From Phycisphaerae bacterium (GTDB lineage Bacteria > Planctomycetota > Phycisphaerae > Phycisphaerales > SM1A02), in the NCBI GenBank assembly GCA_016873275.1, contig VGXO01000002.1, positions 62,001 through 126,000 of the forward strand: a stretch of 64,000 bases of DNA. The letters are read 5' to 3'. Of the stretch, positions 1-64,000 are shown piece by piece. How positions within the stretch are numbered: the stretch's first letter is position 1; each line of letters starts with the position of its first letter. The notes under the pieces are model-generated. The model did not search any database, was not told the origin of the DNA, and saw nothing but the letters and a program-made list of their open reading frames with translations. The translations under genes and the position numbers were made by a program.

Positions 1-138
1 CACCTTCGGATGTGGAGCAGCCTGATCGCCGAGCACCGTGGCGATCATGCCCTCGCCGCGGGCGAGCGTGCCTTCGCCGTCGAGCGCGGCGTGCATCCGG
101 TGTTCCGGCCCGCTCGGGCACCGGTGGACGGCTCCTGA
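1..138 (+). CDS. C-terminal end of an unidentified protein (partial)
   Basis: The window opens inside a reading frame that runs 45 codons to a TGA at 136-138. The visible part is Ala/Arg-rich and contains HALAAGERAFAVERGV, which could be the end of a helical repeat or a glycosyltransferase-like protein, but it is too short to assign. It is followed 50 bp later by the FkbM-type methyltransferase on the same strand. It could also be a chance open frame; the reasonable codon usage and the gap before the next start favour a real gene end. Confidence 0.4.
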   Translation, partial: HLRMWSSLIAEHRGDHALAAGERAFAVERGVHPVFRPARAPVDGS

Positions 139-188
139 GCGTTCCGGCGACCGCCCATGCCGCGCATCCTCCCCCACGAGCTTCCTCC

Positions 189-857
189 ATGAACGACGCC
201 CGACGCTATCACGGACTGCACGGTCTCGACCTGAAGATGCGGCGGCATCTCGACTTCGACCGAGGGTACTTCGTCGAGGTCGGCGCCAACGACGGGGTGT
301 CCCAATCCAACACGCTTCACTACGAGCGGCACCGCGGCTGGCGAGGCGTGCTCGTCGAGCCCTCGCATGCAAACTACTTCAAGTGCCGCGCGAACCGCTC
401 GCCCGAGACTCGGGTCTTCTGCGCGGCGTGCGTCCCGTTCGGATACACGGAGCGCTTCGTGCCGATGCTCTACGCGAACCTGATGTCGGTCTCGGAGCTC
501 GATGGATCGGATCTCCCTGATCCACACGAGCATGTCGAGAGCGGGCGGAAGTACCTCGCGCCTCAGGAGGACGTGATCGCCTACGGCGCGATCCCTCGGA
601 CACTGAACGAGATCCTGCTCGAGGCCGACGCACCCGAGCTTGTCGACTTCTTTTCGCTCGACGTCGAAGGTTCGGAGCTCGCGGTGCTGCAGGGCATCGA
701 CCACGCAAGGTTCCGCTTCCGGCATCTCCTCGTCGAGTGCCGCGGTCTGCCTCGGATGGACGCCTTCCTCGCGTCGCACGGCTACCGGCATCTCGAGCAG
801 CTCTCCGAACACGACCATCTCTTCGTGGACGCACGACGCTCGCCGACGTCGCCATGA
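189..857 (+). CDS. FkbM-family SAM-dependent methyltransferase
   Basis: Predicted methyltransferase of the FkbM family (222 aa), a group that O-methylates sugars or other small hydroxylated substrates. The SAM-binding motif I is FVEVGANDG (residues 28-36), followed by the acidic residue in VLVEPS after strand 2, and the family motif FSLDVEGSE lies near residue 155. I chose the ATG at 189 because the motif-bearing domain starts 27 residues later; the frame stays open further upstream, but that extension is low-complexity Arg/Ala and overlaps the preceding gene end. No signal peptide is seen. Proteins of this type often sit in polysaccharide clusters, but the left neighbour is cut off, so the substrate is unknown. 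Confidence 0.8.
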   Translation: MNDARRYHGLHGLDLKMRRHLDFDRGYFVEVGANDGVSQSNTLHYERHRGWRGVLVEPSHANYFKCRANRSPETRVFCAACVPFGYTERFVPMLYANLMSVSELDGSDLPDPHEHVESGRKYLAPQEDVIAYGAIPRTLNEILLEADAPELVDFFSLDVEGSELAVLQGIDHARFRFRHLLVECRGLPRMDAFLASHGYRHLEQLSEHDHLFVDARRSPTSP

Positions 858-912
858 CCGTCGGCTCGACGGACTGCCGCGCCGCGATCCCTCGGTTCCG
901 ACTCGACCGAAC

Positions 913-2943
913 CTACTCGATCCCCTCGTGCACCTCGATCTCCTCCTCCTCGTCGCCGCGGAGGACGGTGATGCGGACGCCCTCGGGAATCGCCGCGAGG
1001 AAGAGCCGCCCGTAGGGCTTGGTCACGATCCGCGGATCGAGCACCGCGACCTGCCCGCGATCCTCGCGCGAGCGGATCAGGCGGCCGATCCCCTGCTTGA
1101 AGCGAAGCACCGCCCTCGGCAGCTGGTCGTCGCGGAAGGGGTTGCCGCCCTGCTGCCGGATGCGCTCGAGCCGCGCCTCCACCAAGGGGCGATCCGGCAC
1201 GTCGAAGGGAAGCCTCGCGATGATCACGTTGCGGAGCGCCCGCCCCCGCACGTCCACGCCCTCCCAGAAGCTCGACGTCCCGAGCAGCACCGCCCGCTCG
1301 GACGCGCGGAACTGCCGCAGGAGCGCCGTTCGGCTCGTGCCGGGGCGCTGGGCGAGCATCGCGAGCCCGCGCAGCTCGAGCTCCGGGGCGATCGCCTCCG
1401 CGACCGCCTCGAGCGAGGCGAAGCTCGTGAAGAGGACGAAGGCGCCGCCGTCGGTGCGGTCGATCTCGCGGAGGATCGCGGGCACGAGCTGGCGCAGGTG
1501 ATCGGGATGCTCCGGAGGCGGCAGCCCGGCATCGATGATCACCCGCATCTGCCTCGCGTGATCGAACGCGGAGCCGAGGACGAGGGTGCGGGCGCCCTCG
1601 CAGCCGAGCCGCGACGCGACGAGCCCGAAGTCGGATCCGCCGACGGCGAGCGTCGCGGAGGTCATCACCACCGACGCCTCCTGCCCGAAGAGGTGCTCCC
1701 GCAGGGTCGGCGCGACCTCGACCACCGCCGCGGCGAGGGTGACCATCCCCCGCGACCGCGCGTCGCGACCGCGCGAGCGTCCGACCTCGATCCAGTAGAC
1801 GCAGCCGATCAGCGACTGCCCGAGGAGCGCCGCGACCTCGTCGGCGAGCTCCTGCGTCCGCGCCGCGTAGGCGTTCAGCTCGAGCTTCTCGGCGTCCTCG
1901 GGGATCCGCTCGCGCATCAGGCGGAGGTGCCCCGCGAGCGAGGCGAGCGCGGGAGAGAGGCGGTCCTCGACGTCGGGAGGCTGGCGGAGCCGTCCGTTGC
2001 CGCCTCCTGACGACTGATGGAGCCTCCACAGCGCGTCGAAGAGCGCCTCGGACTCCCGCTGCACCGCGAGCAGCCGCGTCACCGCGAGGTCCACCAGCTC
2101 CGCCCCTTCCGCCCACCGCAGCCCGGCGAGGTAGCCGCGACCGCTCCGTTCGTCGAGCAGCGTCCGCAGCAGGTGCCGAACCCTGCCCTCGCTGACCCGG
2201 CGACCGAAGTGCTCCGCGGCGATCTCCTCGAGGTGGTGCGCCTCGTCGAGGATCACGTGCTTGTAGGGCGGCAGGAAGCCGAGTCCCCTCGAGCGCAGGG
2301 CGAGGTCGGAGAAGAAGAGCGCGTGGTTGCACACGAGGATGTCGGCGTTCTCCATCCTCCGCCGCGCCGCCTGGTAGAAGCACTTGTCGAACTGCTCGCA
2401 GCGGCGACCCATGCAGTTGTGGACGTCCGACTGCACCAGCTCCCACACCCCCGGCGGCGGCAGCTGCGGCAGCGTGGCGAGCGAGCCATCGCGGGTCTCG
2501 TACGCCCAGTCCTCGATGCGATGAAGCGCATGCCGCTCCTCCTCGTCGACGAGGAGCCGGTCCTGACGCCGCGAGGCGAGCATGAGGCGGCGCAGGCTGA
2601 CGTAGTTGCCTCGACCCTTGACGAGGACCGCCGTGAACTCCTCGGGGATCACCGCGTTGAGGAGCGGCAGGTCCTTCTCGAGGAGCTGCTCCTGCAGGGA
2701 GATCGTGTGGGTGCAGACGATGACCCGCTCGCGCCGCTCGACGACCCGCCGGATCGCCGGAAGGAGGTACGCGAAGCTCTTTCCGACCCCGGTGCCGGCC
2801 TCGACGAGGAGATGCTCCCCCCGCTCCATGGCGCCCTCGACCGCCGTCGCCATCTCGACCTGCTCGCGACGTACCTCGAAGCCGGCGAGCCGCCGCGCGA
2901 TCGGTCCGGCGTCGGCGAGGAGGCTGGCGCAGTCGATCGACAT
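913..2943 (-). CDS. dinG: DinG/XPD-like ATP-dependent DNA helicase with Fe-S cluster
   Basis: Superfamily 2 helicase of the DinG/XPD type (676 aa), a 5'-3' helicase acting on forks, D-loops and R-loops. Visible: Walker A AGTGVGKS (49-56), four cysteines at 177, 182, 188 and 205 spaced like the XPD/DinG 4Fe-4S ligands, the DEAH box (233-236) in VILDEAHHLEE, and the C-terminal motif QGIGRLIRSREDRG. The start is the ATG at 2943 (MSIDCASLLADAG); the frame continues upstream only through the tandem-repeat region, so an earlier start is unlikely. Single gene, divergent from sucC. I see no LexA-like operator. The name dinG is by family; YoaA-like helicases share the architecture. Confidence 0.88.
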   Translation of the reverse strand: MSIDCASLLADAGPIARRLAGFEVRREQVEMATAVEGAMERGEHLLVEAGTGVGKSFAYLLPAIRRVVERRERVIVCTHTISLQEQLLEKDLPLLNAVIPEEFTAVLVKGRGNYVSLRRLMLASRRQDRLLVDEEERHALHRIEDWAYETRDGSLATLPQLPPPGVWELVQSDVHNCMGRRCEQFDKCFYQAARRRMENADILVCNHALFFSDLALRSRGLGFLPPYKHVILDEAHHLEEIAAEHFGRRVSEGRVRHLLRTLLDERSGRGYLAGLRWAEGAELVDLAVTRLLAVQRESEALFDALWRLHQSSGGGNGRLRQPPDVEDRLSPALASLAGHLRLMRERIPEDAEKLELNAYAARTQELADEVAALLGQSLIGCVYWIEVGRSRGRDARSRGMVTLAAAVVEVAPTLREHLFGQEASVVMTSATLAVGGSDFGLVASRLGCEGARTLVLGSAFDHARQMRVIIDAGLPPPEHPDHLRQLVPAILREIDRTDGGAFVLFTSFASLEAVAEAIAPELELRGLAMLAQRPGTSRTALLRQFRASERAVLLGTSSFWEGVDVRGRALRNVIIARLPFDVPDRPLVEARLERIRQQGGNPFRDDQLPRAVLRFKQGIGRLIRSREDRGQVAVLDPRIVTKPYGRLFLAAIPEGVRITVLRGDEEEEIEVHEGIE

Positions 2944-2988
2944 GCGCGGACTGTATCGCATCGATCGCCCGACTCCGATGCCGCCCGC

Positions 2989-3126
2989 ACCTCTCCCGCG
3001 AGTCGCCACGCGACGAGCGGGAGAGCTGCCGCGCGCCCCACCTCTCCCGCGAGTCGCCATGCGACGAGTGGGAGAGCTGCCGCGCGCCCCACCTCTCCCG
3101 CGAGTCGCCACGCGACGAGTGGGAGA
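2989..3126. repeat. 51-bp tandem repeat (2.7 copies) of hairpin-forming units
   Basis: Three copies start at 2989, 3040 and 3091 (period 51), the last one incomplete. Each unit carries nested inverted repeats: outer arms CTCTCCCGC/GCGGGAGAG (or one-base variants), inner arms GTCGC/GCGAC and a 3-nt loop. Copies differ by only a few bases. Because 51 is a multiple of 3, the block is open in several frames and creates false N-terminal extensions. It fills most of the 447-bp gap between divergent dinG and sucC, next to two further perfect inverted repeats. Confidence 0.85.
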
Positions 3127-3129
3127 GGT

Positions 3130-3156
3130 CGCGTCGCGAACGCAGTTCGCGACGCG
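3130..3156. repeat. Perfect 12-bp inverted repeat
   Basis: Arms 3130-3141 and 3145-3156 (CGCGTCGCGAAC and its complement) with a 3-nt loop, directly after the 51-bp tandem repeat. No T-tract follows on either strand, so it is not a classical terminator. It belongs to the same hairpin-dense gap between divergent genes. Confidence 0.75.
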
Positions 3157-3249
3157 GGTGAGGGTGGTGCGACTCGAGACGAGCGTCGAACGGCGCTCCT
3201 GTCGCGACGACGCCGGTCACCGCACGTCGTGCTTCGTACCACCCCCACC

Positions 3250-3274
3250 GGGCTTGTCGCGTCGCGACAAGCCC
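3250..3274. repeat. Perfect 12-bp palindrome with 1-nt centre
   Basis: Arms 3250-3261 and 3263-3274 (GGGCTTGTCGCG and its complement) around a single T. It is followed at about 3279-3305 by a weaker inverted repeat (ACTCCCCCGCG with CGCGGGAGAGT, one mismatch). It lies upstream of sucC and could be an operator or part of a REP-like element. Confidence 0.7.
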
Positions 3275-3306
3275 GACTCCCCCGCGTCGCTCCGCTCGCG
3301 GGAGAG

Positions 3307-3336
3307 TTCCGAAGCGGATCGCCCGACCAGTATCAT
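3307..3336 (+). promoter_or_regulatory. Weak candidate promoter for sucC
   Basis: A TATCAT -10-like hexamer at 3331-3336 lies 55 bp before the sucC ATG. The best -35 is TTCCGA at 3307-3312 with an 18-bp spacer. It is the only -10-like element close to the gene in an otherwise very GC-rich gap. Confidence 0.35.
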
Positions 3337-3390
3337 CCTCCCCCTCGCGCTCCAGAACGCTGCGCGAGCCACGCCTCCGGAACGACCCGC

Positions 3391-4590
3391 ATGAAGGTCC
3401 ACGAGTATCAAGCCCGCCAGCTCCTCCGCGACGCGGGCATTCCCGTCCCCCCCGGCGCGATGGTCGAGTCGCCCGCCGCCGCGGCGAAGGAGGCGAGGTC
3501 GATCTTCGCCGCCGGCGCCTCGCGGGTCGTGGTCAAGGCGCAGGTCCACGCGGGCGGTCGAGGCAAGGCGGGCTTCGTGAAGCTCGTCTCCGACGAGAAG
3601 AGCGCGACCGACTCGGCGACCTTCATGCTCTCGAACCGGATGCGGAGCCCGCAGACCCCGCCGGAGGGACTCGAGGTCAAGCGGCTCCTCGTGGCGGAGG
3701 CAGTCGACATCGCCAAGGAGTACTACCTCGCGATCCTCGTCGATCGGGCGCGGCGGACGAACACCCTCATCGCCTCGGCGGAGGGCGGCGTCGAGATCGA
3801 GAAGACCGCCGAGGAGCGCCCGGACGCGATCCTCACCATGCCGACCGATCCGCTCCTCGGCCTGCAGCCATGGCAGGCGAGGCAGGTCGCGTTCAAGCTC
3901 GGCTTCGCCGGCAAGGCGGTGGGGCAGGCGGTGGACCTCATGCTCCGCCTCGACCGGCTCTTCCGCGCGAGCGACGCGAGCCTCGCGGAGATCAACCCCC
4001 TCGTCCTGACGCCTCCGACGAAGGACTTTCCCGACGGTCGGGTCATGGCGGTCGACGCCAAGTTCTCCTTCGACGACAACGCGATGTTCCGGCAGAAGGC
4101 GATCGCGTCGCTCTTCGATCCCGCCGAGGAGAACCCGCTCGAGCTGAAGGCCCGCGAGTTCGGGCTCAGCTACATCGCCCTCGACGGCAGCATCGGCTGC
4201 CTCGTGAACGGCGCGGGGCTCGCCATGGCGACGATGGACATCATCAAGCTGCACGGCGCGGAGCCCGCGAACTTCCTCGACGTCGGCGGCAGCGCGAGCG
4301 AGCAGGCGGTGACCGAGGCGTTCCGGATCATCCTCGCCGACCCCAAGGTGAAGGGCGTCCTCGTCAACATCTTCGGCGGCATCATGCAGTGCGACGTGAT
4401 CGCCCGCGCGATCGTCTCCGCGGCGAAGACCGTCGGCTTCAAGGTGCCGCTGACCGTGCGGCTCGAGGGCACCAACGTCGCCGCGGCGCGGCGGATCCTC
4501 GAGGAGGCGCAGCGCGACCTCCCCACCATGCAGCCCGCGACCGACCTCGCGGACGCCGCGAGGCGGATCTGCGCGGCGATCGCCCGCTAG
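3391..4590 (+). CDS. sucC: Succinate--CoA ligase (ADP-forming) subunit beta
   Basis: ATP-grasp beta subunit of succinyl-CoA synthetase (399 aa, usual length about 390-400), which makes ATP from succinyl-CoA in the TCA cycle together with the alpha subunit SucD. The N-terminus [20 protein letters not shown] and the ATP-grasp loop [11 protein letters not shown] (52-62) are canonical. The CoA-ligase half shows [10 protein letters not shown] and [14 protein letters not shown]. The start follows the family N-terminus exactly. sucD, normally the next gene, is absent: a HAD phosphatase follows after 23 bp, so the alpha subunit must be encoded elsewhere. Confidence 0.95.
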
Positions 4591-4613
4591 GCGCCTCCGA
4601 GGTCTCTGCCAGC

Positions 4614-5309
4614 ATGCTCGTCCTCTTCGACATCGACGGCACGATGCTCCTGACCCACGGCGCCGGACTTCGCGCGATGGCGAAGGCGATGGCGGACGTG
4701 CATGGTCCGGGGCCGTACGACTTCGAGGGCGTCTCGACCTCGGGACGCCTCGACACCCACATCTGGCGGGACCTCAGCGAGAAGCACGGGAAGGCGACCG
4801 ACGAGCGGATCCACGAGCGGTTCCGCGGTCGCTACCACCATCACCTGACGAGGGGCTTCGAGACGGAGGCGGTCTCCGAGGCGCTGCCGGGCGCGCCGGA
4901 GCTCGTCCTTCGCCTCCGCCGCGAGCCCGGCGTGACGCTCGGACTCCTCACCGGCAACTATCCGGAGACCGGGCGGCTCAAGGTTCGTGCCGCCGGCTTC
5001 GATCCGGATCACTTCGTGCTCGGGGCGTTCGCCTCCGACGGCATCGACCGACGATCGCTTCCTCCCGTCGCCATGCGGCGGTTCGAGGAGCACCACGGTC
5101 GCGCGGTGCCGCCCGAGCAGGTCGTGATCATCGGCGACACCCCCCTCGACGTGGATTGTGCGTTGATCAACGGATGCCGCTGCCTCGCGGTCACGACCGG
5201 CAAGCATCCCGCGGAGGAGCTCGTGGGAGCGCATCGAGTCGTCGCGGATCTTCGCGCGACCGACGACCTCGCGGCGTGGATCGTCGCGCACCGTCGATCG
5301 CCGGCGTAG
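4614..5309 (+). CDS. HAD-superfamily phosphatase (phosphoglycolate phosphatase-like)
   Basis: Cytosolic HAD hydrolase (231 aa). The nucleophile motif FDIDGT (residues 5-10) begins almost at the N-terminus, motif II is LLTGNY, and motif IV is IIGDTPLDVDCA. The alpha-helical C1 cap between motifs I and II fits the phosphoglycolate phosphatase/beta-phosphoglucomutase subgroup. It starts 23 bp after sucC on the same strand and is probably cotranscribed. The substrate cannot be told from sequence; Gph-like metabolite repair is a reasonable guess. Confidence 0.8.
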   Translation: MLVLFDIDGTMLLTHGAGLRAMAKAMADVHGPGPYDFEGVSTSGRLDTHIWRDLSEKHGKATDERIHERFRGRYHHHLTRGFETEAVSEALPGAPELVLRLRREPGVTLGLLTGNYPETGRLKVRAAGFDPDHFVLGAFASDGIDRRSLPPVAMRRFEEHHGRAVPPEQVVIIGDTPLDVDCALINGCRCLAVTTGKHPAEELVGAHRVVADLRATDDLAAWIVAHRRSPA

Positions 5310-5400
5310 ACCGCGACGGCATCGCAGGTTGCGCCGACGATCGCGTCGCCGCGACGCGCCGAGGTCGTCGTCGCCGCATCGGACGATCTCCACCGATGGT

Positions 5401-5409
5401 GTGGATAAT
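5401..5409 (+). promoter_or_regulatory. Extended -10-like element upstream of the 5474 gene
   Basis: GTGGATAAT at 5401-5409 holds a GATAAT hexamer about 65 bp before the 5474 start, in a gap of 164 bp that is otherwise GC-rich. No recognisable -35 is found 16-18 bp upstream, so this is a weak call. Confidence 0.25.
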
Positions 5410-5473
5410 CTGCCCTTCCGCTGGTCCGCGGTCGATCTGGCACTAGGTTTCCACCCGGGAAGGAGCCGATCGA

Positions 5474-6217
5474 ATGCGCGACTTCAGCGAGTGCTGCAGC
5501 GACTTCTACGTCAACCAGAAGCTCGCGCTGAAGATGGACCTCCCGGAGAGCCGGGAGACCCTGCTCGACCTCTTCGACCGGATCCGCCGCGAGGCACCCG
5601 ACCTCGACCGGCTGCGTCGGTACGAAGGCGAGCTGGCGCTCGAGAGCCCCGACACCGAGCGAAGGTATCGCTGGGTCGCGATGCGGCAGACCTCGATCCG
5701 AAGCGGCGAGGTCAACCCGGAGGAGCTCGAGAGCGCCTACCGGCTGCACCGGCTGATCCTCGAGATCGCCCCCTACTACCTCTCGATCAGTCCGCTCGAC
5801 GTCGACTACCTCGAGCTCGTCTTCGGCTTCGACCTCGAGGCGGAGACGAACCGCGACGAGGTGGTCTTCGACGCGCTCCTCGCGGACAGCCCCCTCGCGA
5901 GCCTGGTGGATGCCCAGCAGGATCGCTTCCTCGACTGCCAGCCGATCGTCGGGATCGCCCTGAGCGAGTCCTGCGACCTCCAGGCGTTCTTCGAGGTCCG
6001 AAGCCGCGGGTCCGCGGCGGAGGCGGCGAGCGGGGAGTTCGCGCCGGAGCCGATCAGCGTCTACCTCACCATCCGCCGCCACGGGCCGATCACCGACCTC
6101 GCCCAGTTCCCGGAGATCTTCGCCGGACTCTGCGGGCATGCCGAGCGCCTCGCGGAGGAGCGGGTGATCCCCAACCTCGTCATGCCGATCCGCCACGCGA
6201 TCCTGTCGCGGCCCTGA
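5474..6217 (+). CDS. Conserved hypothetical protein, acidic, cytosolic
   Basis: 247-aa protein with no signal peptide or membrane segment. It is acidic and helix-rich (Leu/Glu/Asp/Arg), with several regularly spaced aromatic residues (YYLSISPLDVDYLELVFGFD around 107-127) and a central FDALLADSPLASLVDAQQ stretch. The start is well supported by a strong Shine-Dalgarno GGAAGGAG about 8 nt before the ATG. I do not recognise the family with certainty, but codon usage and start signal argue it is real. It stands alone between a HAD phosphatase and an exported dockerin protein. Confidence 0.75.
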   Translation: MRDFSECCSDFYVNQKLALKMDLPESRETLLDLFDRIRREAPDLDRLRRYEGELALESPDTERRYRWVAMRQTSIRSGEVNPEELESAYRLHRLILEIAPYYLSISPLDVDYLELVFGFDLEAETNRDEVVFDALLADSPLASLVDAQQDRFLDCQPIVGIALSESCDLQAFFEVRSRGSAAEAASGEFAPEPISVYLTIRRHGPITDLAQFPEIFAGLCGHAERLAEERVIPNLVMPIRHAILSRP

Positions 6218-6254
6218 CGGCGCGAGGTCGCGGAGAGGATCGAACCTCGCGCCG
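6218..6254. repeat. 11-bp inverted repeat between two genes
   Basis: Perfect arms 6218-6228 (CGGCGCGAGGT) and 6244-6254 with a 15-nt loop, starting one base after the 5474 gene stops. There is no T-tract, so it may stabilise the upstream mRNA end or act as a Rho-assisted terminator before the exported-protein gene. Confidence 0.6.
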
Positions 6255-6285
6255 ACCAACCCGAGTCCCCGAAGGAGAACGAACC

Positions 6286-7653
6286 ATGCACCGCGCTCCC
6301 GACCGCGCCGCTGCGGCGATCCTGCTTGCGACCTCGACGATCCTCGCCCCTGCCGCCGCCGATGACCGCGCCGGCGATGGCTGCGTCCCGGGATGGGACC
6401 TCTCGATCGGCGTGCCGGGCGCCGACAGCGGGATCGTCGGCAGCCTGCTCCTCCACGACGACGGCGGAGGACAGGCGCTCTATCTCGGCGGGAGCTTCAC
6501 CTCGGTCGGCGGCGTCGCCGCGAGCCGGATCGCCCGGTTCGACGGCACCACGCTGACGCCGCTTGGGAGCGGTCTCTCGAACGCCGAGTGCTACGCCCTC
6601 GGCAGCTTCGCCGGCGACCTCTACGCCGCCGGCTACTTCGACCTCGCGGGCGGCGTGCCCGGCACCGCGAAGCTCGCCCGCTGGCGGAACGGCGCGTGGG
6701 AGTCGATCGGCGCCCAGCTCGAGCTCTTCTCGAACCAGCTGTGGGACCTCACCACCTTCGATGATGGCTCCGGCGACGCCCTCTACATCACCGGGAACTT
6801 CCAGAACATCGGCGGCAGCGGCGCGAACTACGTCGCCAAGTACGACGGCACCACCTTCTCGCCGCTCGGGGGCTCGATCGGCGGCAACGTGCCGCTGATC
6901 CTCTTCACGAGTGCCGCCTTCGACGACGGCACCGGACCCGCCCTCTACGTCGGCGGTCGATTCACCGAGGTGGGCGGCGTCCCGGCGAGCCGCATCGCGA
7001 AGTGGAACGGGAAGCAATGGTCCGCCCTCGGCAGCGGCATCGCGGGCACCGGCTCGACGGTCTCGATCATGACCATGGCGATCTTCGACGACGGGTCGGG
7101 ACCGGCGCTCTACGTCGGCGGGCAGTCGTTCACCTCGGCGGGAGGTCAGCCCGCCAACCGGGTCGCGCGGTGGAACGGCACGCAGTGGTCGAACGTGGGC
7201 GAGGGGTTCGCGAACGGGATCGTCTGGAAGCTCGCGGTCTACGACGATGGCTCCGGCGAGGCGCTCTACGCCTTCGGCACCTTCACGGCATCCGGCTCGA
7301 CGCCCCTCGAGCGGATGGCGAAGTGGAACGGCACCTCCTGGGAACCCTTCGGCGGCGGGGCGAGCGGCACGGTGCTCGACGCGATCGTCATCCCGAGCGA
7401 CGCCGGGCAGGACCTCCTGATCGGGGGTCAGTTCACCTCGATCGGCGGACAGCCCGCCAACCGATTGGCGCTCTGGGAGGGATGCGGCGGTCCCGGCGTC
7501 CCGGGCGACCTGAACGGCGACGGCGTCGTGAATGGGGCGGATCTCTCGATCCTGCTCGCCGCCTGGGGCAGCAACGACCCCCTGCCGGACCTCAACGGGG
7601 ACGGCGTGGTCAACGGCGCCGACCTCGCGATGCTCCTCTCCGACTGGACCTGA
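6286..7653 (+). CDS. Exported beta-propeller-like protein with C-terminal dockerin-type domain
   Basis: 455-aa secreted protein. A Sec signal peptide (ATSTILAPAAADD cleavage region) is followed by at least six repeats of about 55 residues of the form ALYVGGxFTxxGGxxAxRIAKWNGxxW, which should fold as a beta-propeller (Kelch/delta-60-like). The C-terminus carries two calcium-binding dockerin/EF-hand-like loops, PGDLNGDGVVNGADLSILL and PDLNGDGVVNGADLAMLL. This dockerin type is common on Phycisphaerae exoproteins and probably links them to a cell-surface partner. The start has GAAGGAGAAC ahead of the ATG. Ligand unknown. Confidence 0.82.
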   Translation: MHRAPDRAAAAILLATSTILAPAAADDRAGDGCVPGWDLSIGVPGADSGIVGSLLLHDDGGGQALYLGGSFTSVGGVAASRIARFDGTTLTPLGSGLSNAECYALGSFAGDLYAAGYFDLAGGVPGTAKLARWRNGAWESIGAQLELFSNQLWDLTTFDDGSGDALYITGNFQNIGGSGANYVAKYDGTTFSPLGGSIGGNVPLILFTSAAFDDGTGPALYVGGRFTEVGGVPASRIAKWNGKQWSALGSGIAGTGSTVSIMTMAIFDDGSGPALYVGGQSFTSAGGQPANRVARWNGTQWSNVGEGFANGIVWKLAVYDDGSGEALYAFGTFTASGSTPLERMAKWNGTSWEPFGGGASGTVLDAIVIPSDAGQDLLIGGQFTSIGGQPANRLALWEGCGGPGVPGDLNGDGVVNGADLSILLAAWGSNDPLPDLNGDGVVNGADLAMLLSDWT

Positions 7654-7928
7654 CGGGGGACGCGGGCGGCGATCTCGCAAGGGGCGGACGCGTGATCCCG
7701 GAGTCGCCCTCATCGTTTTTCAAAGAATCTGCTTGCCGAGATCGTGATGTGAGGTCATGTTCCGGTTACCGGATCGGGAGTCTGCCCCACGCAGACCTCC
7801 TGGGAGGGTTCCCCCGAGGAGGGGGAGGCGTGAAGGAGCGGAGTCACACGAAAAGGGAGTCGCGTCGAGCCCGTCGCGTGGACGGAGCCGGCGAGACAGA
7901 ACAACTCGCAGAGAGGAAGGAACTGGAC
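7654..7928 (+). promoter_or_regulatory. Structured leader/promoter region before the PEP-CTERM-type gene
   Basis: 275 bp without a gene. It holds an AT-rich patch (GTTTTTCAAAGAATC, about 7715-7729), a weak promoter TTGCCG (7733-7738) - 17 bp - CATGTT (7756-7761), and a hairpin GGAGTCTGC/GCAGACCTCC (7777-7800, one bulged base). More C/G runs able to pair (about 7797-7826) follow. A transcript from that promoter would have a roughly 160-nt folded 5' leader. Confidence 0.35.
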
Positions 7929-8570
7929 ATGAAGAGCGCTCTTCGAAATCGTCTCGCGCGGCACCTCGCCGTCGCGGCCGTCGCCAGCGTCGCGGGCCAT
8001 GCCTCGGCCGCGATCGTCTACAGCGGCGTGGTGAACCTGAACATTCCCTCGACGACCAACGGTCTCTACCTGAACGTCGTCACCGGCGCGTTCAACACGA
8101 CCGGCGGCACCGGCTCCACCGTCCCCGGCTGGGACGTGAATCCCTGGTCGTCCACGACCCTGAACTTCTTCAACCCGGCGGCGCCGACCGGCGGCGTCTA
8201 CATGCGGCTCACGAGCGGGGGTGCCCCGACCACCGGCGTCAGCAACCTTGCCGGCGGCACGATCATCGGAAGCGCCTCGACCTGGTCCGCCGGCGCCGCG
8301 CAGACGACCGGTCCCGGCGCGTTCGTGTTCAACAGCAGCAACAACGTCGTCGGCTTCCGCTTCAACAACGAGGCGGCGGGCACGCTGCACTACGGGTGGA
8401 TGCGGATCTCGCTCGCCGGCACGCTGCAGGGTCAGCCCCGCACGCTGGTCGAGTACGCCTTCGAGAGCCTTGCGGGCACGTCGATCGCCGCGGGCGCCAT
8501 CCCGGCGCCGGGCGCCATCGCCCTGCTCGGTCTCGCGGGTCTCGCCGGCTCGCGTCGCCGTCGCGCCTGA
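7929..8570 (+). CDS. Exported protein with PEP-CTERM-like sorting signal
   Basis: 213-aa exported protein. It has an N-terminal Arg-rich region plus hydrophobic core ending in GHASAA (signal peptidase I type), a beta-strand-rich Ser/Thr/Gly/Asn-rich body, and a tripartite C-terminal tail PAPGAIALLGLAGLAG followed by SRRRRA. That tail (Pro-rich motif, transmembrane helix, Arg cluster) is the PEP-CTERM/exosortase-type sorting signal in its planctomycete variant. No exosortase gene is in the window. The ATG at 7929 is preceded by GAGAGGAAGGAACTGGAC, a good Shine-Dalgarno region. Function unknown, probably a surface or matrix protein. Confidence 0.8.
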   Translation: MKSALRNRLARHLAVAAVASVAGHASAAIVYSGVVNLNIPSTTNGLYLNVVTGAFNTTGGTGSTVPGWDVNPWSSTTLNFFNPAAPTGGVYMRLTSGGAPTTGVSNLAGGTIIGSASTWSAGAAQTTGPGAFVFNSSNNVVGFRFNNEAAGTLHYGWMRISLAGTLQGQPRTLVEYAFESLAGTSIAAGAIPAPGAIALLGLAGLAGSRRRRA

Positions 8571-8608
8571 TCGCACGACGGTCCTCGACGGATCCTGAAG
8601 GGATCTCT

Positions 8609-8647
8609 GCACGGGCGGTCCAGCACGGACCGCCCGTGCTCTCTTTT
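8609..8647 (+). terminator. Rho-independent terminator after the PEP-CTERM-type gene
   Basis: Perfect 13-bp arms 8609-8621 and 8627-8639 (GCACGGGCGGTCC) with a 5-nt loop, followed by TCTCTTTT. The T-tract overlaps the -35 of the next promoter. Confidence 0.88.
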
Positions 8648-8674
8648 GGTGCTCCGTCATCGCCGCCGTACATT
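8646..8674 (+). promoter_or_regulatory. Candidate sigma70 promoter giving a near-leaderless mRNA
   Basis: TTGGTG (8646-8651), 17-bp spacer, TACATT (8669-8674). The expected transcription start (about 8680-8682) lies at or just before the ATG at 8683, and no Shine-Dalgarno is present. Confidence 0.55.
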
Positions 8675-8682
8675 CCGCCGCG

Positions 8683-10803
8683 ATGCCTCCCGCGGACCCC
8701 GGTCAGCGTCGTGCTCGTCGGCTCCTGATCGTCGGATGGGACGCCGCCGACTGGATGATGATCGATCGCCTGTGGAGTTCAGGGGCGATGCCCCGGCTCC
8801 GCCGCCTCGTGGACGCCGGACTCCGATCGGACCTCGCCTCGGCGCTCCCCCGGCTCTCGCCGCTGCTCTGGTCGACGATCGCGACCGGCGTCACCCCCGA
8901 CCGCCACGGGATCCTGAACTTCGTCGAGCCCAATCCGGATCCCGCGGCGACCACGCCGCTTCGGCTCGCCTCGAGCACCTCCCGCCGGGTCAAGGCGCTG
9001 TGGAACGTGCTGACCCAGGCTGGTCTCCGGACCCACGTGGTCTCCTGGTACGCCTCGCACCCGGCGGAACCCATCCGCGGCATCTGCGTCAGCAACATGC
9101 TGCAGGAGGGCGAGCCGACCACGGGCGGCGGACCATGGCCGACGACGCCCGGACTCGTCCATCCCCGCGAGGAGGAGGCGGCGATCGCGGCGGCACGCGT
9201 CGGCACGTGGTCCCTCGGCGCGAAGGACCTTCAGGCGTTCATCCCCCGACTCCGCGACCTCGCGCGGAACGACCCGCGGCCGCGGTCCCTCGCCAAGCAG
9301 CTCGCCCGGACCGCGTCGGTGCATGCCGCGGCGCGATCCCTGCTCTCGCGGCATCGCGAGTGGGACTGCGCGATGGTCTTCTACGAGGGGATCGACACCA
9401 TCGGGCACCTCTTCATGGAGTACCTGCCGCCGCGGCATGGCGAGGCGTCGGAGCAGGACGTGCGGCTCTTCGGCGAGGTGATGCCGGCGACCTACCGCCT
9501 GCATGACCGGATGCTCGGCGAGCTCCTCGACCTCGCCGGGAGCGAGACGACGGTGCTCCTCCTCAGCGATCACGGCTTCCACAGCGACCATCGCCGACCG
9601 GTGATCACCGCCGAGCTCGCCGCCGATCGCGCGGCGCTCGAGGCAAGCTGGCACCGCGAGACCGGGATCCTGGTCCTCTCGGGACCGGGCATCGCCCGCG
9701 GCGCGAGCGTCCACTCGCCGCGGCTCGTCGACGTCGCCCCGACGGCGATGGCGCTCCTCGGCGTCCCGGTCGCGAAGGACCTCGACGGTCGAGCGCTCGG
9801 CGAGGCGTTCGATCCGCCCTGCCCTGCGGAGGCGATTCCCTCGATCGCGAGCTGGGAGACCGAGCCCGGCGATGCAGGGCAGCACCCCGCGGACCTGCGG
9901 CTCGATCCCTTCGAGGCGCACGATGCGCTGCGGCAGCTCGTCGACCTCGGCTACATGGCGGATCCGAGCGGGAGCGCCGAGGCGCAGCTCGACCTCGTCC
10001 GTCGCGAGACGGAGTTCAACCGCGCGATCGTGTTCTCGACGACCGGGCGGTCCGCGGCGGCGGCGGAGGTGCTCGCGGGACTCGTCCGCGACAAGCCAGA
10101 GGAGCGCCGCTACGTCGAGTCGCTCTCGAAGGCGCTCCTCGCCTGCGGTCGGGCGTCCGAGGCGGCGGCGGCGCTTCGCGCCCTCATCGAGCGAAGTCCC
10201 GATCCGCTCGAGCCGCGGCTCGCGCTCGCGGGAGCGCTCCTCAACGCCGGCGACGAGGAGGGCGCGACCAAGGAGTTCCTCCGCCTGCGCCAGCCAGCGA
10301 CCGAGCGGGACGACCTCGCGCTTGGGATGGGCGAGCTCGCGACGGCGCTCGGGCGGCTCGACGAGGCGCAGCGGTTCCTCCAGCAGGCGAAGTCGCACGA
10401 TCCCTCGGTGGGAGCGCACCTCGCCCTCGCTCGCCTCGCGCTGGCGCGGAGCCGCTTCGAGCCGGCGGGCGAGCACGCCCTCGACGCCCTCGAGATCGAC
10501 CGGATCCATGCGGAGGCGAACCTCCTGCTCGGCGTCTCGCTCGCCTGGATCGGGGACCTCGTCCACGCCCGGACCTCGCTGGAGCTGGCGCTCGCCCGCG
10601 AGCCGGGACTCATCGAGGCGCAGCGGTTCCTCGCCGCCATCGACCGCCGGCAAGGTCGATCCGAGGAGGCGGAGCGTCGGGAGGCGGAGGTCAGGCGCCG
10701 CCTGCAGTCGGCGGGCGGCACCGCTCCACCGCCGATGCTCCGCGGCGCGGAGGAATGGGACCGCACCGGCGGCGGGAGCGGGCTCTCCCTCGCCCCCTCC
10801 TGA
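8683..10803 (+). CDS. Alkaline-phosphatase-fold protein fused to TPR domain
   Basis: 706-aa protein with two halves. Residues about 10-380 have the type I phosphodiesterase/nucleotide pyrophosphatase (alkaline phosphatase superfamily) fold: metal-binding Asp20 in IVGWDAADW, EGIDTIGHLF, and SDHGFHSDH. Residues about 430-690 are tetratricopeptide-like helical repeats (ALRALIERSPDPLEPRLALA and similar). No signal peptide is seen, so it may be cytosolic. Members of this fold hydrolyse phosphodiesters or transfer phosphoglycerol-type groups; the TPR part suggests a protein partner. The start follows directly from a near-leaderless promoter. Confidence 0.82.
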   Translation: MPPADPGQRRARRLLIVGWDAADWMMIDRLWSSGAMPRLRRLVDAGLRSDLASALPRLSPLLWSTIATGVTPDRHGILNFVEPNPDPAATTPLRLASSTSRRVKALWNVLTQAGLRTHVVSWYASHPAEPIRGICVSNMLQEGEPTTGGGPWPTTPGLVHPREEEAAIAAARVGTWSLGAKDLQAFIPRLRDLARNDPRPRSLAKQLARTASVHAAARSLLSRHREWDCAMVFYEGIDTIGHLFMEYLPPRHGEASEQDVRLFGEVMPATYRLHDRMLGELLDLAGSETTVLLLSDHGFHSDHRRPVITAELAADRAALEASWHRETGILVLSGPGIARGASVHSPRLVDVAPTAMALLGVPVAKDLDGRALGEAFDPPCPAEAIPSIASWETEPGDAGQHPADLRLDPFEAHDALRQLVDLGYMADPSGSAEAQLDLVRRETEFNRAIVFSTTGRSAAAAEVLAGLVRDKPEERRYVESLSKALLACGRASEAAAALRALIERSPDPLEPRLALAGALLNAGDEEGATKEFLRLRQPATERDDLALGMGELATALGRLDEAQRFLQQAKSHDPSVGAHLALARLALARSRFEPAGEHALDALEIDRIHAEANLLLGVSLAWIGDLVHARTSLELALAREPGLIEAQRFLAAIDRRQGRSEEAERREAEVRRRLQSAGGTAPPPMLRGAEEWDRTGGGSGLSLAPS

Positions 10804-10829
10804 TCATGGTCGCCGAGCCTGAGAAGCAA

Positions 10830-10856
10830 CGACGCCCCGCGCGGGGCGGGGCGTCG
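10830..10856. terminator. GC-rich hairpin between convergent genes
   Basis: Perfect 11-bp arms 10830-10840 and 10846-10856 (CGACGCCCCGC) with a 5-nt loop, placed between the plus-strand phosphatase gene and the minus-strand 106-aa gene. No strong T-tract on either side; likely a bidirectional transcription block. Confidence 0.6.
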
Positions 10857-10887
10857 GGTGTTCAACGGCTCGAGGGTCGCGGGTCGC

Positions 10888-11208
10888 TCACGCCTTCGTG
10901 GCGGAGAGGTACGCGGCGACGCTCTGGATGTCCGGAATGATCTGAGGGGTGACGCGGAGGGTGAAGGTCTCCCCCTTCGCGACCCGCACGAGCTTCGAGA
11001 CCTTCGCCCGGCTGGTCCAGAGGCGACCACCGCGCCGCTTCACGATGTTGTCCTCCCGCTCGCGCCGCACGGCGAGGCGGGAGAGACCCCGCTGGATCGT
11101 CGGCTGCATCCGCATGAGCCGCAGGAGGGTCTTCTTCGCTCCCTCCGCCTTGGGCTCGCGGGTGACGGTGAAGGTGAACTTCGTGGACGGCTCGATCGAC
11201 AGGCTCAT
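10888..11208 (-). CDS. Small basic conserved hypothetical protein
   Basis: 106-aa Arg/Lys-rich protein without signal peptide or membrane segment. It has a central RRGGRLWTSRAKVSKLVR stretch and alternating hydrophobic residues toward the C-terminus (FTLRVTPQIIPDIQSVAAYL), compatible with a small mixed alpha/beta, possibly nucleic-acid-binding, fold. I do not recognise the family. A plausible promoter lies 80-108 bp upstream and a hairpin downstream, so it looks like a monocistronic gene. A much longer open frame overlapping it on the same strand is a high-GC shadow. Confidence 0.65.
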   Translation of the reverse strand: MSLSIEPSTKFTFTVTREPKAEGAKKTLLRLMRMQPTIQRGLSRLAVRREREDNIVKRRGGRLWTSRAKVSKLVRVAKGETFTLRVTPQIIPDIQSVAAYLSATKA

Positions 11209-11287
11209 GGCTCGCTCCGCCGGTCTCGGCCGGCACTTCGGACGACGCCCCCTCCGACCCGCTGGTCGGCTCCGGGGAAAGTCGAAG

Positions 11288-11316
11288 AGTGTACCACTTG
11301 GTCCCGACGGTTCCAG
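11288..11316 (-). promoter_or_regulatory. Candidate promoter for the 106-aa gene
   Basis: Read on the minus strand: CTGGAA (11316-11311), 17-bp spacer, TACACT (11293-11288). It sits in the 141-bp gap upstream of the gene and would give a leader of about 75 nt. Confidence 0.5.
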
Positions 11317-11349
11317 CGCTCCGATCCAAGACCCCGCCCCGAACGCCCG

Positions 11350-12282
11350 TCAGGGCTCCGGCACCGATGACGACCCGCCGGTCGCGCCCAGCGTGAGATG
11401 GAGCCCGTGGGTCCCGCGGTCCCCGAGACCCTGGGCGAGGGCGACCTCGTAGAGCCGCCGGGCGAGGGCGAGTGCCGGAAGGTCGAGCCCGAGGCGATTC
11501 GCCTCCTCGAGGGCGATCCGCAGGTCCTTCAGGAAGTGATCGATGCGGAAGCCCGGCGCGAAGTCGCCGCGGAGGATGCGGGGCGCGAGGTTCTGCAAGG
11601 ACCAGCTTCCTGCGGCACCGACCGAGACGCTCTCGAGGACCGTCGCGGCATCGAGTCCCGCCCGCTCGGCGTACCGGAGTCCCTCGCAGAGACCCATCAT
11701 GGTGCCCGCGATCAGGATCTGGTTGACCATCTTCGCGTGCTGCCCGCGCCCCGCCGGACCCTGAAGCACGATCGTCCGACCCATGCGGGCAAGCACCGGC
11801 TTCACCGCGTCGAAGTCGATCCGCTCGCCGCCGACCATGATCGAGAGCGTCGCCTGCCGCGCCCCCACGTCGCCGCCGGAGACCGGCGCGTCGAGGCTGC
11901 CGACGCCGCGGGCTCGGGCGACCTCCGCGAGGCGGACCGCGAGCGCCGGACTCGAGGTCGTCATGTCGATGATCCGTCGCGGCGGTCGCTGTGCGGCAAG
12001 CGTCCCCCGCGGGCCGAGGTGCACCGCCTCGACGTCCTCGGGGAGTCCCACGATCGAGATGGCGAGATCCGCGCCCTCCGCCGCGTCCGCGGGCGTCGAG
12101 CACCAGCGGGCGCCGCGGTCGAGGAGCGCCTGCGCCCTCGACCTCGTCCGGGTGGACACCCGAAGACGATGCCCCGCGGCGAGCAGGTGGGATGCCATCG
12201 ACGCGCCCATCACGCCGGTCCCGATCCAGGCGATCTCGAGCGGCTGATCCGGACCTGCGGGGGACGTTCCTTCCTGCGTCAT
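11350..12282 (-). CDS. NAD(P)-dependent beta-hydroxyacid dehydrogenase
   Basis: 310-aa cytosolic oxidoreductase of the 3-hydroxyisobutyrate/tartronate semialdehyde reductase family. The Rossmann motif GTGVMG is at 21-26, the substrate-binding motif DAPVSGGDVGA at 131-141, and the catalytic lysine is K184 with N187 (KMVNQ). The C-terminal all-helical domain is complete. The ATG at 12282 places the Rossmann motif at the usual distance plus a short Pro-rich tail; an upstream start would add only low-complexity residues. Alone on the minus strand, divergent from the 12390 operon. Exact substrate (3-hydroxyisobutyrate, tartronate semialdehyde or succinic semialdehyde) is not decidable here. Confidence 0.87.
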   Translation of the reverse strand: MTQEGTSPAGPDQPLEIAWIGTGVMGASMASHLLAAGHRLRVSTRTRSRAQALLDRGARWCSTPADAAEGADLAISIVGLPEDVEAVHLGPRGTLAAQRPPRRIIDMTTSSPALAVRLAEVARARGVGSLDAPVSGGDVGARQATLSIMVGGERIDFDAVKPVLARMGRTIVLQGPAGRGQHAKMVNQILIAGTMMGLCEGLRYAERAGLDAATVLESVSVGAAGSWSLQNLAPRILRGDFAPGFRIDHFLKDLRIALEEANRLGLDLPALALARRLYEVALAQGLGDRGTHGLHLTLGATGGSSSVPEP

Positions 12283-12389
12283 GCATGCTCCTCGGCTTGC
12301 GGCGGCGGCTCGCCTGCCGCCGAGGAGCGTAGCGATCGACGCGGGTATCCTCGCCGCCCCGCGACGCACCGCTCCCGGAGAAGAACCCA

Positions 12390-12653
12390 ATGGGTCACGC
12401 CCACCACGAGGTCCTCGACCGCATCTTCACCCATCCGATGGACATGAACCTCCACTGGCGGGAGATCACCTCGATGTTCCAGAAGCTCGGCGGCGAGGTC
12501 GACGAGACGAATCACGGGCGGCTGAAGGTCAAGCTCGGCGGTCACGAGATGACCTTCCACATCCCCCATCACTCGCACTCGCTGAACAGCCGCGACGAGC
12601 TGTCGGCGATCCGCCGGTTCCTCGAGTCGGCGGGCTTCAAGCCGAAGGCGTGA
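12390..12653 (+). CDS. Small His-rich protein, possibly HicA-like fold
   Basis: 87-aa protein. It starts MGHAHHEVLDRIFTHP and contains KLGGEVDETNHGRLKVKLGG and HIPHHSHSL, a pattern of one helix, beta strands with a conserved basic loop, and a C-terminal helix (LSAIRRFLESAG). This resembles the double-stranded-RNA-binding-like fold of HicA/YcfA proteins, but the catalytic His context is not clear and there is no HicB partner beside it. First gene of an overlapping operon: its TGA overlaps the GTG of the next gene. Confidence 0.7.
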   Translation: MGHAHHEVLDRIFTHPMDMNLHWREITSMFQKLGGEVDETNHGRLKVKLGGHEMTFHIPHHSHSLNSRDELSAIRRFLESAGFKPKA

Positions 12654-13590
12654 GCGGGCTCGCACACGCGCCGCGCCGGACCGTCCTCGCGATGGTCGTC
12701 CTCGCGATGGTCGTCCTCGCGACGCGCGCCTCCGCGGCGCCGCCCGACCCGACGGCGGCGGACGCCGGCGGCACGATCACCGTGCTTGCCTTCAACATCC
12801 GCTACGACGAGCCGAGGGATGGCGCCGACCGCTGGAGCGCACGGCGGGATCTGGTCCTCGAGGTCCTTCGCCGCGAGGAGCCGGACTTCATCGCCCTGCA
12901 GGAGGTCCTCCCGTCGCAGCAGGCGTGGATCCTCGCGGCGCTCGCCGAGCGTGGTCCTGCCTATGGCGTCATCGCCCGCTCGCGCGAAACAGACCCCGCG
13001 GAGGGCGAGGCGAATCCCCTGCTCCATCGCGAGGACCGCTGGCGGCGCCTCGAGGGCGGGGTGTTCTGGCTCTCCGAGACCCCCGAGGTCCCGGGCAGCC
13101 GGAGCTGGAGCTCGGCGTGCCCCCGCATCGCGACCTGGGGTCGCTTCGCGTCGCGGTCGGAGGAGTCGAGGCGGATCCTCGTCGTCAACACCCATCTCGA
13201 TCACGCGTCCGCCGACGCCCGCGCGGGCGCCGCGGCGCGGCTCGCCGGGTTCATCCGGTCCGCCCGAAGCGATCGCCCCGGAGAGCCGGTCATCCTCCTC
13301 GGCGACTTCAACATGACCCCGGACGATCCCGCGATGCAGCCGCTTCTCGATTCGGTCGGCGGCGCCGGTCTCCGAGACGTCGCCCCGGAGGATCCGCGCG
13401 GCGGCGGCACCTTCCACGGATTCCGGGGACGCCCGGATGGTCGACGGATCGACCTCCTCCTCGCGTCGCGCGAGTTCGCCGCCGCCTCGGCGGAGATCGA
13501 CCGCACCTCCCGCGAGGGTCGCTTCCCCTCCGATCACTTCCCCCTCCGCGCCACGCTCCGGCTCGCCGCCCCGTCGCGGGAGGATCGCCC

Positions 13591-13594
<4 letters not shown>
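12650..13594 (+). CDS. Exported endonuclease/exonuclease/phosphatase-family protein
   Basis: 314-aa metal-dependent phosphoesterase of the EEP superfamily (DNase I/sphingomyelinase-like). Motifs in order: FNIRYD with Asn49, the metal ligand Glu85 in ALQEV, GDFNMTPDDP, GRRIDLLL, and the terminal SDHFPL with catalytic His. The GTG at 12650 overlaps the upstream stop (GTGA) and gives a signal peptide ending near ATRASAA. The signal sequence contains a 15-bp tandem DNA repeat (LAMVV twice, about 12688-12718), suggesting replication slippage. Export suggests phosphate scavenging from nucleic acids or lipids, but the substrate is not known. Confidence 0.85.
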
Positions 13595-14540
<946 letters not shown>

Positions 14541-14544
<4 letters not shown>

Positions 14545-15899
14545 GCGGGATCTCCCCTCGCGGTCTCTCCCGCGTCGCGAGCGTGGCGTGGCGGGAGTTC
14601 CGCCAGACCGTGATGACCAAGGCGTTCCTGCTCTCGGTCGTGGCGGTGCCGATCCTCGGCGGGCTCGCGCTGGTGGTGATCCCGCTCGTCCTCCCGGAGG
14701 GTCCGCCTCCCCTGCGCGGCGAGGTGGTGGTGATCGATCCGGGCGGCGAGGTCGGCGGACGGGTGCGGTCCCGGCTCGAGGACGCGATGGGCGCGAGCCC
14801 GCCGGCGACCGGCGGGGCGACCGCGCCGAACCTCCTCGAGGAGCTCGTCGACGACGCAGAGCGGCAGGTCCTCGCCGGCTCGACGCTGACGGTGCGGACC
14901 GAGACCGACCCCGCCGCGACCGACGCCGCGAAGCAGGCGCTCCGCGAGCGGCGCGCCGTGGCGGTGATCGAGGTCGCCCGGGCGTCGGGCGACTCGCCCG
15001 CAAGCGCCGAGATCTCGTCCTTCGTCATCACCGTGCCCTCCGAGATGCCCGCGCGACAGGTCGTCCTCCTGCAGCGCATCGCCTCCGACGCGATCGTCGA
15101 GGCGGAGGTCGATCGCGCCGGCGAGGACCTTTACCGCCTGCGCGACCTCCTCGATCCGCCGCCCTCCCGCACCATGCGCCTCGCCGAGGGCGGTCAGGAG
15201 AATCCCGAGCGGATCGAGGCGAAGGTCCTGATCCCGATGGGCTTCATGATGCTGCTCTGGATCAGCGTCATCACGAGCGCGAACTACCTCCTGATGTCCA
15301 CCATCGAGGAGAAGTCGAACCGCGTCATGGAGGTCCTGCTCAGCGCGATCTCCCCGATGCAGCTGATGGCGGGAAAGATCCTCGGCTACGCGATGGTCGG
15401 CGCGGTCCTGGTGCTCGCGTACGGCGGTCTCGCCTTCGCGGGACTTGTGGCGCTCGCGCTCCTCGACCTCGTGCCGCTCGGGGACCTCGCGCTCTTCGCG
15501 GTCTACTTCGTGATGGCATACTTCATGATCGCGGCGATGCTCGCGGCGGTCGGGAGCGCGGTGACGGAGCTCCGCGACGCCCAGTCGCTGATGGGACCGG
15601 TGATGCTGGTGATGGTGGTGCCGCTGGTCCTGTGGCTTCCGATCAGCGAGGATCCCAACGGCGTGCTCGCCGTCGTCGCGAGCTTCGTGCCCCCGCTCAC
15701 GCCCTTCGTGATGATCCTCCGCACCACCGGGTCCGCGGAGCAGGTCGCGCTCTGGCAGATCGCCCTGAGCATCCTCTGGGGGGCGGCGGCGACCGTGGGC
15801 ATGGTCTGGATCGCCGCCCGAATCTTCCGGGTGGGCGTCCTCATGCAGGGCAAGCCCCCGTCGCCGATCGAGCTCCTCCGCTGGATCCGGCGGACGTAG
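14541..15899 (+). CDS. ABC-2 type permease (NatB-like)
   Basis: 452-aa permease: one N-terminal membrane span (FLLSVVAVPILGGLALVVI), a large extracytoplasmic domain of about 200 residues, then five to six spans at the C-terminus. The loop ANYLLMSTIEEKSNRVMEVLLSAISP is the hallmark of the NatB/YhaP ABC-2_membrane_3 group. It overlaps the ATPase gene by 4 nt. NatAB-like systems export Na+ or antimicrobial compounds; the upstream secreted phosphoesterase does not define the cargo. Confidence 0.9.
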
Positions 15900-15917
15900 C
15901 GCGGGGATGATCTGCCC

Positions 15918-17471
15918 GTGAACTCCTGGTCCTCCTGGCTGCCCTGGAACTGGTCTCCGTCGAACTGGCTCGTCGGCGGCTCGCTCGGCTCCGGCGGACT
16001 GCTCCTCGCGCTCCTCGGCGCGATCGGCGGCGCCGTCGCGATCGGGTGGGGTCTGTGGGGGGACCGCGGGCGAGGGCGGCGCTGCCCGCGCTGCTGGCAT
16101 GACCTGTCCGGAACGAGCGGTTTCACCTGCGGCGAGTGCGGTCACGCGGCGCGCGACGAGTCCGCGCTCCACCGCCATCGCCGCCGCTGGAGCGTGGTCG
16201 TGCTTGGGCTCGCGATGATGCTCGGGGCGACCGCGATCGCCGGCGGTCTCGGTTCGACCCGCGACCTGTGGTCCCTCGTTCCCTCGCGGGTGCTCGTCGC
16301 GGCGCTGCCCTGGACGAGCGGTCCCGCCGGCGCCGACTCGGTGAACTCGGAGCTCCGCCGCCGCCTCGCGCGTGGAGCCATCCTCGGCGAGGGGACCCTC
16401 GCGGCGCTCGTGGAGCGGATCGCCCTCGGCGACGAGACGGCGCGTCCGCCGAGCGCCGAGTGGGAGGTCAAGTACGGCTCGTTCATCACGCCATCGCTGC
16501 TCGGGGCGATCGCCGGACGCGAGGAGCTGCGTCGTCTCCTCCGCGGCCTGCCCGCGAGGATCGAGCTCTCGATCGCCTCGCCCTGGCCTCGCGACCTCCC
16601 CGCCTACGGCATGGTCGATCTCCGCCATTGGTGGCCGGATCCAGCGCAGCTGCGGCTCGTCATCGACGCGCCGGAGCTGCCCGCGCTCGGGGAGTCGGTG
16701 GTCGGCTTCGACACCCGCGGCTTCGCCTGGCGGCAGGGATGGCCGCGTCATCCCGTCGAGTTCGCGGCGGCGGCGCCCGCGGACCAGCCGATCCGCTGGC
16801 GCATCCGCTTCGATCGGAGGGTCCCCGCGTCGATCGACGAGGCATCGGGCGAGGTGCTCGGCTGGAGCGGCTGGACCCCGGCGCCCGAGCTCTCGCTCGA
16901 GGCGGAGTCGATGGTCGCCGCGGCGCCGCCGGTCGCCGAGCGGCTTGCGCCCCTCGACGACGAGGTCGTCCGGACCGCCATCGCCGAGGCGTTCTCCTCG
17001 GGGCTGATCGTCCGCGACGGCGGTCCGCGTCCCTACGCGCTCCGCTTCGACGCCTCGCGCACGGAGATCCCCGAGCTCGAGGACGTCGCGCTCGGGCTCG
17101 CGATCGAGGTGCTCGAGCGTGGCGAGGTGCGGCGTCGCACCTGGATCTGGTGGACCGCCGGCGCGGGCGTGGGTCGGGTCGAGTGGCGGGTCTCGTGGGA
17201 GGACCACGAGGCGCTCGCGCGGGCGACCGACCACGAGCCGGAGGAGGGACGCTGGACGCTCCGGATCCGCGGCGATCCGCTGCTCGCGATGCGGGCGGTC
17301 GAGTCGGTGCGCCTCGCCGGCGGCGACGCCGACGCGATCGACCGCTGCTTCGCCGGCGAGATCGAGATTCCCCTGCGCATCGTCCGCCTCGAGGGAACCT
17401 TCCCGCCGCGACGCTGGTTCGATCCGACCCGTTCGGAGCCGCCGCCCGCACCGGGGCCGACGGCGCCGTGA
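15918..17471 (+). CDS. Membrane protein with N-terminal zinc ribbon
   Basis: 517-aa protein beginning with a GTG 18 bp after the permease. A first membrane helix (about 20-47) is followed by a zinc ribbon with Cys56, Cys59, Cys71 and Cys74 (CPRCWHDLSG...CGECGH), a second helix (about 92-110), and a large, probably periplasmic, beta-rich domain of 400 residues. The CPxCxYDLxG...CxECG ribbon before a membrane helix is frequent in Phycisphaerae membrane proteins. Function unknown; the operon position suggests a link to the NatAB-like exporter. Confidence 0.78.
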   Translation: MNSWSSWLPWNWSPSNWLVGGSLGSGGLLLALLGAIGGAVAIGWGLWGDRGRGRRCPRCWHDLSGTSGFTCGECGHAARDESALHRHRRRWSVVVLGLAMMLGATAIAGGLGSTRDLWSLVPSRVLVAALPWTSGPAGADSVNSELRRRLARGAILGEGTLAALVERIALGDETARPPSAEWEVKYGSFITPSLLGAIAGREELRRLLRGLPARIELSIASPWPRDLPAYGMVDLRHWWPDPAQLRLVIDAPELPALGESVVGFDTRGFAWRQGWPRHPVEFAAAAPADQPIRWRIRFDRRVPASIDEASGEVLGWSGWTPAPELSLEAESMVAAAPPVAERLAPLDDEVVRTAIAEAFSSGLIVRDGGPRPYALRFDASRTEIPELEDVALGLAIEVLERGEVRRRTWIWWTAGAGVGRVEWRVSWEDHEALARATDHEPEEGRWTLRIRGDPLLAMRAVESVRLAGGDADAIDRCFAGEIEIPLRIVRLEGTFPPRRWFDPTRSEPPPAPGPTAP

Positions 17472-17523
17472 GGGATCCCGCCCGCTACATTGGATGGTCC
17501 GCCGCGCGGAGCCTGCTGAGCGC

Positions 17524-18072
17524 ATGAACCACGAGAACCTCTGGGCGCCCTGGCGCATGGCGTACCTGCGTGAGCTGTCGGCCCGCCAGGATCGCGCCGG
17601 CGGCTCGCCGCAGCCTCGCCCGACGAACTTCCTGCTCGACGCCTTCCTCCACCCCGAGCTCGATGCCGCGAACCACGTGGTGCTGCGGAGCGAGGAGGGT
17701 CTCGTCCTCCTCAACCGCTATCCCTACGCGAACGGGCATCTCATGATCTGCCTCGGCGATCCGCGCCCCACCCTTCGCGACTACGACCCGCCAGAGCGGG
17801 CGGCGTTCTGGCGCCTCGTCGAGGTCGCCTGTGACCTCGTCAAGGATGCCCTCGACCCCCAAGGTCTCAACGTCGGGATCAACGAGGGTGCCGCCGCCGG
17901 TGCCGGTCTCCCCGAGCACGTGCACGCCCACGTCGTCCCCCGCTGGATGGGCGACACCAACTTTATGGCGACGATCGGTGCCACCCGGGTCATTCCGGAT
18001 GCCCTCGACGCGATGGCGGCGACCTACCGGGCGACCCTCGAGCGGTGGCGGGCGACCGGTCGGCGGTGGTGA
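17524..18072 (+). CDS. HIT-domain nucleotide hydrolase/phosphorylase
   Basis: 182-aa histidine-triad protein. The triad is EHVHAHVVPRW with His132, His134 and His136; ALHPELD-like and NRYPYANGHLMI segments match the Ap4A-phosphorylase-like HIT subgroup of actinobacteria (Rv2613c type). Likely acts on dinucleoside polyphosphates or nucleotidyl conjugates in the cytosol. The ATG at 17524 gives MNHENLWAPWRMAYL, the typical N-terminus of this subgroup. Last gene of the plus-strand run, 52 bp after the zinc-ribbon gene. Confidence 0.9.
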   Translation: MNHENLWAPWRMAYLRELSARQDRAGGSPQPRPTNFLLDAFLHPELDAANHVVLRSEEGLVLLNRYPYANGHLMICLGDPRPTLRDYDPPERAAFWRLVEVACDLVKDALDPQGLNVGINEGAAAGAGLPEHVHAHVVPRWMGDTNFMATIGATRVIPDALDAMAATYRATLERWRATGRRW

Positions 18073-18398
18073 GCGCCTCGTGGAGGCAGGTCGATCTCGA
18101 CCCGCCTCACGGCGATGCTCGGTCCCCGACCCCATCGGGTCCATTCCGGCGGGAGGTGTTCGAACCCCAGTGCAACGTGGGCTCGAGATCCGTCGTTCCC
18201 GGCCTTCCACTCCACCCAAGGGCGTGAGGCTTGACCATCGACGCGGAGACACGATCCCTGGGGTTCAACAAGGTTCGAGCACGCGCGTGCCGGAACGCTC
18301 CCGAGGGGGTCGGAGACCGAACGGGCGGAGTGTAGTCCTGACCTCGGGCGAAGGGCGATGGCGACCCCGACCGGAGGAAGGCACCGGTCAGGTATTCA
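18073..18398. other. Intergenic region without recognisable feature
   Basis: About 325 bp between the HIT gene and a promoter. No open frame with convincing codon usage, no strong hairpin with T-tract. Two TTCGA-containing strings (near 18159 and 18273) look faintly like tRNA T-loops but have no pairing stems. Conserved cores of RNase P RNA, tmRNA or SRP RNA were looked for by eye and not found. Confidence 0.5.
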
Positions 18399-18427
18399 TT
18401 GACGCGAGGGGCAGGCTCCGCTATTCC
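18399..18427 (+). promoter_or_regulatory. Sigma70-type promoter of the lipoprotein gene
   Basis: TTGACG (18399-18404), 17-bp spacer, TATTCC (18422-18427). Transcription would start near 18434, leaving a leader of about 48 nt. Confidence 0.6.
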
Positions 18428-18481
18428 TAGACCACTTGGCAGACGGGCAGGATGCCCGGCGCCGGTCCCCGGAGTCCGTGC

Positions 18482-18784
18482 ATGTCGAACGCCTTCAGGA
18501 ACTCGCTCGTCCGCGGCGGATCCCTCCTCGCGGTCTCCGTCCTCGCGGGCGTCGCGGGGTGCAGCAGTCCCAACGACGTCAGCTTCAACTCGGTGAAGAG
18601 CGACCTCACGCCGGAGCTCCAGGGCATGGCGGAGCGCCCCGTCGACGTCGACCGCAACATGGCGGTGGTCGGCAACCAGAACCTTCGGATGTTCTGGGGC
18701 GACCTCGGACGCCTCTTCTTCTTCGACGAGCCCTCGCCCCTCTCGCCATGGACCGCGATCAACACCGGCGGTCAGCCTCAGTAA
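18482..18784 (+). CDS. Small lipoprotein of unknown function
   Basis: 100-aa lipoprotein. N-terminal basic residues, a hydrophobic core (LLAVSVLAGVAG) and a lipobox VAGC give lipidated Cys27. The mature part holds RPVDVDRNMAVVGNQNLRMF and ends with LSPWTAINTGGQPQ. I believe it belongs to a short planctomycete lipoprotein family with a conserved NxRMxxxDLGR segment, but cannot name it. The ATG at 18482 is chosen because an in-frame ATG at 18452 would put ten extra non-signal residues in front. It has its own promoter and terminator. Confidence 0.78.
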   Translation: MSNAFRNSLVRGGSLLAVSVLAGVAGCSSPNDVSFNSVKSDLTPELQGMAERPVDVDRNMAVVGNQNLRMFWGDLGRLFFFDEPSPLSPWTAINTGGQPQ

Positions 18785-18811
18785 CGCTCGTCTTGACGAC
18801 CTCGATGCAGC

Positions 18812-18843
18812 CCGCCCTCGGCGATCGCCGGGGGCGGCGTCTT
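18812..18843 (+). terminator. Rho-independent terminator after the lipoprotein gene
   Basis: Stem of 13 pairs, 18812-18824 with 18825-18837 (one T-G pair; inner bases form the loop), followed by CGTCTTT. It lies directly before the MFS gene. Confidence 0.65.
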
Positions 18844-18868
18844 TGGCGGGGATCTCTTCTTTGCTCGG

Positions 18869-20389
18869 ATGCTCCGCGTCGGATCGATGGACGAAACCGG
18901 CGCCGGATCACGGGCGATACCCGACCAGCAGCCCGCCCTCGCGACGCCTCCTGCTCCGCCCGGCGACTCGGATGAACCGCTCGTGACCTCGATCGGTCCG
19001 CTCGAGCCGCCTTCCTCCCGACGTCCCCGCTGGCGGGCGCCTTCCGTCGGCGCGTTCGTCTCGAGCTTTCATCCCCGTGCGGTGCCCCCGATGCTGCGGG
19101 CGAACTACGCCCGCGAGCTCGTGAGCTGGGCGTTCCTGCCGGTGATGCTCGGGGTCATCGAGGGCGGCACGGTGAGCATCGTCGTCAAGAAGCACTTCGC
19201 CGACGCGCCCGGCGTGCTGCCCGCCGAGCTCAACCTCGCCGTCGCGGCGGTGACCGCCGCTCCCTCGATGGCGAACATCACGAGCTTCCTCTGGGCGGGA
19301 CTCGCCCATGGTCGGGCGAAGGTGCCCTTCATCGGGGCGCTTCAGGTCGCGACCGCGGTGATGGTCCTGCTGCTTGCGTTCGCGCCGCGCGACGTGCTGG
19401 GGCTCGCCATGTTCACGAGCCTCGTGATCCTCGCCCGGGTCTTCTGGACCGGCGTGATCACGATCCGCACCGGGGTCTGGCGGGCGAACTATCCCCACGC
19501 CGACCGCGCGAGGATCGCCGGAAACATGGCGACGGTGCAGTCGATCATCCTTGCCGCGACGGGCTTCGTGGTCGGGCGGGCGCTCGACTTCTCCTCGACC
19601 TCCTTCGTGGTGATCTTCCCGGTCGCCGCGGCGGTCGGGCTCGTGGGCAACGCCGTCTATCGACGGGTGCGGCTGCGCGGGCAGCGCCGACTCGCCCGCG
19701 CCGAGCGCGACGGGCGCCGGCAGGATCGACCATCGATCAATCCGATGTCGGTGATCCGCGTCCTCCGCGAGGACCACGCCTACCGCCGCTTCATGACCTG
19801 GATGTTCGTGTTCGGGCTCGGCAACCTGATGATCTCGGCGCCGCTCGCGATCATCCTCGAGGACCGCCTCGGCGTGAGCTACCTCGAGGGCATCCTCGTG
19901 ACCACGGTGGTGCCGCTCGTGGTGATGCCGCTGGTGATCCCGATGTGGGCGCGGCTGCTCGGTCGCCGGCACGTCGTCGAGTTCCGGGCGATCCACGGCT
20001 GGAGCTTCGTGCTCGCCTCCGCGCTCTTCTTCGTCGCGGCGACCTTCGAGAGCTTCTGGCTGTTCCTCCTTGCCTCGCTCCTCCTCGGGATCGGCTTCGC
20101 CGGCGGCGTCCTCGCCTGGAACCTCGGTCACCACGACTTCGCCCCGGCGCACCGCGACGGGCAGTACATGGGCGTCCACGTGACGCTCACGGGGATCCGC
20201 GGGATCCTCGCCCCGTTCCTCGCGGTCGGGCTCTACCAGTGGCTCGACCGCCACGGGCTCGCCCCCGGGATCTTCGTGATCTGCTTCGCGACGAACCTGG
20301 TCGGGCTGCTCGGCTTCGTCGAGATGTCCGCCGAGCGTCGCCGCGCCGCCGCATCGAGCCCGCTCGTCGGGGCGAAGGCGGCGTCATGA
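18869..20389 (+). CDS. Major facilitator superfamily transporter
   Basis: 506-aa integral membrane protein with about 12 predicted helices from residue 90 onward, preceded by a disordered, Pro-rich N-terminus of about 75 residues. Helices such as IGALQVATAVMVLLLAF and the central Arg-rich cytoplasmic loop (RLRGQRRLARAERDGRR) divide two six-helix halves, as in MFS. ATGs at 18869 and 18887 are both possible; neither has a clear Shine-Dalgarno. The stop overlaps the next start by 4 nt (ATGA). Substrate unknown. Confidence 0.78.
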   Translation: MLRVGSMDETGAGSRAIPDQQPALATPPAPPGDSDEPLVTSIGPLEPPSSRRPRWRAPSVGAFVSSFHPRAVPPMLRANYARELVSWAFLPVMLGVIEGGTVSIVVKKHFADAPGVLPAELNLAVAAVTAAPSMANITSFLWAGLAHGRAKVPFIGALQVATAVMVLLLAFAPRDVLGLAMFTSLVILARVFWTGVITIRTGVWRANYPHADRARIAGNMATVQSIILAATGFVVGRALDFSSTSFVVIFPVAAAVGLVGNAVYRRVRLRGQRRLARAERDGRRQDRPSINPMSVIRVLREDHAYRRFMTWMFVFGLGNLMISAPLAIILEDRLGVSYLEGILVTTVVPLVVMPLVIPMWARLLGRRHVVEFRAIHGWSFVLASALFFVAATFESFWLFLLASLLLGIGFAGGVLAWNLGHHDFAPAHRDGQYMGVHVTLTGIRGILAPFLAVGLYQWLDRHGLAPGIFVICFATNLVGLLGFVEMSAERRRAAASSPLVGAKAAS

Positions 20390-20796
20390 GTCAGGTCGCG
20401 ACGCTTCGGCTCTTCTACGACGGGGATTGCCCCTTCTGCGTGCGGGAGGTCCGCTGGCTCGCGGGTCGCGACCGCCGCGGGGCGCTCGAGGTGGTGGACA
20501 TCGCCGCGCCGGAGTTCGATCCCTCGCCCTATGGACGCACCCGCGAGGAGTTCATGGCGAGGATCCACGCCTGCCGCGGCGACGGCACGCTCTTCAGCGG
20601 GATGCAGGTGTTCCGGGAGGCGTACGCGGCGGTCGGTCTCGGCTGGCTGCTCGCCCCGACCGGCTGGTGGCCGCTCCGACCGCTCTTCGACCTCGCCTAC
20701 GCCGCCTTTGCGCGGAACCGCGTCCGGCTCGGGCGGCTCTTCGGTCGCGCTTGCGAGGACGGACGCTGCGACGTGGCGCCGCCCGCCCGCCGCTGA
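20386..20796 (+). CDS. DCC-family (DUF393) thiol-disulfide oxidoreductase-like protein
   Basis: 136-aa protein with the defining motif FYDGDCPFC (10-18), containing the thioredoxin-like CxxC at Cys15 and Cys18. The rest includes the conserved WLLAPTGWWPLRPLFDLAYAAF-type region and a C-terminal Cys pair. DUF393 proteins are predicted redox proteins of unknown partner. It overlaps the MFS gene by 4 nt and is very likely cotranslated with it. Confidence 0.87.
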   Translation: MSQVATLRLFYDGDCPFCVREVRWLAGRDRRGALEVVDIAAPEFDPSPYGRTREEFMARIHACRGDGTLFSGMQVFREAYAAVGLGWLLAPTGWWPLRPLFDLAYAAFARNRVRLGRLFGRACEDGRCDVAPPARR

Positions 20797-20804
20797 CCCC
20801 GAGG

Positions 20805-22172
20805 TCAGGTCCGCGGTCCGAACTGGATCCAGAGGAACCACGCGGCGAACGCCGCCTGCAGCAGGATCGCGATCCAGCTCCACGCGAGCATCGCCCGGCT
20901 TGGTCGCAGGGCGACGGGAACCTCCGCGCCCTGCACGGCGCGATGGTTGAACCACGAGAGCACCGGCGCGGTGAGGAAGGAGAGGGTGGTCGCGAGGTCC
21001 ACCAGCGCCTTGAAGCTCGACATCGCGAGGACGAGGATCGCGATGGCGCCGAAGGTGAGCACCACGCAGGCGACCGCGTAGACCGCCCGCCGTCCCTCGC
21101 CATGGCTCGTCGGCACCGAGGTCAGCGACGCCGGTCCCCGGAACTGCTCCACGAGCCCGCTGATCACCCTCGGGAATCCGTCCATCACCGTCACCACCGT
21201 CGAGAACATCACCAGGAGCGCCGCGACGCCGATGATCGGTCGGCTCCAGGCGCCGAGGTTCTCCGTGTAGAGGTCGATCACCTGGCTCGCGAAGCCGGCG
21301 GCGCTGTCCGCGAAGGTCACGCCGCGACCGAACATGAGCTCGGTCCCGAGGAGCACGAAGGCGAAGGCGAGGAACACCGTCACCACGTAGCCGACGTCGA
21401 AGTCGCGAAGGACGTTCCGGAGGTCCGGGGAGGTCCGCACCTGACGCGCTCGCGCCAGCGTCCAGAGGGAGCTCCACACCGAGACGTCGATCGCCGAGGG
21501 CATCCATCCGATGAGCGCGACGGTGAAGAGGACCCCCGGCGCGACGAACGCCTCCGTCGGCGGCAGCACCGCCGCCTGCGACCAGTCGATCCCCCCGATC
21601 GCGAGGATCGTCGCGGCGAGGGTGAGCACCGAGAGCACCGGCAGCACGACCTTCATCAGTCGGTCGAGCCAGACGTAGCCCCCGGTCGCGAGCAGCGCCG
21701 CGGAGCAGATGAGGATCACCGCCGAGACGAGCGCGGGACCATGGACGCCGCCGACGGTCGCCTCGAGCCAGGGCGCAAGACCCAGGAAGGAGATCGCGAC
21801 GCCCGCGGTGACCAGCGTCACGACCGCCGCCACGGTGAACATCGTTCCGAGGGTGAGCAGGGCAAAGACGACGAGCACCCAGGTGCCCTGCCTCCGGTAG
21901 CCCTCGAGCAGCGAGGTTCCGGTCGCCGCGGCGTAGTGCGGTCCGAAGCGGAAGGCGGGGAACTTCACCACGTTCGCGAGCAGCACGACCGAGAGCATCG
22001 CGACGCCGTAGGTGGCGCCCGCCCGCGTGGACTGGACGAGATGCGAGACCCCCACCGCGGCACCCGCGAAGAGAAGTCCCGGACCGAGCGCCGCGAGGAA
22101 GGAACGCGGCGCGGCGCCGGCAGGCAGGTTCATCGGGAGGGTCTCGGCGGGTCGCGGCATCGGAGGCTCCAT
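20805..22172 (-). CDS. Nramp-like transporter lacking canonical metal-binding motifs
   Basis: 455-aa membrane protein with about 11 helices, related to the Nramp (MntH) divalent-metal carriers. The first helix reads PGLLFAGAAVGVSHLVQS where classical Nramps have DPGN, and the sixth reads WMPSAIDVSVW where they have A-x-x-MPH. So the Asp/Asn and Met/His ligands of canonical Nramps are missing, as in the divergent subgroup seen in Bacteroidetes. The cargo may be other than Mn2+/Fe2+ (Mg2+ or none). Convergent with the DCC gene (8 bp apart); divergent from rpsA. Confidence 0.82.
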   Translation of the reverse strand: MEPPMPRPAETLPMNLPAGAAPRSFLAALGPGLLFAGAAVGVSHLVQSTRAGATYGVAMLSVVLLANVVKFPAFRFGPHYAAATGTSLLEGYRRQGTWVLVVFALLTLGTMFTVAAVVTLVTAGVAISFLGLAPWLEATVGGVHGPALVSAVILICSAALLATGGYVWLDRLMKVVLPVLSVLTLAATILAIGGIDWSQAAVLPPTEAFVAPGVLFTVALIGWMPSAIDVSVWSSLWTLARARQVRTSPDLRNVLRDFDVGYVVTVFLAFAFVLLGTELMFGRGVTFADSAAGFASQVIDLYTENLGAWSRPIIGVAALLVMFSTVVTVMDGFPRVISGLVEQFRGPASLTSVPTSHGEGRRAVYAVACVVLTFGAIAILVLAMSSFKALVDLATTLSFLTAPVLSWFNHRAVQGAEVPVALRPSRAMLAWSWIAILLQAAFAAWFLWIQFGPRT

Positions 22173-22237
22173 GCTCGAAGGACGGCTTCATCGGCAGCCG
22201 GCGTCGATGCCGCCCACGCGGCGTTCGCATCGACCCC

Positions 22238-22266
22238 TTGGAAGCACCCGGACCGCCCGCTATAGT
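22238..22266 (+). promoter_or_regulatory. Sigma70-type promoter of rpsA
   Basis: TTGGAA (22238-22243), exact 17-bp spacer, TATAGT (22261-22266). This is the best promoter in the window; transcription would start near 22273. Confidence 0.75.
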
Positions 22267-22379
22267 CGCCGCTTCCGCCCATGGGCGGACCGGCGTGTTC
22301 CCGGCGTGGTGCCGGGACCGGACTCGCACCCTTCTTCCCGCGGAGGCGCGGCATCCGCCGCGACCCCGCCCCCACCAAC
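22267..22379 (+). promoter_or_regulatory. Structured rpsA leader without Shine-Dalgarno
   Basis: About 107 nt of leader. It contains a 14-nt palindrome CCGCCCATGGGCGG (about 22275-22288), a hairpin CCCGGC/GCCGGG with a 5-nt loop, and GCGGAGGCGCGGCATCCGC. The bases before the ATG are a C-rich run (CGACCCCGCCCCCACCAAC) with no purine-rich ribosome site. A folded, SD-poor leader is what autoregulated rpsA genes show elsewhere. Confidence 0.6.
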
Positions 22380-24122
22380 ATGGTCGACTACAACCTCATC
22401 GAGCAACTTGGCTCGGGCGACGATGCCGCCGAAGCGATGCTTCGGCAGGCGCTCGGCGCCTCGAGCGGTCAGATGGACCGGATCCTCTCCTCCGGTCTCA
22501 TGCAGGACTTCACTCCCGGCACGATCCTCAAGGGTCGCGTGGTCGGGTTCGCCGGCGACGACGTCGTCGTCGAGGTCGGGCTGAAGAGCGAGGGACTCGT
22601 CGACAAGACCGAGTTCGAGGAGCTGCCCGCCGTCGGCGACCAGATCGAGGTGCTCCTCGAGCAGGTCGAGGACGAGACCGGCGGCATCGTGCTCTCGAAG
22701 CGCAAGGCCGACCGCATCCGCGGGTGGGAGCAGCTCCTGCGGACCCGCAAGGAAGGCGACGTGGTCGAGGGCAAGTGCCTCCGCAAGATCAAGGGCGGTC
22801 TGCTCGTCGACATCGGCGTGCCGGTCTTCCTCCCCTCGTCGCAGGTCGACATCCGCCGTCCGGGGGACCTCGGCGACTTCGTCGGCCGCACGATCCGCGC
22901 GACCGTCCTCAAGATCGACGAGGAGAAGCGGAACATCGTGATCAGCCGCCGCAAGCTGATCGAGGAGGAGCGCGAGGAGGCGAAGCGAAAGCTCCTCACC
23001 AAGATCAAGGAGGGCGACCTCGTCGTCGGCCGCGTCACCAACATCGCGGACTTCGGCGCGTTCATCGACCTCGGCGGCATCGACGGGCTGCTGCACGTGA
23101 CCGACATGAGCTGGGGCCGCGTGAACCACCCGAGCGAGGTGGTCCGCATCGGCGACCAGATCGAGGTGAAGGTGCTCAACATCGACCTCGAGAAGGAGAA
23201 GATCGCCCTCGGTCTCAAGCAGAAGGAGACCTCTCCCTGGGAGGAGATCGAGCAGAAGTACCCCGTCGGCTGCCGCCTGAAGGGCAGCGTCGTGAACCTG
23301 ATGAGCTACGGCGCGTTCGTCCGGATCGAGGACGGCATCGAGGGTCTCGTGCACATCTCCGAGATGAGCTGGACCCGCCGGGTCAACCATCCGAGCGAGG
23401 TCGTCAACGTCGGGGACGATGTCGACGTGGTGGTGCTCGACATCAACAAGGAGAAGCTCGAGATCTCGCTCGGCATGAAGCAGACCGAGGTCAACCCGTG
23501 GGACCTCGTCGCGGAGAAGTACCCCGCCGGCACGATCATCGAGGGCAAGGTCCGCAACCTCGCCAACTACGGCGCGTTCATCGAGATCGAGCCGGGGATC
23601 GACGGTCTGCTCCATATCGGCGACATCAGCTGGACCAAGAAGGTCTCCCACCCCAACGAGATGTTCAAGAAGGGCGACAGCGTCCGCTGCGTGGTGATCG
23701 AGGTCGACCAGGAACGCCAGCGGGTCGGGCTCGGGCTCAAGCAGCTCAGCGAGGATCCGTGGGTGGAGGCGATCCCCTCGGCGTACCGCCCGGGCATGAT
23801 CGTGAAGGGCACCATCACGAAGATCACCAACTTCGGCGTCTTCGTGGAGCTCGAGGAAGGACTCGAGGGACTCCTCCACATCAGCGAGCTCAGCGACCAG
23901 AAGGTCGAGAACCCGCAGGACGTGGTCAAGATGGGCCAGGAGGTCGACGTCAAGATCCTCCGCGTCGATACCGACGACCGGAAGATCGGGCTCAGCCTCA
24001 AGCGTGCCCAGTGGGGCGCGGACGAGGAGCGGGACGCCGGTGCTTCGGCGCCGCGAGCCCGTCCCACCCGCGGCGGCATGGACGACCACGGCGCTCTCGG
24101 CACCGACAAGATCAGCTTCTGA
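22380..24122 (+). CDS. rpsA: 30S ribosomal protein S1
   Basis: 580-aa S1 protein with six OB-fold S1 domains at about 46-115, 128-198, 215-285, 300-371, 387-458 and 473-545. Domains 3-6 carry the typical GxFGAFIDL...GLLHVTDMSW signature; the first two are the degenerate ribosome-binding pair. It unfolds and docks mRNA on the small subunit. Length matches the six-domain proteobacterial type (about 557) plus a basic Arg/Ser tail. The ATG at 22380 starts MVDYNLIEQLG. Own promoter, own terminator. Confidence 0.96.
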   Translation: MVDYNLIEQLGSGDDAAEAMLRQALGASSGQMDRILSSGLMQDFTPGTILKGRVVGFAGDDVVVEVGLKSEGLVDKTEFEELPAVGDQIEVLLEQVEDETGGIVLSKRKADRIRGWEQLLRTRKEGDVVEGKCLRKIKGGLLVDIGVPVFLPSSQVDIRRPGDLGDFVGRTIRATVLKIDEEKRNIVISRRKLIEEEREEAKRKLLTKIKEGDLVVGRVTNIADFGAFIDLGGIDGLLHVTDMSWGRVNHPSEVVRIGDQIEVKVLNIDLEKEKIALGLKQKETSPWEEIEQKYPVGCRLKGSVVNLMSYGAFVRIEDGIEGLVHISEMSWTRRVNHPSEVVNVGDDVDVVVLDINKEKLEISLGMKQTEVNPWDLVAEKYPAGTIIEGKVRNLANYGAFIEIEPGIDGLLHIGDISWTKKVSHPNEMFKKGDSVRCVVIEVDQERQRVGLGLKQLSEDPWVEAIPSAYRPGMIVKGTITKITNFGVFVELEEGLEGLLHISELSDQKVENPQDVVKMGQEVDVKILRVDTDDRKIGLSLKRAQWGADEERDAGASAPRARPTRGGMDDHGALGTDKISF

Positions 24123-24143
24123 TCGAACCACGAACCCCAACGA

Positions 24144-24178
24144 ACGACCGCGGCCCTCGGGCCGCGGTCGTGTTCTTT
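24144..24178 (+). terminator. Rho-independent terminator of rpsA
   Basis: Perfect 13-bp arms 24144-24156 and 24159-24171 (ACGACCGCGGCCC), then GTTCTTTC. The formal 2-nt gap means the innermost pairs open to form the loop. Confidence 0.85.
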
Positions 24179-24252
24179 CGTTCGATCTTCCTTCCGTCGC
24201 TCCTGACCGGTTCCTCCGGCGGAGCCGGGCGCTCGAGGCGGATCAGGACGAG

Positions 24253-24339
24253 TCAGCAGAGCGCGAGGAACGAGAGCAGCGTGAGCACCATCATCCTCTT
24301 CTGGTTGTCCGTGAGCCGGATCATCGCCTCGGCGAGCAT
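24253..24339 (-). CDS. 28-residue hydrophobic microprotein
   Basis: A very short frame, 28 codons from ATG to TGA, with an exceptionally good ribosome site: GAGGAG, 6 nt, ATG. The peptide has an amphipathic charged N-half (EAMIRLTDNQKRMM) and a hydrophobic C-half VLTLLSFLALC that could span or anchor in the membrane, ending in Cys. It lies on the minus strand between rpsA's terminator and a divergent secreted-protein gene. Nothing similar is known to me; it could also be a leader peptide or a translated sRNA. Confidence 0.5.
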   Translation of the reverse strand: MLAEAMIRLTDNQKRMMVLTLLSFLALC

Positions 24340-24496
24340 GTCTTTCTCCTCTTCAGTTGTCCGTACCCTACTGCCGGTCCGGCGGGACGGAAGGTCCCAC
24401 CGCGAAGATGGAGGAACAACGAGCGTGCCACCTCGTGCCCCGACCCCCTCGCTGCGTCGCCAACTGCCCCTGCGGCATGGCGGAATGCCGGGCGTC

Positions 24497-26332
24497 ATGC
24501 CGTCACCAACCGAACCGTGGCGAGGATGCCACGCGCGCCGTGGCGGATCCGCAACACCATGGCGGACCGCATCCTGCGTGCTTGCGTGGCTCGTCGTGCC
24601 CCACGCCGCCGCAATCGCCCCGGATGCCCCGGATGCCGCGACGGCGGCGACCGCCTGGGTCTCGGCGCGGTCCTGGATCGACGAGGGGGCGGTTCCTGCG
24701 GAGGGGTCCGAGAACGCGGCAGTCTCCCTTGCCGGAGTGCGGGCGGTCTCCGTGATCCTCCGCGTCGGCGGTCAGGTGGTGGCGACGAGCGAGGAGTTCG
24801 CGTCCGACCCGGAGGCGCTTCGCCGCACCATGGGTCGCGCGAATGCGCGGCTCGCCGAGCACGCCGCGACGAACTGGCCGCCCGACCTTGCGGCGTCGCT
24901 TCGAAGGCAGGTCACCCTCGAGGTCGATCTCCTCGCCGAGCCGGAACCGCTCCTCGGCGCGACCTTCTCGCGCGCCGCCGAGCAGGTCGAGCCAGGCGCC
25001 GAGGGTCTGGCGCTTCGCCGCGGCGATCGTTGGTTCGTCGCGTATCCGGGTCGCCTGCTCGCGACGAACCTCGCGGGAGATCCCGAGCGCACGCTGCGGG
25101 GACTCGCGAAGGAGGCGGGACTTCCCGGGCTCGAGCTCGACGAGCTCGTCCAGCTCGACTCGATCGGGCTCTACCGGCTTCCCGCCACCCGACTCGCGCA
25201 GTTCCGCGCCGACGCGGATCCCGTGGAGGTCCGCCGGTCCCGCCCGCTCGAGCCACGTCGCGCGGCGGATGCGGCGCTCGTCGAGTCGATGGCGAGCGGA
25301 CTTCTCGCCCACCTCGAGGCGAGCCTCCTCCGGGCGGATCGCCCCGCCGCAGAGGGCGCGACGGAGGGCGGTTCTCCGAGCGGACTCGGACTCCGCGGCG
25401 ACTACGACCCGGTCGCGGATCGCTCGCGTCCGCTCGTCGCGGGTCCCCTCGAGCAGGCGATGGTCGTGCTCGCCCTCGCGCGACTCGCCGCCGTCTCGCC
25501 CGCGCACGCGGAGGCAGCTCGCTCGCTCGCGGGCAGGGTGCTCGCCGACCTCGCGGTCGTCGACGCGGTCGAGGATCCGATCGCGTCGAGTCCCGAGTCG
25601 CTCGCCGCCGTCGCCCTCGCGGCGTCGCTCGATCCCCGGCTTGCCGGGGCGGCGCCGCCGGCGCTCCTCGCGCAGGCTCGGAGCCTCGTCCGGGCGGTCT
25701 CGCTCGACGCAGCCGCCTTCGAGTCGCTGCCGGCAGGACGCCGCGCGATCATCGCCGCGTCGCTCGCGGCGATGCATCGCGGAGGCGAGGAGGTCGGAAC
25801 CGTCGAGGAGGTGCGTGCCCGCCTTGCCGCCGCATGGCGTGCGACCGACCCCGCCGTCAGGCTCGGTCTCCTGCCGTGGTTCGCGCTCGCGGATCGGGCG
25901 TCTCCGGGAGCGATCCCGCCGCAGGAACTGCAGGTCGCGCGCGATCGCCTGCTCGAGATCCAGATCGATGACCCGTCCTCCGACCTCGACGGCGGGTTCG
26001 ACCTTGCGGAGGGGACGGTGCCGCGGGCGGACGCCCGCTCCCTCGTCCCCGCGACCGGGCTCGCGATCATGCTCGGCGAGGCACGCCTCACGCCCATCGG
26101 CGGAGAGGGGTCGTCGCGGGACGCGTTCCGGCGTGCCGCCTCCGCGCAGCGGGGGGCGATCCGTTTCCTCGCCCAACTTGCCGTCCGCGAGCCCTTCGAG
26201 GGCACGTGGCGGAACCCGACCGCCGCGCGAGGCGGCGTCTCCGCCTCGCCGTGGGATGCCCGGCAGGGCGTGCTGACCGAGGCGATGGCGACGTGGCTGC
26301 TCGCGGAGTCGATCGCCGCAGGCGTGCCGTGA
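24497..26332 (+). CDS. Exported protein of unknown function with helical-toroid-like C-terminal half
   Basis: 611-aa protein with a signal-like N-terminus (ASCVLAWLVVPHAAA). Residues about 75-250 (VILRVGGQVVATSEE, LEVDLLAEPEPLLG, EGLALRRGDRWFVAYPG, GLPGLELDELVQLDSIGLYR) resemble, at low similarity, the order of motifs in AMMECR1-domain proteins. The remaining part is Ala/Leu-rich and helical, with DGGFDL and DARSLVPATGLAIML, reminiscent of alpha/alpha-toroid enzymes. Both assignments are inference. Starts at 24485 or 24497 are equally possible. It precedes a second secreted hypothetical gene on the same strand. Confidence 0.6.
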   Translation: MPSPTEPWRGCHARRGGSATPWRTASCVLAWLVVPHAAAIAPDAPDAATAATAWVSARSWIDEGAVPAEGSENAAVSLAGVRAVSVILRVGGQVVATSEEFASDPEALRRTMGRANARLAEHAATNWPPDLAASLRRQVTLEVDLLAEPEPLLGATFSRAAEQVEPGAEGLALRRGDRWFVAYPGRLLATNLAGDPERTLRGLAKEAGLPGLELDELVQLDSIGLYRLPATRLAQFRADADPVEVRRSRPLEPRRAADAALVESMASGLLAHLEASLLRADRPAAEGATEGGSPSGLGLRGDYDPVADRSRPLVAGPLEQAMVVLALARLAAVSPAHAEAARSLAGRVLADLAVVDAVEDPIASSPESLAAVALAASLDPRLAGAAPPALLAQARSLVRAVSLDAAAFESLPAGRRAIIAASLAAMHRGGEEVGTVEEVRARLAAAWRATDPAVRLGLLPWFALADRASPGAIPPQELQVARDRLLEIQIDDPSSDLDGGFDLAEGTVPRADARSLVPATGLAIMLGEARLTPIGGEGSSRDAFRRAASAQRGAIRFLAQLAVREPFEGTWRNPTAARGGVSASPWDARQGVLTEAMATWLLAESIAAGVP

Positions 26333-26389
26333 TCCCCTTCGGAAGGACCTCCCGGCAACCGCGAAGCGCGCCGGTTCGGACACTCCTCG

Positions 26390-26418
26390 TTGGCATCGCC
26401 TCGATCCGGGGATACCGT
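26390..26418 (+). promoter_or_regulatory. Candidate sigma70 promoter
   Basis: TTGGCA (26390-26395), 17-bp spacer, TACCGT (26413-26418), with an expected leader of about 42 nt to the ATG at 26467. Confidence 0.55.
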
Positions 26419-26466
26419 CCTTCACGCGTCCCTCGCTTCATCGTCGCCGGACGCAGGAGACCGCCC

Positions 26467-27492
26467 ATGCGAACCTCGCTGATCGCCCTGCTCCCCCTGC
26501 TCCCCCTCCTCGCCTCTCCGGCGATGGGACAGAACCTCTCCGACCGCCTCGCCGCGGTGCAGCAGCAGCGCGACCAGCAGGCGCAGAAGTCCTCCGGCAA
26601 GCCGGCGCTCCTCGGGGCGCTCCTCCACCAGAAGCTCAGCTGCGACTTCAATGACACGCCCGCGAGGGACGCCTTCGAGTACCTCGAGTCGGTGCTCGGC
26701 GTTCCCTTGGTCGTCCGCTACGACTCGGACCGCAACGCGAACGGCAGCGGCATCGATCCCGACGCGGAGGTGACCCTCACGCTCTCGCAGGAGCAGGCGC
26801 TGCGGGTGCTCGAGACGCTCATCGCCCAGGTGCAGGACCTGCAGCCGTGCACGTGGCAGCTCCGCGACGGCTTCATCGAGGTCGGGACGAAGGAGCGGCT
26901 CTCCGTGCCGGCGGCGCAGGAGCTCCGGATCTATCCGGTCCGTGACCTCCTCTTCGACGTGCCCTACTTCGACAACGCCCCCGACTTCAACCTGAACTCC
27001 TCGATCCAGCAGGGCAACACCGGCGGCGGCGGAGCCGGCGGCGGTGGTGGCGCTGGCGGCGGCGGCGGCGGCTTCGGCGGCGGTGGTGGCGGCGGAGGCT
27101 TCGGCGGTGGCGGCGGAGGCAGCGGTGGCGGCGGCGGAGGCAGCGGCGGCGGCGGGATCTTCGGGGACCCCGGCGAGGAGCCGGAGCGTGCCACCGAGGA
27201 GGAGAAGGTCCAGCAGCTCGTCGACATCATCCTCGAGACCGTCGAGCCGGAGGCGTGGGTCGACAACGGCGGTGATGCCGCGACGATCCGCTTCTACCAA
27301 GGGGTGCTGATCATCAAGGCGCCCGACTACATCCAGCGTCAGATCGGCGGCTACAACTTCGCGCCGCGACCGCCGGTTCGCGCGGCGGCGGGTCGCTACG
27401 TCGACATGAACGTCTCGCTCGGCATCGCCGAGAACGTGCAGTTCAGGCAGCAGACCGTGACCGGCGCCGCGGGCGGCAATCGAACCCGCTGA
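26467..27492 (+). CDS. Exported protein with STN-like domain and long Gly-rich linker
   Basis: 341-aa exported protein. Signal peptide (LPLLPLLASPAMGQ), then about 100 residues (LSCDFNDTPARDAFEYLESVLGVPL-type segment, LTLSQEQALRVLETLI) that resemble the secretin/TonB short N-terminal (STN) domain found at the N-terminus of type II secretion and TonB proteins. A glycine-rich linker of about 45 residues follows (GGG with F, S, A; 27016-27159), then a second domain, EEEKVQQLVDIILETVEP...YQGVLIIKAPDYIQRQI, that also has N-domain-like alternation. No secretin channel domain follows. Probably a secretin-related periplasmic adaptor of unknown role. Confidence 0.7.
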   Translation: MRTSLIALLPLLPLLASPAMGQNLSDRLAAVQQQRDQQAQKSSGKPALLGALLHQKLSCDFNDTPARDAFEYLESVLGVPLVVRYDSDRNANGSGIDPDAEVTLTLSQEQALRVLETLIAQVQDLQPCTWQLRDGFIEVGTKERLSVPAAQELRIYPVRDLLFDVPYFDNAPDFNLNSSIQQGNTGGGGAGGGGGAGGGGGGFGGGGGGGGFGGGGGGSGGGGGGSGGGGIFGDPGEEPERATEEEKVQQLVDIILETVEPEAWVDNGGDAATIRFYQGVLIIKAPDYIQRQIGGYNFAPRPPVRAAAGRYVDMNVSLGIAENVQFRQQTVTGAAGGNRTR

Positions 27493-27624
27493 CGCCGGCG
27501 ATCAACGTCGAGCGTCTCGCCCGCCCCGGCGGATCGCCTGCCGGAGCGCGTCTCGTGCAGGTCGATCTCCGGCGAGTCGGGCATGCATGCCGCGTGGTCG
27601 CGCGAGCGACCCGGGCGCCGTCGA

Positions 27625-28527
27625 TCAACCGAACCGACCGGTGATGTAGTCCTCGGTCTCGGGCAGCTTCGGATTCTGGAAGATCGACTGGGTGGGGCCG
27701 TACTCGATCAGCCGCCCGAGCACCATGTAGGCGGTGTAGTCGCTCGCCCGCGCCGCCTGCTGCATGTTGTGGGTCACGATCAGCACCGAATAGTGCGGGA
27801 CGAGGCTCTCCATGAGCTCCTCGATCTTCTGCGTCGCGATCGGATCGAGCGCCGAGCAGGGCTCGTCCATCAGGAGCACCTCCGGCTCCGCCGCGACGGC
27901 GCGGGCGATGCAGAGCCGCTGCTGCTGACCGCCCGACATGCCCAGCGCGCTCTCGTGCAGGCGGTCCTTCACCTCGTCCCACAGCGCCGCCGCCCGCAGC
28001 GATCGCTCGCAGACCTCGTCGAGGACGCGGCGGTCCCGCTGCCCGTCGATCCGCAGGGCGTACACCACGTTCTCGTAGATGCTCATCGGGAACGGGTTCG
28101 ACTTCTGGAAGACCATGCCCATCCGCTTGCGGAGCTCGATGACGTCCACGTCCCGTCCGTAGATCGAGTCGCCGTTGAGGCGCATGTCGCCCTCGACCCG
28201 CACGCCGTCGATCAGGTCGTTGAGCCGGTTCACCGAGCGGAGGAGGGTCGTCTTGCCGCAGCCAGAGGGTCCGATCAGGGCGGTGATCTTCCCGCGGGGC
28301 ACCTTCATGCTGACGCGGTGGAGCGCCTGGTAGCCCCCGTAGAAGAGGCTGAAGCCGTCGACCTCGAGCACCACCTGCTCGCGGTCGACCTCCTCATGCA
28401 CCACCGCCTGCACCGTCTCGCCCCGGGCGATCGCCGCGAGGTTGCGGCTCGCCCGGGCGTCGATGGAGGTCGGTCCAGGGCGCGTCGTCGGAGCGGCGGG
28501 AATCGTCGGGGCGGCACGGTCGGTCAT
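27625..28527 (-). CDS. pstB: Phosphate ABC transporter ATP-binding protein
   Basis: 300-aa ATPase of the high-affinity phosphate importer. Walker [10 protein letters not shown], the PstB-specific [19 protein letters not shown] region, signature MSGGQQQR, Walker [14 protein letters not shown] and the H-loop [10 protein letters not shown] are all canonical. An N-terminal extension of about 45 residues (Pro/Thr/Arg-rich) precedes the core. Last gene of pstSCAB, 11 bp after pstA. phoU, often next, is absent here; the gene is convergent with the Gly-rich protein gene. Confidence 0.95.
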
Positions 28528-28538
28528 GGGTCGGGTCC

Positions 28539-30407
28539 TCAGAACTGGCTGCCCGCGAAGCGCCGCCGCAGCCGCGAGCGGAGCCAGATCGCGATGAGGT
28601 TGAGCAGGGCGATCAGCACGATGAGCAGGAGCGTGGTGGTGAAGACCATCGGCTTCGCCGCCTCGCTGTTCTGGCTCTGGAAGCCGAGATCGTAGATGTG
28701 GAAGCCGAGGTGCATGAAGCTCCGCTCGGGATGGACGAAGGGCGCGACGCCGTCGATCGGGAGCTCGGGAGCAAGCTTCACCGCCCCGACGAGCATCAGC
28801 GGCGCGACCTCGCCGGCGCCGCGGGCCATCGCGAGGATCGCCCCGGTCATGATGCCCGGGAGCGCCCGCGGCAGCACGATGCGGCGGATGGTCTGCCACT
28901 TGCTCGCCCCGCAGGCGTAGGAGCCCTCCCGCATCGAGCGGGGCACCGCCGCGAGCGCCTCCTCGGTGGCGACGATCACCACCGGCAGCGTGAGCAGCGC
29001 GAGCGTGAGGCTCGACCACAACAAGCCGCCCTTGCCGAAGGTCGGGTTGGGAAGCTTCGCCTCGAAGAGGAGCTGGTCGATGCTCGCGCCGACCACGTAG
29101 CAGAAGAAGCCGAGCCCGAAGACGCCGAAGACGATGCTCGGGACGCCCGCGAGGTTGTTGACCGCGATGCGCACCGCGCTGATCACCGCGCCGCCCTTGG
29201 CGTACTCCCGCAGGTAGAGCGCCGCGAGGACCCCGAAGGGCACGACCGCGAGGGTCATGATCAGCGTCATCGCCACGGTGCCGAAGATCGCCGGGAAGAC
29301 GCCGCCCTCGCTGTTCGCCTCGCGAGGTCCGTCCAGGAGGAACTCCCGCCAGCGGTCGAGGAAGACGAGGAGCCTCCCGCCGACGCCGAGCTGGTTCTGC
29401 GGGATCGCCCGCACGATCTCCGCGAGCGGGATCGACTTCTCGACGCCGTCCACGGTCCGAAGCACCATCACGAAGCGGTCCATCGCCGCGTCGAGGCGGG
29501 CGATCTCGCCGGTGAGCTCGACGAACCGGTCGTTGAGCGTCGCCTCCTCCGCCTCGAACTCCGCCGCCGCCGCGCGGAAGCGGTCGGTGGGGACGAACCC
29601 TGCCGCCTCGATCTCCGCGAGCCGCGTCCTCGCCGACTCGATCTCCTCCGCGCTGCCGCCGCGGCGCGTCCGGAGCAGGTCGCTCCACGCGACCACCCAC
29701 TCCGCGGGGATGCCCTCGCGGAGCTCGATCCCGCGCAGGCGAAGTCGCTCCGACTCGAGCGCCCGGTTGACCCCGCCCACCTCGTGGGTCTCGAGGTCGC
29801 GCCGCTCTTCCCAGAGCCGGCGCACCTCGCGGTGATGCGCCTCGAACCATGCCCACGTCGCCGCCTCGCCCTCCGCGACCACCCGGCGATCCTCCTCGCC
29901 GCGGAGGGGGAAGCCGAAGAACCGCCCGAACTCCAGACGCTCGATCCCGATCGCCCACTCCGGACGCCCGACGCTGTCCGGGACGATCTCGTAGTCGCTG
30001 ATCCAGGTGAAGTGGGTGCCGGTGACGTCGAAGTTCGCCGTGCGGAGGAGGCTCCGCGAGGTCCAGCCGTCGCCGGAGAGCGCCTGCGCCGCGGCGGTCC
30101 GCACCGCCGCGGACTGGTCGGCGAGCAGCGTCTCGTCGGGGCGATACCGCTCGCGACGGAACTCCTCGCCAAGCAGCGTCGCGCCGTCGAGGGTGCGCAG
30201 CTCGACGATCGGACCAGGCCAGAACGTCGTGCCGCCGTTCCACAGGACCAGCGCGAGCAGCCCGCTGATCATCACGAGCGCCAGTCCGAGCCCGGCCGCC
30301 ATCAGCCACGCGACCGGCTCGCCCGCGGCAAGCATCGTCGCGCCGGAGGCGGCCCGTCGCCCCGAGCGGGACGACGCGAGGGCGGGCGTGGGGGCGACCG
30401 CCGTCAT
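28539..30407 (-). CDS. pstA: Phosphate ABC transporter permease PstA, enlarged
   Basis: 622-aa permease, about twice the length of E. coli PstA (296). After a first membrane helix (about 35-55) comes an insert of about 300 residues, Glu/Arg-rich and largely helical with coiled-coil-like stretches ([23 protein letters not shown]), then the permease core from about 370: [25 protein letters not shown], the EAA loop [24 protein letters not shown] and [16 protein letters not shown]. The start overlaps the pstC stop by 4 nt. Enlarged PstA is known in some proteobacteria and planctomycetes; the insert should face the periplasm. Confidence 0.92.
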
Positions 30408-33043
30408 AGCGCGAACGCCCGCTTGCGGAACCGCTGCCGCACCGCCTCCGCGAAGGTGTTCACCACGAACGTCAGGACGAAGAGGCTCAGCGCCGCGAGG
30501 AAGAGCATCCGGTACTCGGTCGAGTGCTGGACCGCCTCCGGGAGCTCGACCGCGATGTTCGCGCTCAGCGTGCGGAACCCGCTGAAGATGTTCCACTCGA
30601 GGATCGGCGTGTTGCCTGCCGCCATCAGCACGATCATGGTCTCGCCGACCGCGCGACCAAGACCGATCATCACCGCCGAGAAGATGCCGCTCATGGCGGT
30701 GGGCACCACGATCCGGGTCGCGGTCTGCCACGGGGTCGCCCCGAGCCCGAGCGAGCCGCTCCGGAGGTGCTCGGGCACGCTCGAGAGGGCGTCCTCCGCG
30801 ATCGTGTAGATGATCGGGATCACCGCGAAGCCCATGACGAACCCGACGACCAGGGCGTTTCGTTGCACGTAGGTGTCGACCACGCCGCCGCGAGGGTCGA
30901 AGCCCACGGCGTCGAGGACGAGACCCATCGCCCACGCGATCAGCAGCGTCGCCCCGGACGAGCCAAGGAAGACCAGCATCGAGACCGCCGCCGCCCGAGG
31001 TCGGGGCATGCCCGCCGTCGCGTGCCGGATCGTCGCGAGCCGCCGCGCCTGCACCCGCCAGGTCACGATCGCCGCGAGCGGCAGCAGGATGAAGAGCCAG
31101 CCTCCGGCGCCGCTCGCGAAGCGGGCGGCGTCGCCCGTCCCGCCGGGGCGGGCGGAGAGCCATGCCATCAGGTCGCCGCCGAAGCACCACCGCTCCACCG
31201 CCGGGGCGAGGACGAACGCAAGCAGCGCGCCCGCGGCGGCGGCGAGGAGGGCTGCCGGGATCCGCAGGCCGGCGAGACGGGTCGCTCTCGCGGTCGGGAG
31301 GAACTGCCACAGGTGCGCCCCGAGCAGCACCATGAAGGGGACCGTGAAGACCGTCACCACGATCGCCGGGACCGCCCGCTCGACGATCGGGGCGAAGACG
31401 AGCGCCGCGAGGAATCCAAGCACCACGCTCGGAAGGCTCGCCATGATCTCGATCGCAGGCTTCACCCGCGCCCGGGTCGAGGGATGCATGAACTCGCTGG
31501 TGTAGATCGCGGCGAGGATCGCCAGCGGCGTCCCGAAGAGCATCGCGTAGAGCGTCGCCTTGAGCGATCCGAAGATGAGCGGGATGAGACCGAACTTCGG
31601 CTCGAACTCGTCGGTGCCGGCGGAGCTCTGCCAGACGTGCTCGGGGCGCTCGTAGCCCTCGTACCAGACCTTCCCGAAGATCGACGCGAGCGTGGTCTGC
31701 GGATGCGGGATGTCGAGCCGCCAGGACCAGAGACCGTCGCGCGACGCCGCGTAGAGGGCATCGTCCTTCGGCGCGATCGCGATCGCCGCGATCGGCGCGA
31801 CCTGCCCCGCGGGCGGCGGGCACTCCGCGAGCAGCCGCTCGTTGGTCACGAAGTAGAGCCGTGCATCGCCCTCCGCGAAGCCCGCGGCGAGCATGCGGGT
31901 GCGGCTCGAGGCGGCGATCGCCTCGACGGCGCCTCGACCCGCCCCGGGCAGGAGGTGCACCCGCTCGAAGCGAGATCCGTCCACGAGCCCCTGCAGCGCG
32001 GCGGGATCGCTCGGCCGCGCGCGGAACCACGTCGAGACCCGACCGAACGAGTCCCCCACCACCACGGTCGTCTTCCCGATGAGGAACCCCATCGCGGTGA
32101 CGCTCGCGCCCGCCTCGTCGAGGAGCCGGAAGGACTCCGCGACCGCCGGCGTCGCGCGATCCCGGGTATCGACGCGGAGCGCCATGCCGTCCGCCCAGGC
32201 GAGGAGCGCCGAGTCGGCGCGTCCCTCGAGCAGCAGATGCGCCGGAAGACGCCCCCCCTGCGCCGCGAGGTCCACCTCGAGGCTGCCGCCGGAGAGCCGC
32301 TGGGTCTCCGCGCGGGTCATCATGTTGCGGATCACCGTGACCGCCTGGACGTGCAGCCGACCGTCCTCGGAGAAGGCGGCGAAGATGGGGCCGCTCGCCT
32401 GCATCGAGAGGTCCACCAGGCGGATCGGATGCTCGGAGACCTTGACCGGGTCGCGCACCACCGGCGCGAAGACCTGCGCGCGGAACGAGCCGCTCGGGGT
32501 GCGCTGCACGGCGCCGCGGTCGCGCACCTTCGACTCCCCGACCGCGAGCCCGCGAAACTCCGGCTCGATGCGGGAGGGCTCGATGAACTCCGCGGCGAAC
32601 CGCAGGGCGACCTGACGCACCGTGCCGTCGGCGAAGCCCAGCATCCCGATCCCGCCGGTCGGGGCGAATCCCATCGCGGTGGGGACCGCGTCGCCGGCGA
32701 GCTTCCGCCGCTCCAGCACCGCGCCGCTCCGCGGGTCGAACGCCGCCGCCTCGCCATCGGCAAAGACCGCGACGCCGAGCGTCTGGTACTCGTCGAGCTC
32801 GAGGTGGACTGGCGGTCGCCCGGCCGCGTCGTGGAGCGGCGGGCGGACCGGCTCGACCTCGACCTTGCCCGGCAGGAACAGGGGAATCACCACCGCGACG
32901 AGGAACACGCACATCCCCGCCACCGCGACGATCGTGGCAAGCCCGGCGACGGTGATCAGGATCCGGGCAACCGCGTCGGCGACCTTCACCCGCAGCGAGG
33001 TGCTGCGGCGGCGGACCCATCCCGTGAAGGTCGGCTCGGTCAC
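30404..33043 (-). CDS. pstC: Phosphate ABC transporter permease PstC, with large periplasmic propeller-like insert
   Basis: 879-aa permease, nearly three times the length of E. coli PstC (319). Helix 1 (about 30-55) is followed by roughly 400 residues of beta-rich sequence with repeated [46 protein letters not shown] and [13 protein letters not shown] units that look like WD40/PQQ-type propeller blades. The permease core starts near 470 ([24 protein letters not shown]) and has a second insert near 590. The GTG at 33043 is chosen for its GAGG ribosome site; a TTG start 14 codons upstream is open but less likely. Confidence 0.92.
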
Positions 33044-33128
33044 TCGGCGATCCTCGTCGCGGACTCGGGACGTCGAAGGGGGCAACCGTCGGCGGGCTCG
33101 CGATCGCCTCGCGGCGTCGCCGGACGCG

Positions 33129-34124
33129 TCAGGGAGAGATGCCCACGAGGGCGAGGTTGTCCTTCGCGACCGCCGCGGTGATCGGGAAGTAGCCGTCCTT
33201 CAGCACGTTCGTCTGGCCTTCCTTGCTGAACATGTAGCGGACGAACTCGCGGCGGAGCGGGTCGAGCTGCGAGCCGGGCTTGTGGTTCACGTAGACGTAG
33301 AGGTAGCGGGCGAGGGCGTACTCGCCGTCGTAGGCGTGCTCCGGCAGCGGCAGCACCTTCTCGCTTCCGGCATCGCGGGAGACCGGCACCGCCACCACGT
33401 CCGCGGTCAGGTAGCCCACGCCGCTGTAGCCGATGCCGAACTTGTCGCTCGCCACTCCCTGCACCACCGAGCTCGAACCGGGCTGCTCCTTGACGGAGTC
33501 CTTGAAGTCTCCGCCGAAGAGGGCGACGTCCTTGAAGTAGCCGTAGGTGCCGCTCGCGGAGTTGCGCCCGTACAGGCTGATGGGCTTGGTCGCCCACTCG
33601 CCGGTGAGCCCGAGTTCGCCCCAGGTCTTCACGTCGTCCTTGAGCCCGCCCTTGCGGTTCTTCGAGAAGATCGCGTCGAGCTGCTGCAGGGTGAGCCCCG
33701 TCCGCGCGATCGGGTTGTCCTTGTGGACGAAGACCGCGAGCATGTCGATCGAGGTCGCCAACGCGGTCGGCTTGTAGCCGAACTTCTTCTCGAAGTCGTC
33801 CTCCTCCTTCGCCTTCATCGGTCGGCTCATCGGAGCGAACTGCGCGGTGCCGGCGATCAGCGCGACCGGACCGGTCGAGGAGCCCTTGCCCTCGATCTCG
33901 ACCTGGACGCTCGGATAGAACGCCCGGAAGCCCTCCGCCCAGAGGGTCATCTGGTTGTTCATGGTGTCGGAGCCGACGCTCTTGATGTTCCCCGCGACGC
34001 CCTGCGCCGGGGCGTACTCCGGGAGCGCCGGATCGACCGCGACCTGGGCACTCGCCGCCACGGTCGGCAGCAGGGCGAGAAGCAACGAGGCGATCGGGGT
34101 GATCGAGGATGGGCGAATCGACAT
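33129..34124 (-). CDS. pstS: Phosphate-binding protein PstS
   Basis: 331-aa periplasmic binding protein. Signal peptide with cleavage after AASA, then GNIKSVGSDTMNNQMTLW (phosphate-loop start), EIEGKGSSTGPVALIAGTAQFAPMSRPM, the YGRNSASGTYGYFKD motif and FVRYMFSKEGQ. These are the phosphate-contacting Ser/Thr/Asp/Arg positions of the PstS family. First gene of pstSCAB; GGAG lies 7 nt before the ATG. A Pho-box-like element is about 87-104 bp upstream. Confidence 0.95.
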   Translation of the reverse strand: MSIRPSSITPIASLLLALLPTVAASAQVAVDPALPEYAPAQGVAGNIKSVGSDTMNNQMTLWAEGFRAFYPSVQVEIEGKGSSTGPVALIAGTAQFAPMSRPMKAKEEDDFEKKFGYKPTALATSIDMLAVFVHKDNPIARTGLTLQQLDAIFSKNRKGGLKDDVKTWGELGLTGEWATKPISLYGRNSASGTYGYFKDVALFGGDFKDSVKEQPGSSSVVQGVASDKFGIGYSGVGYLTADVVAVPVSRDAGSEKVLPLPEHAYDGEYALARYLYVYVNHKPGSQLDPLRREFVRYMFSKEGQTNVLKDGYFPITAAVAKDNLALVGISP

Positions 34125-34210
34125 GGACCGGCTCCGCGAGGCTGGAGAGACCTCAGGACTTCGGGGAGCGGGAACTGTCGCCGCCCCCCCCGTTCATCGC
34201 GATGCCACCA

Positions 34211-34228
34211 TGTTAAGATCGTGTGAAT
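34211..34228 (-). promoter_or_regulatory. Candidate Pho box upstream of pstS
   Basis: On the minus strand: ATTCACA, 4 nt, CTTAACA, i.e. two 7-mers in direct orientation with an 11-bp period, as in PhoB/PhoP boxes. It is the only AT-richer patch in the 162-bp pstS upstream gap. Confidence 0.6.
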
Positions 34229-34286
34229 CCTTGTCCGCAGGGGACTTGCCGCGGGGAGGAGGATGACCGGCGACCTCGTCGACTGT

Positions 34287-35357
34287 TCAGGGGGTGGGGA
34301 GCAACCTGACCGAGCCGGCGGGACTCGGGCTCCAATCGATCAGCGCCAGCGTGGCGCCTGCAAGCAGCACCCACAGCACGGTCGCTTGGGCGAACGCCCG
34401 CCATCCGACCGTCCGGATCATCGGCCACGAGATCCCCAACCCGATCATGAAGAGGGCGGCTTGGAAGCCCACTCCCGAGACCGCGGCGATCACGCCTCCC
34501 CAGCCGACCATGGAGGGGAATGCGGTCCGCACCATGCTCGCCAGCAGGAAGCCGAGGATGAACCAAGGAAACGGCGATCGCCGCCGCCCGGATGAGCCGA
34601 CTCCGACGAACCACGGCGCGAGCAGCGCGAGCGGCGTGATCCAGACCACCCGCGTCAGCTTGACCACCGTCGCCACGTCGAAGCCGGTGCCGCCGTAGGA
34701 CTTCGCCGCACCTCCGACGGAGGCGATGTCATGAAGCGCGACACCTGCCCATTGCCCGAACTGCACGTCGGTCAACTCGAGCGCGTGCCCGATCATGGGC
34801 AGAAGCCAGAGGCCGATGGCGTTGAGGACGAAGATCGCGCCGATCGCGACCGCCATCGCCGAGGCGGAGGCGCCGATGGCGCCCCCCACGGCGACGATCG
34901 CCGAGCCGCCGCAGATCGCGGTGCCGCAGGTGATGAGCGTGGAGGTCTCGCGCCCGATCCGAAGCGCCCGGCCGAGCAGCAGTCCCGCCACGATCGCCCC
35001 GACCACGGTCCCGACCGCGAGACCGAGCCCATCGATCACCGAGTCGCGGAGCATCGAGAGGTCGAGCCGCAGACCGAGCAGCACCACGCAGATCTGGATG
35101 AGCCACTTGGAGACGGTTCGGGCGAAGCGCAGGAACTCCGCCGCTCCGGTCAGGGCGAGCACGATGCCCACGACCAGCGCCACGTCCGCTCGCCCCCATG
35201 GACCAGCCACCGCGACCAGCGCGAGCAGCACCAACGCCGCCCGCCACCGCGAGACCTCGACCGCGGACGAAGTCGGCGCGTCGTTGGTCGACCGGGAAAC
35301 GTCACCCACCGACGACTCCTCCGAAGCAGCGGATCGCGGAGTCGGTGGATCGGGCAC
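34287..35357 (-). CDS. YeiH/UPF0324-family membrane protein, putative sulfite or sulfonate exporter
   Basis: 356-aa membrane protein with about ten helices. It carries the family motifs LIQICVVLLGLRLDLS, STLITCGTAICGGSAIVAVGG and FGQWAGVALHDIASVGGAA of the YeiH/YedA UPF0324 group. Some members were proposed to export sulfonates or sulfite. The GTG at 35357 immediately follows the stop of the upstream persulfide dioxygenase gene, so the two are cotranscribed. That pairing fits export of sulfite made by the dioxygenase; this role is inference. Confidence 0.85.
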   Translation of the reverse strand: MPDPPTPRSAASEESSVGDVSRSTNDAPTSSAVEVSRWRAALVLLALVAVAGPWGRADVALVVGIVLALTGAAEFLRFARTVSKWLIQICVVLLGLRLDLSMLRDSVIDGLGLAVGTVVGAIVAGLLLGRALRIGRETSTLITCGTAICGGSAIVAVGGAIGASASAMAVAIGAIFVLNAIGLWLLPMIGHALELTDVQFGQWAGVALHDIASVGGAAKSYGGTGFDVATVVKLTRVVWITPLALLAPWFVGVGSSGRRRSPFPWFILGFLLASMVRTAFPSMVGWGGVIAAVSGVGFQAALFMIGLGISWPMIRTVGWRAFAQATVLWVLLAGATLALIDWSPSPAGSVRLLPTP

Positions 35358-36791
35358 TCATGACCCGACCGCGGCGGCGTGAGCGCCAGGTCCCTTCGCC
35401 CACGCCAGGTAGCCGCCTGCGACGTTCACCACGCGGCGTCCCCGACGCTTGAGCGCCGCCGCGGCGATCGTCGAGCGCTGACCGCTCTGGCAATGCACGT
35501 AGAGCGGCTCGCCCGTGGGAACCTCCGCCACGCGAGGGAGCAGGCGGGTGTGCGCCACGTTGACGGCGTGCGCGATGCGTCCGACCTGGTGCTCGCTCGC
35601 TCGTCTCACGTCGAGGAGCGGAAGTCCCGGCGCCGCGTCGAGACGCCGCGCGAGCTCGTCGACGGAGATCTCCGGGATCGACTCGTGGGCGCCACCCGCG
35701 GCGAAGTGCTGCTCGAGCGTCTGGTCGTCGACCCAGCCGGTCACCTGGTCAAGCCCGATGCGGACGAGGTTGCGGACGAGGCGATCGACCTCGGGCGCCT
35801 CGCAGACGAGCAGGAACGACTCCGACGGCTCGCCGTAGCTTCCCACCGCCATGAGGAACGCCGGGCCTGGTCGACTCCAGAGGCTGCCGGGCAGATGCTT
35901 GCCGACGAACGCCGGCTGCGCCCGCACGTCGATCGGCACGACGCCCTTCGCGAGGACGCCGGCGATCTCGCCCGCCGCGAGCTTGCGGGGAGTCGGCACC
36001 TTGCGGAGAAGCGGCACGCCGTCGCGATTCCACGCCTTCATTCGGGCGAAGTAGACCGGCGGCTCCGGCTGCCCCTCGAGGATGGTCCGCACGAAGGCGC
36101 CCTCGTCCTCGAGGAGGCGGAGCATCGGACTGAATCGCCGCTCGTAGCCGAGGGTCGTCTGCGGCACCGCGCCAAGCGCCTTGCCGCAGGCGCTGCCGGC
36201 GCCGTGGGCGGGCCAGATCTGCAGATGGTCGGGCAGGCGCATGAAGCCCTTGGTCGAGCGGTAGAGGTCGTGCGCGAAGCCGTCGGCGACGCCTGCGAGA
36301 CCCGCCGCGGACTCGAGCAGGTCGGGGCGACCAAGGTCGCCGACGAACATGAAGTCGCCCGTGATCACCCCCATCGGCTCGTTCGCGCCGCCGCCGCGGT
36401 CCTCGACGAGGTAGACGAGGTGCTCCGGCGTGTGCCCCGGGGTGTGGACCGCCTTGAAGTGGATGTTGCCGACCTTGAAGAGGTCGCCATCCCTCAGGAT
36501 CGTGTGCGTGTAGGGTCCTACCCACGTCGACTGCCAGTCGGCGCCGCCGAGACCGGAGACGAAGACGCGTGCTCCGACGAGCTCGGCGAGCTCCCTCGCC
36601 CCGGAGAGGAAGTCCGCGTGGATGTGGGTCTCGGCGACGGCGGTGATCCTCAGACCGTGGCTCTTCGCGAGGTCGACGTAGCGATCGACGTCCCGCTCCG
36701 GATCGAAGACGATCGCCTCCCCGGTCTTCTGGCATCCGATCAGGTAGGTCGCCGCCGCCAGATCCTCGTCGTAGATCAGTCGCCAGAGCAT
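35358..36791 (-). CDS. Persulfide dioxygenase-rhodanese fusion (CstB/ETHE1-like)
   Basis: 477-aa fusion. Residues 1-250 are a metallo-beta-lactamase-fold persulfide dioxygenase: ETHIHADF (His56, His58, Asp60), TPGHTPEH (His120) and TGDFMFVGD (Asp146). By comparison with ETHE1, His56, His120 and Asp146 are the likely Fe(II) ligands. Two rhodanese domains follow, with Cys330 (LLVCEAPEV, probably degenerate) and Cys434 (VHCQSGQRS, active loop). Such CstB-type enzymes oxidise thiol persulfides to sulfite and thiosulfate. A strong GGAGGAG precedes the ATG, and the YeiH-type exporter is next in the operon. Confidence 0.9.
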   Translation of the reverse strand: MLWRLIYDEDLAAATYLIGCQKTGEAIVFDPERDVDRYVDLAKSHGLRITAVAETHIHADFLSGARELAELVGARVFVSGLGGADWQSTWVGPYTHTILRDGDLFKVGNIHFKAVHTPGHTPEHLVYLVEDRGGGANEPMGVITGDFMFVGDLGRPDLLESAAGLAGVADGFAHDLYRSTKGFMRLPDHLQIWPAHGAGSACGKALGAVPQTTLGYERRFSPMLRLLEDEGAFVRTILEGQPEPPVYFARMKAWNRDGVPLLRKVPTPRKLAAGEIAGVLAKGVVPIDVRAQPAFVGKHLPGSLWSRPGPAFLMAVGSYGEPSESFLLVCEAPEVDRLVRNLVRIGLDQVTGWVDDQTLEQHFAAGGAHESIPEISVDELARRLDAAPGLPLLDVRRASEHQVGRIAHAVNVAHTRLLPRVAEVPTGEPLYVHCQSGQRSTIAAAALKRRGRRVVNVAGGYLAWAKGPGAHAAAVGS

Positions 36792-36825
36792 CGGAGCTCC
36801 TCCGTTCGTGCCATGCGAAGTTCGG

Positions 36826-36855
36826 AGGGTATCGCCTCGCGCTCCGATGAACCAA
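36826..36855 (-). promoter_or_regulatory. Candidate promoter of the persulfide dioxygenase operon
   Basis: On the minus strand TTGGTT (36855-36850), 18-bp spacer, TACCCT (36831-36826). A second TTGGTT copy lies 8 bp upstream (36863-36858), so the -35 is duplicated in TTGGTTCGTTGGTT, which could also be an operator half-site pair. Confidence 0.5.
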
Positions 36856-36951
36856 CGAACCAAAGCCGCCGGAGGCGACCTCGCGCGGCTCGGGCATGAT
36901 CCACGACCTCCCCTCCGCGATGCGATCCCCGCTCGATGCCGGAACCTCTTC

Positions 36952-37683
36952 ATGAACCCCGCCGCCCTCGACCTCCTCTTCGCGCACCGATCGATCCGGC
37001 GATTCGCCGAGGGCGAGGTGCCCGACGAGCACGTGCGCCTCGCGGTCCGAGCCGGGCAGCAGGCGTCGACGAGCTCGAACGTGCAGGCGTACTCGATGCT
37101 CAGGCTGCGCGATCCCGCGGTGCTCGAGCGGTTGGTCGAGCTGACCGGCGGGCAGTCCAAGGTCGCCCGCTGCGGGGCGTTCTTCGTGGTCTGCGGCGAC
37201 GTGCGCCGCCACCGCGTCCTCGCGAGGAAGGTCGGGCTGCCCTATCAGGCGCGGCTCGAGGGCTTCCTCGTCGCGGTCATCGACGCGAGCCTCTTCGCGC
37301 AGAACCTCTGCGTGGCGTTCGAGTCGATGGGCTACGGCATCTGCTACATCGGCGGGCTCCGCAACGACCTGCCCGCGGTGCAACGGCTCCTTGCCCTGCC
37401 GGAGGGCGTCTACCCCCTCTTTGGTCTCTGCGTCGGGATCCCCGCCGAGGATCCCGCCCCGCGCCCCCGCCTCGCGCCGGAAGCGGTGCTCCATGAGGAG
37501 CGCTATCCCGACGACGAGGCGATCCTCGCGTCGATCGATCAATACGACGGCGTCATGACCGCGTACTACGCCGAGCGGGGTTCGAGCGGCACCTGGTCGA
37601 CCAAGATGGAGGCGCAGTTCAAGGAGCCCTACCGGACGTCCATCGCCGACTTCTATCGCTCGCAGGGAGCGGACCTGTCCTGA
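36952..37683 (+). CDS. NfsA/Frp-type flavin-dependent nitroreductase
   Basis: 243-aa FMN-dependent oxidoreductase. HRSIRRFAEGEVP (FMN phosphate contact), AGQQASTSSNVQAYSM, and GICYIGGLRNDLPAVQRLL match the oxygen-insensitive NADPH nitroreductase/flavin reductase NfsA-Frp family, as does the length (about 240). The ATG at 36952 gives the family N-terminus. It is divergent from the persulfide dioxygenase operon across a 160-bp gap and upstream of a rhodanese gene. It may reduce disulfides, quinones or nitro compounds; a link to thiol stress is inference. Confidence 0.88.
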   Translation: MNPAALDLLFAHRSIRRFAEGEVPDEHVRLAVRAGQQASTSSNVQAYSMLRLRDPAVLERLVELTGGQSKVARCGAFFVVCGDVRRHRVLARKVGLPYQARLEGFLVAVIDASLFAQNLCVAFESMGYGICYIGGLRNDLPAVQRLLALPEGVYPLFGLCVGIPAEDPAPRPRLAPEAVLHEERYPDDEAILASIDQYDGVMTAYYAERGSSGTWSTKMEAQFKEPYRTSIADFYRSQGADLS

Positions 37684-37931
37684 TCCGCTCGAGAGTTCGA
37701 TCCGGGTGGGGTCGGCTTCGGAGCGACCTCCACGGTCTCGATGACTTCCACGGCCTCCACGGCCGCGTCTCCGCGGCGGCGAATGACCTCGCGATCCGAT
37801 TCGATCGGGGGACGCTCGCTTCCGGTCCGAGTCACTCCATCTCTACGCTTCTCCGGGCGATCCCACCGATCGACCGGATGCGGCGGAAGTTCGCCGACGA
37901 GAGGTTCACCCGTCCTCGAGGAGTCCCACCG

Positions 37932-38522
37932 ATGGTCTCGACCGCCACCAGCGCCTCCACCCCCCGCGCCGAGTCGTCCTTGGAGATCGATGCAGCGACG
38001 GCGAAGCGTTGGCTCGACTCCGGCGACGCGGTGATGTTCGACGTCCGCGAGGCGGACGAGCGAGCTGCCGAGTGGATCGACGGCACCGAGTTCCTGCCCC
38101 TCTCCCAGTTCGACGCCAAGGTCGCGATCGCCCGCGCGCCGCGGAAGGTGATCTTTCACTGCCGCAGCGGCAAGCGCGGGCTCGATGCGCTCGGTCGCTT
38201 CACGCAGGCAGGCGGCAGGAACGCCTTCAACCTTGCCGGCGGCATCGGGGCGTGGAGAAGCGGCGGGCTCGCGGTCAAGACCGGCAAGGCGCCCCCGATC
38301 TCGATCATGCGGCAGGTGCAGATCGTGGTCGGCACCATGGTGCTCGTCGGCAGCGCCCTCGCCTACTTCCTCGCGAATCCTTGGTTCCTGGTGATCCCCG
38401 CCTTCTTCGGCGCCGGGCTCGCGTTCGCTGGGCTCACCGGCACCTGCGGTCTGGCGGCGTTCCTCTCGGTGATGCCCTGGAACCGCTTCGAGGCACCGAA
38501 GGGCGCCTCCTGCGGTCGCTGA
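37932..38522 (+). CDS. Rhodanese-DUF2892 membrane protein (YgaP-like)
   Basis: 196-aa protein: a cytosolic rhodanese domain (about 18-118) with the active-site loop FHCRSGKRG, then a C-terminal pair of membrane helices (MVLVGSALAYFLANPWFL and GLAFAGLTGTCGLAAFL) in a DUF2892 domain ending VMPWNRF. This is the architecture of E. coli YgaP, a membrane sulfurtransferase. I chose the ATG at 37932; an in-frame ATG at 37878 would add a basic 18-residue extension. It is another sulfur-transfer gene near the persulfide dioxygenase operon. Convergent with coaC. Confidence 0.87.
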   Translation: MVSTATSASTPRAESSLEIDAATAKRWLDSGDAVMFDVREADERAAEWIDGTEFLPLSQFDAKVAIARAPRKVIFHCRSGKRGLDALGRFTQAGGRNAFNLAGGIGAWRSGGLAVKTGKAPPISIMRQVQIVVGTMVLVGSALAYFLANPWFLVIPAFFGAGLAFAGLTGTCGLAAFLSVMPWNRFEAPKGASCGR

Positions 38523-38535
38523 CGCAGGCGAGCCG

Positions 38536-39126
38536 TCAGACCCGCCGGGGAAGACCGGCGAGGATCGCGTCCACCAGCGCCTCCGGCTCCGGCAGGCGTC
38601 CCGGCCCTCCGCTGCGGCAGGCGTGCCAGCCCTCGGCGGGCTCGACGATCGCGAATCCGTCCTCGCGAAGCGTGGCGAGGTTCCGCCGCGTCGCGGGCTG
38701 CTGCCACATCAGCTCGTTCATGGAGGGGGCAAGCAGCGTCGGCTGGCGGCGACGATCGAGGACCGACGCGAGGAGGCACACCGGATCGCTCGTGAGACCG
38801 GTCGCGAGCCGCCCCATGAGGTCCATCGTGCAGGGCGCGATGATCATCAGCTCCGCCTCGCGGGCGAGCCGCACGTGCTGCGGGTCGGCGCGATCGAGGG
38901 CCTCCCAGGGATCCCGGTAGACCGCCCGACCGCTGAGCGACTCGAAGACGAGGGGCGTCACGAAGCGCATGGCGGCGTCGGTCATCGCGACGGTGACCTC
39001 GGCGCCGGACTGCACCAAGGTGCTCACGAGCCCCGCGATCTTGTACGCGGCGATGCCCCCTCCGACGCCGACGATCACGCGGCGGGAGGCGAGCGCGGCG
39101 AGCCGCCGAGGATCGCCGTGGTCCAT
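38536..39126 (-). CDS. coaC: Phosphopantothenoylcysteine decarboxylase, stand-alone
   Basis: 196-aa flavoprotein of the HFCD family, catalysing decarboxylation of 4'-phosphopantothenoylcysteine in coenzyme A synthesis. FMN-binding VGVGGGIAAYK, the catalytic-His segment HVRLAREAE, the PSMNELMW motif and the substrate clamp ACRSGGPGRLPEP are all present. Only the CoaC half is here; there is no fused CoaB ligase. It lies 11 bp after rpoZ on the same strand, echoing the rpoZ-coaBC order seen in many bacteria, which strengthens both calls. Confidence 0.87.
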   Translation of the reverse strand: MDHGDPRRLAALASRRVIVGVGGGIAAYKIAGLVSTLVQSGAEVTVAMTDAAMRFVTPLVFESLSGRAVYRDPWEALDRADPQHVRLAREAELMIIAPCTMDLMGRLATGLTSDPVCLLASVLDRRRQPTLLAPSMNELMWQQPATRRNLATLREDGFAIVEPAEGWHACRSGGPGRLPEPEALVDAILAGLPRRV

Positions 39127-39137
39127 CGAGGGACGCC

Positions 39138-39344
39138 TCAGTTCTTGGAGTCAGGCTCGACGAGGGAGATCTTGCCCTGCAGGATCTCGTCGATCACGAC
39201 CTCGAAGTCGCTGCGACCCTTGCGCTCGACCATGGGTCGATCCCCCGCGATGAGCTCCTCGAGGCGCCGCTGGATGAGGGCGGTCAGCTTGAAGCGACCT
39301 CCGAACTTCCGGACGATCTCATCGCTGTTCAGGGCTTCGATCAT
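39138..39344 (-). CDS. rpoZ: RNA polymerase omega subunit
   Basis: 68-aa protein MIEALNSDEIVRKFGGRFKL... with the omega signature: GGRFKLTALIQRRLEELIAG and a conserved EVVIDEIL-G-KI end. Length and pattern fit the short planctomycete omega subunit, which stabilises the beta' subunit. coaC follows 11 bp downstream. The gene is divergent from the ClC carrier; a TATCAT -10 lies about 65 bp upstream. Confidence 0.82.
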   Translation of the reverse strand: MIEALNSDEIVRKFGGRFKLTALIQRRLEELIAGDRPMVERKGRSDFEVVIDEILQGKISLVEPDSKN

Positions 39345-39407
39345 GGGGCAGCACCTCTCGAGGAACCCTCCGACCGGGGCGACGTCCGCCGCCGGGGGGA
39401 ATCGGGC

Positions 39408-39413
39408 ATGATA
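39408..39413 (-). promoter_or_regulatory. -10-like element of rpoZ-coaC
   Basis: TATCAT on the minus strand, about 64 bp upstream of rpoZ. No good -35 hexamer at the right distance. Confidence 0.35.
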
Positions 39414-39478
39414 CCGAGCGACCCGTCTTCCGACGAGGGTCTCGTCGAGTCGCCCCCGACGCCCCGAACGCCCGCGGC

Positions 39479-41314
39479 ATGACCCCGCCTCCCGCCACCC
39501 CTCCGACCTCCCTCCGCCAACGCCTCCGCGGCGTGCTGGTAGGGCTCGGAGGCGCCTCCTTGGCGACCGCGACGGTGGTCGGCATCGTGATGGGTCTCGC
39601 GGCGCTCGCCTTCATCCATCCCATCCATTGGGCGGAGAAGACCCTCGGTCGGGAGGTCGCCGGACACGTCCCGTGGGTGGGTCTGGCGATCCTGGTGACC
39701 GCCCCCATGATCGGGGGGCTGCTCACCGGCATCCTCCGCTGGCTCGTGCCGCTCAAGATCGGCGGACACGGGGTGACGCAGGTCCTCTACGCGATCCACC
39801 GCGACGGGGCGAGGCTTCCGCCGGCGATCGGGATCCGCCAGTGGCTCGGCTCGACCTTCACGATCGGCTCCGGCGGCTCGGCGGGACCCGAGGGTCCGAT
39901 CGTCGCGATCGGCTCGGTGGTCGGCTCCTCGATGGGTCGGCTCCTCCGCACCGATGCGGAGTCCACCCGCACGCTCCTCGGCTGCGGCGCCGCCGCCGGC
40001 TTCGCTGCGGTCTTCAACGCGCCGATCGCCGGGATCTTCTTCGTCCTCGAGGTGCTGCTCCGCGACTTCTCGCTGCGGCTCTTCACGCCGATCGTGGTGG
40101 CGGCGGTGGTCTCCGGCGCGACCGCGCAGACGATCCTCGGATCGAACCAGCCGCTCTTCGGCGTCGGCCCGGAGACCTTCGGCGGCGACGCGTTCGCCTT
40201 CACGCTCGAGCAGATCCCGATGTTCCTGCTGCTCGGAACGACCTGCGGGGTCGGCGCCGTCGCGGCGATGCGGAGCCTCGTCATCGCGGAGAAGGGTCTC
40301 GGTCGCGTCTTCGGCGCCGCGAGGATCCCGGGGCTCCTCCATCCGGCGATGGGAGGACTCCTCCTCGGCGCGACCGGTGGGGCGTTCTGGTGGATGACCC
40401 GCGGCGGCGCCTGGCCGATCGAGTCGCTGCCGCCCTTCCTCGGCACCGGCTACGACATGATCCGCGAGGTGGTCTCCGGCGAGTTCTTCCGGCTGCACCA
40501 GTCGGACGCCGCGGCCGTGCTGGCGATCCTCCTCGTCCTCAAGATGCTCGGCATCGGCTTCACCCTCGGCTCCGGCGGCGCCGGCGGGTTCTTCGCGCCG
40601 GCGATGTTCCTCGGCGCCGCGCTCGGCGGACTGTTCGGGCTGCTCGCCGCGGAGCTCGCGTGGCTTCCCGGCGCATCGCCCGCGGTCTGCGCCCTCGTCG
40701 GCATGGCGGCGATGGTCGCCGCGACGACGCACGCGCCGATGACGGGCGTCCTCCTCGTCTACGAGCTCACCCGCGACTACGACTTCATCCTGCCGCTGAT
40801 GCTCGTCGCGGCGATCGCCACCAGCCTCTCGAGGCGCGTCGCGGGCGAGAGCCTCTACACCGCCGAGCTCGCGGCGCTCGGCGTGCGCCTCGGTCGCTCG
40901 GGCGACCACGCGATCCTCCGCCGCTCGAAGGTGGGCGACCTGCCGCTGCGGGCGGCGGTGACGCTGCATGCCACCGACCGAGGTCCGCGCCTCGTCGAGC
41001 TCGCGGAGAAGCATCCGGTCAGCGACTTCGTGGTGGTCGACTCGGAGGACCGCTTCCTCGGCCTCGTGCCGGGCGACCTCCTCCGCGATGCGCTCGTCTA
41101 CCGCGAGTCGCTGCCGCTGCTGCAGGTCAGCGAGATGATGCGACCCGGGCTTCCCACGCTCGACGCGCACGACACGCTCGACGTGGCGGTCGAGAAGTTC
41201 GCCCGCGCCGACTGCGAGAGCCTCCCGGTCCTCGACGAGGACGGGCGGGTCCTCGGCATGGCGACCCGCACGCGGATGCTCCGCCACTACCACGCGAAGC
41301 TCGAGCAGGACTGA
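39479..41314 (+). CDS. ClC-family chloride channel/antiporter with CBS domains
   Basis: 611-aa membrane protein. Selectivity-filter motif GSGGSAGPEGP (130-140) keeps the gating glutamate (Glu138), and the second filter segment is GSGGAGGFFAPAMFLGA. About 16 membrane segments run to residue 460, then a cytosolic pair of CBS domains (VGDLPLRAAVTL and VSEMMRPGLPTLDAHD). With the gating Glu present it could be a Cl-/H+ exchanger. The ATG at 39479 follows a 134-bp gap. rnpA starts one base after its stop, so they may be cotranscribed. Confidence 0.93.
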   Translation: MTPPPATPPTSLRQRLRGVLVGLGGASLATATVVGIVMGLAALAFIHPIHWAEKTLGREVAGHVPWVGLAILVTAPMIGGLLTGILRWLVPLKIGGHGVTQVLYAIHRDGARLPPAIGIRQWLGSTFTIGSGGSAGPEGPIVAIGSVVGSSMGRLLRTDAESTRTLLGCGAAAGFAAVFNAPIAGIFFVLEVLLRDFSLRLFTPIVVAAVVSGATAQTILGSNQPLFGVGPETFGGDAFAFTLEQIPMFLLLGTTCGVGAVAAMRSLVIAEKGLGRVFGAARIPGLLHPAMGGLLLGATGGAFWWMTRGGAWPIESLPPFLGTGYDMIREVVSGEFFRLHQSDAAAVLAILLVLKMLGIGFTLGSGGAGGFFAPAMFLGAALGGLFGLLAAELAWLPGASPAVCALVGMAAMVAATTHAPMTGVLLVYELTRDYDFILPLMLVAAIATSLSRRVAGESLYTAELAALGVRLGRSGDHAILRRSKVGDLPLRAAVTLHATDRGPRLVELAEKHPVSDFVVVDSEDRFLGLVPGDLLRDALVYRESLPLLQVSEMMRPGLPTLDAHDTLDVAVEKFARADCESLPVLDEDGRVLGMATRTRMLRHYHAKLEQD

Positions 41315-41315
41315 G

Positions 41316-41738
41316 ATGAGCCCTGCCTCCGAGCCGCCCCGACCGCCGCGCGCCGAGCGATTCGGTCGCTCGATGCGGCTCCGCTCCGGCGCGGAGTTCG
41401 ACGCCGTCTTCGCGGCGAAGCAGCGGAGCCGCAGCGGTCCCCTCCTCGTCTTCGGACGCCCCAACGGCGGTCCCCTCTCGCGGCTCGGGCTCTCGGTCGG
41501 TCGGGCGGTCGGGGGCAGCGTCGACCGCCATCGACTGAAGCGCCTCCTCCGCGAGGCGTTCCGGACGACGCGGACCGACCTCCCGCGCGGCTTCGACCTC
41601 CTCGTGGTGATCCGCCCGCACGCCTTCCTCCGGCTCGAGGAGTACCGCGATCACCTCCGCCGCGCCGCGGCGGGCGTCGCGCGGGCCTGGTCGAGGGCGA
41701 CGCCCGACGCCCCATCGCCCCCGGAGCGGTCCCCGTGA
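41316..41738 (+). CDS. rnpA: Ribonuclease P protein component
   Basis: 140-aa basic protein with [13 protein letters not shown] near the N-terminus and the RNR-like motif [18 protein letters not shown] (66-83) that binds the RNase P RNA. It has N- and C-terminal tails of about 15 residues beyond the usual 115-120. It matures the 5' ends of tRNAs. In most bacteria it follows rpmH; here the upstream gene is a ClC carrier, one base away. The TGA overlaps the GTG of yidD. Confidence 0.93.
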
Positions 41739-41968
41739 GGGGCGATCGTCCCGGGCTGGTCGCGCGGCTCCTCATCCTCGGCGTCCGCGGCTACCAGCGG
41801 GTGCTCTCGCCCGTCCTCGGCGGTCAGTGCCGCTTCACGCCGAGCTGCTCGATCTACGCCCTCGAGGCGATCGAGCGGCACGGGGCGATCCGAGGCTCCT
41901 GGCTCGTCGCCCGCCGAGTCGGTCGCTGCCATCCATGGGGCGGCGGCGGTCACGACCCGGTGCCCTGA
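41735..41968 (+). CDS. yidD: Membrane-insertion efficiency factor YidD
   Basis: 77-aa protein with the family pattern [20 protein letters not shown] (three conserved Cys: two here and one in [15 protein letters not shown]). YidD assists YidC-mediated membrane protein insertion. The GTG at 41735 overlaps the rnpA stop (GTGA). yidC, usually next, is replaced by a prolyl oligopeptidase gene. Confidence 0.92.
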
Positions 41969-42018
41969 CCCCGGTCGGTATCGTCCCCGACTCGCTCCCG
42001 CACCCCTCGAGTCGCCCC

Positions 42019-44142
42019 ATGCCCCGCGCCATCCTCGCCCTGCTCGCCGCCGGTTCCTTCCTCGCCTCCGCCGAGGCGCAGCTCACCTACCCGACCACCA
42101 AGAAGGTCGATCAGGTCGACGACTACCACGGCACCGCGGTGGAGGATCCCTACCGCTGGCTCGAGAACGACGTGCGCGTCGACTCGGAGGTCGCGGCGTG
42201 GGTCGCGGCGCAGAACGAGGTCACCGACGCGTTCCTCGCGTCGATCCCCGAGCGCGTGGCGATCCGCGCGCGGCTGGAGACCCTCTTCGACTATCCCCGC
42301 TACGGCTCGCCCTCGAAGCAGGGCTCCCGCTACGTCTTCCTGAAGAACGACGGGCTGCAGAACCAGTCGGTGCTCTACGTGCAGGACTCGCTCGATGGCG
42401 ACGCCCGCGTGCTTCTTGATCCGAACGCGTGGTCCGCGGACGGCACCGTCGCCCTCGCGGGACTCTCCTTCTCCGACTCGGGCGACCTGCTCGCCTTCGC
42501 GCAGAGCGAGGCGGGCTCGGACTGGAGGCGCTGGCGGGTGATGGACGTGCGCACCGGCGAGTGGCTCGCGGACAAGCTTCGTTGGGTGAAGTTCGGCGGG
42601 GCGTCCTGGACCAAGGACGAGAAGGGCTTCTTCTACACCCGCTTTCCCGCGACGAAGCCGGGGGAGGAGTTCCAGTCGCTCAACCTCAACAACCGTGTCT
42701 ACTACCACCGGCTCGGCACGCCGCAGGAGGAGGACGTGCTCGTCTACGCGGCGCCGGAGCATCCCGAGTGGGGCTTCGGGGCAGGCGTGACGGAGGACGG
42801 CAACTACCTCGTCATCGCCGCCTCGAAGGGCACCGACGACAAGAACCTGCTCCTGATCCGCGACCTCGCGGAGCCCTACGCCGCGCCGGTCACCATCGTC
42901 GGCGAGTTCGCGAACGAGTGGACGATCCTCGGGAACGACGGCACGACCTTCTACGCGAAGACCGACCTCGACGCGCCGCGGAGGCGGATCGTCTCCTTCG
43001 ACGTCCGCGAGGGGCTCTCCTCGCTCCGTGAGCTCGTGCCGCAGCAGCCGGAGGTGCTCGAGCAGGCGGGCATGGTCGGCGACTTCCTCGTCGCGCAGTA
43101 CCTGAAGGATGTGCTGCCCGTGGTCCGGCTCCACCGCACCGACGGCTCGCTCGACCGCGAGGTCGCGCTGCCCGGGCTCGGCTCCGCAAGCGGCTTCGAC
43201 GGTCGCCGCCGCGACCGCGAGACCTTCTACACCTACACCTCCTTCAACGAGCCTCCGACGATCTACCGCCTCGACCTCGCGAGCGGCGCGTCGGTGGTCT
43301 TTCGGCGCACCGAGGTCGACGTGGACCTCTCCGCCTACGAGGTCGAGCAGGTCTTCTATCCCTCGAAGGACGGGACCCGCGTGCCGATGTTCATCGTGCA
43401 CCGTCGGGGCGTCCCGCGGGATGGCTCGCAGCCGACGCTCCTCTATGGCTACGGCGGCTTCAACGTCTCCCTGACGCCGCGGTTCTCGCCGACGGTCGCC
43501 GCGTGGCTCGAGCTCGGCGGCGTCTACGCCATGGCGAACCTGCGGGGCGGCGGCGAGTACGGTCGCGACTGGCACGAGGCGGGCAAGAAGCTCCGCAAGC
43601 AGAACGTCTTCGACGACTTCATCGCCGCGGCGGAGTTCCTCGTCGCCGAGAAGTGGACCCGCCCCGACCGCCTCGCGATCCAAGGTGGCTCGAACGGCGG
43701 GCTCCTCGTCGGCGCGGTGATGATCCAGCGACCGGATCTCTTCGGCGCGGCGCTGCCGGCGGTCGGGGTGATGGACATGCTGCGGTTCCAGCGGTTCACC
43801 GCCGGTCGCTACTGGACCGACGACTACGGCTCCTCCGACGATGCGACCGAGTTCGGGGCGCTGTGGGCGTACTCCCCCTACCACCGCCTCGCCCCGGGCA
43901 CCCCGTATCCCGCCACCATGGTCACCACCGCGGACACCGACGACCGCGTGGTGCCGGGTCACTCCTTCAAGTTCGCCGCGCGGCTGCAGGAATGCCACCG
44001 GGGCAACGCGCCCGTCCTGATCCGCATCGAGACCGCCGCCGGGCATGGCGCCGGCAAGCCCCTCTCGAAGACGATCGAGGAGTACGCCGACATGTGGGCG
44101 TTCCTCGTGAAGGTGCTGCGGATGTCGCCGCCCGCGAACTGA
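42019..44142 (+). CDS. Exported prolyl oligopeptidase (S9A)
   Basis: 707-aa serine peptidase with a signal peptide (LALLAAGSFLASAEA). The N-terminal propeller opens with DDYHGTAVEDPYRWLE, typical of S9A. The catalytic domain has GYGGFNVSLTP, NLRGGGEYGRDWHEAG, the nucleophile elbow GGSNGGLL, the Asp in DTDDRVVP and the His in AAGHGAG. It cleaves short peptides after proline, here in the periplasm. The start was set by the signal peptide. A hairpin terminator follows. Confidence 0.94.
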   Translation: MPRAILALLAAGSFLASAEAQLTYPTTKKVDQVDDYHGTAVEDPYRWLENDVRVDSEVAAWVAAQNEVTDAFLASIPERVAIRARLETLFDYPRYGSPSKQGSRYVFLKNDGLQNQSVLYVQDSLDGDARVLLDPNAWSADGTVALAGLSFSDSGDLLAFAQSEAGSDWRRWRVMDVRTGEWLADKLRWVKFGGASWTKDEKGFFYTRFPATKPGEEFQSLNLNNRVYYHRLGTPQEEDVLVYAAPEHPEWGFGAGVTEDGNYLVIAASKGTDDKNLLLIRDLAEPYAAPVTIVGEFANEWTILGNDGTTFYAKTDLDAPRRRIVSFDVREGLSSLRELVPQQPEVLEQAGMVGDFLVAQYLKDVLPVVRLHRTDGSLDREVALPGLGSASGFDGRRRDRETFYTYTSFNEPPTIYRLDLASGASVVFRRTEVDVDLSAYEVEQVFYPSKDGTRVPMFIVHRRGVPRDGSQPTLLYGYGGFNVSLTPRFSPTVAAWLELGGVYAMANLRGGGEYGRDWHEAGKKLRKQNVFDDFIAAAEFLVAEKWTRPDRLAIQGGSNGGLLVGAVMIQRPDLFGAALPAVGVMDMLRFQRFTAGRYWTDDYGSSDDATEFGALWAYSPYHRLAPGTPYPATMVTTADTDDRVVPGHSFKFAARLQECHRGNAPVLIRIETAAGHGAGKPLSKTIEEYADMWAFLVKVLRMSPPAN

Positions 44143-44188
44143 GCCGCCGACCCTTCCGTGCCGGCGACGTTCGGCGGTCGTTCCCGAC

Positions 44189-44214
44189 GCCCCTCGCGCG
44201 GTCGCGCGAGGGGC
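44189..44214. terminator. GC-rich hairpin between convergent genes
   Basis: Arms 44189-44200 and 44203-44214 (GCCCCTCGCGCG) are perfectly complementary; the inner bases form the loop. It separates the peptidase gene from the minus-strand FAH gene and has no T-tract. Confidence 0.6.
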
Positions 44215-44219
44215 GGGCG

Positions 44220-44882
44220 TCAGCGCTCCTCCCGCACCGGATTGCGGAGCCGCCCGACCCGCTCGATCTCGATCTCGACGACGTCTCCCTCCCGCAGGAA
44301 GCGTGGCGGCGTGCGGCCCGCCCCCACGCCCGCGGGCGTCCCGGTGAGGATCACCGTTCCCGCGAGCAGGGTCATGCCCCGCGAGAGCTCAGCGATGATC
44401 CGCGGCACGCTGAAGAGCATCATCGCCGTCGAGGACTCCTGCATCAGCTCGCCGTTGAGCCAGGTCCGAAGGAGCAGCGACCCGGGATCGCCCACCTCCG
44501 ACGCGGGGCGCACCGCCCCGATCGGGCAGAAGGTGTCGAAGCTCTTTCCGCGGCAGAACTGCCCGCCGGATCCCTGCTTCTGCCACCATCGTGCGCTCAC
44601 GTCGTTGGCGACGGCATAGCCCCGCAGGTGGCGCAGGGCGTCTCGCTCGGGGACGTCGCGGCAGGTCTCGCCGATCACGAGGGCGAGCTCGCCCTCGAAG
44701 TCGACCTGCGGTCCATGCTCGCGGCAGATCGGGGGGATCACGATCGCCTCGCCGTCGGCGATCACCGACGCGGGGTTCTTCATGAACACCGTCGGGTGCG
44801 GCTCGATCGAGCCGCCCATCTCCTTCGCGTGGTCGGCGTAGTTCCGCCCGATGGCGATGATCGCGGGGGGATGCAGGGTCAT
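44220..44882 (-). CDS. Fumarylacetoacetate hydrolase-family protein
   Basis: 220-aa FAH-family enzyme acting on 2-oxo acids (hydrolase, isomerase or decarboxylase). IGRNYADHAKEMG at the N-terminus, the divalent-metal ligands Glu63 and Glu65 (DFEGELALVIG), Asp94 (VANDVSARWW) and Lys113 in GKSFDTFCPIG are present. TGTPAGVGAGRTPP is the conserved C-terminal loop. Such single-domain members are often acylpyruvases or 2-hydroxyhepta-diene-dioate isomerases. Alone, followed by a small gap before the membrane island. Confidence 0.88.
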   Translation of the reverse strand: MTLHPPAIIAIGRNYADHAKEMGGSIEPHPTVFMKNPASVIADGEAIVIPPICREHGPQVDFEGELALVIGETCRDVPERDALRHLRGYAVANDVSARWWQKQGSGGQFCRGKSFDTFCPIGAVRPASEVGDPGSLLLRTWLNGELMQESSTAMMLFSVPRIIAELSRGMTLLAGTVILTGTPAGVGAGRTPPRFLREGDVVEIEIERVGRLRNPVREER

Positions 44883-44967
44883 CGCACGTGCCTCCGTCCC
44901 GCGACGCGACGCCCGCCCCGCCGCGGGACGCGGAGCGAGCCAGGCATGACAGCCGATCACCGCCGGC

Positions 44968-46917
44968 TCACGGCGGCGCGAGATCGAGCTGCTGCTCCCG
45001 CTCGCGCTGCTTCTCGGCAGCCTCGCGGGCCATCTCGGCTCGCTGTGCCTCCATGCCAGGCGGCTCAGGCAGCACCTGCTCGAGGGTGAGGCTGCGCGAC
45101 ATCGGCGACTGCGCGAACTCCGCCTCGATCTGCGGTCGGACGAGGTCAAAGACCCGCCGGCGGAACTCCTCCGGGGCGCGGTTGTAGATGGTGAGCCGCT
45201 CGATGAGGGGCAGCGTGCGGTCGGTCAGCACCTGCTGGAGCACCACCCGCTCGCTCGCCTCGAGGTCGCCGATCAGGTCGGCGATGCGACCCTCGCCGAA
45301 CCGGTTCACGAAGTCGAAGTAGCGGCTGTTCTTGAAGTAGTCGATGAGGTCGCGGGCGAAGACCCGGGCGTCCTCGAGCACCTTCGGACGGTTGAGCAGC
45401 AGCCCCTCGCGGAAGCCGCGGGTGAGCGCGGCGTAGACGTCCGAGCGGGCGACGTCCGGCTGAAGCTCGTACTCCCCGACGGTGGTCTCGTCCACGAAGG
45501 TCTTGAGGTCGCGGGCGTACTTGGTGTTCGGGACGAGCCCGCCCCGCCCGTAGAGCCGGTCGAGCTCGTCGAGGATCTCCTGCGCGCCCTGCACGTCGCC
45601 GGCGCGATAGAGCTCGCGGACCGCGGAGGTCATGAAGTTCTCGTGGAAGTCCGTGAAGGTGTCGCTGCCCGAGCCCCGCGAGCCGTAGTGCTTGTCGTAG
45701 AGCTCGCGGAAGTACCGGTCGATCACCTTGATCCACCGCGGATCGCTCAGCCTTCCCGGGTTGTCGCCGCTGTAGGGATCGACGCTCATCATGCCGGAGC
45801 GGGCGAGCGCCTGCATCGCGTGGATCTGGGCGCGGTCGTTGTTGATGATCTTGTAGATGTCGTTCGGATCGTCCACCCGCTCCTCGCCCATCTCCGTGCC
45901 CTTGCGGGCCCAGTAGAAGGCATGCGACTGGGGATGGCGCCAGTCGAGCGGTCCCACGTCCGCGGTGTAGCGGTGCATCAGCGCCGGATCCATGTTGTAC
46001 TCGTCGATCAGCACCTTCCGCCGCAGGAAGTCGAGCAGCGTCTGCACCTGCGGCTGCACCGCGGGATCCGCGAAGATCGAGTCGATCGCCCGGAAGAGCG
46101 GGCTCGAGGCGCGAAGCTGCGGCTCGAGGTCGAGGAGCCTCGCGTAGGGCGAGGTGCGGATCGCCTCCCACTCGCCGTAGGCGAGCAGGAGCCGTCGATC
46201 GAGCTCGAGACCGACCAGGTCTCCCTCGCCCGCCGCCGCCTTGAGGCGATCGACCAGCGCCTTCACGCCGGGCGTGCGGCGATCCGCCTCCTCGAGCGTG
46301 CGCGGCGCCTCCGCGACGCGGCGGATCCACGCCTCCCGCCCCGCATGGTCGACCGGCGGCGGTCCGAGCAGCAGGTGCCACTCGCGGGCGAACTCCCGCT
46401 TGTAGTGCAGGTGGGCGTCGTCGGAGATGCCGTCGAGCTTGTGACCGAACCAGAACGCCAGCTCGCGGTGCAGCACGAGGTCGTTCGGGTTGTAGCGGAG
46501 CCCGCGGTTGCGGACGAGGTCGATCCCGGCCCGCACCCACTCCCAGCGCTCCTCCGGCGTGTTGGTCATCACCGAGACGTTGTACGCCATGTTGTGGCCG
46601 TGGAACGCCCACACCTGCGGGAAGCGCGGCTGCAGCTTCGTGATGAGGTCCGCGTCCGCCATGATCTCGTAGAAGAGACCCTTCTCCTTCATCATGGTCA
46701 GGCGGATCCAGAGGTAGTCGACGATCAGCCCGCGAAGCGCCCCGATCGCCGTGCCCAGCGCGACGATCGGCGGCGCGCCCTCGACCGCCACGTCGGTGTA
46801 CCGAAGCCCCGACGCCTCGCTCGTCCGCACGGCCCGCGGGAGCAGCACCCCCGCGCCCGCGAAGCAGGCGAGGGCGAGGACGAGCGCGGCAAGCTGGACG
46901 ATTCGATCGCGTGCCAT
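44968..46917 (-). CDS. Membrane-anchored TPR-like protein, planctomycete family
   Basis: 649-aa protein with one N-terminal membrane helix (LAALVLALACFAGAGVLL) and a long, helical, probably extracytoplasmic body. IVDYLWIRLTMMKEKGLFYEIMADAD, QPRFPQVWAFHGHNMAYNVSV, RWEWVRAGIDLVRNRGLRYNP and ELAFWFGHKL are typical of a family I know only from planctomycetes, where genomes long carried misleading names for it. The helical pairs look like degenerate TPRs. It ends with a charged Gln/Glu/Arg helix. It lies 2 bp after the ABC permease gene, so it is probably an accessory of that exporter. Confidence 0.75.
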   Translation of the reverse strand: MARDRIVQLAALVLALACFAGAGVLLPRAVRTSEASGLRYTDVAVEGAPPIVALGTAIGALRGLIVDYLWIRLTMMKEKGLFYEIMADADLITKLQPRFPQVWAFHGHNMAYNVSVMTNTPEERWEWVRAGIDLVRNRGLRYNPNDLVLHRELAFWFGHKLDGISDDAHLHYKREFAREWHLLLGPPPVDHAGREAWIRRVAEAPRTLEEADRRTPGVKALVDRLKAAAGEGDLVGLELDRRLLLAYGEWEAIRTSPYARLLDLEPQLRASSPLFRAIDSIFADPAVQPQVQTLLDFLRRKVLIDEYNMDPALMHRYTADVGPLDWRHPQSHAFYWARKGTEMGEERVDDPNDIYKIINNDRAQIHAMQALARSGMMSVDPYSGDNPGRLSDPRWIKVIDRYFRELYDKHYGSRGSGSDTFTDFHENFMTSAVRELYRAGDVQGAQEILDELDRLYGRGGLVPNTKYARDLKTFVDETTVGEYELQPDVARSDVYAALTRGFREGLLLNRPKVLEDARVFARDLIDYFKNSRYFDFVNRFGEGRIADLIGDLEASERVVLQQVLTDRTLPLIERLTIYNRAPEEFRRRVFDLVRPQIEAEFAQSPMSRSLTLEQVLPEPPGMEAQRAEMAREAAEKQREREQQLDLAPP

Positions 46918-46919
46918 GT

Positions 46920-48968
46920 TCAACCCTGACCGCTGTAGACGGCAAGCTCCTTGCGGCGGAAGGCGAGCAGGGAGAGCGCGAGCACCAGCACCGACCAGCC
47001 GATCCCCACGATCCAGAACGCCCGCCCGAGGTCGCCCCAGCCGACGAGCCGGCCCTCCACGAGCGCGGAGGTGGGTCGGATGAGACCGTAGCTCCGCAGC
47101 ACCCACTCGGCGCCGGCGGCGATGCCCCGGATCATCGACTTCGCCCACTGCACGTTGCCCTCGTCGTCCCAGATGCGGTAGCTGCGGACGCTCTCGGCGA
47201 GGAAGGGCGACGCCTCCGCGGCGAGGAAGACCGTGAATCCGACGAGGCACGCGACGGGGAAGCTCAGGAAGGACGCCATCGCCGCGCCGAGCATGGCGAG
47301 GAAGGAGAGCTTCACCAGCAGCACGAGGAGCGCCCGCAGGAAGTTCGCCTCGAAGCTCGAGACGGGATAGAGCAGCTCCAGCCCATCCGGCTCGAAGAAG
47401 ATCGTCAGCTCGCCGGGCATCACCGCGGGGGTTCCCGCGGGCGCGTCCGGGTCGAACCGCGCGTTGGCGATGCCGATCGAGAGCACGCCCTCGTCGTTGA
47501 TGAGGTCCGCGGGGATCACCAGCACCATCGACTGCGCCGGCACGAAGCGCCGATCGGTCCAGCCACCCCCGTCGGGGAAGCGGAAGATCACCGGCAGCTG
47601 GTTGTGGGGATCGCTGTCGCCGGCGTAGAAGAGGTACTTCAGGGTGAGGTTCGCGCCGAGCCGCCTCGCCTCGGCGAGACCCGGGAAGCGGAAGATCCGC
47701 TCGTCGCCGGGCGCGATCGAGCGCTGCCCGGCGAGGTTCTCCTTCTGGAAGTCCGCGTAGAGGTTCCGGCGGACCTCGAACTCGTCCTCCTCCTTTCGCT
47801 CGATCGAGTCCTTGAGCATCGGATCCGCCTCGATCGCCTGATCGACCATCTCGAGGAGCCTCGCCCGCGGCAGCAGGTCGTACGCGGGCTCCAGACCGAC
47901 GCGGGCGACGAGCACCTCATCCCGCACCGCCTGGGCGTCGAAGGCGTCCGCCGCGGGGCGCGTCTCGAGGTATCGGATGAAGAGGAAGATGCTCACGCCG
48001 CAGACGGCGAGCAGCACCGCGTCGAGGAGGACGATGCCGAGCCACTTGCCGAGCAGGTAGCGCAGCCGCGAGATCGGCTTGGTCAGGAGCTGCAGGATCT
48101 GACGGTCGCGGATCTCGAAGGCGACCGTCGCCGCGGCGAGGACGAGCGTCATGCACGCCGCCACCGCATAGGTGGTGCCGAGGCTCCGACCGATGAAGAC
48201 CTGGAGCTGGTAGCGGAGCGGCGTCTCCGGATCGATCCAGACGGGGATCAGCGGCAGCACCACGAGCAGCACCACGATGAAGCCGGCGAACGCCTTCTGC
48301 CTCACCGCCTCGCGGATCACCGTCGCCGCGACCGCCCCGGGCTGTCCCAGCCCGCCGACGCCGGCGATCACGAGCCGCACCAGCAGCACGAAGGTGAACC
48401 CCAGCACCCCCATCCCGCCGACCGCGAACGCGCCGGCGGGACGACCGAGGAGGAGCATCGCTCCGCCGGCGATCGCGACCGCGATGACCACGAGGAAGAG
48501 CTGCAGCGACGTGCCCGCCCAGACCGCGACGAGGAGCCACGCGAGCACGAGCGCCGCATAGCCGAGCGTCGTGGCGGGATCCTCGATCAGGAAGAGCGGT
48601 GCCCAGCCCGGGATCTCCTCCTCGACGAGGATCTCCGCGACCGCCGCGACGGCGAGCAGCGTGCCCGCGCGGTCGTAGAGGGTCGGCATGCCGCGCAGTC
48701 GACCGTCGCCGTACTCCTTGCCGTCGAGGGTGACGGTGCCCTGCTCCATGAGCTGCACCGCCTCCGGATCCCTCTCGACGAGGTTCGCGTCGCGCAGGAT
48801 CTCGACGATCCCCGCCTCGAGGGAGGCGAGGCGCCGTGCCTCCGCGAGCAGCGGACCGAAGAGCCCCGCGACGAGGAGGAGCGCGACCACCGACGAGGCG
48901 ATCCGCGCCCCGAGTCCCTGCTGCCCGCGGTCGAGCTTTCGGTACAGCTCGACGAGCCTACGACCCAT
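46920..48968 (-). CDS. Large ABC-2 type permease
   Basis: 682-aa membrane protein. The first half has five to six helices (LFLVVIAVAIAGGAMLLL, AFAGFIVVLLVVLPLIPVW, and others), and the loop EIRDRQILQLLTKPISRLRYLLGKWLG is the ABC-2 coupling loop. A soluble domain of about 200 residues (440-560) follows, then more helices ending in LALSLLAFRRKELAVYSGQG. The ATPase gene upstream overlaps its start by 11 nt, so this is the ATPase's partner. Exports an unknown substrate. Confidence 0.85.
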   Translation of the reverse strand: MGRRLVELYRKLDRGQQGLGARIASSVVALLLVAGLFGPLLAEARRLASLEAGIVEILRDANLVERDPEAVQLMEQGTVTLDGKEYGDGRLRGMPTLYDRAGTLLAVAAVAEILVEEEIPGWAPLFLIEDPATTLGYAALVLAWLLVAVWAGTSLQLFLVVIAVAIAGGAMLLLGRPAGAFAVGGMGVLGFTFVLLVRLVIAGVGGLGQPGAVAATVIREAVRQKAFAGFIVVLLVVLPLIPVWIDPETPLRYQLQVFIGRSLGTTYAVAACMTLVLAAATVAFEIRDRQILQLLTKPISRLRYLLGKWLGIVLLDAVLLAVCGVSIFLFIRYLETRPAADAFDAQAVRDEVLVARVGLEPAYDLLPRARLLEMVDQAIEADPMLKDSIERKEEDEFEVRRNLYADFQKENLAGQRSIAPGDERIFRFPGLAEARRLGANLTLKYLFYAGDSDPHNQLPVIFRFPDGGGWTDRRFVPAQSMVLVIPADLINDEGVLSIGIANARFDPDAPAGTPAVMPGELTIFFEPDGLELLYPVSSFEANFLRALLVLLVKLSFLAMLGAAMASFLSFPVACLVGFTVFLAAEASPFLAESVRSYRIWDDEGNVQWAKSMIRGIAAGAEWVLRSYGLIRPTSALVEGRLVGWGDLGRAFWIVGIGWSVLVLALSLLAFRRKELAVYSGQG

Positions 48969-50160
48969 GACCGCCCCTTCCGCCCTCGCCCTCGTCGACG
49001 AGCCCGCGGATCACGTCCTCATCGACGCCCTTGGGCCTCGCCGGCGCCCTCGCCGCGGGGGCGGAGGGCGCCGCCGGCGGCTTCGGCGCCAGCAGCTCGT
49101 CGAGCACCTCCCGCGTCGCCGGCGCCGCGGTCGCCGGAGGCTTCTCGACGGGCGCCGCCACGACGGGAACCTTCGGCTCGTCGCGGCCGCGGACGAGCTC
49201 CTCGACGAGACCCGTGCCCTCGGTCTCCTCGCCGAGGAGGAACCTCGCGGTCGGACCTCCGGCGCCGGCACCCGAGGTCGCGATCTGCTCCTGCCGCGCC
49301 CGCTCGACGATCTGCAGGAACAGGTCCTCGAGCCGCTGCCGAGGGTTCTCGACGCGGTCGATGCCGAATCCCTCGCGGGCGCCGAGGATCTTCTCGATCT
49401 CCTTCAAGGTGCCCTCGTGCAGCCGTCCGGTCTTGATCATCGTGTGGGCGGTGTCGCGGAGGAGCTCCTCCGACGTCCCCTCCGCCCGGATCCGCCCGCC
49501 GTAGAGGATGACCATCCGGTCGCAGACGTCCTCGACGTCTCCGAGCAGGTGCGAGGAGAGCAGGATCGTCTTGCCGCGGCGCTTCAGGTCGAGCAGCAGG
49601 TCCTTCACCTGCCGCGTGCCGATCGGGTCGAGACCGGAGGTCGGCTCGTCGAGGATGAGGAACTCGGGATCGTTGATCAGCGCCTGGGCGATCCCGAGCC
49701 GCCGGGTCATGCCCTTGGAGTACTCGCCGACCGGGCGGTGCGCCGCGTTGCCGAGACCCACCATCTCGATCAGCTCGTCCACGCGGCGCCGGCGGGTCGC
49801 CGCCCCGAGCCCGAAGATCCGCCCGTAGTAGTCGAGCGTCTCGCGGGCGTCGAGGAAGCGGTACATGTACGACTCCTCGGGCAGGTAGCCGATCCGCCGC
49901 TTGATCGCGACGTCGGAGGGATCCCGCCCGAGGACCACGAGTCGTCCGCTGCTCTTGCGGAGCAGCCCGAGGATCAGCTTGATCGTCGTGCTCTTGCCGG
50001 AGCCGTTCGGTCCGAGCAGACCGAAGATCTCGTGGCGGCGGATCGAGAACTCGATGCCGTCCACGGCGCGGGCCTTCGCCCGCATCCAGAAGTCGCTGAA
50101 CACCTTGACGAGACCCGACGCCTCGACCACCACCTCGGGATTGCCGGCTTCCGTCACCAT
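48958..50160 (-). CDS. ABC transporter ATP-binding protein with long C-terminal tail
   Basis: 400-aa ATPase: Walker A GPNGSGKST, signature YSKGMTRRLG, Walker B FLILDEPTSGLDP, H-loop LSSHLL. The C-terminal 150 residues carry a regulatory helix (MIKTGRLHEGTLKEIEKIL) and a disordered Pro/Ala-rich tail (APVEKPPATAAPA). It overlaps the permease gene by 11 nt and follows the SPFH genes by 38 bp. It may also power the divergent orphan permease at 54933. Confidence 0.92.
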   Translation of the reverse strand: MVTEAGNPEVVVEASGLVKVFSDFWMRAKARAVDGIEFSIRRHEIFGLLGPNGSGKSTTIKLILGLLRKSSGRLVVLGRDPSDVAIKRRIGYLPEESYMYRFLDARETLDYYGRIFGLGAATRRRRVDELIEMVGLGNAAHRPVGEYSKGMTRRLGIAQALINDPEFLILDEPTSGLDPIGTRQVKDLLLDLKRRGKTILLSSHLLGDVEDVCDRMVILYGGRIRAEGTSEELLRDTAHTMIKTGRLHEGTLKEIEKILGAREGFGIDRVENPRQRLEDLFLQIVERARQEQIATSGAGAGGPTARFLLGEETEGTGLVEELVRGRDEPKVPVVAAPVEKPPATAAPATREVLDELLAPKPPAAPSAPAARAPARPKGVDEDVIRGLVDEGEGGRGGHGS

Positions 50161-50198
50161 CGCGTGGACTCCTCGTGCCGCGGTCGGGCGACCTCGGC

Positions 50199-51632
50199 TC
50201 ACGGTCGACCGAAGCCGCCGCTCGCATCGCGCTCGAGGCGTCGTCCGGCCTGGTTGATCATGATCGTCCGGGTATCGAGCCGGAAGGGTTGCAGGGTGAG
50301 CGCCGACTGGTCCGCCTCGCGCTTCCGGCGCTCGAGATCCGCCCGCCGCCGGACCTGCATGACGTCGGGCGAGCTCGTGAGGCCGAGGTCGACCGACGCC
50401 AGTCCGCCGGGGACCGTGAAGACCTCCGCCTCCGGTTGGGCGAGCACCTCGCGGACGGTCTCGAGCCAGAGCTGCCGCACGAGTTGGCGGGGGTTCTCGC
50501 GGTAGGCGGGAAGCAGTCCCTGCAGGCGACGGACCTCGCGGGCGAGCTCCGAGCGCCGCGCCGAGAGCGACGCCTCGGCCCGCGCCACGATCATCGCGCT
50601 CTCGCCGCCGACGTCGCGGGCGGCGAACCGCTCGCCGATGCGGGCGAGCACCGCGTCGGCGCCGACGTCGTCGCGGAGGGTGAGCGCCGCCTCGTACTCG
50701 TTGATCAGCCGGATGAGGTCCGCGGCGGCGACCGGTCCCGCGGCCTGCGTCAGGCGGGCGGCGGCCTCCTGCCGGGCGCGGTCGATCGCGGTCTTCGCCT
50801 GCTCCCGCTTGGTCAGCACCTCGGCGTAGTTCTTGCGCACCGCGAGGGGCGCCGTCCGCACCGGCAGCACGACCGAGGCGATGCGCACGCCGCACCCGAG
50901 CTCGTCGAGCACCCGCTGCGACTCCTCGAGCACCGCGATCTCCGGCGCCTCGCGGAGCTCGGTGAGCTCCTCGAGGGAGAGACGCGCCGCCGCCGCGACC
51001 GCGCCCCGCTCGATCGCCCGGCGCACCACGACCGGGACGAGGTCGGGACGGAGGGTCCGCATCATGCTCACCGGATCCTCGACCACGTACTCCGCCTGGA
51101 TCAGGAGATGCGCGAGGTCGCCGCCCGCGGTGATCAGCGAGCCGTCCTCGCCGGGCTGGAGGTGCCGCGTGATGTCCGCGGCGTCGGTCGCCTCCTCGAG
51201 GGTCTTCTCGCCACGCCGATAGCGAGGCCAGAACGCGTCGTTGACCTCGACGAGCCGCCGCATCTCGACGGTGACGATCTGACCGACCGGATACGGCCAC
51301 GACGGATGGAGTCCCGGCGGCAGCACCTCGTCTCCCGGAGGTCCCTCGATCGCCCCGAAGAGCGTCTTCACGCCCGCGGCGCCCTCGTCCACCGTCTGGA
51401 ATCCGGAGACGAGGAAGGTCACGACGAGCGCCGCGATCCCCACCTGGAGGAGCCGGTAGCTGAGGCGGAGCGCCTCGCCAAGACTCTGGTTCGCCGGATC
51501 CATCGCGTCGCGCAGCTGGGCGGCGGCGCCGGACTCCGCGGCGACGTCGAAGCGGGCGCTCGCGGCGCGGCGCGGCTCGCTCGACTCCGCGTCCTCGCTG
51601 GTCGGGACCTCGTCGCGCTCCGCGCCGGTCAC
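50199..51632 (-). CDS. SPFH/Band-7 protein (HflK-like)
   Basis: 477-aa protein with one membrane helix (LLQVGIAALVVTFLVSGF, about 72-90), then a Band-7 domain (VDEGAAGVKTLFG, LPPGLHPSWPYPVGQIVTVEMR, DLAHLLIQAEYVVEDPVSMMRT) and a long Ala/Arg/Glu coiled coil (TKREQAKTAIDRARQEAAARL). This is the order of HflK/stomatin proteins, which form membrane microdomain cages. The GTG overlaps the stop of the next SPFH gene by 4 nt. The tail ends with a Pro-free, Gln-rich LDTRTIMINQAG segment. Confidence 0.85.
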   Translation of the reverse strand: MTGAERDEVPTSEDAESSEPRRAASARFDVAAESGAAAQLRDAMDPANQSLGEALRLSYRLLQVGIAALVVTFLVSGFQTVDEGAAGVKTLFGAIEGPPGDEVLPPGLHPSWPYPVGQIVTVEMRRLVEVNDAFWPRYRRGEKTLEEATDAADITRHLQPGEDGSLITAGGDLAHLLIQAEYVVEDPVSMMRTLRPDLVPVVVRRAIERGAVAAAARLSLEELTELREAPEIAVLEESQRVLDELGCGVRIASVVLPVRTAPLAVRKNYAEVLTKREQAKTAIDRARQEAAARLTQAAGPVAAADLIRLINEYEAALTLRDDVGADAVLARIGERFAARDVGGESAMIVARAEASLSARRSELAREVRRLQGLLPAYRENPRQLVRQLWLETVREVLAQPEAEVFTVPGGLASVDLGLTSSPDVMQVRRRADLERRKREADQSALTLQPFRLDTRTIMINQAGRRLERDASGGFGRP

Positions 51633-52564
51633 GGCGTCGCTCCCGTGGCGGCGGGCGCCTCGACCGGCGGCGGCTGGGGGATGCCGCTCGGATCGGTCGG
51701 CGCCTCGACCTCGAGCAGGTGGAAGGGCGCCTGACGCGTGTCGGTCACGAAGGTCGTGGATCCGCGGAGCCCCGCCTTCAGCGTGTCGAGCCAGGAGAGG
51801 AAGATCGCGAGGTCCGACTGCGACTTCATCTCCTGGTAGTAGCGGGTCGCCTCCTCGTTGCCGACCGCCTGGATGCGCTCGGCCCACTGCTCGGCGAAGC
51901 TCCGGATCGCGTCCGCCTGCGCCGCCGCCTGGCTGCGGATCGCCTCCGCCTCGCTCGCGCCGCGGGCGTCCTCGAGCTTCGACAGGTTGTTCTGCACCTC
52001 CGCCATGCGGGCGAGCACCGCCACGGTCGTCTTGGGCGGCAGCACCACGCGGCTCAGGCCGACCGAGACCGGCTTGATGCCCGCGACGGCGTTGCGGGCG
52101 AGGTCGTCGAGGATCGCCTGCTCGACCTCCGGCAGCCGGCTGTCCGCCCCGATCAGCTCGCGGAACTGGTATCCGCCGACCGCCCGCACCGCGCCCTGCA
52201 GCCGCGTCTCGAGCTCCCGGCTCGCCGCGTCGGTGCTGCCGTAGCTCGTGAAGAACTGGATGGCGGCGGACTCCTCCCGGTCGAGCTGCCAGAGCAGGAA
52301 CGCCTGCACGACGACCTGCTGACCATCCCGGGTGAGCACGGTCTCGAGCGGCGAGTCCACGAGCTGCATGCGGGTGTCGAGCTTGACCACCCGCTCCATG
52401 AAGAAGGGCAGCTTGAAGTGCAGTCCCTCCCCCACGATGCCGGCGGGCTTCCCGAAGCGGGTCTTCACCGCGATCTCGTGGAAGTTGACGGTGTAGGTGA
52501 CGTTGAAGAGGACCAGCACCGCGAGGATCAGCAGACCGAGGAGGATGGCGAAGGTGCGGTTCAT
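51629..52564 (-). CDS. SPFH/Band-7 protein (HflC-like)
   Basis: 311-aa protein: N-terminal membrane helix (FAILLGLLILAVLVLF), Band-7 domain beginning NVTYTVNFHEIAVKTRFGKP and EGLHFKLPFFMERVVKLDTRMQ, then an Ala/Glu-rich coiled coil (ASEAEAIRSQAAAQADAIR) and a Pro/Ala-rich C-terminus. The closest general model is HflC, partner of HflK. It overlaps the HflK-like gene and follows the third SPFH gene by 77 bp, so all three are likely one transcript. Confidence 0.9.
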   Translation of the reverse strand: MNRTFAILLGLLILAVLVLFNVTYTVNFHEIAVKTRFGKPAGIVGEGLHFKLPFFMERVVKLDTRMQLVDSPLETVLTRDGQQVVVQAFLLWQLDREESAAIQFFTSYGSTDAASRELETRLQGAVRAVGGYQFRELIGADSRLPEVEQAILDDLARNAVAGIKPVSVGLSRVVLPPKTTVAVLARMAEVQNNLSKLEDARGASEAEAIRSQAAAQADAIRSFAEQWAERIQAVGNEEATRYYQEMKSQSDLAIFLSWLDTLKAGLRGSTTFVTDTRQAPFHLLEVEAPTDPSGIPQPPPVEAPAATGATP

Positions 52565-52641
52565 GATTCGACGAAGGTCGGGGCGTTGGAGGAGGCGGTG
52601 CGGGGACGACGCGATCGCAGGACGCAGCGCGGGAGTCGAGG

Positions 52642-54780
52642 CTAGGGAGTCATGGACTCGCCGATGGTGTCGCCGAGGTTGAGCCCCGGATCGGGCTCCT
52701 GCATGGTGACGTCGAGCCGCAGGCGCTCCGGATCGACGCCGAGGACGTACTTGATGCGCACCGCCGGGAGCACCTCGGCGAGCGCCCGCATCAGCGCCCG
52801 CTGCTGGTAGAGGACCGGATCGGCGGCGAAGAGCGGCGCCTCGCCGAGCACCTGCTCCGCCTTGCGGCGGGCGTCCATGTGCAGCTCCCAGCGGCGGGCG
52901 CGGGCGGTCGAGATCACGCTCGCGGTCATCGCCCGCGAGTCGAGCAGCATCTGCTCGACGGCGACCTGCGCCTCGAGGTACGCCGGGGACTCGGTTCCCT
53001 CGCGGCGACCGATCTCCCGCAGCGACGCGACCGCGGCGACGATCTCCGCGGCGCGCGACGCGTCGCCCACGAGCGTCGCCATGGTGGTGGTGACGGTCTG
53101 CCGTGCCTGCTCGACCGCCTTGCGGACGTTCTGCGCGGCGATCGAGAGCTCCTCGAACCGCGCCGACTCCTCCCCCGGCGGACGGAGCCGCGGCACCACG
53201 ATCGAGACGACCTCGATGCCGGTGCGGCGACCGTCGAGGCTCCGCTGGATCCTCGCGCGGAGCTCGGTCACCATCGAGTCGCCCCGCGGCGAGAGGACGT
53301 CGTTCAGCCGCTGCGTCGAGAGGTACTGGGTCACCTCGCGGAGCGCCAGGTCACGGAGCGCCCGCTCCCGCATGTCGAGCGGCGAGCGCCGCGTCCTCGC
53401 CTCGCTCGAGAAGGACAGCCAATCGAGGAGCCCCTCGGCGCGGATCCGGTAGCGGAGGACCACGTCGGCATCGACGAGGGCAAACTGCTGGGTGACCGCG
53501 CTCTCGCCGTCGGGCGCGGGCGACGCGCCAAAGCCGGCGAACGACGCCGCCGCGAGGCGATCCTCCGCGGTCGCGGCGACCGCCTCCTCGTCCACGCTGG
53601 CGGCGACGATGAAGGGACGCCGCTCGGGATCGATCGCCGCCGGGTCGCCCCAGAGGTTCACCGGGCGAGGTCGCGGCACCACGCCGCCGAGCGAGATCTC
53701 GCGGATCATCGCGACGTCGTGGATCTGGACCCGCTGGAGCGGCCAGGGAAGCTTCAGGAACACGCCGTCGCGGCGGACCTCCGCGACGCGGCTGCCCTGG
53801 CTGAGGAGCACCGCCTGCTTGCCCGGCTCGACCACCACGATCGTCGAGAGCGCGACGAGGACGACGACGCCGAAGCCCACGAGCCACGCCACGCTCCGCA
53901 GGAGGAGGCGATAGCCCCAGGAGCTCGTGATGTCGAAGCCGAACTGGTAGTTGATCGCCTCGTTGACGCTGCGGACGATCGAGTCCGGCGTGGCGAGGAG
54001 GCTCAGGATCCGCGAGTCGAAGGCGGCCCGCGGGACCTCGCCGAGGCGCCGCGGACGGTAGAGGTTCAGGACGAGGTTGAGCACTACCTCCGCCGCGGCG
54101 GCGGCGAGGAAGAACGCCAGGCCCCTCGCGACGCCGGGCAGCACCGCCGGCTTGTCGAGCAGCTGGAAGACGATCCCGATCGCGATGGCGAGCGAGACCA
54201 GCGCGTTGCCGACCATGATGCCGGCGCCGCCGCGGAGGTTCTGCCACGCGGACTGCTTCGCCATCCCCGCGACGAAGCGGGAGAAGATGAAGCAGATGAG
54301 CGAGAGCCCGAGCGACACCGCCAGCTGCCAGCCGAGGGCGCCACCGATCGAGAACGACTCGACGCCGGCGTTCGGATCGTCCTGGTCGGCGAACCATCCG
54401 AAGGTCCACCACGACAGGAGGGCGAGCACCGCGGCGAAGACGAGGCTGACGATCGGCACCAGCCAGCGGTGCATCAGGTCGAGCCGGCGGGCCGCGACCT
54501 GCGCCTCCGCGCCGGCGGCGAACAACCCATCGCCCGACGCCGCGGCGGTCTCCTCGAACTCGAGCTTCTCGAGCCGCTCGAGGCGGTGCTGGTTGAAGAC
54601 CAGCGCCAGCGTCGCCCAGACGAGGATCCCCGGCAGCACGTAGAACGAGCCGAGGAAGAAGACGCTGTCGCCGGCGACGCGGCCGTAGATCAGGAGCGTC
54701 AGCCCGACCCCCAACTGCAGCAGCAGGCCGAGGCCGGCGTTCCGGGTGGCCCGCTGGTAGGCGACGTGGTCGGTCCGCAT
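52642..54780 (-). CDS. SPFH protein fused to N-terminal polytopic membrane domain
   Basis: 712-aa protein. Residues 1-340 hold five to six membrane helices (LGLLLQLGVGLTLLIYG, WLVPIVSLVFAAVLALLSWW, LAVSLGLSLICFIFSRFV, ALVSLAIAIGIVFQLL, and one more). A seventh helix at about 320 (LVGFGVVVLVALSTIVVV) starts a Band-7 domain: EPGKQAVLLSQG, VFLKLPWPLQRVQIHDVAMIR. A long Arg/Ala/Glu helix and a C-terminal segment ending DPGLNLGDTIGESMTP follow. A polytopic SPFH fusion of this length is unusual. First gene of the minus-strand operon. Confidence 0.87.
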   Translation of the reverse strand: MRTDHVAYQRATRNAGLGLLLQLGVGLTLLIYGRVAGDSVFFLGSFYVLPGILVWATLALVFNQHRLERLEKLEFEETAAASGDGLFAAGAEAQVAARRLDLMHRWLVPIVSLVFAAVLALLSWWTFGWFADQDDPNAGVESFSIGGALGWQLAVSLGLSLICFIFSRFVAGMAKQSAWQNLRGGAGIMVGNALVSLAIAIGIVFQLLDKPAVLPGVARGLAFFLAAAAAEVVLNLVLNLYRPRRLGEVPRAAFDSRILSLLATPDSIVRSVNEAINYQFGFDITSSWGYRLLLRSVAWLVGFGVVVLVALSTIVVVEPGKQAVLLSQGSRVAEVRRDGVFLKLPWPLQRVQIHDVAMIREISLGGVVPRPRPVNLWGDPAAIDPERRPFIVAASVDEEAVAATAEDRLAAASFAGFGASPAPDGESAVTQQFALVDADVVLRYRIRAEGLLDWLSFSSEARTRRSPLDMRERALRDLALREVTQYLSTQRLNDVLSPRGDSMVTELRARIQRSLDGRRTGIEVVSIVVPRLRPPGEESARFEELSIAAQNVRKAVEQARQTVTTTMATLVGDASRAAEIVAAVASLREIGRREGTESPAYLEAQVAVEQMLLDSRAMTASVISTARARRWELHMDARRKAEQVLGEAPLFAADPVLYQQRALMRALAEVLPAVRIKYVLGVDPERLRLDVTMQEPDPGLNLGDTIGESMTP

Positions 54781-54932
54781 CGTGGATCGGGTCCGGTCGG
54801 TGGAGGACGCGGCGGCGGGCACGCTGCTGCCCCCGCGGCGGGAGGGTTCGCTACTGTACTGCCCCGGACGAACGGCGGTGCCCGCTCGCGGGGCATCGTG
54901 TCCTCCGGTCCGCAGCCCCCCCGGACTCCACC

Positions 54933-55973
54933 GTGCTCGGCTTCCTCGAACAACTCGGGGCGATCGCCCGAACGACCTTCATCGAGAGCATCCGGCAGCC
55001 GGTGGTGCTGGTGGTGCTCGTGGCGGCGACGATCTTCGTCATCCTGTCGAACCCGTTCTCCGGCTACACGATGGAGGACGACCAGCGGCTCTTCATCGAC
55101 CTCGCCCTCTCCACGGTCTTCATCGCCGAGGTGATCCTCGCGGCGTTCCTCGCGACGAGCGTGCTCAGCCGCGAGGTGGAGAACCGCACGGCGCTGACCG
55201 TGCTCTCGAAGCCGGTCGCCCGACCGACCTTCATCCTCGGCAAGTACCTCGGCGTCGCCGCCACGCTGCTCGCGGCGCTCGCGTTCCTCGCGCTGGTCTT
55301 CCTGCTCGTCGAGGTGCACGGGACGATGCAGACGGTCCGCACGCCCTACCACCAGCCGGTCATCACCTTCGGCGTCTCGTCGCTGGTGCTCGCGCTCCTC
55401 GCGGGCACCGCGGCGAACTACCTCTATGGCTGGGCGTTCCCGAGCACGGTGGTGCTGACGGGGATTCCCCTGCTCCTTCTCGCCTACGTGCTGTCGCTCC
55501 TCTTTGCCCACGACTGGGCGCCGCAGGCGATCGGGACGAAGTTCCGCCCGGAGTTCCTGCTCGCGATCGGATCGCTCGCGATGGGGCTCCTCATGCTCGT
55601 GGCGGTGGCGATCGCCGCAAGCACCCGGCTCGGGCAGCTGCCCACGCTGGTGGTCACGGTGACGGTCTTCCTGCTCGGACTGCTGTCGGACTGGCTCTTC
55701 GGGCGGACGATCATCCGACTCGACGCCGAGCTCGCAGCGCGACCGCCGGGGGAAGGGTCGCTGCTGGATGGCGCGAGGCTCCTGCACGGCTTCTGCCGCG
55801 TCATGTACTCGATCGTGCCGGACTTCCAGGTCTTCTGGCTCGCCGACGCCCTCACCCAGAAGCGGACGATTCCCGCCGACTACTTCGCGGTGACCCTGCC
55901 CTACGGCGTGATGATGATCGTCGCGATCCTCTCGATCGCGACCATCCTCTTCCAGAGGCGCGAGATCAGCTGA
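54933..55973 (+). CDS. ABC permease without adjacent ATPase
   Basis: 346-aa protein with about six helices (VVLVVLVAATIFVILS, VFIAEVILAAFLATSVL, LLAALAFLALVFLLV, and others). The sequence SREVENRTALTVLSKPVARPTFILGKYLGV is the ABC-2 coupling motif and resembles the one in the 46920 permease. GTG start. It is divergent from the SPFH operon and has no ATPase of its own strand beside it, so it may use the ATPase at 48958. Convergent with the 56010 gene. Confidence 0.8.
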   Translation: MLGFLEQLGAIARTTFIESIRQPVVLVVLVAATIFVILSNPFSGYTMEDDQRLFIDLALSTVFIAEVILAAFLATSVLSREVENRTALTVLSKPVARPTFILGKYLGVAATLLAALAFLALVFLLVEVHGTMQTVRTPYHQPVITFGVSSLVLALLAGTAANYLYGWAFPSTVVLTGIPLLLLAYVLSLLFAHDWAPQAIGTKFRPEFLLAIGSLAMGLLMLVAVAIAASTRLGQLPTLVVTVTVFLLGLLSDWLFGRTIIRLDAELAARPPGEGSLLDGARLLHGFCRVMYSIVPDFQVFWLADALTQKRTIPADYFAVTLPYGVMMIVAILSIATILFQRREIS

Positions 55974-56009
55974 GTCGGTTCGAGCGTCCCGCCGCGGCGG
56001 GCCCGTCCG

Positions 56010-56618
56010 TCACGACCACGTCTCCATCTCCGCCCGCCGACCGCGGTCCGACAGCATCCAGCCCGCGATCACCGGGAAGGCGCCGATGGCAAGCACCGAC
56101 GCGACGAGCCCGAGCTGCGACCACCGCATCAGCGACTCGCGGCTGAGCCCGCTGCCTCCGCCCACCGAGACCTGCACCGAGCCGCGGCGTCCGGATCCTC
56201 CCGAGGGCGCCTGCTGCTGCGCGTCCTCGATCATCCGCAGCTGCGAGTCCACCTGCTGGGGAAGGGTCACGTAGCCGAACGCCGCCGCCCCGAGGAGGAC
56301 GAGGATCCGCGCCACCACCCAGACGCGGACCAGCGTCGCGCCGAGCCTTCTCCGGCGCATCAAGACGATGCCGCCGATCAGCAGCACGACCCCGAGCAGG
56401 ATGGCGACCGCGCCGCTTCCCAACTGCACGGCGGTCACCATCTCGGGCAGACCCGCGCCTTGGGCGTTGAACGCCAGGAAGGCGAGCCCCACGGCGTTCA
56501 CCAGGATCCCGAGCAGCGCGTAGACGAGGCAGACCACGCCCAGACCCGTCGCCCAGGCGCTCTCTGCGGGCACCGGCGCGGACCCCGGCGCCTCGATCGG
56601 CGGGGCGTCAGCCGCCAC
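56010..56618 (-). CDS. Four-helix membrane protein, unknown
   Basis: 202-aa protein with helices LGVVCLVYALLGILVNAVGLAF, GAVAILLGVVLLIGGIVLM, VWVVARILVLLGAAAFGYV and LGLVASVLAIGAFPVIAGW, and a Gln/Gly/Ser-rich loop before the last. It lacks enzyme motifs. The GTG at 56618 overlaps the stop of the ClpP-fold gene by 11 nt, so it is the last gene of that operon. It may anchor or modulate the exported protease. Confidence 0.7.
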   Translation of the reverse strand: MAADAPPIEAPGSAPVPAESAWATGLGVVCLVYALLGILVNAVGLAFLAFNAQGAGLPEMVTAVQLGSGAVAILLGVVLLIGGIVLMRRRRLGATLVRVWVVARILVLLGAAAFGYVTLPQQVDSQLRMIEDAQQQAPSGGSGRRGSVQVSVGGGSGLSRESLMRWSQLGLVASVLAIGAFPVIAGWMLSDRGRRAEMETWS

Positions 56619-57999
56619 GGCGCATCTGACCGAGCTGCCGTCGCATCTCCGCAAGCTGGCGGCGGAGCGGCTCCGGATCCTGCGGCAGACCGACCTCGTA
56701 GACGCAGACCGGATAGCAGCGGTCGTACCAGCGCAGGATCTCCTGCAGGATCTGGATCTGCGTGCCGAGCACCACCGACGCATCGCCGGTCCCGGTGCCC
56801 TTGTAGTTGAGACGCTGCACGAGCTTCGGCAGCTCCTCCTGCGCCTCCTTCACCGTCCGCTGCCACTCGTCGTGGATCTTGCGACCGATGCCGTTGGCGG
56901 CTTCCTTCCACTCGGGGAGCTGCATCAGCTTCGCGAGCTGCTCCTGCGTGTCCGCGGTGCCTTGGCTGTAGCCGCTGTGGAGGGCGTTGCTCGCATTCAG
57001 GGTGAGGTTGTTCTTCTCGTCGGAGAGGTCGAACTCGCCCTCCATCGTGTTGAAGTAGGTGACCTTGCCGGTCTCGGGGTCCCTGTCGTAGGAGACCATC
57101 AAGGGCGCGTGGATCATCGCCTGCACCACGTAGCGGTTGCGACCGCCCGACTCCGCGACCTCGCCGCACCGCTCGAGCCACGCCTGCAGCTGGGGTCCGG
57201 ACGCCGCGGTGGTGCCCGCGAACATCGTGATCGCCCCGAGGGCGCCGACGCTCATGTAGTAGTTCTCGTCGCAGTGAAGCGCGGTGAATGCTCCGCCCGA
57301 GATCGCCTCCTTGATCCACGCCACCATGCGGTGCCGCTTCTTGAGGTCGTTGATCGTGGCGCCGACCTTGTCGCCCTCGATCACGAGACCACCTGGGCTG
57401 TCGATCAGGAGCACGATGATCTGACCGGGACCGTACTTGTCGGCTTCCTCGCCGATCTTCTCGATCTCGTCGTGGCGGAGCCCGATGCCGAGGGTGCCCG
57501 AGAGCGGCAGCAGGAACACGCCAGGCCAGTCGCTCGATGCGGCGCTGCGGTTCGGTCCAGCGTCCTTGCCGCCGGTTGCCGGCGCGGTTGAGGTTGAGGT
57601 CGCGCTGGTCCTGGGGCTCGTCGAAGTCGCGGGCTTCGTCGGCGACGAGTCCGTCGATCCTGCCGCGCCCGCCTCGAGGGTCGTCATCGAGGTGATGTCG
57701 CCGATCAGGATCGTCTTCGTCGCGGTCTTGCCGGCGATGGTGCCCTCGACCTGCACGAACCGCTTCTCGACCGCCTTGAGCGTGCCCTGCAGCGTCTGCG
57801 AGACGCCGCCCTCCTGATACTGGACCTCGACGCGGTCGCCGACGTCGCCGCGCCAGCTGCGACCGTTGCGGAAGGTGAGCTGCTCCGCCGCCATCGCCGA
57901 GGGGATGGGAGACGCGACGGCGGTCATCGAGAGGACGCTCCCGAGCAGTCCCGCCCCCACCACGAGCGAGAGCACGAAGGTTCCGAGGCGGGTCTTCAC
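56608..57999 (-). CDS. Exported ClpP/NfeD-fold serine protease
   Basis: 463-aa exported protein. Signal peptide (LVVGAGLLGSVLSMTAVAS), a small beta domain (RSWRGDVGDRVEVQYQEGG), a Ser/Thr/Pro linker, then a crotonase/ClpP-fold domain from about 160: IIVLLIDSPGGLVIEGD and AWIKEAISGGAFTALHCDENYYMS. By comparison with SppA/NfeD proteases, Ser234 in AISGGAF is the likely nucleophile. A C-terminal helical region follows. GTG start with AGGAG 8 nt upstream. NfeD-type proteases process SPFH partners, and three SPFH genes are next door. Confidence 0.75.
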   Translation of the reverse strand: MKTRLGTFVLSLVVGAGLLGSVLSMTAVASPIPSAMAAEQLTFRNGRSWRGDVGDRVEVQYQEGGVSQTLQGTLKAVEKRFVQVEGTIAGKTATKTILIGDITSMTTLEAGAAGSTDSSPTKPATSTSPRTSATSTSTAPATGGKDAGPNRSAASSDWPGVFLLPLSGTLGIGLRHDEIEKIGEEADKYGPGQIIVLLIDSPGGLVIEGDKVGATINDLKKRHRMVAWIKEAISGGAFTALHCDENYYMSVGALGAITMFAGTTAASGPQLQAWLERCGEVAESGGRNRYVVQAMIHAPLMVSYDRDPETGKVTYFNTMEGEFDLSDEKNNLTLNASNALHSGYSQGTADTQEQLAKLMQLPEWKEAANGIGRKIHDEWQRTVKEAQEELPKLVQRLNYKGTGTGDASVVLGTQIQILQEILRWYDRCYPVCVYEVGLPQDPEPLRRQLAEMRRQLGQMRRGG

Positions 58000-58064
58000 G
58001 TCGAGGTCTCCTGGTCTGGCGCCGGGCTCGCCGCACGCCTTCGAATCAGTCCGTGACTCCGATC

Positions 58065-58092
58065 GGTCGAGGGATCCATCGAGCCCTCGACC
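58065..58092. repeat. Intercistronic 9-bp inverted repeat
   Basis: Arms GGTCGAGGG (58065-58073) and CCCTCGACC (58084-58092), loop 10 nt, in the 177-bp gap between the two ClpP-fold genes. No T-tract; may separate expression levels or protect the mRNA. Confidence 0.55.
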
Positions 58093-58176
58093 GGCGGGCT
58101 TCGGCGGCGAACGCCGCCGACGCTTCTACCACCCGAGGGTCCGGCGGGTTGCCGTCGCGGATCCCTCGCGGACGGC

Positions 58177-59331
58177 TCAGCGACGACCCGGACCCGCGGG
58201 TCCGCCCGCGCCGAGTCCGCCGCCGCCCGCCCCGCCGCCACCCGCGCCTCGCCCGCCGCCGCGGAGCCCCAGGATCTGCTCCTTGAGCTGCTCGACGAGC
58301 ACCTCGAGAGCGAGCAGCGACACGCCGTCCCGCTTCCAGCGGTTCTCGACCGCCGGATACTGCTTCATCGCCCCGATCACCTTCTCGTACAGGTTCTTCG
58401 CCGCGCCGAGGTAGCGCACCGCGTCGTCGCCGGATGCCCAGCCGAGGTTCTGCTCGGCGTCCTGCATCCACTTCTTGGTCGCCTCGTAGGTGCGGCGCCA
58501 GTCCTCGACGTACCGCTCGATCAACTTCTGTCCGCTCTCCTGGAGCTGGTACTCGCGCCAGCCCTGGAGGAACGCCACGTCGTCGAGCGTCTCGGCGATC
58601 CCGGCGCAGACGCCGAGGTCCTCGGCGAGCTCGGCGCGGAGGTTGGTGACGTCCTCGGGGGAGCTGTCCACCACCCAGTGCCCGTTCGTGTCGAGCTTCC
58701 AGGTGACCTTGCGTCCCTCGAAGTTGGCGGAGAGCTTGTACTCCGGGCGCATCATCGCCTCGCCGAGCTCGAGCGGATATCCGCCCTTCTCGAGGAAGCC
58801 CTTCCCGATGCCGGTCCACGCCGCCATCATCTTCGCGGCGACGTCGGGGTCCTGCCATCCGCCCGCCATGCGAGAGACGTTCTGCAGCCCCCACAGCCGC
58901 GCGTTGGGCTTCATGTACATCGTCGGCCAGGACATCGCCATCAGCGAGCCGAAGCCGACGGAGTCCTCGACCCACATCACCTGCGGGTACGCGCTCAGGT
59001 CATCGCGGAGCGAGGTCGCGAGCTGGCGGTACTCGCCGAGGAGCCCGAGCCCGGTCTCCGCCCGATCGTCGTCGGCGAGATAGAAGATGTTGTTGATGTC
59101 CGCCGACTCGAGGATGAACACCACGAGGTCGGGGTTCGCCTTCTTGCAGTCCGCCACGATCTCCTCGTAGGCGGAAGGATGGATGTCGGTGCCCATCTGC
59201 CCGCGCATCGGGATCGGATAGATCACCGGGACCTTGCCGGCGGCGGTCGCGTCGTCGGACGCCGTCGCGGCAGCCGGGGCGGCGAGGGGGGCGACGATCA
59301 AGACGAGGGTGAGGGGACGGAGAAGGCTCAT
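58177..59331 (-). CDS. Exported ClpP-fold paralogue, apparently without nucleophile
   Basis: 384-aa exported protein (signal LTLVLIVAPLAAPAAATA). VPVIYPIPMRGQMGTDI and ANPDLVVFILESADINN match the first strands of the ClpP/NfeD fold. The segment VMWVEDSVGFGSLMAMSW aligns with AWIKEAISGGAF of its neighbour, and Gly126 sits where that protein has Ser234. A helical C-terminal half and a Gly-rich tail (RGAGGGGAGGGGLGAGG) follow. It may be a non-catalytic partner. Upstream gene of the operon, with a candidate promoter. Confidence 0.7.
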   Translation of the reverse strand: MSLLRPLTLVLIVAPLAAPAAATASDDATAAGKVPVIYPIPMRGQMGTDIHPSAYEEIVADCKKANPDLVVFILESADINNIFYLADDDRAETGLGLLGEYRQLATSLRDDLSAYPQVMWVEDSVGFGSLMAMSWPTMYMKPNARLWGLQNVSRMAGGWQDPDVAAKMMAAWTGIGKGFLEKGGYPLELGEAMMRPEYKLSANFEGRKVTWKLDTNGHWVVDSSPEDVTNLRAELAEDLGVCAGIAETLDDVAFLQGWREYQLQESGQKLIERYVEDWRRTYEATKKWMQDAEQNLGWASGDDAVRYLGAAKNLYEKVIGAMKQYPAVENRWKRDGVSLLALEVLVEQLKEQILGLRGGGRGAGGGGAGGGGLGAGGPAGPGRR

Positions 59332-59392
59332 GCGGGCTCCTTGGACTCGGAGGCGGGGCGTCCGGCGACGCGAACGCACGCCGCGACCCTTC

Positions 59393-59422
59393 ATTGTGGC
59401 ACCGCTCCCAAGTCGAGTCCAA
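59393..59422 (-). promoter_or_regulatory. Candidate promoter of the ClpP-fold operon
   Basis: On the minus strand TTGGAC (59422-59417), 18-bp spacer, CACAAT (59398-59393), giving a leader of about 55 nt. Confidence 0.5.
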
Positions 59423-59456
59423 CGAGTCGGGATGGATCTCGACGAGGGAGTTCGGT

Positions 59457-60674
59457 TCAGGATCCCCCGCGTTCGCGGAGCCGACTCGCGACCGAGAGTG
59501 CCTCCTCGGTGGTCCGGACCCGTCCCTCGAGCTGCGCGTCGTAGACCGCCTCGAGGACGCGACCGAGCAGCGGTCCCGGCGCGAACCCCGCTTCCAGAAG
59601 CTCCTTGCCCCGCACCAAGGGCACCGGCTGCCGCTCCCCATGCCGCCGCAGCTCTTCGTCGATCCGATCGACCGAGGCGGGATCGACCCCTCGAAGCACC
59701 GCCAGCGACGCCTCGAACGCCGGGTCCATGCCCGCCCGCCGCCGCGCGGCGACCGAGAGATCCGACCAGACGTTGATCCGGTCGATGCCGCGGAACACCC
59801 CCTCGAGGCGATCCCGCTCCAGGTTCGAGAGTCCGAGCGCCGACTGCAGGTCCGCCGCGTCTCGGAGGGCGTCGTCGATCCCGCCTCGATCAAGCCGCCA
59901 CGCCGCCAAGGCGGTCATCGCGTCGGCGTCGGAGGGAAGTCCCCCAAGCCGTGGATGGGCGGCGACCTGGTGGTCGCCGAGCAGGCAGCGATCAAGTCCC
60001 CACGACTCGAGCAAGGTCGCCGCGCGGGCGCGGTGACGCTCGCCGAGCATGCGGCGCAGCTCCTGCCCGAGCCGCTCGCGGCTCACGCCACCGAGGTCGC
60101 CCCGGAGCGACTCGATCGCCGAGGCGGTCGCCGGATCGATCGACAGCTCGAACCTCGCGGCGAACCTCGCGCCCCGCAGCGCCCGCAGGCGGTCCTCCGA
60201 GAGCCTCGCCGCCGGATCGCCGATCGCCCGCAGCACCCGGTCGCGGAGGTCCTGCTCGCCGCCCACGAAGTCGAGCACCCGCCCATCGCGGGGGTCCTCG
60301 AAGAGCCCGTTGATCGTGAAGTCGCGCCGCATCGCATCGGCACGGGCGTCGGCAAAGCGCACGCCCTCCGGGTGCCGACCATCTCGGTACTCGAGGTCCG
60401 CCCGGAAGGTCGCGATCTCGAAGGACGCACTCCCTCGGCGGAGGAGCATCACGCCGAACGCCTCGCCCACCCCGATCGCCCGCGGGAAGACGCCGCGGAC
60501 CTGCTCGGGCGTCGCGTTGGTCGCGATGTCGAACTCGCGCGGCGCGAGCCCAAGCAGCCGATCCCGCACGCAGCCGCCGGCGAAGAGCGCCTCGAAGCCC
60601 GCCTCGCGGAGCTTCGCCGCGATGCGGACCGCGTCGCCGCGGACGTCGGAGGCTCGGGAAGGACCGCCGCTCAC
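59457..60674 (-). CDS. CCA tRNA nucleotidyltransferase / poly(A) polymerase family
   Basis: 405-aa class II nucleotidyltransferase. FAGGCVRDRLLG, EFDIATNATPEQVR (catalytic acids; the first is Glu where most members have Asp), RRDFTINGLFEDP, and RLRALRGARFAARF are the conserved motifs; the helical body and tail domains follow. It adds or repairs the 3' CCA of tRNAs; a poly(A) polymerase role cannot be excluded. The GTG start overlaps the plsC stop by 4 nt. Confidence 0.87.
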   Translation of the reverse strand: MSGGPSRASDVRGDAVRIAAKLREAGFEALFAGGCVRDRLLGLAPREFDIATNATPEQVRGVFPRAIGVGEAFGVMLLRRGSASFEIATFRADLEYRDGRHPEGVRFADARADAMRRDFTINGLFEDPRDGRVLDFVGGEQDLRDRVLRAIGDPAARLSEDRLRALRGARFAARFELSIDPATASAIESLRGDLGGVSRERLGQELRRMLGERHRARAATLLESWGLDRCLLGDHQVAAHPRLGGLPSDADAMTALAAWRLDRGGIDDALRDAADLQSALGLSNLERDRLEGVFRGIDRINVWSDLSVAARRRAGMDPAFEASLAVLRGVDPASVDRIDEELRRHGERQPVPLVRGKELLEAGFAPGPLLGRVLEAVYDAQLEGRVRTTEEALSVASRLRERGGS

Positions 60675-61375
60675 GCGGGCAGACTATCCGGCGGCGGACG
60701 TCGCCCCGCGACCGCCGTCCGCGCCCGCGCCGCCTGCTCGCCGACCGCCTGCTCGAGCAACCCAAGCGCCGCCGACTCCTCCGCGTCGCACACCGCGGTC
60801 GGCTCGATCGCCTCGCCGACCGCGACCACCACCCGTCCGCGGAGGCGGGGTCGGGATCGTCCCTTCGGCCAGACCTCGTGGCTTCCGGCGACGCCCATCG
60901 GCACGATGCGGACCTTCGCCCGCCGGACGAGCAGCAGCACGCCCCGGCGGAAGGGCTGCATGGTGCCGTCCTCGGATCGGGTGCCCTCGGGGAAGATCGC
61001 GACGCACCGTCCCGCGGCAAGCTCGCCGAGCGCCGCCTTCATCGCCGCCGCGTCGCCCCCCTCTCGGCGGACGGGGATGCAGCCGTAGCTTCGGAGCAGC
61101 CGACCGAAGAACCCCTTGAAGAGCGTGTCCCTCGCCATCGGCGAGAACTGCCGGTCGCTCATCGCGCTGCCCACGAGCATGGGATCGAGAAAGGACACGT
61201 GGTTGGCGATCACGAGGACCGCGCCCTCCCGCGGGATGCGGCGGCGATCGAGGACCCGGTAGCGGTAGAGCACCCGCAGCGAGCACTCGACGAGGAACCG
61301 GCAGGCGTCGAACCAGAGGATCGCCGGAATGGATCGCCCCGGGACCCGGCGGCGGAACTGGAGCGGTCCGATCAT
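60671..61375 (-). CDS. plsC: 1-acyl-sn-glycerol-3-phosphate acyltransferase
   Basis: 234-aa membrane-associated acyltransferase that makes phosphatidic acid. Motif I NHVSFLD (H-x4-D), motif III IFPEGTRSEDG and motif IV-like IVPMGVAGSHEV are present. The ATG overlaps the cmk stop by 4 nt (ATGA) and its own stop overlaps the next gene, so translation is likely coupled. The cmk-plsC pair is conserved in many bacteria. Confidence 0.93.
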   Translation of the reverse strand: MIGPLQFRRRVPGRSIPAILWFDACRFLVECSLRVLYRYRVLDRRRIPREGAVLVIANHVSFLDPMLVGSAMSDRQFSPMARDTLFKGFFGRLLRSYGCIPVRREGGDAAAMKAALGELAAGRCVAIFPEGTRSEDGTMQPFRRGVLLLVRRAKVRIVPMGVAGSHEVWPKGRSRPRLRGRVVVAVGEAIEPTAVCDAEESAALGLLEQAVGEQAARARTAVAGRRPPPDSLPA

Positions 61376-62097
61376 CGCCGCGGCGTTCCCGCGGTGCCCT
61401 CCGCGCCCACCCGCCGGAGCGCGTCCCTCACCTCCCGCTCGAGGCGGTCCACCACCTGCTCGAGGGTCGTGCCGCCCGTGTCCACCACCACGGCGCCCGG
61501 CGGACGCACGAGGGGAGCCACCGCGCGGGCGCGGTCGTGCTCGTCGCGCTCGCGGATCGCCCGCCGCAGCGCCAGCTCGTCCACCCGCTCCCCCGCCTGC
61601 TCGAGCTGCAGGAGGCGACGGTGCGCCCGCTCCTCGACCGGCGCGTCGAGGAAGAACCGCACCAGCGCATCGGGGAAGACGACCGAACCCTGGTCCCGCC
61701 CCTCGCTCACGAGGCGCGGCATCGCCGACGCGATCCGCCGTTGCGACTCGACGAGGATCGCCCGCACCTCCGGTCGAGCCGCGACCGCCGAGGCGGCGGC
61801 GGACGCCTCCACCGATCGGATCGCCTCCTCGACCGGCTCGCCGTCGAGCAGGATCACCGGGGGATCCGCCCGCCAATCGAAGTCGATCCGGCTGCGGCGG
61901 ATCACCGCCGCGACCGCGGCGCCATCCGAGGGTTCGATCCCGGAACGCAGCGCGAGGAGCGCCGCCGCCCGGTACATCGCGCCGGTGTCGAGGACCTGCC
62001 AGCCAAGGCGTCGGGCGAGCTGCTGTGCGACGCTCGACTTCCCGCACCCCGCGGGACCGTCGATGGTCACCACGAGCCCGCCCGCCCCCGAGGTCAC
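61372..62097 (-). CDS. cmk: Cytidylate kinase
   Basis: 241-aa NMP kinase phosphorylating CMP and dCMP. P-loop GPAGCGKSS (14-22), the family segment LDTGAMYRAAALLALRSG, the SEGRDQGSVVFPDA motif and RDEHDRARAVAPL are diagnostic. GTG start overlapping the TIM-barrel gene stop by 4 nt. Confidence 0.94.
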   Translation of the reverse strand: MTSGAGGLVVTIDGPAGCGKSSVAQQLARRLGWQVLDTGAMYRAAALLALRSGIEPSDGAAVAAVIRRSRIDFDWRADPPVILLDGEPVEEAIRSVEASAAASAVAARPEVRAILVESQRRIASAMPRLVSEGRDQGSVVFPDALVRFFLDAPVEERAHRRLLQLEQAGERVDELALRRAIRERDEHDRARAVAPLVRPPGAVVVDTGGTTLEQVVDRLEREVRDALRRVGAEGTAGTPRR

Positions 62098-62906
62098 GCC
62101 TCCTCGTCCGCGTCAGGCACCGCGGCGAGGGAGCCTTCGAGGTGCTCGCGGGCGAGGCGGATGCGCTTCGCGGCATCCTTCGCCCGCGACGAGAGCGCCA
62201 GCGTGCTCGAGAAGTTCACGGCGCGGATCGCCGAGACGAACTCGCCGAGGCGCGTCCACGCCGAGTCGGCGATCCTCGCGCTCGTGCCGAACACCGCGTC
62301 GAGCTCCGCGAGGATCACCGTCGAGTAGGGCGCGAGCCGGCGGAGGGTCGCCTCCGCGTCCTTGGTGCGGGCGGCGTGGGCGAACCCGGGCATGCAGCCG
62401 ATCCGGAAGCCGCCGACCCGTCGGATGAGGTCGGTCATTGCCTCGACCTGCAGCAGGGCTCCGTCCTTCGCCGAGGGCGCGATGAGCAGGTTGAGCTCGT
62501 GCTTCTCGATCGACTGCAGACCCCGACGCACGGCGCCGGCAAGGGCGTCGAGGTCGGCGCCCGCCGCCGCACGGCAGGAGATGCCGAGCCCGCTGCACCC
62601 GAGGCGAGACGCGACCGTCGCGAGGCGCTGGAGGCGGTCCATCGCCAAGGGACCGACCTCCGGATCGGAGGAGGCGAGGTCGAGCTCGACGTCGTCGATC
62701 AAGGTCAGGCAGGGACAGGCGACCTTGTCCGCCGCGTCGCGAAGCCGGTCGAGGTCCCGCCCGGTCCGACCCGCGAGCAGGGACGCCCGCAGCGTCAGCC
62801 CCCGCAGCTGGAACTCCTCGATCGCGACCCGAGGAAGATCATGGAGTTCCGGACGGTTGCGACCCGCCGCGAGGCTCGCGAGGGACCCGACCTCCAGGGT
62901 CATCAT
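62094..62906 (-). CDS. TIM-barrel sugar-phosphate isomerase/epimerase-like protein
   Basis: 270-aa protein with the alternating strand/helix pattern of the AP endonuclease 2/xylose isomerase-like TIM barrel: CPCLTLIDDVELDL, LGCSGLGISC, HELNLLIAPSAKDG, FRIGCMPGFAHAART, YSTVILAELDAVFG. The metal ligands are only partly recognisable, so the call is by fold. Two tandem ATGs at 62906/62903 fit a start better than the upstream TTG. First gene of the cmk-plsC-CCA operon. Confidence 0.7.
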   Translation of the reverse strand: MMTLEVGSLASLAAGRNRPELHDLPRVAIEEFQLRGLTLRASLLAGRTGRDLDRLRDAADKVACPCLTLIDDVELDLASSDPEVGPLAMDRLQRLATVASRLGCSGLGISCRAAAGADLDALAGAVRRGLQSIEKHELNLLIAPSAKDGALLQVEAMTDLIRRVGGFRIGCMPGFAHAARTKDAEATLRRLAPYSTVILAELDAVFGTSARIADSAWTRLGEFVSAIRAVNFSSTLALSSRAKDAAKRIRLAREHLEGSLAAVPDADEEA

Positions 62907-63043
62907 GATCGGTGCCTGCAACCGCTGCTCCGTCGATGGGGTGGTGGCGGCGCCTCCGCCGTGCAGGTGGAGTCTAGTGGATCGACCCTCCTCCCCCGTC
63001 TCCTTCGACGCCGACCGATGCGGTCTCCGGCGGCGAACGCCAG

Positions 63044-63165
63044 TTGACTCGGAGCCTCGAACATCAAGGGGTCATGACCGGAGTGAAGATTTTCAGTGAG
63101 GGTCCTTGCGAATCTGGGAAAGACCGGTAACCTGCGGAGGTAGCTCTGCATCTTTCTCCCCTCCG
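63044..63165 (+). ncRNA. Candidate small RNA or leader ending in a strong terminator
   Basis: A TTGACT hexamer at 63044-63049 could be a -35, though no clear -10 follows. Downstream come GGTCATGACC (10-nt palindrome, 63070-63079), an 18-codon frame (63074-63130, MTGVKIFSEGPC...), a hairpin GCGGAG/CTCTGC with a GTAG loop (63134-63149), and the terminator at 63166. The 445-bp gap has no other plausible gene. This could be an sRNA, a leader peptide with attenuator for gcvH, or a lone microgene. Confidence 0.4.
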
Positions 63166-63201
63166 GAAAGCGCCCATCGTTCGCGATGGGCGCTTTCTCT
63201 T
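63166..63201 (+). terminator. Strong Rho-independent terminator
   Basis: Perfect 14-bp arms 63166-63179 and 63184-63197 (GAAAGCGCCCATCG) with a TTCG tetraloop, then TCTT. It lies about 150 bp before gcvH on the same strand, so a transcript ends (or is attenuated) here. Confidence 0.85.
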
Positions 63202-63230
63202 CGACCGCTGCCGGGGCTCCCTCGGGAAGA

Positions 63231-63290
63231 CCGGTCGGAGGCGATCGGAGCTGGTCGGAGCTGGTCGGAGCTGGTCGGAGCTGGTCGGAG
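63231..63290. repeat. 10-bp tandem repeat
   Basis: Four exact copies of CTGGTCGGAG (63251-63290), preceded by two degenerate ones (63231-63250), between the terminator and gcvH. The period of about one helical turn would put any bound protein on one DNA face. Confidence 0.85.
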
Positions 63291-63351
63291 TCTCGCTCGG
63301 ATCGATCCGCCCCTCCGTAAGATCCGCCCCTTCATTCCTTGGACACCTCCG

Positions 63352-63735
63352 ATGACAAGCCCCTCCGATCTCCGCTACTCCCAGACCCACGAGTGGTTCC
63401 GCGTCCAAGGCGACGTGGTCACGATGGGCATCACCCAGTTCGCGGCGGACCAGCTCACCGACGTGACCTACGCCGCGATGAAGCCTGCGGGCACGCAGGT
63501 CGCCGCGGGCGGCTCGATCGGGGAGGTCGAGTCGGTGAAGACGACCAGCGACGTCTACGCCGCCGTCGCCGGCGAGATCATCGAGGCGAACTCGGCGATC
63601 TCGGCGGATCCGTCGCTCGTGAACTCCGACCCCTACGGCGCCGGCTGGATGGTGCGGCTTCGTTGCAAGGACGCCTCCCCGCTCGCGAAGCTCATGGACG
63701 CGAAGGCGTACGACTCGAGCCTCGCGGGTGCCTGA
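63352..63735 (+). CDS. gcvH: Glycine cleavage system H protein
   Basis: 127-aa lipoyl carrier protein of the glycine cleavage complex. RYSQTHEWFRVQGD at the N-terminus, the lipoylated Lys63 in ESVKTTSDVY, and NSDPYGAGWMVRL near the end are canonical. It shuttles the aminomethyl group between the P, T and L proteins. gcvT, gcvP and lpd are not in the window. The next ORF, an ABC ATPase, overlaps its end by 8 nt. Confidence 0.95.
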   Translation: MTSPSDLRYSQTHEWFRVQGDVVTMGITQFAADQLTDVTYAAMKPAGTQVAAGGSIGEVESVKTTSDVYAAVAGEIIEANSAISADPSLVNSDPYGAGWMVRLRCKDASPLAKLMDAKAYDSSLAGA

Positions 63736-64000
63736 GCCCCACCGCGCTGCGGTCGCCACCAACGAGGGAGATCCGACGATCGCCCGCGGCGCCGCGGTCC
63801 GTCTGTCGGTGGAGGAACTCCGCAAGACCTACCGCACCGGCGACCGCGTCGTCGAGGCGATCCGCGGACTGGACCTCGCGATCACCGAGCCCGGCTTCTT
63901 CGCGGTGATGGGACCCTCCGGGAGCGGCAAGACGACGCTGCTGCATCTCCTCGCCGGACTCGACCGACCGGACGGCGGTCGGATCGAGGTCGGCGGCGAG
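63728..64000 (+). CDS. ABC transporter ATP-binding protein, LolD/MacB type (partial)
   Basis: The first 91 codons of an ATPase cut by the window end. RLSVEELRKTYRTGDR, AIRGLDLAITEPGFFAVMGP, Walker A GPSGSGKTT (62-70) and LLHLLAGLDRPDGGRIEVGG are typical of LolD/MacB-type ATPases that drive lipoprotein release or efflux. The GTG at 63728 is the first start and overlaps gcvH by 8 nt; no later start fits the family N-terminus better. Confidence 0.85.
   Translation, partial: MPEPHRAAVATNEGDPTIARGAAVRLSVEELRKTYRTGDRVVEAIRGLDLAITEPGFFAVMGPSGSGKTTLLHLLAGLDRPDGGRIEVGGE

Follow-up and report, generated by a model that had tools for sequence, protein, structure and literature searches.

What a perfect intrinsic terminator is doing upstream of gcvH, where the neighboring gene runs the other way, is the question raised by a stretch of about 160 bp in this Phycisphaerae genome. 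An earlier note on the sequence had offered two answers, a small RNA (sRNA) or an attenuated leader of gcvH. The window, as the whole 64,000-nt stretch analyzed here is called, corresponds to G000:C2:62001-126000, on contig 2 of a 3.2-Mb genome in 136 contigs; positions are those of the window unless a contig is given.

Anatomy of the locus upstream of gcvH

About 430 bp separate a xylose-isomerase-like TIM-barrel gene, encoded on the minus strand (62094-62906), from gcvH on the plus strand (63352-63735; Pfam GCV_H, 2.3e-39), and the element lies in this gap. The gcvH gene is a neighbor of the candidate sRNA and not a gene regulated by it as a leader. Because the upstream neighbor is encoded on the minus strand, no plus-strand gene terminates here, as the earlier note had remarked. 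The protein of the TIM-barrel neighbor gave no match of its own in a Pfam search; it is 41% identical (6e-57) to the neighbor protein at a locus in a relative (L057), which matches PF01261 at 2e-7.

The items that had been listed for the stretch 63044-63201 (TTGACT, a palindrome, an 18-codon frame, hairpins and a terminator with a TTCG loop) are all present in it, and three of them do not stand as parts of the element. TTGACT (63044-63049) and the palindrome GGTCATGACC (63070-63079) do not occur within 130 nt upstream of the motif in G001 and G002, the two congeners of the window genome, and the frame MTGVKIFSEGPCESGKDR*, which begins at 63074 and has its stop codon at 63128-63130, has no counterpart in either congener as judged by eye, so that all three look like chance occurrences; a small protein encoded by the frame was rejected on the same comparison. 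The hairpins and the terminator are real and conserved in relatives, the 5' hairpin with a sequence that varies. In the window, the 5' hairpin (TGCGGAG-GTAG-CTCTGCA, 63133-63150, plus strand), whose sequence is not conserved, is followed on the same strand by a C-rich, anti-Shine-Dalgarno-like linker, AUCUUUCUCCCCUCC (63150-63164), and by the intrinsic terminator (63166-63197), which consists of a perfect 14-bp stem with a TTCG loop and a T-rich tail reaching to about 63201. This succession of a hairpin of variable sequence, the C-rich linker and the terminator is the conserved anatomy. The linker, which is conserved, mostly unpaired and proposed here as the seed, is the key part of the element, one that had not been named before. 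The C-rich motif and the terminator form the 3' module of what is termed here a type A sRNA (63146-63201, plus strand), which is matched over its full length by the covariance model R1 with 69.2 bits and an E-value of 1.4e-17 (G000:C2:125146-125201), the window copy being one of the 30 sequences used to build that model. The 158-nt element folds at -65.4 kcal/mol against a shuffle mean of -53.4 kcal/mol (z -2.73), a value equaled by 2 of 200 shuffles.

Known RNA families do not account for the element. The 4227 models of Rfam 15 gave no match in the window at gathering score, and at 62900-63400, with E ≤10, they returned two minus-strand matches (E 7.5 and 9.5), both below their gathering scores. 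On a set of 15 loci no Rfam model matched the element, the sole match being to RNase P in L139. The glycine riboswitch model was without a match both in the window and at 62900-63400, in agreement with the earlier judgment that the element does not resemble this riboswitch, and in the absence of any Rfam match this and other Rfam families were ruled out. A tRNA and tmRNA search of the window found none.

Conservation and structure of the linker-terminator module

Searched as DNA against 101 relatives, the element produced matches with E <0.001 only for its 3' third (query positions 101-158); these lie near gcvH and, in many genomes, occupy the other strand. The exact 13-mer CTTTCTCCCCTCC of the linker occurs in 84 of the 101 relatives, in one to three copies each, versus 2 of 101 for its reversed control. 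Of 18 gcvH upstream regions inspected, 16 carry the linker, exact or slightly changed, together with a terminator hairpin; L074 is without the linker, and in L080 it lies outside the 520 nt inspected. The terminator near gcvH mostly has the form GAAARCG...CGYTTTCT in the window's family, and across the relatives a stem of 9 bp or more is found directly 3' of the linker in 83 of 91 distinct contexts, versus 12% of 2000 random positions. The same linker also occurs at a second place in relatives, immediately before another terminator (GCCCCGTTG...CAACGGGGTTTTT). The possibility that the second 16-18-nt site seen in most relatives is rRNA was refuted by two sites that were read, both of which show the linker-terminator module.

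At a wider phylogenetic level, a phylum sample of 392 genomes contained the exact 13-mer in 22 of 31 genomes of the order, 1 of 10 other members of the class and 63 of 351 others; the reversed control occurs in about 40 of these 351 (counted by eye), and there may be some excess of the 13-mer in the rest of the phylum. A contig scan across genomes yielded at least 80 loci, 58 of them labeled as Planctomycetota or a subgroup (counted by eye), with many of the 58 labeled Phycisphaerales, Phycisphaeraceae or Phycisphaerae. The remainder among the listed loci comprise one from an unlabeled bacterium and 21 from other phyla, the latter regarded as chance matches. The named matches point to the Phycisphaerales, and weak relatives occur in other parts of the class. 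When 298 genomes of the class were searched with R2, the covariance model of a second type described below, 48 genomes with a match at E ≤1e-6 were obtained among those listed (all but 230), 42 in the order and six outside it, and 20 listed genomes of the order were without a match. Five of the six genomes outside the order belong to one family, and because three of the six (L398-L400) carry similar linker-stem modules, in which TTTCTCCCCTCC or TTTCTTCCCTCC is followed by a stem of GCCCCGTAGG or ACCCCGTAGG, the sRNA family may extend outside the order.

The copies fall into two main paralogous types that have a common linker and different terminators: type A, to which the window copy belongs, is in most cases found before gcvH, and type B occupies other places and has another stem. 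The alignments A1, with 30 loci of type A, and A2, with 64 of type B, were both collected by means of the exact 13-mer, and the invariance of the linker within them is hence by construction; searches with R1 (type A) and R2 (type B) do not require the 13-mer, and the linkers that they recovered carry zero to several changes. R1 matches 86 of the 101 relatives at E ≤0.01, many of them via type B, and R2 matches 93, reaching at least 46 bits in 77 genomes (81 matches, counted by hand). Of the 34 R1 matches of at least 46 bits, 32 are located upstream of gcvH. With a threshold of 45 bits, 33 of 35 R1 matches fall in the window's family, and 28 of the 61 genomes of that family have none.

Further stems and linkers were also encountered. 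In family f4 a different stem, GCGCGTAGCCGG, adjoins gcvH (L140, G063), and matches near gcvH were also found in G067, G079 and G083; in G075 the GCGCGTAGCCGG stem (L147) is on a different contig than gcvH, as is a similar match in G071. A GGACGG stem adjoins gcvH in some f2 genomes. Linkers of further paralogues include CTCATTCTCCTCCTCC and CTTTTCTCCCTCC, and in variant paralogues the terminator is still preceded by a CUCC-rich string, for example UUCUCCUCCUCC. Two tandem type B copies about 184 nt apart were observed in G076:C111 (L377:187-426), where the linkers differ (CTTTCTCCCCTCC and CTTTTCTCCCTCC) and the terminators are nearly identical. Additional linker-terminator modules, which combine AUCUUUCUCCUCC with other stems, were observed in G098 (L389, L412), and a single genome may therefore carry several such sRNAs.

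The terminator stems of both types covary. In the 30-locus alignment of type A, 97.6% of the stem cells are paired, and double changes affect 5 pairs and 19 cells, against 2.1 and 3.2 in shuffles that ignore the relatedness among the sequences (none of 500 as high); the count of further pair types, a weaker measure, was as high in 36 of 500 shuffles. For type B, 98.2% of cells are paired, with 64 double-change cells against 16.9 in shuffles of the same kind (none of 500 as high) and, by a weaker measure, 6 pairs with a double change against 3.4 (8 of 500 as high). Shifting the stem partner by 1-3 columns lowers pairing to 36-57%. The linker has a mean unpaired probability over the 13-mer of 0.76 in 30 type A and 0.70 in 46 type B loci, with values above 0.6 in 24 of the 30 and 30 of the 46. 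For these and for the promoter and box counts given below, four non-planctomycete look-alikes and L171 were left out of 35 type A loci; loci fetched after L152, and L144, were left out of the type B unpaired count. Pairing with the terminator was ruled out as the reason for the conservation of the linker, since the same or nearly the same linker precedes several different stems. The 5' hairpins are unalignable; folded singly, many type A loci form one at that position whose sequence is unrelated, and the 50 nt that precede the linker have a mean fold z of -1.28 (type A) and -0.6 (type B).

Transcription signals and orientation

A promoter-like sequence, TTGCGA-N16-TAACCT, is found at 63106-63133 on the plus strand and constitutes the candidate promoter of the window copy. 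A similar element, TTGC(G/C)A-N16-TANNNT, is present in both congeners, in G001 about 180 nt upstream of the motif. The sequence in the window would place the RNA start near 63140, inside the 5' hairpin, which would thereby be cut, and a scan of 62500-63800 with the sigma-70 consensus returned no site; the candidate promoter in the window's genus is a weak consensus match and badly placed. Across the 30 type A loci, the pattern TTGN3-N15-18-TAN3T occurs at -105 to -30 of the linker in 25 (200 shuffles: mean 1.9, maximum 6), and a AARATRGGYAAAAT box, with at least 12 of 14 positions matching, is found upstream in 20, versus 0.05 in shuffles. Because both patterns were chosen after viewing these loci, the tests are not independent and serve more as descriptions. 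Over the 61 genomes of the window's family, AARATRGGYAAAAT has 17 matches in 13 genomes, eight of them at type A loci. The box was also observed shortly before NDH-2-like and YchF-like frames (L270, L278; names assigned by eye), possible members of the regulon that includes type A.

For type B, with L144, L170 and L199 left out, loci whose linker is preceded by G show a looser promoter pattern in 20 of 35 cases (shuffle mean 4.8, maximum 12), and those of an AT-ending class show the promoter pattern in 4 of 42 (mean 2.5, maximum 9). Promoter enrichment is thus low in the AT-ending class, which may include 3'-UTR products. Where they occur, four gene clusters precede type B and share its strand; they were labeled from one member each as glycosyltransferase-like (29 loci), ROK (23), amidase GatA-like (23) and thioesterase-like (18), with clusters that overlap at some loci and ORF lists that include spurious frames.

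The orientation of the copies relative to gcvH was assessed for 41 R1 matches, comprising all 34 with at least 46 bits and seven weaker ones chosen for their proximity to gcvH; the f4 genomes G071 and G075, in which the similar match is off the gcvH contig, were left out of these counts. In 39 of the 41 cases the match shares a contig with gcvH and lies 123-799 nt before the gcvH start, and 35 of these 39 occupy the opposite strand. The four on the same strand are those of the window genome, G001, G002 and G028. The attenuated gcvH leader proposed in the earlier note is hence rejected, since 35 of the 39 linked copies are transcribed away from gcvH; it had suggested itself because the window shows the rarer orientation. 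G060, a congener of G028, has the opposite orientation, and by parsimony, without a tree, orientation has therefore changed at least twice. The two remaining matches are those of G098 and G041; in G041, type A adjoins the TIM-barrel gene, and gcvH is on another contig, where the fetched part of its upstream region is without the linker.

The same counts bear on the broader possibility that the element is a cis-acting attenuator or leader of a neighboring gene, which would be either gcvH or, in the majority of relatives, the TIM-barrel gene. The four same-strand copies, at 123-210 nt before the gcvH start, fit a leader of gcvH, and the 35 others, which point mostly toward the TIM-barrel gene, fit a leader of the latter, as do L057, where the TIM-barrel frame starts about 120 nt past the linker on the same strand, and the arrangement in G041. 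Each candidate gene, however, is on the wrong strand for part of the copies (gcvH for the 35, the TIM-barrel gene for the window, G001, G002 and G028), orientation differs between the congeners G028 and G060, type B has the same linker beside other neighbors, and no riboswitch model matches. A cis-acting role is hence regarded as quite improbable, although less so for the TIM-barrel gene where the copy has the commoner orientation.

Proposed action at Shine-Dalgarno sequences

The other proposal of the earlier note, an sRNA, is favored by order-wide conservation, covarying terminator stems, the promoter-like sequences and boxes seen in relatives, and a second type that is an unlinked paralogue with a different terminator, all of which are read directly from the genome sequences. 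The reading preferred here is that 63106-63201 is probably a stand-alone sRNA gene of an Hfq-independent family whose linker would pair with Shine-Dalgarno sequences. This mode of action is suggested because known C-rich sRNAs act in this way and because no Hfq was found: a search for Hfq (PF17209) was negative in all 21 genomes tested, the window's own included, with the control positive in 5 of 14 reference genomes, and the element is thus not classed as an Hfq-dependent sRNA. We infer a transcript of about 60-100 nt, composed of a short variable 5' hairpin, the unpaired linker and the intrinsic terminator, in which the linker would be the working part. By pairing with the G-rich Shine-Dalgarno regions of several mRNAs, the linker would block ribosome loading, and so repress translation, without Hfq, and a putative regulator binding the AARATRGGYAAAAT box upstream of the promoter would switch type A.

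Potential targets were searched with the complement of the linker, GGAGGGGAGAAAGAU, which starts with a strong Shine-Dalgarno sequence. In 14 genomes, GGAGGGGAG-N1-9-ATG returned only the RNA's own antisense, a repeat restricted to the window genome and single unrelated matches. The shorter pattern GGAGGGGA-N3-9-ATG gave 74 sites in 8 genomes, or 63 after removal of 11 own-antisense sites, against 17 for the reversed control, an excess expected of any Shine-Dalgarno-like string. Reading of 69 distinct sites yielded 35 ORFs of at least 60 aa, some of them probably spurious, among which no homologous pair was found at 1e-5; this search for a conserved target covered the one seed register only. 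Nor does gcvH emerge as a regular target: pairing of the linker with the 5' region of the window's gcvH does not exceed that of shuffles (0.22), and among 12 gcvH regions three were at ≤0.05 against shuffles.

Other explanations of the conserved module have to be weighed against an sRNA that pairs through its linker. The C/U-rich stretch and the terminator could be the landing site of an RNA-binding protein, a chaperone or 3'-end stabilizer that replaces Hfq, on RNAs that act by other parts or are mRNA 3' ends. Such a site would suit the fixed position of the linker beside the terminator, a degree of conservation beyond the need of a variable target set, the four kinds of gene that precede type B in the same direction (29, 23, 23 and 18 loci), the one type B class with little promoter enrichment and the failure to find hfq in 21 genomes. 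In paralogues, however, the letters of the linker change and the ability to pair with Shine-Dalgarno sequences is kept (CUCCCCUCC, CUCCUCCUCC, CUCUCCUCC), and type A has a promoter-like sequence shortly upstream; the protein site is therefore considered unlikely. Two strings of the linker, CCUCC and CUUUCU, are also found at the 3' end of bacterial 16S rRNA, and a high-copy RNA of this kind might act as a decoy of the 16S rRNA tail that competes with the ribosome for every Shine-Dalgarno mRNA, in effect a global translation switch. The 63 versus 17 sites counted above would agree with a decoy, but they are expected for any Shine-Dalgarno-like string, and nothing indicates abundance, with one to three exact copies per genome having any, which makes such a decoy very improbable. 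A chance assembly of a terminator with unrelated motifs, or a degraded repeat, would explain the frame, the palindrome and TTGACT, which do look accidental; order-wide conservation and covariation refute it for the linker-terminator module, and its probability is close to nil.

If the linker does act on Shine-Dalgarno sequences, the family might have a wider meaning. In Phycisphaerales, where 21 genomes yielded no Hfq, an old anti-Shine-Dalgarno RNA family could form a core post-transcriptional layer, with a near-invariant linker on several unrelated terminators and promoters serving as a built-in switch over Shine-Dalgarno genes, perhaps only part of the genes; this view is speculative and the odds are against it. 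The locus provides an order-wide case in which to test whether bacteria with no detectable Hfq control translation by a fixed anti-Shine-Dalgarno linker placed on different terminators, and with the two covariance models and the promoter box any Phycisphaerales transcriptome can be checked at once.

Several known RNAs offer points of comparison. RepG of Helicobacter, a host not known to have Hfq, has a C/U-rich pairing region that is located in its terminator loop, unlike the linker described here. The cuckoo RNAs of Rhodobacter and other alphaproteobacteria have the motif CCUCCUCCC, which resembles UCUCCUCCUCC of paralogues found here. Unpaired C-rich stretches are described as acting at ribosome-binding sites for LhrC, sX13, RoxS and FsrA (PMC4132741, PMC3771888, PMC10433868). 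Listeria LhrC, in the account cited, has several homologous copies, binds a G-rich site that precedes a start codon and does not need Hfq for its effect on lapB; it carries three redundant UCCC sites, in contrast to the single 13-15-nt linker at the foot of the terminator found here (PMC4132741), and it comes from an unrelated phylum, the present family matching no Rfam family. RoxS/RsaE of Bacillus and Staphylococcus likewise binds G-rich Shine-Dalgarno sequences through single-stranded C-rich regions, but is reported with three such regions and with known metabolic targets, against one region here (PMC10433868). The C-rich motifs of Xanthomonas sX13, an intergenic RNA downstream of another gene, are described as acting on G-rich motifs near translation starts with Hfq dispensable, and are hairpin loops instead of a linker (PMC3771888). 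CcsR, according to its source, belongs to a cluster of homologous sRNAs and is linked to stress; it is transcribed together with a DUF1127 gene, and RNase E processes it (PMC10253847). RepG is comparable with the proposed sRNA in that it is reported to target a G-repeat in an mRNA leader (PMC8295292). One review puts the number of annotated sRNAs in the entire PVC group at 8 (PMC9029176), and a literature search for Phycisphaerales sRNAs had none among the best-ranked matches listed. The element would thus appear to represent a new sRNA family, absent from Rfam, of a known functional kind.

Two repeats were also recorded in the window genome. The 10-bp tandem repeat GGTCGGAGCT lies at 63233-63290, upstream of gcvH, and each of its units has a GGAG that could pair with CUCC of the linker. 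Another sequence, GGAGGGGAGGTCCGATG, which was absent among the matches in 13 relatives searched alongside the window genome, is repeated in the latter, exactly at 12 places and as a close variant at 3, among them C1:43, 331 and 620 and sites on C4, C7, C8, C18, C54, C57, C70, C91 and C114; on C1 it lies within a palindrome-rich tandem repeat (about 288 bp).
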